Shown here: positions 1 through 64,000 of the stretch, one piece after another
Position numbering within the stretch: the stretch's first letter is position 1
Layout of the letters: the number at the start of each line of letters is the position of its first letter
Assembly (NCBI RefSeq): GCF_020520425.1
Contig: NC_079491.1
Span: 24,543,449-24,607,448 of the forward strand
Direction: 5' to 3'
Length of the DNA stretch: 64,000 nucleotides
Source: Spinacia oleracea
Taxonomy: Eukaryota; Streptophyta; Magnoliopsida; Caryophyllales; Amaranthaceae
Translations under genes and position numbers: made by a program
The notes under the pieces: generated by a model
Seen by the model: the letters and a program-made list of their open reading frames with translations, nothing else
What the model was told of the DNA's origin: nothing
The model's database searches: none

Positions 1-360
1 AGTTCTATCTCAAAATTTTTACAATATTTACTTATAAATAGACAGAGGTATGTATGGTTTAACTTAGTGAGTTTGCAAGCATGAAACGTGAAAGTCAAGT
101 TGTTTTAATTATGACAGTGACATGGAGTAGTCTCTTTGTCACACAATTGATTGGTAACACACTGAAATTTTCATTGTATTTTTTCACTATCGAGGTTAAC
201 AAACCTTATGAAGTACTCCGTATAAAGAGATGAAATTGATAAGTTAAAGTTATTTAGTTTCTCCATCTCCACTTGACTCGGTTCTTTTCCTATAACGAGT
301 ACTACGTATGTTTTTTTCCCTATTTTATTGGATAATCACAATTCACAAGTGTTGGTGCAG
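1..360 (+). other. Intron or upstream part of the AKR gene
   Basis: No coding stretch is visible. The segment ends in a splice acceptor (GTGCAG at 355-360) that opens the first visible AKR exon, so it is most likely intron sequence whose donor lies outside the window. Confidence 0.6.
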
Positions 361-1945
<1,585 letters not shown>

Positions 1946-2860
1946 TTTAAAACATCTTCTCAGGTCATCAGAGTGCAGAATCTATCTAATACTCTAATAG
2001 ATGCCTTGTGTTGTCATCTTTTCACTTCTCTTCAATAAAATGTAACGTTCTCAGTATCAAATGTTTACTATAGTACATGGCTATATATGTTGTATGTTTT
2101 ATTCGCTTGAAATGGTTTAAACTTACTTGTTCGACATAATAAGCTTTTACGGGAATCAAGGCGCGCATAGTGGACTAAGGATAATCGCCAATGTTTGTAA
2201 AATACATCCTGAACAAAGAGAGCACGACTCAGCTGTTTAAAATCTGTTAATACCACAAGAGAATCAACAAACTACAAGAAATCCTTAGTTTTCCTTCTTT
2301 TCAACCCTCGCTAAGGCCAAGGGTTGGAAAACAAGAACTGTACCAAAATTCGAGAAATATGTCCAAACATGAAAAACAAATAGGGGTATTCTACAGTTTG
2401 GAACTTGGAGGAAAGATAATGAGACAGAAACATGAGTATGCTCCTAAGTCTAGGAACAAATGCACTACATAAAACCTGATGAATTCCAATTACAAAAATT
2501 TCAAAAAATTAAACAAAATAAAACCTGTGACGATTACAAGAGAAATGAAAATTATCCTGACTAAAAAAGCTGCCGCCTGAAACAAGTGATATATTCTCAC
2601 AACTGTGTCTTCCTGTATGACATAAAGAGCCAAATGGGCTTCTCGCTCTTTATTGTGTCAAACCTCGATGAAATGCCACCCCCCAAAAGAATTATATTTA
2701 TATATATATATATATGTCCACATTTATCTTTAAACCCAAGGGCACTAGCAAGGCATTGAGAGAGGTTAACAACATAAGAACCCAAGAAGATATTTCACCA
2801 CTCTACGCTTTTGTTTTAACATAACTTGTACAACGGGGACCAATCCCAATCCCAATCCCA
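1946..2860. other. Convergent intergenic region (3' UTRs of AKR and SEC23)
   Basis: The two genes face each other across about 915 bases. The left part should hold the AKR 3' UTR and the right part the SEC23 3' UTR. A short TA microsatellite lies near 2696-2716, and CAATCC units repeat near 2841-2860 just past the SEC23 stop. No further gene is visible. Confidence 0.5.
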
Positions 2861-11782
<8,922 letters not shown>

Positions 11783-12540
11783 TGATGATATTGATAATTC
11801 TGATTGAAGGTATGAATTTTTTCTGGATTTTTGTGTAAAATAATTTCTGGGTTTTTTTTGGTTTTTTAATTTTTTTTTAATTTTGGGTAACCCCGGAAGA
11901 ATTGGAGGGGAAGAGGGTCACCGGGGATGAATGATGATGATGGAGGAAAGACGGAGGAGAGAGAAAGAGGTGAAGAAAGAAGGGAGAATTGTAAGAAGGA
12001 AAGTCAATTTTTTTGCGTCATATGATCCTTTATATATGTGTCTCTAAATAATTTTGAATCCAAGTACAATTAATTGAGGGTACTCGTGCTATTTTCATGG
12101 ACTAACCAATAGCCCTATCACATACATAATTACATAATACCACTTATACAGTGTAATACGTCAACGATTCATCGTATATTATAATGATCAGCTGATAAGA
12201 GAGTTATTATGATCTTAAGCAAGAGTTTTGAAAGGAGTCTTACTAGGCGTTATCTTTTATTAAAGTCTAACTCGAGTTATCCTAAAAATAAAGAAGTGGT
12301 GTTGATGGATTTTGAATTCAACAAACAACTAGGTGTTGGTAAGCTCCAGGCCTGGTCGACCCTCCAACACGAGTATGAAATCGTGGGTCGTGGGTCAGGA
12401 TCGGGCCGCAATTATTTATTATATTTTTTAAAAATCACGACGAGACATAGTACGATAAAACACGTTAAACTGAGTGAATTAGTCTTAGGCACAAAGGCAC
12501 GACTTGGCCTGACACGATGGCACTTGTGCTTGATCATTCC
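11783..12540. promoter_or_regulatory. SEC23 5' leader and promoter region
   Basis: Upstream of the SEC23 start. On the gene strand, 11880-12000 is a pyrimidine-rich tract (CT runs), common in plant leaders. Beyond about 12180 the sequence is open on the plus strand for 140 codons (12209-12631), but it resembles no protein I know and includes GTCGTGGGTC-type words found in repeats. No confident TATA box is assigned. Confidence 0.4.
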
Positions 12541-14110
12541 TGGACTGCCTGTAGAAAACAAAAGTTTTAGAAAGCTTTTACAGCAAACTTATTGCTTTCA
12601 TTTCATTCATTTTGCTTTGTTAATACACTGATTTTGTGTACCAACTCTCTTGTTAGTTGCACACATCAATCACGCATATATTTATATGCTTATTACAATC
12701 CCTAAGAAGATTCTAACATAGGTAAACAACCAACTAAAAGAGGACATCACATCAACCAATAAGGTCAATGAAACATTGCCACAAAAACAAGCACACTGGT
12801 CACATGAATAACATGTGACAGTACGTGTGTACTATCTATCCCTCAAGTACGTTGGAGTTGGGGATCTGTCACTAGACCCAACTTGAAAGAGAGAAAGTTG
12901 TGCGGGTGTTGAGTGAGAGACTTTGTCATGATGTCTGCTAGTTGCAAGCTTGACTAAACATGAGTAGTATCTAGGAACCCCTGCTCTATATAATCCCTAC
13001 ATAACGACAGTCAATGTTAAGATGCTTGGTTCTTTCATGAAAAATGAGATTTTGGGATAAGTGTTTTGTTGATTTGTTGTCACAATAGAGTATGCTTGGC
13101 TTAGGAATGCTCACATTCACAGTTTTCAAGATATCATATACCCACACTATTTCACTTGTGGTATGAGACATGCTTCTATATTCTGCTTCTATAGAAGACT
13201 TTGACACCGTCTTTTGCTTCTTGGTTTTCCAAGAGACTATGGATCTTCCTATAAAGATGCAAAATCCAGTGAGAAATTTTGCACTGAATGCACAGCTTCC
13301 CCAATCTTCATTTGAATACCCTTCAACCTTTAGCTCTGAAGTTTTAGGATAGAATAAACCCCAATGGATAGTACCCTTAAGGTACTTGATGGCATGTAGA
13401 GTTTCCTGAAGGTGGGGTTTTCTTGGACATTGCATGAACCGAGACAATTGCTGCACTGAAAATGAAATGTAAGGCCTGGTAATATTCAAGTAAAGTAATC
13501 TTCCAATGATTCTTCTGTATGTCTCAGGATTTTCCAAAACTTCTCCACTAACAGTGGATAATTTCATTCCTTCAAGAAAAGGTAACCTTGTTATTTTGCA
13601 GTTATCTATCCCGTTGTCTTTGAGGATGTCAACAATATACTTCCTCTGGTTCAACAATGTACCATCGCCATTTATGTCAATCTCAGTTCCAAGAAAGAAG
13701 CTCAATTCGCTAAGGTCTTTGATGGTAAATTCATTATCCAAGCTCAGCTCCAAATGCTTTATGGCTTTTACATCATATCCAGTAATTAGTAGATTATCCA
13801 CATAGGCAAGTATTATTGCTTGATTACCATTTTCTTCTCTTGTGAACAAAGAATAATATTTCTTTGACTGTTTGTAACCAAGTTTCAGAAGGAAGCTTTT
13901 CGAGGCTGAATTCCAAGCTCTTGATGCTTGTTTTAAACCATAAATGCTTCTGATCAATCTACAAACTTCACCTAATTTCCTTTCTTGTACCCCTTAGGAG
14001 GCTTCATGTAGATTTCTTCTTCAATATATCCATGAAAAAAGGCATTGTTTACATCTAAGTGTTGTACCTTCCAGTTTTTTATAGTAGCAAGTGAAGGAAA
14101 TTACGCCAGG
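12540..14110 (-). mobile_element. Decayed Ty1/copia retrotransposon fragment
   Basis: The minus strand encodes the 3' half of a copia pol gene. It reads from about 14100 (HLDVNNAFFHG of reverse transcriptase) through RNase H to ADIMTKSL near 12920. An LTR-like, TATA-containing tail follows down to about 12540. No second LTR or duplication was found, and the 5' half is missing, cut at about 14100 by unrelated sequence. The broken frame marks it as old. Confidence 0.8.
12850..14090 (-). pseudogene. Broken copia reverse transcriptase / RNase H
   Basis: The longest open piece is 13957-12986. It carries SIYGLKQASRAWN of the RT thumb region, the catalytic box as YVDN instead of YVDD, and the RNase H region ending FHERTKHLNIDCRYV. 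A one-base shift near 13975 separates it from the upstream RT piece. Another shift near 12990 and a stop separate it from the DIMTKSL tail. The lost catalytic Asp and at least two shifts mean it cannot encode an active enzyme. Confidence 0.85.
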
Positions 14111-15156
14111 CAATCAATGCCCACAAAAATTTACGCCATAAATTAAGTTAGAAATTACGCTAGGTAAACATTTCACAATTACTTTTATTCATAAATACCA
14201 AAACCATTCCACTAACAGTCGTATCAAAAGCCTCTTCGGCTCTTGCCCTTTCCAATAGGGGGGAAAAAATTGTTAGGGTTGAAATTAAGTAGAGTTAGAT
14301 GATGAAATCAAAAATGGAGAAGGAAATATCAAAATCAAGATCACATGCAACAACAGCAAATGGATTTGAGTACGAAGACGAAGAAACAAAGATGGATATG
14401 TTTTACAAGTTAATTAGAAGATTCAGAGATCGATAATCTTCACCAACATCAACGCTCCGTTCGAATCCTGTCTCCTTCGGTTTCCCGATCACGTTTCCGG
14501 TGGAGTTTTTTTTCCCGATTGACTAAAACTGGGGCAATGCAGCAAAGGGGGCTCATTTTTTAGGAGAGAGAAAATGGGTGTTCGGATTTTGGGTTTTGCT
14601 ATATTGAAGGAGAGAAAAAATGGTGGGTTGAGGAGAGAGAATAGGTGGGCTGCAACAGATCCATTAAATTGACACAGATGAAGTGCAGCAGCAGAGCATC
14701 ATAACAAATTTATTAAATTAAAATATAAATTAAAATCAAATTAGAAGAGAGAATAATTATTAGAATAATAAATGGGATTTGGGAAGAGTAAAATTGAAAT
14801 GAATGCGAATCGCAAAATATATGAAAGAGGAAATGTGTTGCAGGGAATTGAATTGAATTGGGGTTGAAGGGGGGAGAGAGGGAGGAAGAAGAAGTGGAGG
14901 AGGAGTGAGATTTACATGTTAATTTTCTTTACTTTAGTACTACAATTTAGATTTTTTTGGTCATATAATGTGTATTACATTGTTTAACTATGTAAATGCT
15001 TTTAACTAGAGATTATATTTAGATTTTTTTATCATATAATATGTGTATTACATTGTTTAACTATGTAAATGCTTTTAACTAGAGATTATAACTAATTTTT
15101 CTTCACATGAACTTTTTGAACAGTTTTTCTAACATCTTATATATTGTGATTGGTTG
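14110..15156. other. Unclassified repeat-like region with a 72-base tandem duplication
   Basis: No gene is recognised. The stretch 14270-14900 is purine-rich on the plus strand with many GAGAGA words. A 72-base unit occurs twice in direct tandem (14946-15017 and 15018-15090), differing by a few bases. The left part repeats AAATTACGCC-type words near 14098-14160. It may be another truncated element lying next to the copia fossil. Confidence 0.4.
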
Positions 15157-15161
15157 TCATA

Positions 15162-16523
15162 TGACAGGCTAAAGTCGTATCACCTAGTAAAAAATAAACC
15201 TAATTCCACTAACAAGGTAGCAAGGGAAGTCAGGATCGTATCCACAGGGAAACAAGCGTTCTTTCTACTATTAAAACTAAGGTCTAAACTATTGGGAAAC
15301 AAGAAAGTTGGTTGATTTGTATATTAAAACTAAGACAATAATAAAAGAGGAATAAATAAGATATTAAGAGGTCTAGGGCATAGGTTCACCAATGAACAAC
15401 AATCCGGGATGATAAACAATATTAATAATCAATAGAACAGTTAATTAGATTAGCATGCTCTCTCGAATCGATACTAATCATAGACTTAGAATTAACGGGC
15501 TCTCGCTACGTATTAATCCCAGTTCTACCTATTGACACAAGCCTAAACATCAAATTGCATCTCTCGAATCTTAACTTGATATTGCTAGACTAATACAATT
15601 AGACCTGCGCAAATCTAATCGCATAGTAAATGAAATCAATCAATAGGAATTAACCACAATACCAACAATCAACAACATTGAATCATCCCTTCATATTAAT
15701 TCATGGATTCCCAAAACCCTAGAATATAAACTACTCACAAATATTTAATTTAAACAAAGAAAACATGATTAATGAAAACATAATTAAAATTGAATAAAGA
15801 AGGAAAGAAATAATAAATACCAAATTGAAGAACAAAGGATGAAATTTAAAGTTTGAAACTTGAAAGCAATAATAAAAGTAATTAACAAAAGTTTAGAGAA
15901 AAAATAAAAACTAAGCAATAAACTAAGGTACTAGAAAAAATAAGATCCCAAATAATATGTCTAAGGGCTATATTTATAGTCTTGCCCAAAAGTAGAAGAA
16001 AAAAACCGGAAACAAAGCAAAAATTCGCGCTCAGGGGTTGTCGTCGCCCGATCGGGCAATGGGCCGCCCGATCGGACGATCTGCTCGTCAAACTGCACGA
16101 TCCCGTATCTTAAAAACACCATATCTTCTTCGTTATAAGTCGGAATTAGGCGAGTGACCACTCGTTGGAAAGCTCTTGAAGTCTAGAATCCAACCCAATT
16201 TGAATCGCTGCATTTGGAGTTGTATAACATGAGTTATGATCAAAAGAGTGGACGACATTCAGTTTTCTACTTCTTTCACTATTCGCTTTGCATGAAAATT
16301 CTTCCAACTCAATGTTTGCGCTCTCGAAAGTATATAATCTCTTGTATTGATTCAAATAAGTAGGAAATGCACAAAAATATGTTAATTCCTACAATGATGA
16401 ACCTGAAGCTACAAACACACTACAAGGAGCACATTAGTACTAAAAATCGCTCCGAATAGCTCATTTGAGATCAAAAAGTACTAAGGGACGGGGGTAAAAA
16501 CTCTATATAAAACGCATATATCA
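15162..16523 (-). repeat. 3' LTR of the non-autonomous retrotransposon
   Basis: A 1362-base repeat nearly identical to 18658-20019. It contains the GC-rich palindromic block at about 16041-16080. Short open stretches inside it (for example 16091-15882) are repeated in the other LTR and are not genes. Confidence 0.93.
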
Positions 16524-16536
16524 AACTCCCCCAAGC
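16524..16536 (-). other. Polypurine tract
   Basis: On the minus strand GCTTGGGGGAGTT directly precedes the 3' LTR start TGATATATG, the place where second-strand priming occurs in LTR retrotransposons. Confidence 0.75.
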
Positions 16537-17462
16537 TAGATCCTTGCTTGTCCCTAAGCAAGGAAATCATCGATGAATACAAGATCAACTTCACCCCTAA
16601 CATATTTCAAAACGAAAGACATAATTCAAGGCAAAATCTAACGAGCATGCATCAATGTCAACCAATCAAATCCACCAACCACAAATCCTCCCTAACAATC
16701 GTCACGCAAAGCGAACCACAAATGAACAATGGAATTCAAGACTAGTGCTCACACACTCGTCACTCATTTATGTGGCTGATAAAAGATGTACCCGTTCGCT
16801 CTCCTCCCAACATATAAGTGTACAATGCCCTCCCAAAACTCACAACACTCGTGTGTCTAGAAAAACATACACTCAACCTAATAGTCGACTCGGAATATGT
16901 CATGTCATAACTTGCATTGATAAACAACTACTTTCACATTAATATGACTCTATGCACAAAGGTCGGAAGGTCTTCAAAGCTTGTAATGATAGGCTTAGGT
17001 AGGGGTGCGGTAAATTTGGGTAAAATGTGAGCTTAAAGCCTTGGCTTTGGGGAGCATAAATCCTAGCAAAACCATGATCAACCACAAAGGATGACCACAA
17101 CTCTCCCACTCAACACATGATGAAACAACAAACAAACCACACTATACTTTCTTGCCTTTCTTTCACAATTAAAATCAATCACTCACAAAGATAAGAAATT
17201 ACAATACTTGAGTGAAACAATGCTTTGAATTTTTCTGAGAGTAATGAATTTTTTTCTTTTTATTTTTTTCAATTTCCTTTTTTTTTTCCTTTGGAAACCT
17301 TCATATTTTCTATTCTTCTCATCTCTTTCACTCTTCATTATTTTTTTTTTTCTCTTTTTCAAACAACAAACAAGATAAGAAGAACTCCCTTATTTCCTTT
17401 TTAACACTCACTTTGTGCTCAAAATGTAGCACACTACAACTCCCTCACCTCACTTACTATTA

Positions 17463-17475
17463 GCTCCCCCAAGCT
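17463..17475 (-). other. Second polypurine-tract-like motif
   Basis: On the minus strand AGCTTGGGGGAGCTA repeats the core of the 3' polypurine tract about 0.94 kb upstream of it, in the middle of the internal region. It could be a central polypurine tract or an internal duplication. Function is inferred from similarity only. Confidence 0.4.
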
Positions 17476-18066
17476 AGGCTTGGGATTAGTAACCAATGGG
17501 GCTTTCATGGGCTTGTAATATGGCTAGTCACCGAATAAAGGGGCACAAGCAACAACATGGGTAGAAAAGGAGGGAACAAATGTATCTAGATTCATCTGAA
17601 GGCTACCTAAACAGAAAAATGCCTTCGTCCTCCACAATGTGCATGTATATGAGTCATAAAACACTACTAACAGTTGCAAACCAATACTCAAAATCAATGA
17701 CACACCAGGAAGCTATCACACATCCTAACCAAGTCAACTAGCCAAGCACCAAGTCCACAAATAGTTAGTCAGAGTTGACTCATGTTAAGGCAACAAAGCA
17801 ATCGAATATCAAATCATGGCTAACACATCCACATTGCTCGTCATCAAATACCAAGAATCAAAACAATTTTCAATCAAAGGGGCACAGAGAAGCATGATAT
17901 TGTATTCATCGGAACGTATTTTTGTATTTTTTTTTTCAAAAGCGATAAACTAATCTTGAAAGAAATAACACATACCTCCCCAAAGCCAAACTCAGCAATG
18001 TCCCCAGTGCTTAAAGGAGTGGAGAAGGGTCTCAATAATCGTTGAACCCCTCCGGGTCCAAGTCTT

Positions 18067-18513
18067 CTATGCCTTTCGCTCGACCTTGGTTAGTAAATAA
18101 CCAACCAACGAGCGCAGAAGCTCGTCATGCGCACTCGCACATCTTTCGTGCAACCGGACATGCACGATAACCAACAACAAAAATTGCATAAAGTCCGAAC
18201 GAACTCTATGCCAGTAAGGAGTAGGATGCCTAAAGGAAGAAGAACAAAAGGAAAAAACAATAATAAAAGAAGAATAGGAAAAAGAAGGAAAAGAGAAAGT
18301 AGGCATACTCTCCTTATGGAAGCTATTTTTGTGGACTATTGATTCTTCAACCTCAACGATCAATGAAATATCACTCTCTGTGTTTGGGCATTCATGGTGG
18401 ACAAGCTCTTCACCATATAGAGCTCTTTGCAAAGCATCCACCTCTTCTTTGTAATTACTGCAAGTACCTGCAAAAGATTCACAAAGAGGAACCGGAAAAG
18501 AATAATAATCCAT
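18067..18513 (-). CDS. 148-residue ORF of unknown function inside the non-autonomous LTR element
   Basis: The ATG at 18513 lies about 120 bases after the primer-binding site, and the frame runs 148 codons to the stop at 18067. It starts MDYYSFPVPLCESFAGTCSN and ends LVGYLLTKVERKA. The middle is a low-complexity Phe/Ser stretch. No zinc knuckle, protease or polymerase motif is visible, so it is not a recognisable gag. Just downstream the strand reads CACTGGGGACATTG, resembling a word I recall from non-coding parts of plant Ty3 elements. It may be a chance ORF, a remnant, or a small element-specific protein. Confidence 0.3.
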   Translation of the reverse strand: MDYYSFPVPLCESFAGTCSNYKEEVDALQRALYGEELVHHECPNTESDISLIVEVEESIVHKNSFHKESMPTFSFPSFSYSSFIIVFSFCSSSFRHPTPYWHRVRSDFMQFLLLVIVHVRLHERCASAHDELLRSLVGYLLTKVERKA

Positions 18514-18634
18514 TTTTTTTCAAAGAGAAACTAAAGAAAAGAAAATATGTACATGCTCCCAAAAAACACGAAGTTCTTCGAGACTCAGGAAAATAATCTA
18601 GACCACAAAATTAATAGCAGGAAATAAAACCGTT

Positions 18635-18652
18635 TCCCCGGCAACGGCGCCA
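18635..18652 (-). other. Primer-binding site of the LTR retrotransposon
   Basis: TGGCGCCGTTGCCGGGGA on the minus strand, five bases after the 5' LTR end. From memory this is the tRNA-Asp-type PBS seen in Athila- and Calypso-like plant Ty3 elements. Confidence 0.85.
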
Positions 18653-18657
18653 AAATT

Positions 18658-20019
18658 CGACAGGCTAAAGTCGTATCACCTAGTAAAAAATAAACCTAAT
18701 TCCACTAACAAGGTAGCAAGGGAAGTCAGGATCGTATCCACAGGGAAACAAGCGTTCTTTCTACTATTAAAACTAAGGTCTAAACTATTGGGAAACAAGA
18801 AAGTTGGTTGATTTGTATATTAAAACTAAGACAATAATAAAAGAGGAATAAATAAGATATTAAGAGGTCTAGGGCATAGGTTCACCAATGAACAACAATC
18901 CGGGATGATAAACAATATTAATAATCAATAGAACAGTTAATTAGATTAGCATGCTCTCTCGAATCGATACTAATCATAGACTTAGAATTAACGGGCTCTC
19001 GCTACGTATTAATCCCAGTTCTACCTATTGACACAAGCCTAAACATCAAATTGCATCTCTCGAATCTTAACTTGATATTGCTAGACTAATACAATTAGAC
19101 CTGCGCAAATCTAATCGCATAGTAAATGAAATCAATCAATAGGAATTAACCACAATACCAACAATCAACAACATTCAATCATCCCTTCATATTAATTCAT
19201 GGATTCCCAAAACCCTAGAATATAAACTACTCACAAATATTTAATTTAAACAAAGCAAACATGATTAATGAAAACATAATTAAAATTGAATAAAGAAGGA
19301 AAGAAATAATAAATACCAAATTGAATAACAAAGGATGAAATTTAAAGTTTGAAACTTGAAAGCAATAATAAAAGTAATTAACAAAAGTTTAGAGAAAAAA
19401 TAAAAACTAAGCAATAAACTAAGGTACTAGAAAAAATAAGATCCCAAATAATATGTCTAAGGGCTATATTTATAGTCTTGCCCAAAAGTAGAAGAAAAAA
19501 ACCGGAAACAAAGCAAAAATTCGCGCTCAGGGGTTGTCGTCGCCCGATCGGGCAATGGGCCGCCCGATCGGACGATCTGCTCGTCAAACTGCACGATCCC
19601 GTATCTTAAAAACACCATATCTTCTTCGTTATAAGTCGGAAATAGGCGTGTGACCACTCGTTGGAAAGCTCTTGAAGTCTAGAATCCAACCCAATTTGAA
19701 TCGCTGCATTTGGAGTTGTATAACTTGAGTTATGATCAAAAGAGTGGACGACATTCAGTTTTCTACTTCTTTCACTATTCGCTTTGCATGAAAATTCTTC
19801 CAACTCAATGTTTGCGCTTTCGAAAGTATATAATCTCTTGTATTGATTCAAATAAGTAGGAAATGCACAAAAATATGTTAATTCCTACAATGATGAACCT
19901 GAAGCTACAAACACACTACAAGGAGCACATTAGTACTAAAAATCGCTCTGAAGAGCTGATTTGAGATCAAAAAGTACTAAGGGAGGGGGGTAAAAACTCT
20001 ATATAAAACGCATATATCA
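18658..20019 (-). repeat. 5' LTR of the non-autonomous retrotransposon
   Basis: A 1362-base repeat matching 15162-16523. It serves as promoter end because the PBS lies beside it. The GC-rich palindrome is at about 19537-19576. It is followed by TCATA, the target duplication. Confidence 0.93.
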
Positions 20020-20066
20020 TCATAACACAATTTTTATTTTTCATATAATCTCGCACGCATAGCGTG

Positions 20067-20527
20067 TAGAGCTGGCAAACGTGTCGTGTCGTGTCGGGTC
20101 ATGTTCGTGTTCTTGTTGAATATAAACGGGTTGGAAAAGTCTCAATACTAACCTGACCCATTTAATAAACGTGTCGTGTCGTGTCGTGTTGACCCGTTTA
20201 ACTAATCGTGTCATAATCTCTTGACACTAACCTGTTTTTTTCGTGTTCGGTTCGCGTCGTGTTGTCATGTTTGTTCGATAAAGTTGGCTTTATTATAATG
20301 TTTGTAACCGAATACATTAAATTATTGGTTGATTTTTCTTAATCGGTATGAATCGTGTCGGTTTCGTGTTAAGAATCTCAACACTAACTCGACCCATTTA
20401 ATTAAACGTGTCGCGTCGTGCATGTTGACCCGTTTAATTAAACGGGTGTAAACCTTGACACTAATCCGCTTTTTTCGTGTTCGGTTCGTGTCGTGTTATC
20501 GTGTCGTGTCAGATTTTGCCAACTCTA
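20067..20527. mobile_element. hAT-like non-autonomous element rich in CGTGTCGTGTC repeats
   Basis: A 461-base element with inverted ends TAGAGCTGGCAAA and TTTGCCAACTCTA. Near-perfect 8-base flanks ATAGCGTG (20059-20066) and ATAGCATG (20528-20535) fit an hAT target duplication. Inside, a block of about 170 bases occurs twice (about 20165-20280 and 20405-20510), each with GTGTCGTGTC words, a GACCCGTTTAA box and TTTTTTCGTGTTCGG. No coding capacity. Confidence 0.75.
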
Positions 20528-20535
20528 ATAGCATG

Positions 20536-21941
20536 CATATAAGACTAGTTATTTATTATGAAAACAGGGTGGTCAAGGGAATGAGAATGTCAACCTTAGA
20601 GAATAGGATATCATTATAGAGAAATTTGAAATAATTAAAAAAAAAAAGAGGATAAAGAAAATGACAAAAACCACCAAAGAAACAACAATAAAGAAATGAA
20701 ACCCTCATTCCCTTTCTCTTTGGTGAAAACCCCGACGAAGTGTAGATGACTTTTACACAATTCAAAATATGCTGCACGGCATTTTCTTCTCAAATTCAGT
20801 CAGATTCCTTTTTTCAGTTAAACGATGCAGTTCTGCTGTTACTTCGTAGCTTCTAAATTTGTACTTCGTTTTAAGAAAAGCAGAAGTTTGAGCCCAAAAG
20901 TTGTAACATTTCCCATTTTTTTAGACCTTGATTTTTCCAATTGAAGAATCATCCTCTTTCAACATTGAACCCAAATAAATGCGTAGAAATCAATTTACTT
21001 GCAACAGAATCACCGGAACAAAAGTGGAATTGACGGAAAACAGAGAGTTCGGTGACCAATCGCCGGAAGTGTTGCTTTTAGGGTTGCGCCATCCGTTTTT
21101 TGGATTTTCATGATTCATAGGTATGCTGGAGCTTACTCCTATTAATTATTACGAAGCATAAGAATCAGTTTAGCTATGCTTTACCAATGTTTTTATTTAG
21201 TTTGGGTTGATTTCTTGTTACTCCTAATGCGGGGATTGACCAATTTTGCTGCACATTGATGCTTGCTTGTGAGTGTTGCAACTAATTTTTATACTCTTTT
21301 AAGGTTGACGAAATGGTTTGCAGTATGTTTAGTGTATGGAATGAGATTGTTTGGTGCTTATTTGTAAAACTATGTAACATGTCAAGGATAAGTAGTATGA
21401 TCATGTGACTATGTGAGTGAGGTGGTGCAAATAAACGACTACATAAGGTTAGCATGTATTTGTAAAACTATGTAAAACGTGAAGGATAAGTCTCATGATC
21501 ATTTGAGCTGAGTGGTGCAAATAAACGACTAAATAATGTTAGAGCGTATTTGTAAAACTACCTAAAATGTTAAAAAAGAAGTCGTATGACCATGTGAGCT
21601 AGATGGTGCAAATGATAGCGCGTATTTGTAAGCTATGTAAAATGTGAAGATAAGTGGCAGGATCATGTAAGCTAGGTGGTGCAAATATATGACTAAATAA
21701 TGTTAGCGCGTATTTGCAAAACTTTGTAAAATGTAAAGGATAAGTCGCGTGGTTATGCGTGGTGGTGCAAGTCAATAATACAGATTAAAGGTTAAGGTCA
21801 AACCATTATTTGGAAGATCCTTTAGGAGTCACATGATGGAACACTAAGATAATTGTGTGTTCTTAACTGATCTACTAATATGTATAGCCTTGGTTAAACA
21901 TTGGGAGAATTCTTGTTTGCTGAAGTGTTATATTGTTTCAG
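20536..21941. other. Intergenic / upstream region of the protease pseudogene
   Basis: No intact gene. The segment 20950-21120 reads like a plant leader (pyrimidine/purine mixed, CACCGG and GCCGG words) and could be the old 5' part of the adjacent pseudogene. The rest is AT-rich and contains the minisatellite at 21355-21775. Confidence 0.4.
21355..21775 (+). repeat. Minisatellite, about five diverged units of 78-97 bases
   Basis: A unit beginning TATTTGTAAAACTATGTAAA and ending GGTGGTGCAAAT recurs at about 21360, 21458, 21549, 21625 and 21711. Units vary in length and by point changes. The array lies directly upstream of the protease pseudogene exon. Confidence 0.8.
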
Positions 21942-23461
21942 ATTAAGGTACATTTTACCAGTCCTGAAACTGTGTCTGGTTTCGTCTCATATGTTAATCT
22001 TCATCACAACATTGCCACTCTCATAGTGACATCTGTTCCGGAACTTTGTGTTGTCACTCTTCTGCCGGATTCTGAGCCGTTTTCTCCAGGGAAAAGTGTG
22101 GTAGCCCTTGGTCACCATGCCAGCACTTATAATTTGCTGGCTTCTCATGGAGAATTTGTGCTTTAAGATCATGAATATGTTTCTAAGGATGTTTTGTCTT
22201 CAGGTTGCATAATTTCAGTAAGTGGCGTGTTTATGGTTATACCACTTAGTTCTTTATAAACTTGGAGAACTGCATCAGTTCATGTATGTTTGCCATTTAA
22301 CTCTACATCCTTTTTCTCATTTGTGCTCCCCAGTTTGAATCACATATTGGTAAATAATGACTAATACTCTAACAGAACATGGGACAGTTAAAGATATTTA
22401 ACCTATGGTTGGTACCTGCTATAAGTTGATGTTAACTGAAGCCTTTTATTGTGTTTGCACTCATCAGAACAGACTTGTTGTTCTATATATCAATAGTTGT
22501 GTAAAGCTTAGGATTCCTATGTCAGGACTGCATTGAACCCTAAACCATTAGACAGAAATTCCTTAGGAATAAGGATCAAAGGTTCTGAATCTAATCCTCT
22601 GGGTATCAGTTCTTACTCATCCTTCTTCTTATCTCTGTAATGCCTCTTACATCTGACGGTGCTTATTGAATGGGTTTACAGCATGGCCAATATATGTCTT
22701 CTTTTTTTCTTTGAGGAAAACCAATATATATCTTCTTCATACTGGTGTAAATGTGTAATGTAATACTACCTAGATGCCTACTTATGATGTGGGGAATGAA
22801 AGTAAGGGGTGGTTATATATTTGGTTCAACATGATATTTGAAAGCCTTTTCCTATTGTGGATTTGTTGGGTAAATGAAGGTTGTCAATAATTAAATTATT
22901 ATTAGTTTAAGGTTTAATGAGAAAAGACTTTGCCTATGGAAGGACGAATGAACATTTTTGAAAGATGGTGATATGATTGATTTTACATTTTTTGATAGAG
23001 ACTTGTCAGGCGGATGATGGATGCATTTGTAAACATGCTGTAAAAATCCTGTTGACCTGTGGAAATTTTAGTTTAAGTTGCTTTATGATCTGGTTTTAAT
23101 GTGAAAGAAGGTTTGAACACTTGTAACTTATCAATTTGTAATCTATTTGTGTTCATTATGTTTCAGTGAGTAAACTCCAAGTTGTGAAGATGATTTAAGC
23201 AGTTATGTACATTTCTTTATGTGTTTATAATAATGTGCAATGGTGTCTCTGGGAAATTATGTTTTCCTCCTTTGCTTGCTTGTACTAGTATGGCATTGGC
23301 GGACCTCTCCTTGACATTTGTTTGGGAATTGTCATCAGAATGAATTTCACTGATTCATTTTGTTAGTTGTCAAGAAAAATAAAAATTCACTGGTTCAAAT
23401 ATACCATTTTCCTTCCTTGTACCATTGTGCTGAGATGCTTGAAGCACTTCAAAAGTTATGG
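21942..23461 (+). pseudogene. Dead trypsin-like (DegP-type) serine protease gene
   Basis: Two exons with intact splice signals remain. Exon 21942-22217 (acceptor TTTCAG, donor GTAAGT) reads IKVHFTSPETVSGF, then YVNLHHNIATLIVTS and GKSVVALG. Exon 23289-23461 (acceptor TACTAG) begins YGIGGPLLD and later reads FLPCTIVLRCLKHFKSYG. This order (strand after the catalytic site, HHNIA, PG-VVALG, GIGGPL, PFLP) matches the plant family of degenerate protease Do-like proteins that I recall. In-frame stops break both exons: TAA after GEFVL near 22164 and TAG near 23364. The N-terminal part is not visible. Calling the family rests on remembered motif order; the broken state is seen directly. Confidence 0.65.
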
Positions 23462-25225
23462 GTATGCCATGTCATTGTTGGTCCTTTCTCTCTAAATGAA
23501 TTGCTTTCACAAGTTCTCCTTTGAAAATGGTTTTTAGGCATCAGCAGCACCTGGAATTACCTTTCAAAAGTTCTCCTTTCAAGCCTTAAATTTTCAGCTG
23601 ACAAGCAAAGAATAGGCGAGGATAACGTTTAGCTTTATGAACTGTTACATGATGAAGACCTCCTGTTTTTGTTATATTGAATGAATTTAATTGGAGTAAG
23701 GGTCAGATTGGGGGGAGAGGAATTAAATGGAGGGAGGAATAAAATTAGCTATTCACCTTTCTTGGGAAGTCGATGCAGGAATTATGAGTATTCTCACCTG
23801 AATTGGCTGAATATTTCCTGAGGTAGGATTGTGCAACAAAAACTGTTATACAAGGTAATTTTCCACCCAATAAACCCTCAAAATGACTCTTATAAAAGGA
23901 TCTTACAAACCGGCCCAAGTTTATACTGCTGCACCCCCATGATAGATCCTATGCTTATAAATTTTTTGCAACGAACCAAGGCACAAACTTTTAAGACCGG
24001 TTAAGATGGATATGTCTCATTATAGACATCCTACCTTGAGAAATCAACATTATAAGAGAATGCTGTCGGCAATAACTGGTGAATGCTTTAGTGGTTCTTT
24101 AAAATTATGTAATCGTGTTAAACTTTCTTGTCAGTCTCTCTCTCTCTAGATTTTGCATTTTTTAGTAATTCTTTTTTTCCTTTTTTTTTTCTGTAACATT
24201 ACTAATATATTAGCTCCCATCAACTCTCCTGTTTTCTCCACCTTTTTTTTCCCATGTGACTGCTGTTGTTTCTTCTGCAACTGTTTGAAGTGTCTGCTTA
24301 AGTCAATTTAGGATATGTTATCTCCAAAACACCAAATTCCTCCCAAAAATAGTTCCTGTATTATCTCTTCCATGAGTGTGTAATTAAGAAAATATCTTCG
24401 TAAGCTGCAACTCTTCTGTGCCATGCTATTGCCGAGTGCCTAGCAAGAAGCAGCTGTTAAGAACATAATTTTGGAGCTTTGACATGCTTAAAATGATTAT
24501 CTACTCTTCAGATATCTTAATTTTCTAAATTTTTTCTTTTTGATTCGATGATTTCTTCTGAACGACATTTTTGTTTTGAAGTTCATCCATTTCAATTGCT
24601 CCTTCTGGTGTTAACTTCTAGTTAACTTTGTTGAGTCTTGAGACCTGTGCTTATCTGAGGTTTGTAGTTTTGTACAGTACCAAGTTTAGTATAAGCATGT
24701 AAAGCATCTACCATTATAATGCCGTTGTATGCTTTACAATATGGTGTCATGTAATGATATTTGTTGATTGTGCAGGAGAGTAGTTCGACCTTGGCGGAAT
24801 GAAAATTTGCATCCCGGATTCTTGGAAAATGGCTAATCAATACATCAGAAAACCCTGATATTAATGGTTTTTTATAGAGAAGATAATTTTTGCTTGTTTG
24901 TTTTAAGTCTGGATTGATTAGGGTTCTGATGTACACCTTGACCTCCCTATACCTCTTATTGTGAAATGTACAATGTTTTTTTTTGTCATTGAAATACATT
25001 TTGATAATCTTATGCTTGCATATGCATTTTCCGTTGTGATATTGTTATTGGAGGATGTCTTCTCTTGGATCCTTATCACTCTGCACACTTTCTGGAACTG
25101 GAAAGGGGACTACCATATATTGCAACTCTTGATAACAATTCCTTTGTTGTGTTCAGTGTTCCTATCTACGTTGTAGTATACCTTCATGCACCATTCGAAC
25201 TGCTTTACCTTTTATACTACTTTAC
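23462..25225. other. Intergenic, no gene seen
   Basis: AT-rich sequence with CTCTCTCTCT near 24137-24147 and several T-runs. Open stretches such as 24999-24622 on the minus strand show no domain. Downstream exons of the dead protease could be hidden here but are not recognisable. Confidence 0.4.
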
Positions 25226-25770
25226 AGGAGTTGAGATTCATTGCATAATCGGTGATCTAAGTGGATATGCTATCAATATATCACTAAAGAGTTTTGATCT
25301 CAGCTGGCATCTCGACACTATTGTGGTGTGTATTCTTCCATTTGAATTTTTCTAAATGATGAAGCTTTCTAAGTTTCCTTCCTAACTCCCCACTCCCTCT
25401 CCTTAGGTGGCCACTCTTCAGGCTTCATTGAACATAAGTATTTCTGCACAAGTGATGTGCATGCGCTCACGTGTTATTTTATTTATGTCCTATAGAGGTA
25501 TTTTACCAATTATGTAATATTTTACTGCATAATCCTTGGTTTTAGTTGTAGACTCTTACTTTTCTGTAAGATTGTGGACCTTGTGTTGTCTATTCTTTTA
25601 TTCTTTCCAACCTTTTAGAAATGGAGCTTATTATTCTTTTGCGTACTGCTCAGGTGGCCTCCGCATTGGCATCGAGAGCTCTAGACTGATAGGCATGGCA
25701 AGGGATTCTACTACTAGAGCCGAGGGCTTGTTATTGTGCACCCATAACCAAGTATACTTACAGTGTTACA
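25226..25770 (+). pseudogene. Possible second protease remnant
   Basis: After an acceptor-like TTTACAG, the plus strand reads GVEIHCIIGDLSGYAINI (from about 25230). After GCTCAG at about 25650 it reads GGLRIGIESSRLIGMARDST. The second piece resembles the GGPLI...GVIGMNF region of the protease family, and the first resembles its early strand. Both are weak alone, but their order and closeness to the pseudogene at 21942-23461 suggest a duplicated, decayed copy. Confidence 0.3.
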
Positions 25771-26550
25771 GGTATATACTTCGTATATTACAATGATGAA
25801 TGTATTTTGGTCTCTTAGTAACTCAGAGTTAACTTCTTTTACTGGATTTTCTCCCACACGCTTTTGGGTTTAGTCATTTTAACACTTTTATGTTATTGAA
25901 TTCTGAATCACTTGTTGGGAAAATCTCAAGAAATGTAAACCTTTTTTTTTTTTTCTCCTTTAAACATTTAAAAACCTGTAACATCCTGATAAAAATAAAA
26001 ATATACTTGTATAGAAAAAGCTACAGGAATACTAAGTACGGAGTACTCTGTACTGTTTACTTAGTACAAATATACCACTCGGTAAACATTGATTGAAATA
26101 TGTGGAAAAGTAAGACAAGAAATATAAAGAAATCATTAACTTTCACTTGTTTGGTTTGTTATTATGAATTTATGAAAATAGATAGACAGGCAGTAATACA
26201 TACTCCGTATAATATATTGTTAAATTTTGATCTGTTTAGTTTTCTGCTCTCCATAAATATTTTGAAGGGGAAATTATGGAATATGAATTTGGCAAATAAA
26301 ATAGTTACCTTATATTTTCAGGTTTTAGTTCTCTGTACTTTCCAACAACCAAAAATGGTAAACTTAAGAACCTTGGTATTTATACACTTTTGACCCACTG
26401 GATTTACCCTAAGTAAATAATCAAAGAGCTCGCTCACATTCCACTCATTGTAGGCAAATTTTGCCATTCTCAAAACCATATATACAAAAAATCATTCACC
26501 CTGTACTAGTTCATTCCCCTAAGCTAAAAAAATTGCATCAAAATCAAGTA
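25771..26550. other. Intergenic and PP2C 3' UTR
   Basis: No gene is visible. The right part should be the 3' UTR of the PP2C gene, whose stop is at 26551. Repeat-like TACGGAGTAC words lie near 26035-26045. Confidence 0.4.
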
Positions 26551-28197
26551 TCAAATATCAGCACTTTTGGATGCTGGTCTACCTTTATTTCGAGAATTTG
26601 TATACCGGGGATAATTCAATGATGTGTCGACTAGACTTTCTCCTTCACCTCCCCAATCTTCTGGAATGTCCTGAAATCTGATGTTGCTCTCCCTGAAATC
26701 ATACCCATCATCCACATCACTACTACTGATACTTCTGTATGTATGTTGAGATACCGAAGAATTGAGATGGCTTAAGCTGTCAGGTGTAATATGGCTGACA
26801 TCTGACATAGTTTTTCCAGTTGGTGGAAGCTTGAAGAATAAGCAAACCACCGCTATGTCATCAGCTCTCGCGGATGGGAATCTGCTCCTCCATGCCCGAA
26901 TTGCATGAGCTGCTAGGAACTTGGCTGCATGAGATCGCTTTCTAGCTGCTGAGACTATTTTCACCACCTCAAAGTTTGTTAACACATCCCACACCTGAAA
27001 ATCATTTTACAAAATTTATAATCTCTGACTAACAAATTTTTACTTAAAAAGATATGGGATTTAATTTACCCCATCAGTTGCAAGGACAATGAAATCATCT
27101 TGTTCAGTCAATTTTCTGTAAAAGATTTGAGGGGTAGAACTGAGACCATAATCTTTGAGACAGAAATCACCAAATGCTCTTGTCATGGCAAGTCCTGGGC
27201 TATCTTCATCAGGCAGCCATAATCTTAGAACATGGGACTCCTCTTCCAGTGAAAATACTCTACCACTACAACGCCTCACTCTTTCGGCTTCCCTTGGAAG
27301 ACTTGGCTTCAAGTCTACAGTTAATTGGACTGGTATTACTTGTCCTTTCTCCCCTCGCGTGCACATAACTGCACGTGAATCTCCCAAGTTTCCGATTATT
27401 AGATGATCCCCCTACAACCATAATTTTTTATTTTTTTTATTAGTTTTGCTCATTTTAAATTCTCGAAAATATATGATTAATTAATGATTTAGAAAATTAA
27501 TAAACCTGTTTGACAACCGTTACAGCTGTTGTACCACTACAATAGCTCTCAATAGAGGGGTCACGGCTAAGGTCTTTATCAACATCTCTGAATGATCTCA
27601 AAAGACCAGACTTCCACAATTTTAACACTTGATTTGAATCGGAACCATCTTCGTCACGGTGGCTGTCATTATTAGCCTTGGTGTTTGTAGAATAAGGATG
27701 TAACAATGCATCATCTTCATCGTCACATAATGCATCAAGGTCACTCGTGCTACTGCTACGATGTTTCGTTTTGAGATGCTTGTGTGCAGCTGAGAGCTCT
27801 ATCGGTAGGTTGTCACGGACATTACGAGCTACCTTGTGACCAGACGGCCCATGCCCGTCAAACACCCCACAAAAGAACACATCCCTCTCGCCTGTAAAGT
27901 CCTATAACAAACATGATATAAATTTTTATTATAAGTTGATCAAGGTAAAGAGTTAAATGATCATCCCAATAACAGAATAAAATAAATTGACGTTACCTCC
28001 CAAACTGTCATGGCATCCTGGTTAATTCCTTTCTTCCCTTGTGCGGTTGCCATTGAAATGAAAGTAGAAGAACCAAGTAGTCTAATTGTAGCTCCATAAT
28101 CTCCTTCAAACACATGATCATCTTGCTCATATTCTTGTTCATAACTTGCAATTTGTCGATCTCCATAATCCCCTTCTTTGCTACAACAAGCTCCCAT
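26551..28197 (-). CDS. Protein phosphatase 2C, clade E-like, probably membrane-anchored
   Basis: Four exons: 28197-27997, 27901-27506, 27411-27070 and 26994-26551, with GT-AG introns and phase 0 joins, giving 460 residues. It is a Mg/Mn-dependent Ser/Thr phosphatase. Metal-binding motifs are intact: FDGHG (Asp82-Gly83), GDSRAV (Asp210), ATDGVWD (Asp312) and ADDIAVV (Asp358-Asp359). The N-terminus MGACCSKE carries Gly2 for myristoylation and Cys4/Cys5 for palmitoylation, so plasma-membrane attachment is likely. An acidic Ser-rich insert follows the DGHG motif (about residues 110-160). From memory clade E members such as Arabidopsis PP2C65 (At5g01700) share this N-terminus and lack the ABA-receptor-binding features of clade A. 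The start is fixed by the MGACC motif. Confidence 0.95.
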
Positions 28198-30119
28198 TTT
28201 TATTTTTATTTTTATTTTTCTGTTTTTGCAAATATTGCTCAATGAATCAAGCCAAATTCTGGAGAAGTGTCCGTTTTCGTAGACAACTAGAACGGAGGAA
28301 CATAATCTGAGAAGGATGTATATGATCAAAGTTGCCAATAAGTATCATAAGAATAAATATGATGCAAAATGAAAAAATGGTAAATATTCTTGTTTATCAT
28401 AAAAATTAATAATATTGAAGGGAGATTTTTTGGAGGGGAATATGGAAAGGAGCTTTGTGGTTGAGAATGTGTATGGGTTCTTTTAGGGATTTGGCAACCC
28501 TGAAAATTTGTTGGAAAATCAAGAAGATTAGGCACTCAATTGAGAAAACCTCTTAAAAATACAATGTTTCACTAATTGGTGCATCATCTATTATTGGATC
28601 CACTTTTTTTGGACTGATTTCTATATTTGGGAGTTGTCTTAGAATCTCATTTTGATGTTACTGCCAACATGCTCATACATTGTGTGGATAATTGGATATT
28701 GCTTGCTAAAAATAACTAAATGATTTGTTCCACTAATTTTCTCATTTTGATTTCTTATTTTTTAATGAACGTTATGCATAATTCTAACTAGTAATTGCTT
28801 TTTATTATATAAAAAAAAAACGTTGCTTTTTTTGGTTTGAAATTATTTTTTCCTAATTTTTTCCTCTTTCATAAAAAATTAGACACCAAAATACATGTCT
28901 GGTTGAAACTCTATGTTGCCCCAATGTGGCAACGTATTCGAGAAAGAGGAGAAAATACCAATTTATAAGCTTGAGAAGTTACTTCTACTATTGTCATTTG
29001 TTTTAGCGTGAAACCTCCATTGGGCTTACAAGCGGACCAAACTCTCTTCCTTATTGGATTGTCCGGACCCATTTCCTATTTCTATGAGATTTATCTGTCT
29101 CAATTCAACAATAACTCATCAAATAAATTTCCCAAAACAAATTTGATTATAAATATAATATTTTAAAGGGTTAAATGATTACTTTATACATTATTAGTGA
29201 CTTGATGAAATATTTTTTACTAAAATGAAAAAAATTATCACTAAAAAATTGATAAATTTTACCTATACAAGGGTAACTTTTAAACATTTTGAGTTAATTT
29301 TTACTCCAATGTACAATATTTATTGTATACAATTCGTAAATAAGAATTTGTGTATTACTTAAACGAAACATAAAAAAAAGTAAGAAGAAATAAAACGCGG
29401 GAAAGCCTACTTCGGTATTGGATCCCTTCCTAGTTGCAAATCTATACTGTATTTAATAGCAGGCATATTTGCAAGAAATCTGGAGTGTCAGGTGTCACTC
29501 CTTGAAAACATATTTATTTTATTTTTTAAATTTCATTTTCTTTCCTTCACAACCAAAAAAATTCATGCCCCTTCACCTCCAATAAATTTCATGCCCCTTC
29601 ACCTCCAATAAATTTCATGCCCCTTTTTCTTTTATATTTTCTATTAACGTCAATTACTTCATCCCTTAAATATTAGTTCCCTTTTGACTTTTTCATCCTT
29701 TTCATATTTAAACCGTAAATATCTCTGAATATGTACGTTAAAGAAATATAAAATTTGATATTGTTAAACTTCACATTGAGACGAACAAAACAAGATCCCC
29801 CATTAATATATTTTGAAATATGTATTGGAAAAAAATTAAAAGATTCTCTGCAATAGTAAATAGTCACAAGATTTCAAAAGGGACAAATAATCAAGAACGG
29901 AAGGAGTAATATACCGATTTAAATTTATATCTTCACTGTTTTCTTAGTAAAACGAAATAAAATACATTTACACTCTTTTTAATAACGAAAAATTAACACT
30001 CACTTTAAAACATAACAAAAGTTATACATGACACGGAATCAATTCTAATTTTATTTTAAAATTCGACTAAATTATAATCAACGTTGATTACTACTACACC
30101 AAAAGATGGTGTTAGAAAG
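28198..30119. other. PP2C upstream region and AT-rich intergenic DNA
   Basis: The PP2C leader and promoter lie in the left part; an AATTTTT-type tract flanks the start codon. At 29563-29622 a 27-base unit (TTCATGCCCCTTCACCTCCAATAAAT) is repeated about 2.3 times. A diverged Stowaway-like element may span about 29663-29910 (TTAGTTCCCTTTT against AAAAGGGACAAATAATC). No gene is seen. Confidence 0.45.
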
Positions 30120-30121
30120 TA

Positions 30122-31002
30122 CTCCCTCCATTTCTTTTTGTTGTATCCGTTTCCATTTTAAGCGTTTCTTTTTGTTGTATCCGTTTCTATTTTTGGACAT
30201 ACATTTTCTCCTAAAATACCCTTACATTTCTATCTAATTACTAAAATACCTAAAGATTCCCCACCTAAATTTCCTCACCCCTATTATTTACTCTCTCCGT
30301 TTCAAAAATGTTTGTTTCGTATTCCTTTAATAGTGTTTCAAAATGTTTGTTACATAAAGAATCTTTCTATTTATAAACTTGTTACTATTATTATTTTTTG
30401 AGCCAACTTTTATTTCTAATTGGTCCAACTTTTCAACTTAATAAATCACATGCAACCAAAAGTCACATTATGGCAAGTTAGCAATTTGTGTGATTTTTAA
30501 TTATTGGTTCATTTTGATAATAAAACAATCTTATTGGTTGTTTCAATGATTAGTGGATTGAGGGTCTTTTTTAAAAAAATAAAAGATGAAAGCATATTTG
30601 CACTATATTCAAAGAGAGTAATAAATGTCAGAATTTGGAAAGATGGAATGAGATTTATGATGGAATCTAGAACATTTAAAATTAAAAAAAAAGGATCTTA
30701 ATTATACGTTAATAAACGTGCCAAAATCCAAACGTAACAAACATTTTGAAACGGAGGGAGTAATTCTTTTCCCTTCCCCATATACCCACTCTCTCACCTC
30801 CTTTATCACCCATCATTATCACTCCTCTCTCTTACCTTATTTCTTTATTATTTTCTCTCTTCTTTTTTTATTATAATCTCTTACATACAATTATTTTTCT
30901 TACACCCAATCATTACACTTATACCAATACAAATCAAGATTCCAATTTTCTTTAAAACTCCCCACTTTTTGAAATGGATACATCAAAAAGAAATGGAAGG
31001 AG
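30122..31002. mobile_element. Stowaway-like MITE (outer), holding a second MITE
   Basis: Inverted ends CTCCCTCCATTTCTTTTTG and GAAATGGAAGGAG pair over about 33 bases and are flanked by TA on both sides, the target preference of Tc1/mariner-type MITEs. The left end is internally duplicated (TTTCTTTTTGTTGTATCCGT twice). The interior is interrupted by the element at 30291-30760. Confidence 0.8.
30291..30760. mobile_element. Stowaway-like MITE (inner)
   Basis: Inverted ends CTCTCTCCGTTTCAAAATG-type and CATTTTGAAACGGAGGGAG with flanking TA dinucleotides. It is inserted in the MITE at 30122-31002. Only chance ORFs inside. Confidence 0.82.
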
Positions 31003-31245
31003 TAGAAACTGTGATCTTTACCCTCAGTCTGAATTCTCATTTCTAGATCTGACCGGTCTCAATTACTACTTCAATAAGACCGGCCTCCAAATATGGCCCA
31101 AGTGCGCTGGAAATCTATCAGACTAGGTAGCCCATGGTCCTTTTTCCTTAGATACCCACATACAAGCTCAACTAAATTAGGACATCAAATGAAAAATATA
31201 GCACTTTGAGGGGTATTTTGTTCACCTTACCAATAAAAAAATTTA

Positions 31246-31754
31246 GGCAAGTTTACAAAAAAAACTACATTTTATAACGCAAATTTTGCGATAAATAATC
31301 TTTTATGATTTTTTTTGTGAAAACCTTAATGATTTTATTTTTTTGCGAAAGACAACCAAAAGGTATTTTCGACATTGACTAGTGTTTTCCGGCCATTTAC
31401 TTCCACGTGCTGCTCACATGTGGCTTAAGTTGGCTAACTTCACCCAATTTTTCTGGGTTTGGGGGGTAAGAACAGAGGGGAGGAAGGAGATTTTCGATTT
31501 TTTTTTCAACTTTAGGTTTTAAACCTTGGAATTTTTTGAGGAAAATTTGGTGAGTTTAACAAAATGAAGCCACACGTGAGAAGCACGTGGAAGTCAATGA
31601 CCGAAAAAATATAGTCAATGCCGGAAAGTACCATTTGGTTGTGTTTCGCAAAAAAAAAAAAATTACATTAAAGTGTGATTTCACACAAAAAAATTATAAA
31701 ATGTCATTTCTCGTAAAATTTGGGTTATAAAATACCCTTTTTGGCAAATTTGCC
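31246..31754. mobile_element. Mutator-like foldback element
   Basis: Long imperfect inverted arms of about 150-190 bases start GGCAAGTTTAC at the left and read GGCAAATTTGCC in from the right. Both arms share blocks such as AAATTTTGCG/ACG, GCGAAA-ACAACCAAA, and the CACGTG-containing core (near 31415 and 31585). The 9-base flanks AAAAATTTA and AAAATTTTA differ at one base, fitting a Mutator-type duplication. No transposase. Confidence 0.65.
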
Positions 31755-31792
31755 AAAATTTTAAGACATTTTGTTATTAATTATTATCATTA

Positions 31793-32057
31793 CTCCCTCC
31801 AAATGTTAGTCATCTTTCCATATTGGGTTGTTTTTATATAGTCCATTTTGAAATCTTTCCTTGGTCTAACATTTATTCTCATTATACCCTCATTAAAATT
31901 CAAATAACCCACTTGTTTACTCCAAAGTATTTATCTTTATCCCCGATAACCCTCTTCATTATTTCTTTCTTCTACCTACATGGTTAGATTCAGGTAACAA
32001 GTGTACTTATATTGGATTGTCTTAGATTCCAAGAATGACATTCAAGAATGGACGGGG
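31793..32057. mobile_element. Stowaway-like MITE
   Basis: Ends CTCCCTCCAAATGTTAGTCAT and, inverted, CCCCGTCCATTCTTGAATGTCAT, with TA on both sides. The right end abuts a TTA microsatellite. Confidence 0.65.
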
Positions 32058-32059
32058 TA

Positions 32060-32105
<46 letters not shown>
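32058..32105 (+). repeat. (TTA)n microsatellite
   Basis: About 15 uninterrupted ATT/TTA units directly after the MITE end; related ATT units recur to 32190. Confidence 0.95.
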
Positions 32106-32107
<2 letters not shown>

Positions 32108-32559
32108 TGTTATCGTTAATTATTACGGAGTATTATTTTATATTACTATAAATATTATTATCATCATTTATTATTGTTATTATTATTAACTCAATCATGT
32201 CCAATAAAGTTCATCGGCTCCAATAAGATTTAATCATTTTTTATAAGTTCAGATAAGATAAATGACTGACAGTGATAATATAATTTTTGATTAGGTGATT
32301 CCTGTTGGTTCTAGATTGGTCATAATCAAATCATCCAACATTAGTTACAGTTTGAGTCTAAATTCAACAAATGAAGCCCAAAAAGATTAACACTTAATCT
32401 GAGTCAGTTTTGTGTGGTTTAGTCATAAACGGGCTCAATGGTCAATGTAGTCTGCATAAATAAATCATCTCTTTCACTAGATTTATTGTTTCTTGGTAGC
32501 TTGGATCTCCAATTATGACCAACTAATATTGTGAATGACATTGTTTGTTAAAAATTGAA

Positions 32560-32850
32560 GGAAAAATTGACATAAATAATCTCAACTTTCACACATCTTC
32601 TAAAAATAATACCAAGTTTGGATTATTTTAGAATAATCCAAACTTTAGGGGTTACCTTCTCAAAATAATCCGAAGTCTTTTTTTCTTGTCATTACTAATC
32701 CATTTTGGGTCTATTGTACATATGCAAATTGATAATTTGGATTATTTTGAGAAGGTAACCTCTAAAGTTTGGATTATTCTAAAATAATCCAAAGTTGGGA
32801 TTATTTTGAGAAGATGAGTGAAAGGTGGGATTATTTATGTCAATTTTTCC
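32560..32850. mobile_element. Mutator-like MITE with near-complete hairpin structure
   Basis: A 291-base element starting GGAAAAATTGACATAAATAATC and ending with its inverse, with arms of about 115 bases at roughly 90% identity. A perfect 9-base duplication AAAATTGAA flanks it (32551-32559 and 32851-32859). Each arm also contains the shorter palindrome GGATTATTTTAGAATAATCC. The transcript would fold into one long hairpin. Confidence 0.9.
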
Positions 32851-33059
32851 AAAATTGAATGTAGTGAATGTGAAGGGGTAATGTAGATACAACAAAATAA
32901 TAAAGTGCACATGAATTCCAATCAAATAAAGTGTTGAATGTTCTACTTAAACTGTACAGCATCTTGAATTCACAGGCTTCCAGTTTTGTCAGTCGCAAAA
33001 CAATCGTTATTTTAATGACATTGCCACATACGTGGAAAGTAATGCTCATAACAAACTAG

Positions 33060-35012
33060 CATCACCTCACCGCCATACTGCATCTGGCGTTACAATTATT
33101 GAGCAATGATTGCCACCAGATCTACAGCTTTGCCATCACTCAATCAATTGTTTTCTTAATCCACCAATTAATTAAACTAGTAATTCTTGTGGCACTGGAA
33201 TGAATGCAACTACTAACTTTTGAGGAAATTGCGTTAGATTTCAAACGAAATCGCGTTGTCACAGCAGATTTCAAGTGCTATTTTGAGTAGTAAAGTAGCT
33301 AACCAAACTTAATACAGACTACAACCTAATAATACCAATTCATATCTAAAGCAACTACAATTAACAACCATGTCGGGGTGGGGCAAAAAGGGAATATATG
33401 ACTGGGGCTCTGCAAGCAGAAACTTCATATATGCCTATCTTGAAATAATTGAATGCAAACAAATTAGAGGTAAACATAAAAATTACCAAAAAAATATGTA
33501 ATTTGTGATACTTCCATAAACAAAAGCATCTCCACTGTTTTAGACTCTTTACCATCAACATTCTACCAATCTAAACCCTGAGGTCAGATACAGAGACTGT
33601 TTTCCATTGAAATACATTCTCGTTTCTACAAACTCAAAGATCGTATAAATCCTCACTAATTATCCTCGTCATGGAAGGGAACCAAAATGATGATAACAGT
33701 AATTACCATCAGATAAAACAAAAGCTTAATACATAAACTAATTAACAAAATCACTTGAGAAATTTCATCTGTCCCAAACTCACATGGAAACATTATCAGC
33801 TTAGGTTGACAAAAGCTTTAAATTGTTTATTCAACTCTACCTGCCTCGCCTAATACAAAACATGGTTAAGAAAAACAATGACAAGGACCACTAAAACAAA
33901 AGAATCCTATTCCTAAAAGGGGGTATTTGTTGATAAGACGCAAATCCAAAGTTCCATATACAACCCAATTCCAACTCCCCACCCCCTATCCCCAGCCAAA
34001 CCTTTACCTTTCGCTGCCAGCTACGAAGTGTCGTCGATATTAACTACCAAAGTCTCCATCCAACAGAAAACAAAGGGAAGTAAGAAGGCAAAAATCACTA
34101 TGTAGGGAAAGCATAGGAATCAAGCCTTAGCATTGGTACATGAATGAACCTTCCAAGGCCCGACAAACTATTTCTTGATTAACCCCTTAAACTCATCAAA
34201 TCACCGTCACATTTAAACATTACCAATCATTCAGGGAATTTCATACCTGAAATGTCATTTTCGATCCATCTACATAGGGGGGAATATCAATTGGGTAATA
34301 GGGGGAAAATTGCAAAATAATAGACTTGCATTCAGCACATGAATATTGCATATGATTCCTGTCAGTTTAATTCACTGTCAACCACAGGCCACAGCCATAT
34401 CGATTATGGCCAGTCAATGTAACATAATGTCACCATTTGTAGTGCAATTAGCATCTTCTTAAGCCAAAACTAAAAAGGAAAACCTAAACTGCAATGAAAC
34501 GCACGATTGAAAAGGGGTCACAAAACACAAAATAAAGTCTTGGCAATCAATTTCAACAAAGCTCCGTGAATCAATGCTTCCTTTTTTTTCACTTTTTCTT
34601 TCTTTGATTGAAGTGGGAAGGTGAGACTAAGAGACCATCTAATTCAATCAGCAACATTAGCAAGCATAAAAAAAAAATGCAGTTTACACTATAGCAGGCT
34701 CATAAACACAGGAAGGAAAATGCAGTATCATGTCACTTAAAGAATTGCGAAGATTTGGTACATCATAGATTCATAACCTAAATATTATTGGAAGAATACA
34801 AGATCTCATCAACCTGTATGAAACAAATAAATCAAAGAATGTGGTATCACTAAATAAAATGTAATTTTTCACTAACAAGTAAACCTTTTAAGATAACATG
34901 TATAATTAATTGGGAAACACAAACATGAACTGCATTTACCAGTAAACAGTGCATTTTGACAAAGTACAAGAAAAGGCTAAAAAGACATTCAAATATGGTT
35001 TGTTACCAAAGA
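33060..35012. other. Intergenic, probably including methyltransferase 3' UTR
   Basis: No coding stretch with family resemblance was found on either strand and no element boundaries were recognised. The part nearest 35012 should be 3' UTR of the methyltransferase-like gene. Confidence 0.4.
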
Positions 35013-36599
35013 TCACCACCACTGATGCACAAGAACGCCGCGCTCTCTGAGAGAAGTAAACAGGTTCAAGCACTGTTCATACGTCTTCTCATACTTGGCA
35101 CTCCTTTCGCCCGGGCAACACCTCTGCCATCGGTTGTAGTGGCACTCCAGAAAGATCTCATCAATCAAGCAAATTGCCCCGGTCTCAAACAACCTAGGAA
35201 TAAGTTCAAATTCCGTCCCTTCAACATCCATCTTCATCACCACAAAGTCTCTCTCAGTCACAGTCGCCTTCAACCACTCAGCAAAGTCAAACCCTTCTAT
35301 CTTATCAACACCATTTGACACCCCATCATGAGATTGAACTGGCTTTATCCTTCCCATACCTCTCCCTTTACTCCCTTTCTCCTGAAGATCATCCCCGGGG
35401 TCATGATTAACCTCGAAAAACAAGGTCTCATTCTTCACCCAAGCAGCATAAGGCAACAAATTCACCCACTTCTTCTTAGCCTCATACTCCTGGTGAAACG
35501 ACTTATCAGCTTCAATTGCATACACCTCAAAAGTCTTGTTCTGTTTCGGGTATTGCTTCTTAAACCAACTCCCAATACTTGAACCATAACTCCTAGCTCC
35601 TACATCTACATATATATACCTACTCTTAAAACTAATATCCACCATTGAAGGCAAATACTTCACATTCTGTATATTCCTTTTTAGTGTAATCCAAGGTTTC
35701 AATGGCTCCTTTGGTATCAATTCCTCCGCTTTTCGAACTATCTCTTGCTTGTACCCCGGGACAACCGAGCACTCCTTACTACTATACACATCAGAACCAT
35801 CTCCCTCTTTCTTCATCACTATTTCCCGTATTATGAAACTATCCCCATCATTATCACTATCAAGACCTTGAATTTCATGGGATTTAATAAATGTGCAAGA
35901 ATTGAATAAAGCAATTAAGGAATGTAAGCTATACGTATCATTTGTTCTTGTATGAACAACCAAATACCCTTCGGGCTTCAGTGTTCTTCCAATTTCCTCT
36001 GCAACTTCAGCGAATCTGCTCAAATTATCAATCCTTCCACCACCACCGTAGAACACGAAATCGAAGGTGTTATTATCATACGGCTGACGACGGCCGTTAC
36101 TCTTCAGAGCGACCACCAACGGTTTCGCCGCCTTCTTCGACACTCCAACGGCGTCAGAAACTCCAAGCTCCTTCAATGCAAAGACCTCTTGCCCTAAGGG
36201 CGTGTCGACGCAGAGAGTCTTCGATTCAGGAGAGAGAAAACCTTCGGCAATCAAATCTTGGAATACCGAAGAGTAGTATTGGACGGATTTCCGCCAATTT
36301 CTGCTTGTATAGAGGATGTTTCCCCGATCGGTGGAGACAGCGTCGCTTGAAACAACAGCGGCAGATGAAACGGCGGAGATTGTCGTAGTTCCGGCGAGAT
36401 TAAAGGTTTCCGGTAAGGAAAAGAAGCAGAAATCGCCGACATCGCAAGATTCGCCTCGAATCGTTACGACATAGGCAAATCGAAAGCAGATGATGAAAAC
36501 ACAGAATAACAAAATCTTCACCATGAAGTTTCGTAGAAAGCTCGGCTTCGTCGGTAACTCCATTAACACAGTTTCAGTGGTGTGTGGAAGCTTCTTCAT
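35013..36599 (-). CDS. Membrane-anchored FkbM-type methyltransferase-like protein
   Basis: An intronless frame of 528 residues from the ATG at 36599 (MKKLPHTTETV). The same frame is open further upstream without an ATG, so this is the first start. A single hydrophobic segment at residues 23-45 (MVKILLFCVFIICFRFAYVV) makes it a likely type II Golgi or ER membrane protein. A first SAM-methyltransferase-like region spans about 129-217 (FDFVFYGGGG, LKPEGYLVVHT). A second, FkbM-like region spans about 330-520, with VDVGARSYGSS at 331 and MKMDVEGTEFE at 457. The C-terminus is Cys-rich (RCCPGE) and ends LVHQWW. The substrate is unknown. From memory the Arabidopsis relatives are At5g01710 and At3g53400. 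The leader contains a 37-codon upstream ORF. Confidence 0.92.
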   Translation of the reverse strand: MKKLPHTTETVLMELPTKPSFLRNFMVKILLFCVFIICFRFAYVVTIRGESCDVGDFCFFSLPETFNLAGTTTISAVSSAAVVSSDAVSTDRGNILYTSRNWRKSVQYYSSVFQDLIAEGFLSPESKTLCVDTPLGQEVFALKELGVSDAVGVSKKAAKPLVVALKSNGRRQPYDNNTFDFVFYGGGGRIDNLSRFAEVAEEIGRTLKPEGYLVVHTRTNDTYSLHSLIALFNSCTFIKSHEIQGLDSDNDGDSFIIREIVMKKEGDGSDVYSSKECSVVPGYKQEIVRKAEELIPKEPLKPWITLKRNIQNVKYLPSMVDISFKSRYIYVDVGARSYGSSIGSWFKKQYPKQNKTFEVYAIEADKSFHQEYEAKKKWVNLLPYAAWVKNETLFFEVNHDPGDDLQEKGSKGRGMGRIKPVQSHDGVSNGVDKIEGFDFAEWLKATVTERDFVVMKMDVEGTEFELIPRLFETGAICLIDEIFLECHYNRWQRCCPGERSAKYEKTYEQCLNLFTSLRERGVLVHQWW

Positions 36600-36900
36600 A
36601 GAGAAAATCGAAAATTCTACAGATAAAATTTCAAAAAAAAAAAGTACAAACAAATTCGAAGAATTTAATTTCTCTTTACAATTGCAGAAAAAAAATGTAA
36701 AAAAATAATTGTTTTTGAATGCTGTGCAGTTGAAGAGGAGAGAGAAAGTAAGGTCTAACGGGAGCAGAACCTGGCGGAGGTGTGGTTAGCGCCGACGAGA
36801 GTAAAGCCGGAAGAAGGAGAAGAAAAAAGGGGATAGACGGGAAAATCAGGGGTAAATCGGGAAATCATGGTGGGTTTTACGCCGGAGTTTTTCTCTCTCC
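36600..36900 (-). promoter_or_regulatory. 5' leader of the methyltransferase-like gene
   Basis: Pyrimidine-rich leader on the minus strand. The only ATG between 36868 and the main start is that of the upstream ORF, so ribosomes scanning from the 5' end meet it first. The main start follows the uORF stop by 155 bases. Confidence 0.6.
36755..36868 (-). CDS. Upstream ORF (37 codons) in the methyltransferase leader
   Basis: ATG at 36868-36866 and TAG at 36757-36755. The peptide begins MISRFTPDFPVYPLF and ends FTLVGANHTSARFCSR. It lies in the leader of the methyltransferase-like gene and does not overlap the main frame. Arabidopsis genes of this family are, as I recall, listed among those with conserved-peptide uORFs that stall ribosomes and repress the main frame. 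The distinctive C-terminus is where such peptides are usually conserved. That this one is conserved is an inference. Confidence 0.55.
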   Translation of the reverse strand: MISRFTPDFPVYPLFSSPSSGFTLVGANHTSARFCSR

Positions 36901-38315
36901 TAACCTAAGGAAACTGCTTTGACATTTTATGATTTTTTTTTTTGTTTGACAAAAATAATAAGGGTGATGTTTGTTCGTTTGGAAATTGCAATGGAGTTGA
37001 CAGTTGAGTGAGAAAAAATGGGTGGGAGAAAGAAGGGGAAGGGATTAAAAAGGAGTAGGAGGAGAGAGAAAAAGTGGCAGGATGACCGGAAGTTTCGGTG
37101 ATGACGCGTGATGAGTTGGAAAGGTAGGAAATTGATTTGTTAACCATTGAGGTTTAGGTTAATTTACCAGTTTGCCACTGCTAGCCGGTAGTCGGTTGCT
37201 GCCGCGGTATCAAGGAAGCGTGCTTACTTATTTAAGAGTGTGATTAATATTTTTTTGACATATTTGTCACATTTTTGGGAAAGAATATTACGGAGTAGAG
37301 ATTAATTGATTGTAGTACTTACTTTTAAGTAAAGAAGAGTTTTTTATTTTTTTATATGGAAAATAAGTAAAGAAGAATTAATATACGAAGTACTGTACAT
37401 TTCAAGATTGGTCAACCCTAGTGTTAAATGTTAATCAATCACATTCAACAAATTTGTTGATAATTGGACATGTAACCAACTCATATACAAAACAAACAGC
37501 AAGTTAGGAGTTGAAATGTCCTCTAAATATATACTCCACGAAGTAGCACTAAAAATAATATTGTCATCTAGATTAACTGTCATTTAAAATCAATACTTCG
37601 TACAATATAATTAAGAATGCACATTTTAGTAAGGTATCATTTTCGTGTAAGTATTATTCATCTACGTGCATATTCATCTACGTGCATATGTTGTTTTATT
37701 ATCTTGTGATCCTATGTGTATGTAATACGAAGTATTGCGTAGAAGCTATGAGCATCAATGAAAGCAATACACTTCTCTAAGCTTGCGGAAACAATAGCTT
37801 AAACTTAATTAATAAGTATTAATAATTTATATTTATTTATCTATATTCTATAAGGGAACACCTGAGGTTATTTTAGCAAATACACTTTTGTTGTCCCCCT
37901 ATAGAAAATTCTAACATGCCACTACTAACCATATATTAACAATAAGTATTAAATACAAAAAAAAAGGGGAAAAAAATCACCCTTATTATAGAAGCCAGAA
38001 ATAATCAACGCTGGAAAAGACAAAAAGGTTGTCTCTCGCAAGTTTTTTTAGTTTAAGGTCCTTTTTCGCAATTTTTTTTTAAAAGGTTGTTTCTCGCAAA
38101 AAAATGTGTTATAAAAGGTTGTTTTTGGCAAATTTGTCTTATATTAATATAAATAGGCTGTCCAAAATTAACACAAAGAGACGGGGAAAGGTGCTATTAT
38201 TATGAAAATTATAGGAAAACACTTTATAAAGTCAAAATATAAACTCATGTCAGATGAGAGTCTAGCTACATATAAGCTCAATACGGTTTCATCCGAGCTA
38301 AGATCATGTTTACTA
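36901..38315. other. Upstream intergenic region
   Basis: Promoter of the methyltransferase-like gene at the left, then AT-rich DNA. The stretch 38030-38150 (GTTGTCTCTCGCAAG, GTTGTTTCTCGCAAAA, GTTGTTTTTGGCAAATTTG) resembles one arm of the Mutator-like foldback at 31246-31754 and may be a truncated relative. An open stretch at 37147-36905 is not supported as a gene. Confidence 0.4.
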
Positions 38316-38597
38316 CTCCCTCTGTCCCAGATTAGTTGTTACACTCACCTTTGCACAAATTTTTAGGTGATAAGTGGTTGTTTGGTCATCAATTGTTATT
38401 TTATTGAAAAAGTAGATGTGATAGGAGTTAGTGGGATATTTTTTAATTGAATGAGAGAGGGGGTGGGGACAAAAAGAAAATTAGTGGGAAGAGAGACAAT
38501 ATAATAATTGTGGAGTCATTCCTGACTTAGAAGTGTAACAACTAATCTGGGACGGACGAAAAAGGAAAGTGTAACAACCACTAGAGGAAAAAACTTC

Positions 38598-38985
38598 AAG
38601 TGCGGGCTCATTTTAAGGGGTTTAGTGCGGGCTTTTACATGTGCAGCACATGACCTGCCCGCACTTGAAGTTTTTCAAGTGCTGCCAAAATATTGGCAGC
38701 ACTTGATATTTCAAGTGCTGCCAATTTAGAAAATGAGCTCGCACTTGACATATTTTGTGCTGCCAATTTTGAAAATGAGCCCGCACTTGACATATTTGGT
38801 GCTGCCAATTTTGAAAATGAGCCCGCACTTGACATATTTTGTGATGCCAATATTGAAAATGAGCCCGCACTTGACATATTTGGTGCTGCCAAATTTGAAA
38901 ATGAGCCCGCACTTGACATACAAATGGGCAGCATAAGCATAAAAATGAGCCGCACTTGGCTTATAAATGAGCCGCACTTGATTTA
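38598..38985. repeat. CACTA subterminal repeats
   Basis: About seven units of 38-40 bases built around GAGCCCGCACTTGACATATTT-GTGCTGCCAA. Open frames across them on both strands are repeat artefacts. Confidence 0.9.
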
Positions 38986-39189
38986 GATTTGTTGTATAAC
39001 CGATTTCCCTGCTACATATTACAATTGAACCACGCCACTGATTAACCTCCATACGTCATATAAAAACTATCCAATTATATAGATAATTAAATTAAATAGT
39101 ATATAATTGTAAATATAAAAGTCGTTTACATTCCAATTATATGAAAAACTAGCATCCATAATTTAAGATTCATTACAAGGAAATATCAA

Positions 39190-41260
39190 AGACAATCACT
39201 AGTAATGGAGTTTGCCAACATTTCTCGAACTTCATCTATCTCCTCAAAAGTGAAAGGTCGCTCCTTCGGATTATTGAATACCTTTAAAATATCAACCATC
39301 AAAAATTACATATACACATTAGTTATATTATAAATATTGAATCGTACAATAAATTAAGACTTAATTTGTTCATAACAAATAAATAATGAACCGTATAATA
39401 ATAAAAATGGCTAATTTCGATCCCAACTTTCAACTAATGAACTTAAATGAGTATTTTAATGTCTTTCCATGTTTAATACAATTAGTTTTATGTTTCAAAG
39501 ACTCATTCTCACTCATTTTGGTGAATTTATGCACATTTAAGCATCGTTTGATCATTATCGTTCACATTTTGACTAAAATGGCTAATTTCGGTCCCAACTT
39601 TCAACTAATGAACTTAAATGAGTACTTTAAAGCCTTTCAATGTTCAATACACTTAGTTTTATGTTTGAAAGACTCATTCCCACCCATTTGGGTGAAGTTA
39701 TGCACATTTAAGCCTCGTTAGTTCATTATCGGTCACATTTTGACTAAAATGGCTAATTTCGGTCCCAACTTTCAACTAATGAACTTAAAAGAGTATTTTA
39801 AAGTATTTTCATGTTTAATACACTTAGTTTTATGTTTCAAAGACTCATTCTCAACCATTTTGGTAAAGTTATGCACATTTAAGCCACGTTATTTCATTAT
39901 CGGTCACATTTTGACTAATATGGCTAATTTCGGTCCCAACTTTCAACTAATGAACTTAAATGAGTATTTATAGCGTTTTCATGTTTTATACACTTATTTT
40001 TATGTTTCAAAGACTCATTCTCACCCATTTGGTAAAGTTATGCACATTTAAGCCTCGTTAGTTCATTATCGGTCATATTTTGACTAAAATGGCTAATTTC
40101 AGTCCCAACTTTCAACTAATGAACTTAAATGAGTATTTTAAAGTCTTTCCATGTTTGATACACTTAGTTTTATGTTTCAAAAACTCATTCTCACCCATTT
40201 TGGTGAAGTTATGCACATTTAAGTCTCGTTAGTTCATTATCGGTCACATTTTGACTAAAATGGCTAATTTCCGTCCCAACTTTCAACTAATGAACTTAAA
40301 TAATTATTTTAAAGTCTTTCCATGTTTGATACACTTAGTTTTATGTTTCAAATACTCATTCTCACCCATTTTTGTGAACATTTTGACTAAAATGGCTAAT
40401 TTCGGGCCCAACTTTCAACTAATGAACTAAAATGAGTATATTAAAGTCTTTCCATGTTTAATACACTTAAATTAGTAGTTTTATGTTTAAAATCAGCCAA
40501 ATTCCTTATTTGATCATTAACTAGTATAAACTATGAGTTCAGAATTGAGTTAAATGTGATGCAAAACCATATAAAGTGTTTTCACAATTTCAATATTTAA
40601 ACAATAAGGAATACCAACCAAAACACTCCAGTAACATGACATTGAAGCATTGGCTTGATAAAGGCATCGAATTCTGAGATATTAGGAAACATCCCTCCCA
40701 TGATGCAAACTCATTAGTAGAGGCCTTAAATAACATTAACTTCTAAATCATTTTAGGTGTTATTAGACTTGTTTCTACCCATAAATAACACTTACAATTA
40801 CAAGTAACAACAAAGAAACCCACGAGTCATTGCAAAGTGAAGCAAATAACCAAAAAAATATGTACCACCAACATGAAAACAAAAATTATGAGAAACTCAT
40901 ACCGGATTAACCTACCAAAAACGGATAATCACATAGGACAAATGACCAAAATATAAATATCATAATCGCAACTTGCAAAGAATTATACATGATAAATTCT
41001 ATAAAGTTTAATAAACGTCAAACAATAAGAAACTAATTACAAGAAATATATGCATGCCATAGCTTAAAAGTTAAAGAAAATATGGCACTGATCATCGAGG
41101 CAAAGCATCTAATACAAAGAATCTTAAACCAACTAGTACAGAGAATTGAAAATCAGACCTCTTTGTAAATAGGAGGAGGTTTGTCAGCCATTTGAGTCGG
41201 ACGACGCACGATTTTGACACCATATCTGCCCAATCTCTCCTTCGTCTTCAATGAACATAG
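39190..41260 (-). pseudogene. Coding-like fragments inside the CACTA element
   Basis: Three minus-strand stretches read like exons. Near 41252-41163: ERLGRYGVKIVRRPTQM, then ADKPPPIYKE before GT. Near 40710-40618: MGGMFPNISEFDAF, then IKPMLQCHVTGVFW. From about 39278: VFNNPKERPFTFEEIDEVRE, ending near 39190. GT and AG dinucleotides lie at suitable borders, but the middle piece is open in two frames. I do not recognise the protein. They could be a captured host gene or a degenerate element gene. Confidence 0.4.
39404..40470 (+). repeat. Minisatellite, about seven units of roughly 170 bases
   Basis: A unit starting ATGGCTAATTTCGGTCCCAA recurs near 39408, 39578, 39748, 39919, 40089, 40259 and 40393; the sixth interval is shortened. 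Each unit contains GTTTCAAAGACTCATTCTC and ATTATCGGTCACATTTTGAC. It is internal to the CACTA element. Confidence 0.93.
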
Positions 41261-42024
41261 AGTAGTTACATGAAAATTGAAAATTTAGAGGAAAATGTTT
41301 ATTAGACTTTTAATGTTTCTAAAACTCATTTAAATAAATATTGTTATATACTGCTCAAAAGGTTAAAAAAAGCTTCCAATAGAAAACTCCAACTCAGCAA
41401 TCTAACTGACATGAACTGCAAATTCAGCTAGAAAACATAAGAAAAAATTCAGCTAGGAAACATCATTTCTCACATGTAGTCGTATGCATTACATGGAAAA
41501 CTTCTCTAACAAAAATATAGGTAGTGGATGACTTTCCCGCCATACAGACTTTCAAGGCATAAAGTTCCGACTATCGATTAATATTAAGCAGGTTAACATA
41601 AAGTTATCGTTTTTCAACATAGGCACATACAAGATCAGTGGGCATCTAATTTCATCTATGCATGCTTTCATCCAGAATACAATAAAAATTAGAGTCTACC
41701 ATCATAAAGAAAGTTTCTACGGGTATACACAAGGCAACAAAGCAAGTAGCTGAAGATACAAAGCCACAAAGGTCCACACATCAACTGTAGAGAAGTATAA
41801 GAATAATTTATTGAAGTATTGAACTATTGATATATTAACATTTAACACACATTTCCAACCAACTAGCTAAAGATTTTAAACAGAAAATAAAAGAAAAGAC
41901 TAGCTAGAGCCTGGAAGTACAAACTACTACATCACCATGCAAGTCATCAGGATCCAAATAAGAAACTAACTAACTGGACAAGGGTGATCACTCTTAGCAG
42001 CACATATGCAACGACAGCATAACA

Positions 42025-42240
42025 CACGCCTTCCCTGACTACTACATTCCGCACCCAACTACAGCCACCATTGCAAAAACAACTAAAACATAGCTTCCCT
42101 GACTACTACATTCCGCACCCCACTACAATCACCAACTCACCATTGCAAAATCAGCTAAAACACGGCTCCCTTGACGACTACATACTACATTCAGCACCCC
42201 ACTACAATCACCCTTGCAAAAACAACTAAAATACGGCTTT
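42025..42240 (+). repeat. Three direct repeats of about 70 bases in the CACTA element
   Basis: The unit CTTCCCTGACTACTACATTC followed by CACCATTGCAAAA-CA-CTAAAA occurs near 42028, 42093 and 42165 with small changes. Confidence 0.75.
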
Positions 42241-43201
42241 ACTAACTAATTTGATTAATATATAAACAGGTAATATTTGATTATTTTGTGCAATTACAGC
42301 ACTGTTCTTCGAGTATGGACAAACAAAAACAATAATAAACATATTTAGAAAGAGCAATTAAAAAAAATGGTTAAAGTGATAAACCTGAGTCATATTTGTG
42401 TAAACCCAATACCCTTAAATGCATCCTTAGTAAGCTCAGAAACAGGTAAACCAAAGAAAGCTTAAACAGATTCGTAACAAGCTAAGCTTATACAGATTCG
42501 TAACAAGCTATGCTTATACAGATTTCCAGTTATTAATTCGTCATTTCCTTATAAATTTGTCATTACAGTAACAAGCTTATTATAAGAAACAAATAATTAA
42601 ATTTAAATTACAAACCTATATGAGATAAGGAGGAGCGACGCCTTTGTGTTGTGGCGGCGGAAGGAAGAGGACGTATTTTGTGGTGGGGGAACAACAGCGG
42701 CGACGCGGCGGTGGAGAGAAGCAACGGCGACGCTGAGGTAGGGAGCAGCAACGGCGATGTGACGGTGGGGAGCAGCAACGGCGACGCGACGGTGGGGAGT
42801 GCGGTGTGTGCTGCTAGTATTGATTTCCTGCCCAGAGAAACGGAGAGGGGAAGAGAAGAGAAATCAGAGAGGGGAAGGTGATAGAAGCGGGAAATGAAAT
42901 ACCAGAGGTGAGAGTAGGTTTTAGGGAAACCAGAGAAGAGAAGCGTGAAATGAAAAAAAATTGGGAATTATTTTTAGAAAATATTTTGTGCGGCTCGTTT
43001 AAACGAGCCCGCACTTGAGTTAAAGAGCCCGCACTTGAAGTCAAGTGCTGCCAAATTTTTAAAATGAGCCCGCACTTGTAAATATGTATTGTTTCTTTAT
43101 TTTTGTGCTCTCAAGTGCTGCCAATTTACAAAAGGCCCGCACTTGAAGGGAAGCACATGCCGATTTTTCTACTAGTGAACTAATATGGGACAGAGGGAGT
43201 A

Positions 43202-44245
43202 TATCATTTTTCAGGTATTGGAAATGGAATATAATTGAATAAATCAGCTAATTGCATTACATTTTGTTTGGTGTGAGAGATAGGTAACACACTTTATATA
43301 TTTTCAAAGCTTAACCATTATAACCCATTTGTTACCTTTATATGGGTGAGTTTTCTCCTCAGACTCACCCTCAATCTTCAGACTATGTCTCATCAACTTT
43401 CCACTAATATTTTCATTTTTCAAACTCATACAAGACTCTCCCTATTTTTACACATCCACACACTCGCCTTAGGCTCAACTAAACTCCTAGAACAAGATAA
43501 TTAAATAGGATAAAGTATGATGATGTGGTATAGTTTGATTTGGTTGGAAAAAAATTGGAGTCTTAAGTGGTTCTTGGATTTTCCAACCCACTTCAAGATT
43601 TTTTGTACTCTTTTACCACATTATCCCAAGACTTAGATTCGAAATTCACCTCGAGACTCACCTTAAAACTTGGTATAAACTCACTCTAATCTTATGATAA
43701 CAAAGTGTTATCCTCCTCAATCCTCATTTTGATACAAGGAATTGTTTCCTTAGACATATCAAACAACAAATAATGGTAAAACAAAACTTAACCTTTCTCC
43801 CTCATAACATTTCTGCTTTCCCAACTTCACATCAAACATGCACTAAGAGCAAATGATAATAGATGAAGTATCCTATCAACATTATACTCCATTTTTTTAT
43901 TGATTCAAAATTTTGATAATTCTCCCTTGCCCTTTTCCAACGCGTGAGATGTTATACCAACATTGACCATCACATGTAACTATGTAAGTCTATCTATTCC
44001 TTGCAATCTAGAGAGGTCATACAAATCCTTGTTGGACTTTTTTCCAAGACTTCCAGCACGAGGTAGACTTCCAATATGAAGTATCTTGAGGCTTTTTAGA
44101 AGTCTCTTTGTTTTTTAATAATCACAAACAATTTGATTTTTGTAATATCTTTTTAAACATCGACTTTTTTTTTTTGCTAACAAATCAATAAATACATGTT
44201 ATCAAGTGAAATATGATTAAAAAAAAAAATTATATACGAATTACT
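43202..44245. other. Intergenic, no gene seen
   Basis: AT-rich DNA; 43330-43720 has several ACTCACC / GAGTC words. No family resemblance on either strand. Confidence 0.4.
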
Positions 44246-44247
44246 TA

Positions 44248-44600
44248 CTCCGTTTCTTTTTGTTCTTTATGTTTGGCCTTTTGCACATTTATTAACGACT
44301 AATTAATGTGTATTGAGATTCCTCTATTTTTTTTATTTAAATAAGGAAAATTACGTTTATTTATAATATTTTTACTCTTATCAAAATTCTGATATTGAAA
44401 AAATGAGAAAAATTTAATGTCCAAATAGAAAAGTGTGAGAGATTAAATGACCCAATGAATTTAATTGGCTAAAATAATCATTTGACACAAATTTTGATAA
44501 AATATTAAAGCATTTATGTGATAATTTTTTTTAAAAATGTAAAGAATATTTTGAGACACCCAAAAAGAAAAACGTAAAGAACAAAAAGAAACGGAGGGAG
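44248..44600. mobile_element. Stowaway-like MITE
   Basis: Ends CTCCGTTTCTTTTTGTTCTTTATG and its inverse GAACAAAAAGAAACGGAGGGAG, flanked by TA (44246-44247 and 44601-44602). Same family as 58430-58772 by interior words (CACATTTATTAA, AGAGGAATCTCAAT inverted). Confidence 0.85.
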
Positions 44601-44814
44601 TACCTCACATACAATTATTTTTATGGAACCAATATTAAAGAGTAAGGATCTGATTGTTAAATTTATTTTAACCTATTTTGAATTATTTCATCAAAATAAA
44701 TTAAGATAAGCTCAGTTTAGATTTTTTTTTTTTTGCAATTTAACACATAACGTGTTTTTTTTTAGCAAAATACTTTTTAGATAAGTTAAATTCAATTGAA
44801 CCAAGCATAACCTA

Positions 44815-46492
44815 AGGGTCTGTTTGGTAAGCTATTTCAGTCACCTTAAATCATTAGGTGCTAATATAATAAGTCACCTTAAACAATTATGAGTGTTTGG
44901 CAGATAGCTGAAATAAAATAAAAGGTGGAAAAAGTGACTGATATTGAAACGTTAATCTGATTAACGTTTGAGTTTAAGCTCCTGAAATTATTATTTTCTT
45001 TATAAAAAAAATTGATAATAAAATCCTAAATAATTGATAAACCCCTAATAAAAGGTTATACTTTGTATTTCTTTGGGTAAAAAATCTCGGCAGACTCTGC
45101 AACTAAAAGAACAAACCATTGTTGATTACAACCACGGAAATTTTTGCAATTATTTGATTACTCCCTGCAATTAGGCAACCATTGTCGAACATTGACGCAA
45201 GAACCTTAAGAAAATTGAGTACTCCCTGCAATTAGGCAAGCTTTAGAGGTTAAAGTACGTGTTTAATTTACAGCTTTTGGATTCTTGGTATATTTGATTT
45301 GTTTGTTGGTGGAAATTGAGTAAGAGGCAATGGATATTTGATTTGTTTGTCGTGACACTGGTGGCTTCCGGAAGGTTTGTAACTGACATAAATAATTTGA
45401 CAAGGTAATATGAAGTATTTATGATATCTAAATTCATATCCCTCTGATAATCATAAAGAGCATGTTTGGTATTGCTTTCTTAAAGGGTTGGAAACGGATT
45501 CAGTTAAGCCATTCCATTTGGCATTGTTTGGTTTACAGGTTTTGGTAACGCATACCGTTTCTTGGGTGTAACCTATTCCACCCATCTATTACCGCTCATA
45601 ATCCACCAGTAACAGATACCTGTGGTTCTTTCATCTCTTCCCCCCTCTTTGTCTCTCTCTATCCTCTTCATTCTCTCTTAGTCAGATTGGTCTGCAATTT
45701 ATTCGGTCTACTTATTCTTCATTATCTGTTTTAAGTTTTTCTATAATCCCAATAGCATTTTCTGAAATTTGGAGTTAAAGATTCTTGAATTTGAAATTGG
45801 AACTTTGCAGAGGGAGTTGAATTTTCTAATTTGTATTTTCTAATTTGATAGTCCCCTGTTCTCACATTCTTTAATTACTATGTGTCATGATTTCCACTTT
45901 TTGTCTTCCATTAATATTTTTTTTCTTGGCACTTCCATTTTCGGTTGTGCTAATCATATATTTGTATATTTCATGAATAATTTTCTTTTTTAAAATGGAA
46001 AAATTACCAGGTTAATTAAAACCAAACATAAAAATACGAGTAATACAAGTACAAAGTAAGTTAAATTAAAACTAGTTTAAGTGATTCCATTCCGAAATTG
46101 GAAACCAAACAGTCTATAACAGTAATGGTTGTTGTTACCTTTCCCCTTCCTTATTTCATTCCACTCCACTCCGTTTCCAAATTTTATACCAAACACCCCC
46201 AAAGAGTATACTACTCTATATATTGTATTTTGGACAAAAGGAAGTAAGTTAAAAGTGTTGATTGTATAAATAATAACAACTTTGTGATCCTCTTGTTGCC
46301 TACGTACATAACACTAGTCAAAATCAATAATTATAAATGTCAAAATATATAGAATGTCAATTAAACTACTAAAAATTCCAGGTACTTACGAAACTACTTC
46401 TACCAAACAGACAATATAAGTAACTACCTTATTAATTTCAGTTGCCTTATCAGTTTCAGCTCAATTTCAGCTAGTATCGCCAAACAGAGCCT
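44815..46492. mobile_element. hAT-like element (outer) with a nested element
   Basis: Inverted ends AAGGGTCTGTTTGGTAAGCT and, from the right, TAGGCTCTGTTTGGCGATACT. Further pairing inside uses TTTCAGCTA / TAGCTGAAAT and TAATTTCAG words. No clean target duplication was found. It is interrupted by the element at about 45459-46207. Confidence 0.6.
45459..46207. mobile_element. hAT-like element (inner)
   Basis: Ends CATGTTTGGTATTGC and GGTATAAAATTTGG/ACCAAACACCCCC face each other. Flanking AAAGAG occurs on both sides, a partial duplication. Second-order pairing includes GGAAACGGA near 45491 and TCCGTTTCC near 46170. No protein-coding gene is visible. Confidence 0.6.
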
Positions 46493-47242
46493 AAATCTAT
46501 GATATTTACCGTATATATTTTCTTGGTATAAAGAGATCCAAAATAGAACAAGATAACAAAAAAAATTAAACGTGATTTGATCTTAGATCTTGGATATCAC
46601 CCCTTAAAAATTTACCAACTAAATTAGTTGACGTCCATATGATATGAAAATCGTCGTTATCAACTTATCATATATGGTGGTTAGGACTGAGGTGCAGGGC
46701 AGAGATTGGTAGAAAATGGGGAGAACCAGAAAACCAAACCGTTGTTGATGTCCAAAAAAGGGTAAAATGGGAAAAGTAGGTGTAACTGTCACGGCAGACA
46801 AAGCGCATAAAGTTAACAACTTAACGGTGGGGAGAGGGTGTGGGTCCGATTAGCTTTTTGGCAAATTCCTTCCTGAATGAGTTGTGCTTACAGAATACAG
46901 ATTTACCCACTGACACCATATTTTTGGGCCCACAATTTAATCTTTGATCAAGGCGCCCAGCTTTAAATTCACATTTTTGATACCCACTTATCCATTTTAT
47001 CGTGGGTTCGCCTTTTTTGTATCGAGGAACATGGGAATGTTTGTTTTATTTGCATTTCCCCTCACAGTTTTAAATACGGAGTAATATTTTTATTTAGTAC
47101 TAGTAATACTGTCTTCTCTTTCTGAAAAAAGTATCTTAAATGGTTTTATATACTTCGTATTTTTTTTTATTAAGGATTAGGTATATCTAAAACTCTAAAA
47201 GTAATTGGGTATTTACATTTACTTTTTAATTAGATTAAATAA
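46493..47242. other. Intergenic, no gene seen
   Basis: AT-rich sequence with no recognised coding or element structure. The open minus-strand stretch 46819-46619 shows no domain. Confidence 0.35.
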
Positions 47243-47600
47243 TATTTCATCTGTATTTTAAAAAAAAAATACACTTTTTTTAAACAAACGTATTATTAAA
47301 AGAGATACACTTTTCTTTTTGACATGTTTTGGTCTTTTCTTCCATTATACTCTCTCCGTCCTTTAATACTCGCGCCGGTCAAACCGGTGCGGAGTTTAGA
47401 CGTTTGAATTGACTTAGTTGATAGTGATGTATTTTTTTTAATATAGTTAGTGAGAAATGTGTAAGGAGTAAATGGTAATGGGAGTGTGAATTTTTAAATG
47501 ATTTTTTTTGTAGGGGATGAGTTAGTAGGTAAGTGTGAGAAATGATACAATATTGGTTAAAAAAAAATTCATTTATAGAAGCGGTGCAAGTACTAAGGGA

Positions 47601-47945
47601 TGTTAACATTATATGATATACTTGCTACTTGTTCTATTTATGAAGCTGAAACAAGGCATACAACATCAGCATTTCAACATCTCAGCTTGAAGCATTGCAA
47701 GCTTGATTAGTCTGCACTGTCAGCATACAGTCAGCACCCTAGGTGCACTTTCTGTTATTTTGCTGACATCATGATCAGTTAGTTATAACAACTTATAGAT
47801 GCTTCTAGAATTCTAGCTTGTATATAAGCACTCCTCACTGTAATTCTGTTATTCATTCATTCGAATATACAAAAGCTCCCAAACACTCTCTGCATTCTTT
47901 TGCTCTCAAACTGCTGATCAATTGTTCTTGTTTCAAGTTTTGTCA
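47601..47945 (+). repeat. 5' LTR of the copia element
   Basis: 345 bases, nearly identical to 56679-57023. Directly followed by the primer-binding site. Confidence 0.95.
47821..47827 (+). promoter_or_regulatory. TATA box in the copia LTR
   Basis: TATATAA lies 125 bases before the LTR end and about 25-30 bases before a plausible transcription start. The right LTR carries the same box near 56899. Confidence 0.65.
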
Positions 47946-47957
47946 TGGTATCAGAGC
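47946..47957 (+). other. Primer-binding site (tRNA-Met type)
   Basis: TGGTATCAGAGC starts right after the LTR end TGTCA. This is the common plant copia PBS, complementary to the 3' end of initiator tRNA-Met. Confidence 0.9.
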
Positions 47958-48118
47958 AGGATTAAAGATCCTTAGCTCAATTGTTTCTGAAATTCCGCAA
48001 AATTGTTTTGCTCTAAATCATTCTGTGTACTTGTTCTTTTGAGTTTCGATCGTTCTGATTCTATCTCCTTCTTTGCTGAATCTGTTTCTTGATTTCAAAA
48101 CCTGTTCAAGTTTTGATA

Positions 48119-51100
48119 ATGGCTGCTGGTGATCACAACACTGACAATTCACTGAGAAACAATGTTTTACCTCCAAATCAAGATCCAGCAAGCATATACT
48201 ATATACATCCTTCTGATGCAAACTCAGTACAATTAATTTCTTTCAAATTCAATGGTGAGGAAGGTTTCACTAGCTGGAAGAGATCAATGCTACTTGCATT
48301 GTCTGCTAAGAACAAAATTGGTTTTGTTGATGGTAGTTTTATCAAACCTGATTTTGGCACAGCTGAACACAAGGCCTGGGAAAGATGTAATGATCTAGTG
48401 TGCTCACTGATTTTAGGGAATTTGAATGAGACTATAGCCAAAAGTGTTATGTTCATGAAGTCTGCAAGAGATATTTGGACTGATTTGGAAGACAGATTTG
48501 GTTTTGCATCACTAGCACAGATTTATTCTCTTGAGCAAAAATTGGCTGAAATAAGCCAAGGAGATAAATCTGTAGCTGAGTTCTTCACTGAAATCAAATA
48601 TGTGTGGGATGCAATTGAGGAAGCAAATCCTTTACCATACTGTACTTGCAATAATTGTACCTGTAATGTGACAAAGAAAATTTTTCAGAGGCAACAAGAG
48701 AGAATGGTGATGCAGTTTATGATGAAACTCAATGATCATTTTTCTACTATTAGAGGAAATGTACTGATGGTTCCAACTTTGCCCAAGGTATCTGAAGCTT
48801 ACAGGTTATTTGCTCAAGAAGAGAGGCACAAGGAGGTTTCTCAAGCTAGTAATCAAGTTGAAACACTGGCTTTTGCAGCTGAGAAAAGGAGGTTTACTGG
48901 AGATCATTGGAACTCTAGCAACAAAACTTACAAAACTGGTTTTCAGACAGGTTATCAATCTGGTTCTCAGAAATCTGGAGGAACCAATAGATTTAGTAAA
49001 CCAGGATCCAACTACTACTGCACACATTGTCAAACACAGGGACACAGTGTGGAGAGATGCTTCAAGATTCATGGTTATCCACCTGTCTACAAGACTGCAA
49101 GAGACAATAAGGTTGCAGCAGTTTCATTTGGTGACAATTCTAATAACAGTGTGCCAGAGTTGCCACAAACTGAAGCATCTCCAACTATCACAGTGGAGCA
49201 ATATCAGCAGCTTATGGATATGTTGTCTAAACAACAACAACAGAATGCTAATACCAATCCTAACCTGGCTATGATGGCAGGTAATGTCTGTTTACTCTCT
49301 CACACTAAATCTAAATGGCTGTTAGATAGTGGAGCTTCAGACCATTATTGTCATGATTTGTCCCAATTTTCATGTTATAAGCCTGTTGACAATCAGAATA
49401 CTTACATTACTATACCTGATGGGAGCAACATTGCAGTGAAACACATAGGTTCAGTAACACTGAATGATGGTATAATTTTGAACAATGTCTTACATGTTCC
49501 AGATTTTAAGTATAATCTGATATCTGTACATAAGTTGTGTCAAGATTTGCAATGTGAGATTCATTTCACTCATGATAAGTGCTTTGTTTGCTGCCAGCAA
49601 GGGAGGCTGATTCCTCTTGGTGATATGAAATCAGGTCTATACAAGTTGGGAGAACAAGAATCTGGAAAAGTCACCCCTGTCCAAACACACATCTGTAATG
49701 TGGCTTGTTCATCCACAGTAGATAATGCTAAATTGTGGCATTTAAGACTTGGACACTTACCTTTTAATAGACTGAAACTAATAAATCCTAGTTGTGATGT
49801 GTCTGCTTGTTTACAAGACACCATTTGCCAAGTGTGTCCTGCTGCAAAGCAAACTAGGTTGAATTTTCCTCACAGTAGTATTAAGTCAACTAAGCCATTT
49901 GATCTTGTACACATAGATGTTTGGGGTCCTCATGCTGTAAAAACACCTTCTGGTTGTACTCAGTTTTTGACTATTGTTGATGATTATACCAGATTTACTT
50001 GGATCCATTTTCTGAAAAACAAAATTGATTGTGTTTCTGTTATGGATAATTTCTTGAATATGGTTGAAACACAATTTAGAGTGAAGGTTAAATGTATTAG
50101 ATCAGATAATGCCAAGGAACTTTGTGAAGGGGATATGAAGAAATTATATCTGAAGTTGGGCATTCTAATCCAAACCAGTTGTAGCCATACACCCCAACAG
50201 AATGGTGTTGTAGAAAGGAAGCATAAACACTTGTTAGAAACAGCAAGAGCCTTATACATACAGTCCAAAGTACCAGAGAGATTTTGGGGGGAATGTATAC
50301 TTTGTGCTGCTTATTTGATCAACAGGATGCCTTTGCAATCCTTGAAGCTTGAATCTCCTTACTATAGGTTGTTTGACCAGACTCCAAATCTCTCACACTT
50401 GAGGACTTTTGGTTGTCTTTGTTATGTGTCCACAACCAAAGTAGGGAGAACAAAATTGAACCCAAGGGCCACTCCCTGTGTGTTCATGGGTTACTCAACA
50501 ACACAGAAGGGATATAAAGTTCTGGAAATAGATACAAACAGATTCTTTGTATCAAGAGACATACATTTTCATGAAAAACACTTTCCATTTCACCTTTATC
50601 ACAAACACAAATCCACAAATATCTCTCCTTACACCAATGCCATCTATCTTCCTACTTTTTTATCCCCTACAGTTTTTGATCCACCAGATTTTTCTTCACC
50701 CACTACCATTTTTCCTCCTCATTCCATAACACCACAAGCTAATGTGTCACCTGAACCCTTCACTCCATCACCATCACCATCCACATCTGCTTCTCCTTCT
50801 GTACATAGTACAGAAACTTCTTCTTCTTCTTCTCCAACAAATTCATCCACTCAATCTTCTACTCCTTCTGTACATAGTACAGAAACATCTCAATCTACTT
50901 CTAGTTCCACTTCTGAACCACTTCCTTATCCCATCATCAGACAATCTGCAAGATCACACAAACCACCTGCATATTTGGATGCTTATGAATGTTTTACTGC
51001 CTCAAATCCAGACACAATACCAGTTGCTCAACACTGGTGCAATCTGGTTTCATATGTTACTTTTCCAGAGGAATTTCAAGCTTTCCTTACTCATGTTTGT

Positions 51101-51298
51101 GACATCAAGGAACCTTCATCTTATACTGAAGCTGCTAAACACCCCTTATGGGTTGAGGCAATGACAAAAGAACTGGATGCTTTAGACAGAAACTACACCT
51201 GGGAGTTGGTGGAACTACCTAAAGGGACACTACTACAAAAGTGGGCAAAGAGACCCGTCCAAAATGGCCTAAGAGATCCTCTTAGAGGGGGTCTCTAG
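48119..51298 (+). pseudogene. Copia gag-protease-integrase (5' part of the polyprotein)
   Basis: The ATG at 48119 opens MAAGDHNTDNS. Gag ends in the zinc knuckle CTHCQTQGHSVERC (about residue 300). The protease motif LLDSGASDH is at about residue 402. The integrase HHCC region starts HLRLGH near residue 540, followed by the catalytic DVWG region and DNAKEL, then a Ser/Thr/Pro-rich linker encoded at about 50750-50930. The genuine frame ends at 51227, where the CACTA element starts; the frame then runs through transposon DNA to a stop at 51298, adding foreign residues. Without the insertion the frame would continue into 55262. This part has no internal stop. Confidence 0.93.
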
Positions 51299-51834
51299 AT
51301 GGGGGGGTCTCTTTTTAAAAGAGACCCCCTCATCTAGAGGGGGTCTGTTTGTTAAAAACAAGAGACCCAATATTTAAGAAAAGGGGTCTCTTATGTTAAC
51401 AGTAAGACAAATAATTTAGCTAGGGAAGAGACCCCTTATTAGAGATATGGGGTTTGTCTGTGGAAAAATTCAGACCCCATATCTAACACAGGGGGTCTCT
51501 TTGATATTTTTTAATATTATTTTATCAAACAAACTTAGACCCCATATGTAAGATAACGGGTCTCTTTTTCATTTTTTAATATAAAAAAAAGACCCATCAT
51601 CTTAGATATTGGGTCTCTTTGCCAATTTTTTATTAAAAAAAATAAATAATATTATTTTGAAACAGCAGCACTATTATTGCTTAAACTTAAATTAAAAAAC
51701 CAACTTTAATACAACACCAAAAATTCATATTCGACCAAAATCTTACAAAATACTTCATGGTCTATCATGAATAAAAACCCAAACATGTACATATATATAT
51801 CTGAAAGTTGTAAGTACAAGAAATATATATTACT

Positions 51835-51920
51835 CTATATCTCCTCATTTAAACCTTGCATCTTCATCGATATGCTAATCATTTCAAGGCCGGGAAAATC
51901 ACGAGCGATGCTTCTGATCC
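51835..51920 (-). pseudogene. Coding-like terminal exon in the CACTA element
   Basis: After an acceptor-like ATTCAG the minus strand reads IRSIARDFPGLEMISISMKM and ends QGLNEEI with TAG. The composition and the acceptor suggest a terminal exon, but I do not recognise the protein. Confidence 0.3.
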
Positions 51921-54435
51921 CTGAATGTGAAAGGTAGACAAATGTAGAGGAATTAGTATATAACGATAAAACAGAACACAAGACATACGGACATGATCAC
52001 ACTAATGCCGAAACAGACCGAGGAAGTTAACAAATATCTCTATATTCCTTCTTACAAGAATCATCGGTTTACAAACACCAATGATTTAGGTAGGTATAAG
52101 AATGAACAAAACATCTGTCTCACACAATGTTCTGAAATATTATTATGTAATACATTACCGCTCTTAGGCCTAAAAAGAATTTACAGACTCCTAAACAAGT
52201 CACCCAAACTTAATAGTGAAATGAACACTAATCCACAAACAAAAGCCTAGGCAAATGACAAGTGACAAGAATCACCTGAAAACAAATGATAGAGAAAATG
52301 AGGTACATATTTTTCAAAAGAAAAAATAAAATATCTTAAAGAGTTATAGAAGAGAATCACAAGCTAGAGTTGATCGTTGCAGACGACCAGTCTTGTTAAT
52401 TAATTAAGATAAGCCATCACTTGCGCCTTGGCAACTTAATATGTCAAGAGTCACAATATAAACACAAGCATATATCAATTCAGATAATCAAACACCTTCT
52501 ACAGAACATCTATAATATCATTCACGACCAGATTTGTAGCTTGTACCATAAGGAAAATGAGAATCATATTAAAGTGGCTTGGTGTAAACAAAACTGCTAT
52601 AACCTGGCAACTAAGAAAATCACATTGTTCAAAACAATTGAAATAAAATAGCTTGGTAGCAAATACAAGCCTGTCCCTGGATAGAGAACTAGAGGACATG
52701 ATAGATATTATCAATGCATAAATTATTCGGAAATATCAATTAAAAGAAAAATACAACATTCAAACTTATTAAAGCACTAAAAGATGGAGCAAAACATACT
52801 TAAATTGTAGAAAAAATCTGTCCAGAGGTAAGATTTTTGCAGGGTCATTTTTCAAAGAAAAAACTTTGCAAATTCTCAAACATTCAATTAAAAGGAATAC
52901 CAAATGAGCCAATAAAAATTGAAAATGGAGAGAGGGAAAATGAGCTTTACATATTCGTTACCGAAAGTTCCTTCAACTTCCCTTTAAGCTTTAGATTCAT
53001 CCACTCTTGTGTTAAGTTAGATCTGACAACACCAACAGAACCGCAACAACAGCAGCTCCGGCGAGGCTACAGAGTGACTTCGACGAGTCTGCCATAGGAA
53101 AGATGAAGCAGCGGAGTGAAATGAGTGAAGAAGAGGAGTGAAATGAGTGAAGAAGAGACCACAATAACACCAACCTCGACACCAATGGTTTGACAATTAG
53201 CAGCCTTCGCCGATGGCGAAGCGCCAGCAGGGCTGACGGTACGCAATTCTTGCCGGAAATGAGTAAGAAATCTAGAAGAAAAAGTTAGGGTTTTATAAAT
53301 TGAGGGTTTAATTCAATTCAATTTATTAATGCAATAAATTAGTAGAGAGATTACCAGTTCATAACTAGCAACGATATCGTCAACAACCACCAGAACCCCA
53401 AACAGCGGCGGCGAAATAAGGGAAGAGAGCAGAGATGACAAAATTCACATTATTGGATCAATTGAAGAAGATAAATTCCGGTGAGGTGCAGAAATGAGTG
53501 AATTAGGGATTTATAGATTGATTGACGAACATAAATCTGGGTTTTGATTGTGAACAAAGAAGTGAGAATTTTGGAATGAGTAGATCTAAGGGGGGAGTCA
53601 GGATTGGTTTTCTGTGCTTGCAACAACCTGATTAAGTCTGAAAGCTCAGACAAACAGCAGCAAAAGATTATGCGGAGGCTAATGAACTTACAATGAATGC
53701 AGGTGCATTAGTTTGTTTTGCACAATACCCAGGGACACCATCACCAATCCCAACAGCCACATGAGTTGCCCAGTTAATATAGTATTATAGTCTTGTCTAT
53801 TTTACCATTCTAAGTCCCATTCAAATAGATAGTATCTATACATCTCCACCAAACGTGCTAGTTGCAAGCAGAAAGCAAGTTTATCATTCAATGAAGCCTT
53901 TATTAGTGTTTTTTCTTTTACCACAACAAAACCAAGGCCTTATTCCCAAAATGGATAAGGGTTTCATGTACATGAACCATATCGATTTTACTCAATATCA
54001 AAAATCTTTCCACTAACATATTACCTTAGGGAAAAAACCTACAAGCAATTAAATAAATAATAATTGTAACCCAAAGCTCAAGCAAAGATGAACAAACAAA
54101 CCCAAAAAATGTCCAAACAAAGATGAAAACAAACCCAAAAGATTCCAATCACTTTTATATCAACAAATTTGATTACCTTCCTAAACCTTTTCTCATACCA
54201 ATAAAAACTTCAGCAAAACTAACAAATTGTCATGAAAATCACAAATTATACGAACATAATGCAAAACTATAATTAGATACCCGAACATTAATAATTATAA
54301 TTCACTATTATCACAATGTTGTTGGAATCTAAAAAAGAAAACGATAAATCCCGATGATCTAAAACCAACAAAATCACCAAAAACACGCATCTGAATAACT
54401 TTCTTGTATTAACTTGCGAAACAAATTAAAATTAC

Positions 54436-54536
54436 CAGAACAGCTTGGTAGGCAGAGAGAGTATTCTTAGCCGCCTCCTTCCTCTCAGATCTAGTGGTCA
54501 ACTCAGCATTAGTATCAATCGAAACAAGAATAAATT
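54436..54536 (-). pseudogene. 14-3-3-like gene fragment captured by the CACTA element
   Basis: The minus strand is open and reads ...TNAELTTRSERKEAAKNTLS then AYQAVL, followed by GGTAAT as a splice donor. The piece resembles the 14-3-3 stretch AEFK-G-ERKEAAENTLLAYK-A, whose exon also ends soon after AYK-A in plant genes as I remember. It is too short to work and lacks the phosphopeptide-binding residues. Identification rests on about 20 residues. Confidence 0.5.
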
Positions 54537-54585
54537 CAATCAATTTCAGGTAACATCCCAGATGTAATGAATCGAATAAATAACC

Positions 54586-54747
54586 CTAATTCTCCTGGAA
54601 ATCGTGAAAAATATTCGAAAATTCTTCAACTTCACTTCGACCTTGCGATTCATCCCTTGTCTGCTCGATCTGTTGATTGAGCTCATCGACTGGAATCTGC
54701 GTACAAACCTCCATGAATTGTATGGATTTCAATGACCGAATTTGCAT
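54586..54747 (-). CDS. Short ORF (53 codons) in the CACTA element, unknown
   Basis: The ATG at 54747 begins MQIRSLKSIQFMEV and continues with an acidic, Gln-rich stretch (PVDELNQQIEQTRDES) to TAG at 54586. It lies just upstream, in transcription order, of the 14-3-3-like piece and could be the first exon of the same capture. No family is recognised; it may be chance. Confidence 0.3.
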   Translation of the reverse strand: MQIRSLKSIQFMEVCTQIPVDELNQQIEQTRDESQGRSEVEEFSNIFHDFQEN

Positions 54748-55258
54748 TGTTGCTTAAAAATTGAAATTTGATTTTGAAAATTAGGGTTTTTCATTCAACT
54801 CTAGTGAGCTGCAGAAATTGGTGATATTGGGGAGTGATTGAGGAAGATAAATTGGAGTTTTGATTGAGAACAAAGGAGTGAAAAGTTTGGGATGCGATTT
54901 TGCTACAAATTCGATTAGATCTGAAATGGGGGAGTAGGGTTGGGTTTTCGCTGGTAGAAGGAAGGGGAAAAGAAAATTGGGCGTTAATTAAATTAAACAA
55001 TGACTATTTTCCGTATGAATTAAATTAAACAGATCCCTCATGGTAGTTAACGGCTCTCTTCTTTTTTACACTCCGTGGACCCCGCTTATATAAGAGACTC
55101 CGTATCTGTGAAAATGGGTGTGTTGTGTATCTTTTATTTTCCGGGTTAATAGAAGAGACCCGTTATTGATAATATGAGGTCTTTTTAACTAAAGAGACCC
55201 GTTATGTATTCAAAAGGGTCTGTTTTTAGGGATCTCTTTGGACATTTTTGTAGTAGTG

Positions 55259-56671
55259 GGAAAAGAGCTATTGGTTGTAAATGGGTATTCAAAGTGAAGC
55301 TGAAATCCACTGGGGCTTTAGAAAGGTGCAAAGCTAGATTAGTGGCCAAAGGATACAATCAAAAATATGGGATTGATTATGAGGAGACTTTCAGTCCAGT
55401 GGTGAAAATGAGCACCATTAGATGTCTTCTTGCAGTTGCAGCAAGCAGGAAATGGCCCCTTTTTCAATTAGATGTCAACAATGCTTTTTTACATGGTGAT
55501 TTGAAGGAGGAAGTGTACATGCAAGTACCAGAAGGAATTGACAATCCAACCAACAAAGTGTGTAGATTGATCAAGTCTATATATGGGTTGAAGCAAGCTT
55601 CAAGACAGTGGCATGAGAAGCTATTAACTGCTTTAGAAAAACAAGGGTTTATGCAGTCTAAACATGATTACAGCTTGTTTATTAACAAGCAAGATGGGCA
55701 TATCAATATTGCAGCAGTCTATGTTGATGACATAATCTTGACAGGGACTGATTCAGATAAGCTACACTCTTTGAAGGCTTATTTACACCAGGAGTTCAGC
55801 ATCAAAGATTTAGGAACTCTTAACTATTTCCTTGGCATGGAAGTAGGATACACTTCTGATGGAATAATTCTTAGCCAAAAGAAATTTACCAAAGAACTCA
55901 TTGAGTGCTGTGGTTTGGATGTATCCAAGAGAACAGTTACACCTTTACCAGTAAATGTCAAGCTCAGTAACACAGAAGGTGAACTTTATTCTGACACAGA
56001 AAAGTACAGATCACTAGTTGGAAAGTTGAATTTCTTAACACACACAAGACCTGATCTCTCATATGCAGTACAAACACTGAGTCAGTTTCTGCAATGCCCT
56101 AGAATGCCACATGTAGCAGCTTTGCACCACACTTCGAAGTATCTGGCACACACAGAAGGTCAAGGGATTTTGTTAAAAAGTTCAAACAATATCAGCTTAC
56201 AGGCTTTCTCAGATTCAGATTGGGCTTCTTGTCCAGATTCTAGAAGATCCACCACTGGATACATTCTTTTACTTGGTGGTTCACCAGTGTCTTGGAAGTC
56301 TAAAAAGCAAGGAACAGTTTCTAAATCTTCAGCAGAAGCAGAATATAGGGCAATGGCAGCTGCTGCTTCTGAGGTGACTTGGATAGTTAATTTATTGGAA
56401 GATTTGGGTGTTTATGATCTCAAGCCAATCACACTTGCACTGTGATAACCAATCAGCCTTACACATTGCTAAAAATCCAGTGTTCCATGAGAGAACAAAA
56501 CACATTGAGATAGACTGCCACTTTACAAGAGATAAAGTCCTAGAGGGATTGTTGCACCTCACTTATCTACCTACACAGCAACAATTGGCTGATATTTTTA
56601 CCAAACCTCTCTCATCTGTACAGTTCCAGACTCTCTTGTCCAAGATTGGAGCTTGTGAGCCTCCATCTTGA
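55259..56671 (+). pseudogene. Copia reverse transcriptase / RNase H (3' part of the polyprotein), frameshifted
   Basis: The frame resumes right after the CACTA element with KRAIGCKWVFKVK. RT motifs are intact: QLDVNNAFLHGDL, SIYGLKQASRQWH and the catalytic YVDDIILTG. RNase H carries SDSDWASCPDSRRSTTGY and SKSSAEAEYRA. One extra base at about 56437 shifts the frame within the region leading to [13 protein letters not shown], so the main frame stops at 56445 and the last 77 residues continue in another frame to 56671. This is the only shift seen in the copia coding region. Confidence 0.93.
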
Positions 56672-56678
56672 GGGGGGA
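56670..56678 (+). other. Polypurine tract of the copia element
   Basis: GAGGGGGGA directly before the right LTR start TGTTAAC, overlapping the end of the pol stop region. Confidence 0.8.
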
Positions 56679-57023
56679 TGTTAACATTATATGATATACT
56701 TGCTACTTGATCTATTTATGAAGCTGAAACAAGGCATACAACATCAGCATTTCAACATCTCAGCTTGAAGCATTGCAAGCTTGATTAGTCTGCACTGTCA
56801 GCATACAGTCAGCACCCTAGGTGCACTTTCTGTTATTTTGCTGACATCATGATCAGTTAGTTATAACAACTTATAAATGCTTCTAGAATTTTAGCTTGTA
56901 TATAAGCACTCCTCACTGTAATTCTGTTATTCATTCATTCGAATATACAAAAGCTCCCAAACACTCTCTGCATTCTTTTGCTCTCAAACTGCTGATCAAT
57001 TGTTCTTGTTTCAAGTTTTGTCA
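56679..57023 (+). repeat. 3' LTR of the copia element
   Basis: 345 bases matching 47601-47945 except for about three positions. Followed by AGGGA, the target duplication. Confidence 0.95.
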
Positions 57024-57246
57024 AGGGACGACCCGGAAAGGAAAGCGGTGCGAGTATTAAGGGACGAAGGGAATATTAATATTTCTCTCTTTTTTATAGT
57101 CCCCACACTTACTCACATCATCTTTTTACTATAATAAATAATTACTCACTACCCATTTTCATTTTATTTTAACGAATCCAACTCACTCTTCTAAAACTAT
57201 GTGCCGATCAAAGTGTATCTCTGTTTAAAATACGGAGGGAGGTAGT

Positions 57247-57785
57247 ATGAGAATAGATATGTGAAATCATAAACCAAATACTCCTTAAAATGTGAGAATA
57301 CAAATAGGGACATCTATTTATGATATATAAGTCAATCTTTTATGCACGGAGGGAATGCGCATTATTGTTTTTCTCATTATTACTCCGTATACAGTATTAC
57401 TTTTGTTGGCAAATATTATTTTTTATTGTTATTAGCAATATTTTGATGAGCAAAATTTAGTCCACTTACAATCTCAGTATACTAAAAAACAATTGACGAT
57501 GCAAAGTACGAAGTAATTCTTTTAGTTTATATCTTGATATTTTCCCTTTTCTTTATATTTTCAAATGAAATTATCGAAATGTCATCGAACACAAAGGAAC
57601 AAAGTATTAGTATAGGCAACAATAACTTTGTAATTCAAGCTACATTTATTTATTTGTGAGCTTTTATCAAAATAATTTGTTTCTGGGTATTTCCAAAAGT
57701 GTGTAGGGCTAACTAAAGGGGCAAAAGTGGTCTTCTACTACATACGAAGTATAATTTTATGTGTAGGGCTGCAGGGTTATCACTA
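57247..57785. other. Intergenic, no gene seen
   Basis: AT-rich with TACGGAGTA-type words and TACGAAGTA near 57505 and 57744. No structure recognised. Confidence 0.35.
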
Positions 57786-58112
57786 CTTCCTCCGTTCCGG
57801 AATACTTGACCTGTTTTCCTTATCGGGCCGTCCCTTAATACTTGACCTATTTCTAAAAATGGAAATATTCTAACAATATTATATTATTTCTCACTCCACC
57901 CCTATTAACCCACCTACCCCTATTCCATACAAAAAATAATTAAAAATTCAACCCCTACTCTCCCCCAACCCCACCTCTTAACTCACCTCCCACTAACTAC
58001 ATTAAAATAATACCCCACTATCAACTACTACCTATTAAATTAAATAAGTCAATTCAAGTCTCTTAAACTCTGTGCCGGTCAAACCGGGTCGAATATTCCG
58101 GGACGGAGGGAG
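57786..58112. mobile_element. Stowaway-like MITE
   Basis: The left end CTTCCTCCGTTCCGGAATACTTGACC and the right end TCGAATATTCCGGGACGGAGGGAG are inverted copies, flanked by TA. It is followed by a T-run of about 20 bases. Confidence 0.85.
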
Positions 58113-58289
58113 TATTTTTTTTTTTTTTTTTTTACAATAGCTACAGAGAACAAAACCCGAATAAACTAAACAAAAGAAAGGCCAAGCGTCCTACATCTAG
58201 TAACCCGAATAAACTATTTTGTTCTACGACTAATGATCATGATGTTTTGTGGCAACATAAATACATAATTAGTTGTATCGAATTAATTA

Positions 58290-58325
58290 TACTAGTTTTT
58301 AACTTGTGCGATGTACGAGTTCCCT
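58290..58325 (-). other. Diverged Helitron 3'-end-like motif
   Basis: On the minus strand ACTCGTACATCGCACAAGT can form a short hairpin and is followed after five bases by CTAGT, the layout of a Helitron 3' end. It resembles the clearer motif at 60414-60442 but has changes in the stem. Confidence 0.35.
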
Positions 58326-58429
58326 CTTATTTAAAAAATTTGGTTTAGATTTTCTTTGCACACGTAAAAAGAGAGAAAGAATGAGAAATAAAAATGTTGA
58401 ATAATGGTAGATGATGGGTTTGGTAAATA

Positions 58430-58772
58430 TTCCTTTTGTTTCTTTTTGTTATTTACGTTTTTTCTGGGTGTCTCAAAATGTTTTTTACATTTCATTTTAT
58501 ATTACCATACAAATGCTTTAATATTCTATTAAAATTTTTGACAAATGATTATTTTAACCAATTAAATTCATTGGATCATTTTAATCTCTCACATTTTTTT
58601 ATTGGGACATTAAGTATAATATTAAAATTTTGATAAGAGTGAAAACAATATAAATAAACGTAAATTTTCTTGTTTAAGTAAAAAATAGAGGAATCTCAAT
58701 GCACATTAATTTAATTAGTTGTTAATAAACCTGTAAAAGACTAAATGTAAAGAAAAAAAAAACCAGAGAGAG
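58430..58772. mobile_element. Stowaway-like MITE
   Basis: Ends TTCCTTTTGTTTCTTTTTGTTATTTACG and AAATGTAAAGAAAAAAAA-CC-GAGAGAG pair as inverted repeats. The interior shares GTGTCTCAAAATGTTTTTTAC and TTTGACAAATGATTATTTTA (in inverse) with the MITE at 44248-44600. Confidence 0.7.
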
Positions 58773-58774
58773 TA

Positions 58775-59727
58775 CAAATTATTCAATTGGAGTAGAAATG
58801 TGAGCTACTAAAAATAAGAATGTAATTAAATAAACTATTTAATAAAGATGAATTTATAAGGGGGGAAAATGCAAGGAGGGAGGGGGGAATGATTAGCTTT
58901 ACCAATAATTTAAAAAAATAAATTATGTTACAATCTACCGACGGCTATATTTCGTACTCTTATAACATTTATTTTTCGATCTTTTGTTTTAAGTTTTTAC
59001 AAAGGCTCCATAAAATACGAAACACATAATTTCCTAAAAAAAAAAGAAAAATACTAAACACATAAACAGATCGATTTAACATAACAAGACGATGAACAAC
59101 AATAATGCAACAAAATTACAAAAGCATATACGGAATGCAGAACTCATACTCATCAGTCATCAGTCATCAGTCATCACTCGTGAATGATAAAACATTTTGC
59201 AGCAAGAACAGTACTACAAGTCTACAACACATTAGTATTATGGAATTGTCGTTGAATAAAATGGGGTGCATGCATTCATACTTTAAACATCAACCATAAA
59301 TTTTTGCAAATACGATACGATACGACACATTACTTTTCTTTTGTGGGTTCTACTACGAGGAGTTCTCACCGCTTTTGGTGAATAGACATGCTACTCTGTG
59401 TAATGGGCATATAGTCACATGTATCCCTAATTGGCAAGACAGAGCTACCACACCATGTATAACTCCATGTGGTGATGATAAAGGTCACAAGTTGCGACAA
59501 TATTTAGTTGTCGCAATCCTACGTGTCGGATTCTAAGTGTTACGTATAAGTGCCACTTAGGCCACGCGTCATCAAAATATTTTTACTATCAATGCAACAT
59601 TTTTACTATGAAAAAACGTAAATATAAGAAGTCGATGTAAAGAAAGAAACATATATCTATTATATCTATAAAAAAAAATAGAATATTAAGATGTTCTTAC
59701 CTTTTATGTAACATATATGATATGTTA
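58775..59727. other. Intergenic, no gene seen
   Basis: Includes a (CAGTCAT)n-like short tract at 59153-59175 and no recognised coding region. The open plus-strand stretch 59105-59299 spans that tract and is not supported. Confidence 0.35.
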
Positions 59728-59729
59728 TA

Positions 59730-60296
59730 CTTCCTCCGTCTTTTAATACTTGCAACGTTTGGACTTTTGCCACTATTCATATAATCTACTTTGACTATTC
59801 TTAGTGCTTTTTATATAAGATACTCCCTCCGTCCCATAATTATCTTCCTGTTTGACCAAAAACACGGATTTTAAGAAAATTGGAATATAGTACATGAAAA
59901 AGTGGAATAAAGTACAAATAATGATTGAGTTGTATGAAAAAGTGGAGTAAAGTACATGTGAAAGAGAATATAGTACATGGAAAAAGTGGAATATAGTACA
60001 TGGGTGAGGATTTTAATTAATATAGTACATGAGAAAGTGGAGACCTTATTAGCCAAAATTAGAAACAGGAAGATAATTTTGGGACGCTCGTTTAGGAAAG
60101 CAGGAAGATAATTTTGGGACGGGGGGAGTAAAACATAGTCATGTGGGATCTTGTTAGATTCGTCTCAATGTGTATTTTCAAAATATTAACTTTTTATAAT
60201 TTTTGCACAAAGAGAATTTAAGATATAAATGATCAAAGTTGTGCATTGACATGCGTGAAACTAACAAACGTTGCGAGTATTAAAAAACGGAGGAAG
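59730..60296. mobile_element. Stowaway-like MITE (outer) holding a second MITE
   Basis: Ends CTTCCTCCGTCTTTTAATACTTGCAACG and CGTTGCGAGTATTAAAAAACGGAGGAAG, flanked by TA. Interrupted by the element at 59823-60128. Confidence 0.85.
59823..60128. mobile_element. Stowaway-like MITE (inner)
   Basis: Ends CTCCCTCCGTCCCATAATTATCTTCCTG and CAGGAAGATAATTTTGGGACGGGGGGAG, flanked by TA. The right arm occurs twice (AACAGGAAGATAATTTTGGGAC at 60064 and again at 60101). Short AGTACATG units repeat between. Confidence 0.88.
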
Positions 60297-60847
60297 TATA
60301 AGTTAAATATTTTAGTTTCCAATTAGGTTCATGACACATAAGCATGCAATGTCATGCAAATTGAGACCTTTATCATTTTTGCACTCCATGACATTCAATT
60401 GTTTCAACACTAACTAGTATGGTACCCGTGCGATGCACGGTTTAATAGAAAATACAAAATTTATATGAAATCTGGTAGACAATTATCATCAAAATAGAGT
60501 TTATAAATATTCTCCAAATAAAAAATAATTAATGATGGATAAATTTGTTATTGTTTATACGGTGTCTTACTTATTAAAACAAATAAGGGTATATAGATAA
60601 AATTATTTTCATTCTCATTCACCACTTGTGTCAAACATAAATTTATCTCACCCGCCTTCACTTCGATAGTAATACCAACTTAATACTCGCACAGTCGCCC
60701 CGTCAACCTCATTACCCGATCACTTATCACCTATCTATACCATTTAATTTATTGAGTTAGAGATGACTTTGAGGCGGAGTAGGGCCTGCACACCCGCACC
60801 CGCCTACAATTCTCATCTTCATCCCCTCCATCTACGATAGGAACGAT

Positions 60848-60860
60848 ACCCCCCCCCCCC
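60848..60860 (+). repeat. Poly-C run
   Basis: An uninterrupted run of cytosines, unusual in this AT-rich window, inside a C-rich segment 60640-60960 that reads as low-complexity in all frames. Confidence 0.85.
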
Positions 60861-61628
60861 CTCCAACCCCCGTCTCAAAAGATATAAAGTAAAATTCATC
60901 CCCTCTTCATCACCTTCGTTCCCGTGTATCCACACCCACGCCCCTAAACTCGACTTTTTTTTCTTTTGTAAGAGAGTTTTAAATTTTAAAACTCTATTCA
61001 AGAGCCTCTGAAAATTCGTTTGTCTTATTAGAGTTATTGAGTATATAAATAAACAAAACATTATAATATGTAAGTTAATAGTACTTTTGTTTACATATTC
61101 ATAATTAATCAGATGAAGGATTAGCGGCTCGGCCGGGTCCAATCTAAAATCCATCATCTCCCCGTCACTCGCGACGAATACATTTTTTAACCCCAACACC
61201 CAATAAACTTTCTTCCATCGCCACCCACTTGGGGAGGATGCACAAGGGGATTTCCCAAAAAACCCGCCCCACTGATCGACAATCTGACATCATATGGTCG
61301 ATAAATAATTCAATTTTCCTTACAATTAAATTTTAAATATATTGACATAAGTTTATTGCGAAGTAACAAAATTGATTGTATTAGCTATAATATTGAAAAA
61401 ATTATTTTAAAGTGACATACATAATTAGAATTGGGTTAGTGTTCTCAAATTTTAAAAGTGACATACATAATTAGGATTGGTGAGTGTTCTCAGTATATGA
61501 CACAATTTCTAAACGAAACTTGATAGTACTTACAATTAGTCATTATTTATGTTATAAGAGAGGCAAATCATAGAGCGACATTTGTCATCTCTACATCGAT
61601 TTACCTTAGTACAGAGTATATAGATTAA

Positions 61629-61866
61629 GGGTGCGTTCGTACCTAATTTTTACTTATATTTCCGGAACTTATCTTATTTGAACTTATCTGAACTTATTAG
61701 AACTTATTATAACTTATCAAAACTTATTTTAGTTACTAATTATACTTGGTCAACCCTTATTTTTCTTGAACTTATCTTATATGAACTTAACTGAACTTAT
61801 CTTAACTTATCTGAACTTATTTTTCCTCAAAATAAGTGAAAATAAGGTGAACGGAACAGAACCTAA
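61629..61866. mobile_element. MITE with GAACTTATCT repeats
   Basis: Ends GGGTGCGTTCGTACCTAATTTTTACTTAT and, inverted, GGTTCTGTTCCGTTCACCTTATTTTCACTTAT. The interior carries about ten AACTTAT units. It directly abuts one of the Helitron 5'-end-like motifs. Confidence 0.6.
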
Positions 61867-63464
61867 AATTAAGAAATTTATTGACATGAGTAAATTAATA
61901 TGTAATTCTTAGTATAATCGATTATTACCATAAGTAATTAGAAGATTTTAGGTGAAATATATACAAAGTATATATTAAATATTTTATCATAGGTTAGTTA
62001 CCAATATTATAAAAGAGGCAAATCAGAGCGGCATTTGTCAGCGGGTCCATCAATTTGCTTATCATTTAGTATAGTACTTCGTATACATATGTTTGTTAAA
62101 AATTGACTAAAATATAAGTCAATTGGTTAGCCTAAAATATATATTTGGAGGAGCTTTTTGAAGTAAAGAGGACTACGTAGTCGTGCATCATTTTTCTTGT
62201 TTACTACTTCGCCTTTTTTTTGGATAAACCACTTTTATTTTCACGGTTGTTAATAAATAACTTCAACTATTAATATCTTAAATTATCAATTAGTAAACAT
62301 CATAAAGAAAAATGGTAGTATTATGTAAGTATTTAGACAAATCCAACAAAATGATACAGAGTACATGACTATGTTCATCATAAAGTATTAATAATCGCAA
62401 AAAAAAAAAAAAAAAAACAGAAAAGGTAGAGGTATGTGTGAATATATAGCTAGTGTAAAAAACAAATAATTGCATCTAAAAAATTTAGGAATTACGTAGT
62501 AAAGTAGTACGGAGTAGATAGATTATATTACACAAATTTTGCTCATGTTTAAAGAAGTTACATAATCTTTTTAAAGTAGTAAAATATTACTATCAATATA
62601 ATGGAGGTGATAATTATCGAATTTAGTTGCTAAATATACTACGTGTAAAATATTACAATCAATGACGGTTATAATTATTGCATATAGTTGTTAAAATATT
62701 CTAGAGTACAATTGTAATTTTTTTATACTCTTATTCATACTTGATTGATTTTCTAATTTATTTGTATTCGATTTATGTAAGTACGAAATACAAATAAGTA
62801 GACTACTCTTATTTTTTTTAAAAAAATCATACTACGTACTATGTATAATGGATTAATTTTTATAAAAAGATAATCTTATATTGGTAATATTTGTTACCAA
62901 ATATAGAAAAGATAAATTATGTATAATTTTTAAAAAAAATTCCCTATGTATAGAATGAAATCTTTTTAAATTTTGAGGAAAAGATAATCAAATATTTTTT
63001 GTGGTAAAAGTTAACAAAAATAATTATAGAATCCAAGTATTTTATTTTTTTAATTTTATATCTATAAGAGAGGCCAATCAATGAGTGACATTTGTCATCA
63101 TCACATTGATTTCCTCTCTTTTAGTATAATATATAGATAGATTACTGGTTCACAATTAAACTATGTCACCATCTAATTAAAGTTCTAAACTACAACAATT
63201 TTGTGGTTATAAATTCACCCTTCTTTAATGTATATAGTACGTATCGAACTATTGAAGTATCCTGTATTTAAAAATGAGAGAAAGTTTTCAAACAAATTTT
63301 AAAAGAAGAAACTAAATGAATCTAAATAATGAGAAACTTAAGTATTCCGTATAATTTTTTTAAATAAAAAATTAATTCATTAATAAAAAGTCATACGACA
63401 TTTACAATAGGAATTAATAAATACATAACAAATTGAATAAAAAAGAGGTATTCCTTCATCAAAA
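61867..63464. other. AT-rich repeat-derived DNA, no gene seen
   Basis: Apart from the Helitron-like motifs, only homopolymer runs (for example A at 62399-62418) and TACGGAGTA words are seen. Confidence 0.35.
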
Positions 63465-63642
63465 CTACCATTGTTGAGAAGATGTTGCACTGTGGTCTGC
63501 AGGATATCTCTCGCACATATTGCTGGAATATACAGCCTCTCCGAAGAGACGGTCTAACGATTTGTTGTAGCCGCGAGAACGATTTCCGTCCGATTCATCT
63601 AAGTCAATTTGAAGATAATTGTTTCGATCTTGTATAATTCTT
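63465..63642 (-). pseudogene. Unidentified exon-like ORF at the right edge
   Basis: The minus strand is open for 58 codons. It reads NYLQIDLDESDGNRSRGYNK, then SLDRLFGEAVYSSNMCERYP, and ends SATSSQQW before TAG at 63467-63465. A stop lies just upstream of 63642, so it would need a splice acceptor near there. A second frame just upstream reads SLVEYRREFDSLIKNYTRSK, so the two may be one gene broken by a frameshift. GC content and codon use look coding compared with the surroundings. No family recognised. Confidence 0.35.
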
Positions 63643-64000
63643 TATCAACGAATCGAATTCACGACGGTACTCCACCAAACTATGCTAAACCTAAAATAAT
63701 CAAAACCCATCATTCATTTTCCCTATCATGAAGACCCCCAACCAAACGCTCCCTCAATATTCTTACGGATCCTCAGCAACTGGTGCAATTGCATTTGGAC
63801 GAAGTTTTTCAGGAAATGCATATTAGATGGACCTTAGAAGAAATCAAGATCGTAGGTTAGGATTTTTCCTGCTATAGCGTTCATAAGGTGGAGCGGCAGC
63901 GAGTGAGTCAGACTCATGTTTTTGCAAATGATGCTTCACGAAATTTAATTTGCTTTTCTATTTTTCCATAATATTGTTTAGTTTAACTTATGTTATGTAA
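63643..64000. other. Right edge, no gene assigned
   Basis: Less AT-rich than the region before it. A 34-codon plus-strand ORF from 63728 (MKTPNQTLPQYSYGSS) is short and unsupported. It may belong to the same broken gene as 63465-63642. Confidence 0.3.

Follow-up and report, generated by a model that had tools for sequence, protein, structure and literature searches.

A likely HG17-family conserved-peptide uORF ahead of a methyltransferase-like gene in spinach, with near-identical tails before two distant paralogues

Is the short reading frame that stands ahead of a methyltransferase-like gene in Spinacia oleracea a control element acting through its own peptide, and to which family does it belong? 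The frame lies on the minus strand at 36755..36868 of the window (the whole stretch of 64,000 nucleotides that was analysed) and contains 37 codons followed by a TAG stop. From its translation, the ATG list and the tails of its paralogues, we regard it as a likely conserved-peptide uORF of HG17 type. Its peptide, read from 36868 to 36755, is MISRFTPDFPVYPLFSSPSSGFTLVGANHTSARFCSR. It can be divided into an N-terminal part (36800..36868, minus strand), which is poorly conserved in the alignment of the three uORFs described below, and a conserved tail, LVGANHTSARFCSR, which together with the stop codon occupies 36755..36799 (minus strand) and is proposed as an arrest peptide on the basis of the paralogue comparison and the differences by codon position.

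The original prediction had described this frame as the sole ATG between 36868 and the main start, ending 155 bases before it, and the ATG list (37500 to 36450) confirmed both statements: the uORF ATG at 36868 is followed by no other ATG until the main start at 36599, and the 155 nt from the uORF stop to that start form an ATG-free spacer (36600..36754, minus strand). GC content is 52% in the uORF, 38.5% in the preceding 200 nt and 25% in the spacer. The uORF ATG has the context cccaccATGa, with A at -3, and the main ATG has ttctctATGa, with T at -3. Farther upstream, the same list contains a small candidate uORF of 6 codons, MSKQFP (36905..36925, minus strand; ATG at 36925), the stop of which sits 36 nt upstream of the ATG of the 37-codon uORF. 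Another ATG at 37147 is in phase with MSKQFP and opens a candidate frame of 80 aa (36905-37147, minus strand) with the same stop.

The main ORF (mORF; 35013..36599, minus strand) encodes 528 aa and is DUF7870 / FkbM methyltransferase-like, as judged by Pfam and hydrophobicity. It matches DUF7870 (1.1e-33) and Methyltransf_21, the FkbM methyltransferase domain (3.2e-06), and has a single hydrophobic segment, which is N-terminal (residues about 19-49). The Arabidopsis HG17 proteins presumably carry DUF7870 as well. An in-frame ATG at 36563 could be an alternative main start, and the start of the paralogue L013 aligns there by eye (MELPTKPSF.. vs MKPSF..).

The source genome (894 Mb, 242 contigs) was searched with the mORF, which gave at least 11 matches from 14 scored candidates. 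By position, the matches listed fall in nine places, namely the window and eight others (L013-L020), all of which were read. In a stop-anchored scan of these eight loci, the 16 C-terminal residues of the window uORF were compared with peptides ending at a stop on both strands, leaving out stops with another in-frame stop within 8 codons before. Among 3691 peptides, two matches scored 63 and 61 (self 85), and the next best scored 17. Thus, 2 of the 8 mORF-related places listed, L014 and L017, have a uORF on the sense strand in which the tail, with its stop, is near-identical; the tails of the window, L014 and L017 are LVGANHTSARFCSR, LVGGNHTSSRFCSR and LVGGNHTASRFCTR, each followed by its stop. 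The L014 uORF, MMGLSWFEPMSRRIPRRVWLGYQKSMGLLVGGNHTSSRFCSR, ends 163 nt upstream of an mORF of 476 aa, and the L017 uORF, MEVERMLQLLFLKHKGQNSRVSLVGGNHTASRFCTR, ends 280 nt upstream of the mORF ATG. The L017 gene model has one intron, placed by eye, and its spliced product is 410 aa. Pfam matched DUF7870 in the mORFs of the window, L013 and L014; in L017, the domain is found in the second exon and is absent from the first.

An unanchored scan of 293,630 14-residue stretches from 24 loci (L003-L026) revealed zero further copies, the next best score being 32 for an antisense stretch inside the L014 mORF. When the L014 uORF was searched against the whole genome, it recovered itself and L017 (E 0.43) but missed the window uORF, which indicates that such a search overlooks peptides this short, and three copies should be taken as a lower bound.

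The 37-codon uORF most probably belongs to the HG17 family (CPuORF45-48) as a new member, and three copies were found in this one genome. This assignment is based on the gene family, the position, the length of the conserved tail and a four-residue coincidence, and not on a letter-by-letter alignment with Arabidopsis, since HG17 alignments are published as figures and the passages covered give no peptide letters. The original prediction had proposed that this methyltransferase-like gene, with its listed relatives, has a conserved-peptide uORF, and the literature agrees with it. Group 17 was published with the members At1g58120, At3g53400, At5g03190 and At5g01710 (Hayden and Jorgensen, PMC2075485), and in vitro experiments attribute translational repression to its tail (PMC9305500). 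Moreover, HG17 uORFs, including rice OsCPuORF38, precede methyltransferase-like genes and belong to class I, with the last 14 residues and the stop conserved and the N-terminus free (PMC9305500, PMC2075485). The three spinach uORFs present the same class I pattern: their N-terminal parts align poorly and about 14 C-terminal residues are conserved. Group 17 shows perfect conservation of the stop and of the four residues before it in both monocots and dicots (PMC2075485), whereas the L017 copy ends in FCTR. The spinach case also differs in the genome and the copies concerned, and in that the closest paralogue listed (L013) is without such a uORF. A comparable arrangement is the HG13 uORF of phosphoethanolamine N-methyltransferase (NMT1), which also precedes a methyltransferase and makes its translation conditional, but it forms a separate homology group with another kind of methyltransferase and a reported response to choline, and is set apart here by its description (PMC2075485). 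In the available part of the main text of PMC2527020, neither the four HG17 gene numbers nor 'group 17' was found. Literature text searches for four tail words and for a conserved-peptide uORF in Spinacia oleracea retrieved no paper.

We consider it very probable that the frame is an HG17-family conserved-peptide uORF, the tail of which stalls ribosomes and represses the main ORF until water limitation or heat relieves the block. Scanning ribosomes would initiate at the uORF ATG, which has A at -3. During translation of the final codons, the nascent tail would occupy the exit tunnel and slow termination at the uORF stop. A ribosome stalled in this way would block its followers, so that few would get as far as the main ATG, which is weaker and lies 155 nt downstream, and stalling would probably feed nonsense-mediated decay as well. 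Once water limitation or heat lifts the block, the endomembrane methyltransferase-like protein could be produced. Published work on the family is consistent with such a course. Loss of the uAUG raises reporter output in HG17, mutations of the tail relieve repression significantly in vitro and show a trend without significance in planta, and PARE (degradome) reads for CPuORF46 and CPuORF47 show enrichment at positions -16 and -46 relative to the stop, which fits stalling there (PMC9305500). At3g53400 was taken as a genuine NMD substrate (PMC4417159), and At5g01710 was annotated as a methyltransferase type 11/FkbM of the endomembrane system (PMC3426882). By analogy, we infer that the window copy may be transcribed, arrest ribosomes and respond to stress in spinach.

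As for the signal, the original prediction had suggested a metabolite, and the literature covered does not support metabolite sensing. In the published work, CPuORF47 responds to mannitol and drought, and CPuORF46 responds to heat and shows a weak effect of mannitol; OsCPuORF38 of rice gave no response to mannitol or heat, and thermospermine failed to release CPuORF47 (PMC9305500).

The conserved tail also contains a possible 5' splice site. A cut at AG|GT (36769..36772, minus strand; exon end 36771, G of the intron at 36770) is predicted to remove exactly FCSR and the stop, and the equivalent cut in L017 would remove FCTR. This is the four-residue coincidence mentioned above, for one EST of At5g03190 joins the uORF to the mORF and skips exactly the four C-terminal uORF residues (PMC2075485). 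HG17 was reclassified as aNT25 from its alternative transcripts (PMC3426882), and At5g01710 and At5g03190 are named among the genes with fusing splice variants (PMC7106846). The frame could thus be read mainly as a first exon encoding an alternative N-terminus: splicing at AG|GT would join the uORF to the methyltransferase with loss of the membrane anchor, and the 'uORF' would be just the unspliced form. In favour of this, all three uORFs contain a matching site, CCAG|GTTYTG (CCAGGTT is identical in the three in the leader alignment), and the window mORF holds in-frame acceptors; for example, an exon start at 36300 would give a fusion of 461 aa. These acceptors, scored with rough weights, weigh little because any long coding frame offers some. 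In L017, splicing from the tail to the native acceptor of the by-eye model would lead to a frameshift and an early stop, and an AG four bases past it would give an in-frame fusion with the whole DUF7870 part.

The pattern of conservation argues against fusion as the main role of the frame. The three copies end in FCSR, FCSR and FCTR before the stop, so the residues that a fusion would lose are retained with one S/T change, whereas the N-terminal part, which makes up much of what would enter the fusion, is not conserved. The bases beyond AG|GT make a poor donor (GTTCTG/GTTTTG). In addition, the HG17 fusion ratio is below the threshold for spurious CPuORFs (PMC9305500), and At5g01710 and At5g03190 are described as true CPuORF genes that also produce the fusing variants (PMC7106846). 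The aNT25 class (PMC3426882) covers the same genes and has its donor at the matching place, but its label stands for uORF-mORF fusing transcripts, and the residues kept here are those that fusion would remove. We therefore give little credence to the alternative N-terminus as the main function. Arrest explains the conservation better, since the residues that would be lost on splicing are among the best kept, and both may hold. They would be combined in a two-way switch, a proposal that we regard as rather doubtful: the unspliced tail would act as an arrest peptide silencing the anchored methyltransferase, and AG|GT splicing would delete the stop and the anchor along with the arrest residues, yielding an unanchored fusion enzyme that escapes arrest, with CCAGGTT held by both demands.

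Selection has acted on the peptide. The uORF stands at a defined position ahead of the gene, and its near-identical tail recurs before two distant paralogues. The last 14 residues are identical at 12/14 positions between the window and L014, 10/14 between the window and L017 and 12/14 between L014 and L017, while mORF identity over aligned residues is 31.1%, 33.2% and 27.8%, respectively. In the last 14 codons, differences at codon positions 1-2-3 number 1-1-8 for window/L014, 3-1-9 for window/L017 and 2-0-3 for L014/L017. A low Ka/Ks, which the original prediction had named as a mark of a conserved peptide, was found between paralogues of this genome: by the Nei-Gojobori method, Ka is 0.068 and Ks 2.33 for window/L014, Ka is 0.142 with Ks saturated for window/L017, and Ka is 0.068 and Ks 0.333 for L014/L017. 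Among the gap-free columns of the leader alignment, 30 of 45 are invariant within the tail and stop, vs 48 of 192 elsewhere. All three tails use the codon AGG, which is suggestive only, since AGG accounts for 23 of 83 Arg codons in four related coding stretches.

These figures bear on the simpler view that this is an ordinary, sequence-independent uORF which only lowers re-initiation, the similarity of the tails being leftover homology. Equal numbers of substitutions were placed at random in the tail codons, and the stop-free trials that kept as many residues were counted (21 of 18212 for window/L014 and 101 of 17159 for window/L017). The L014/L017 pair alone shows no significant excess of kept residues (3506 of 18829), and the paralogue L013 manages without the uORF, both of which an ordinary uORF would accommodate. 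It does not accommodate residues kept in both comparisons with the window when synonymous sites are near saturation, nor a conserved tail when the rest of the leader and the N-terminal part of the uORF have diverged, and we find this view scarcely credible. uORFs are common in plant leaders, which would favour a functionless chance ATG frame in a pyrimidine-rich leader, but the scores of the stop-anchored scan, far above the next best, and the random placement in the tail codons speak strongly against it, and its probability is practically negligible.

The HG17-type element is not retained in every copy of the gene. The tail was not found at six loci (L013, L015, L016, L018, L019 and L020), each read with 10 kb extra upstream (L021-L026); their best 14-residue scores are 17 to 30, vs 74-77 for true tails. 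Among the matches listed, L013 (C6) is the closest mORF paralogue, with 265 of 472 aligned residues identical (56%) and an intact coding frame of 481 aa, and no HG17-type uORF tail was found in 13.1 kb upstream of it (L013 and L021). Since its start codon is known and 13.1 kb were read, the absence there is fairly firm, and L013 represents an apparent loss of the element, with a leader exon farther off being possible. The simple prediction of a similar peptide upstream of relatives therefore fails at the closest listed paralogue. For the five more distant loci (L015, L016, L018-L020), start codons were not located, and absence there says little.

The spinach uORFs contribute three copies of an ancient HG17 control element, all from a single genome, and the peptide has been preserved far more closely than the enzyme under its control. 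The window gene has the element and its closest listed paralogue, L013, apparently lacks it, which makes the two a natural comparison. If the results in Arabidopsis carry over, the leader would be a site for studying how water limitation controls a methyltransferase in a different plant.

A scan of the window against Rfam at gathering thresholds gave zero matches, and a tRNA scan (bacterial settings) found zero. Tandem arrays with units of 42 bp and 171 bp lie at 38715-38920 and 39404-40378, roughly 2.1 to 3.8 kb ahead of the main ATG. The window also contains a coding stretch of a Sec23/Sec24-type gene (10916-11917, minus strand; Sec23_trunk, zf-Sec23_Sec24) and Copia-type retrotransposon frames at 48080-51298 and 55189-56445 (both on the plus strand) with gag, integrase and reverse transcriptase RVT_2.
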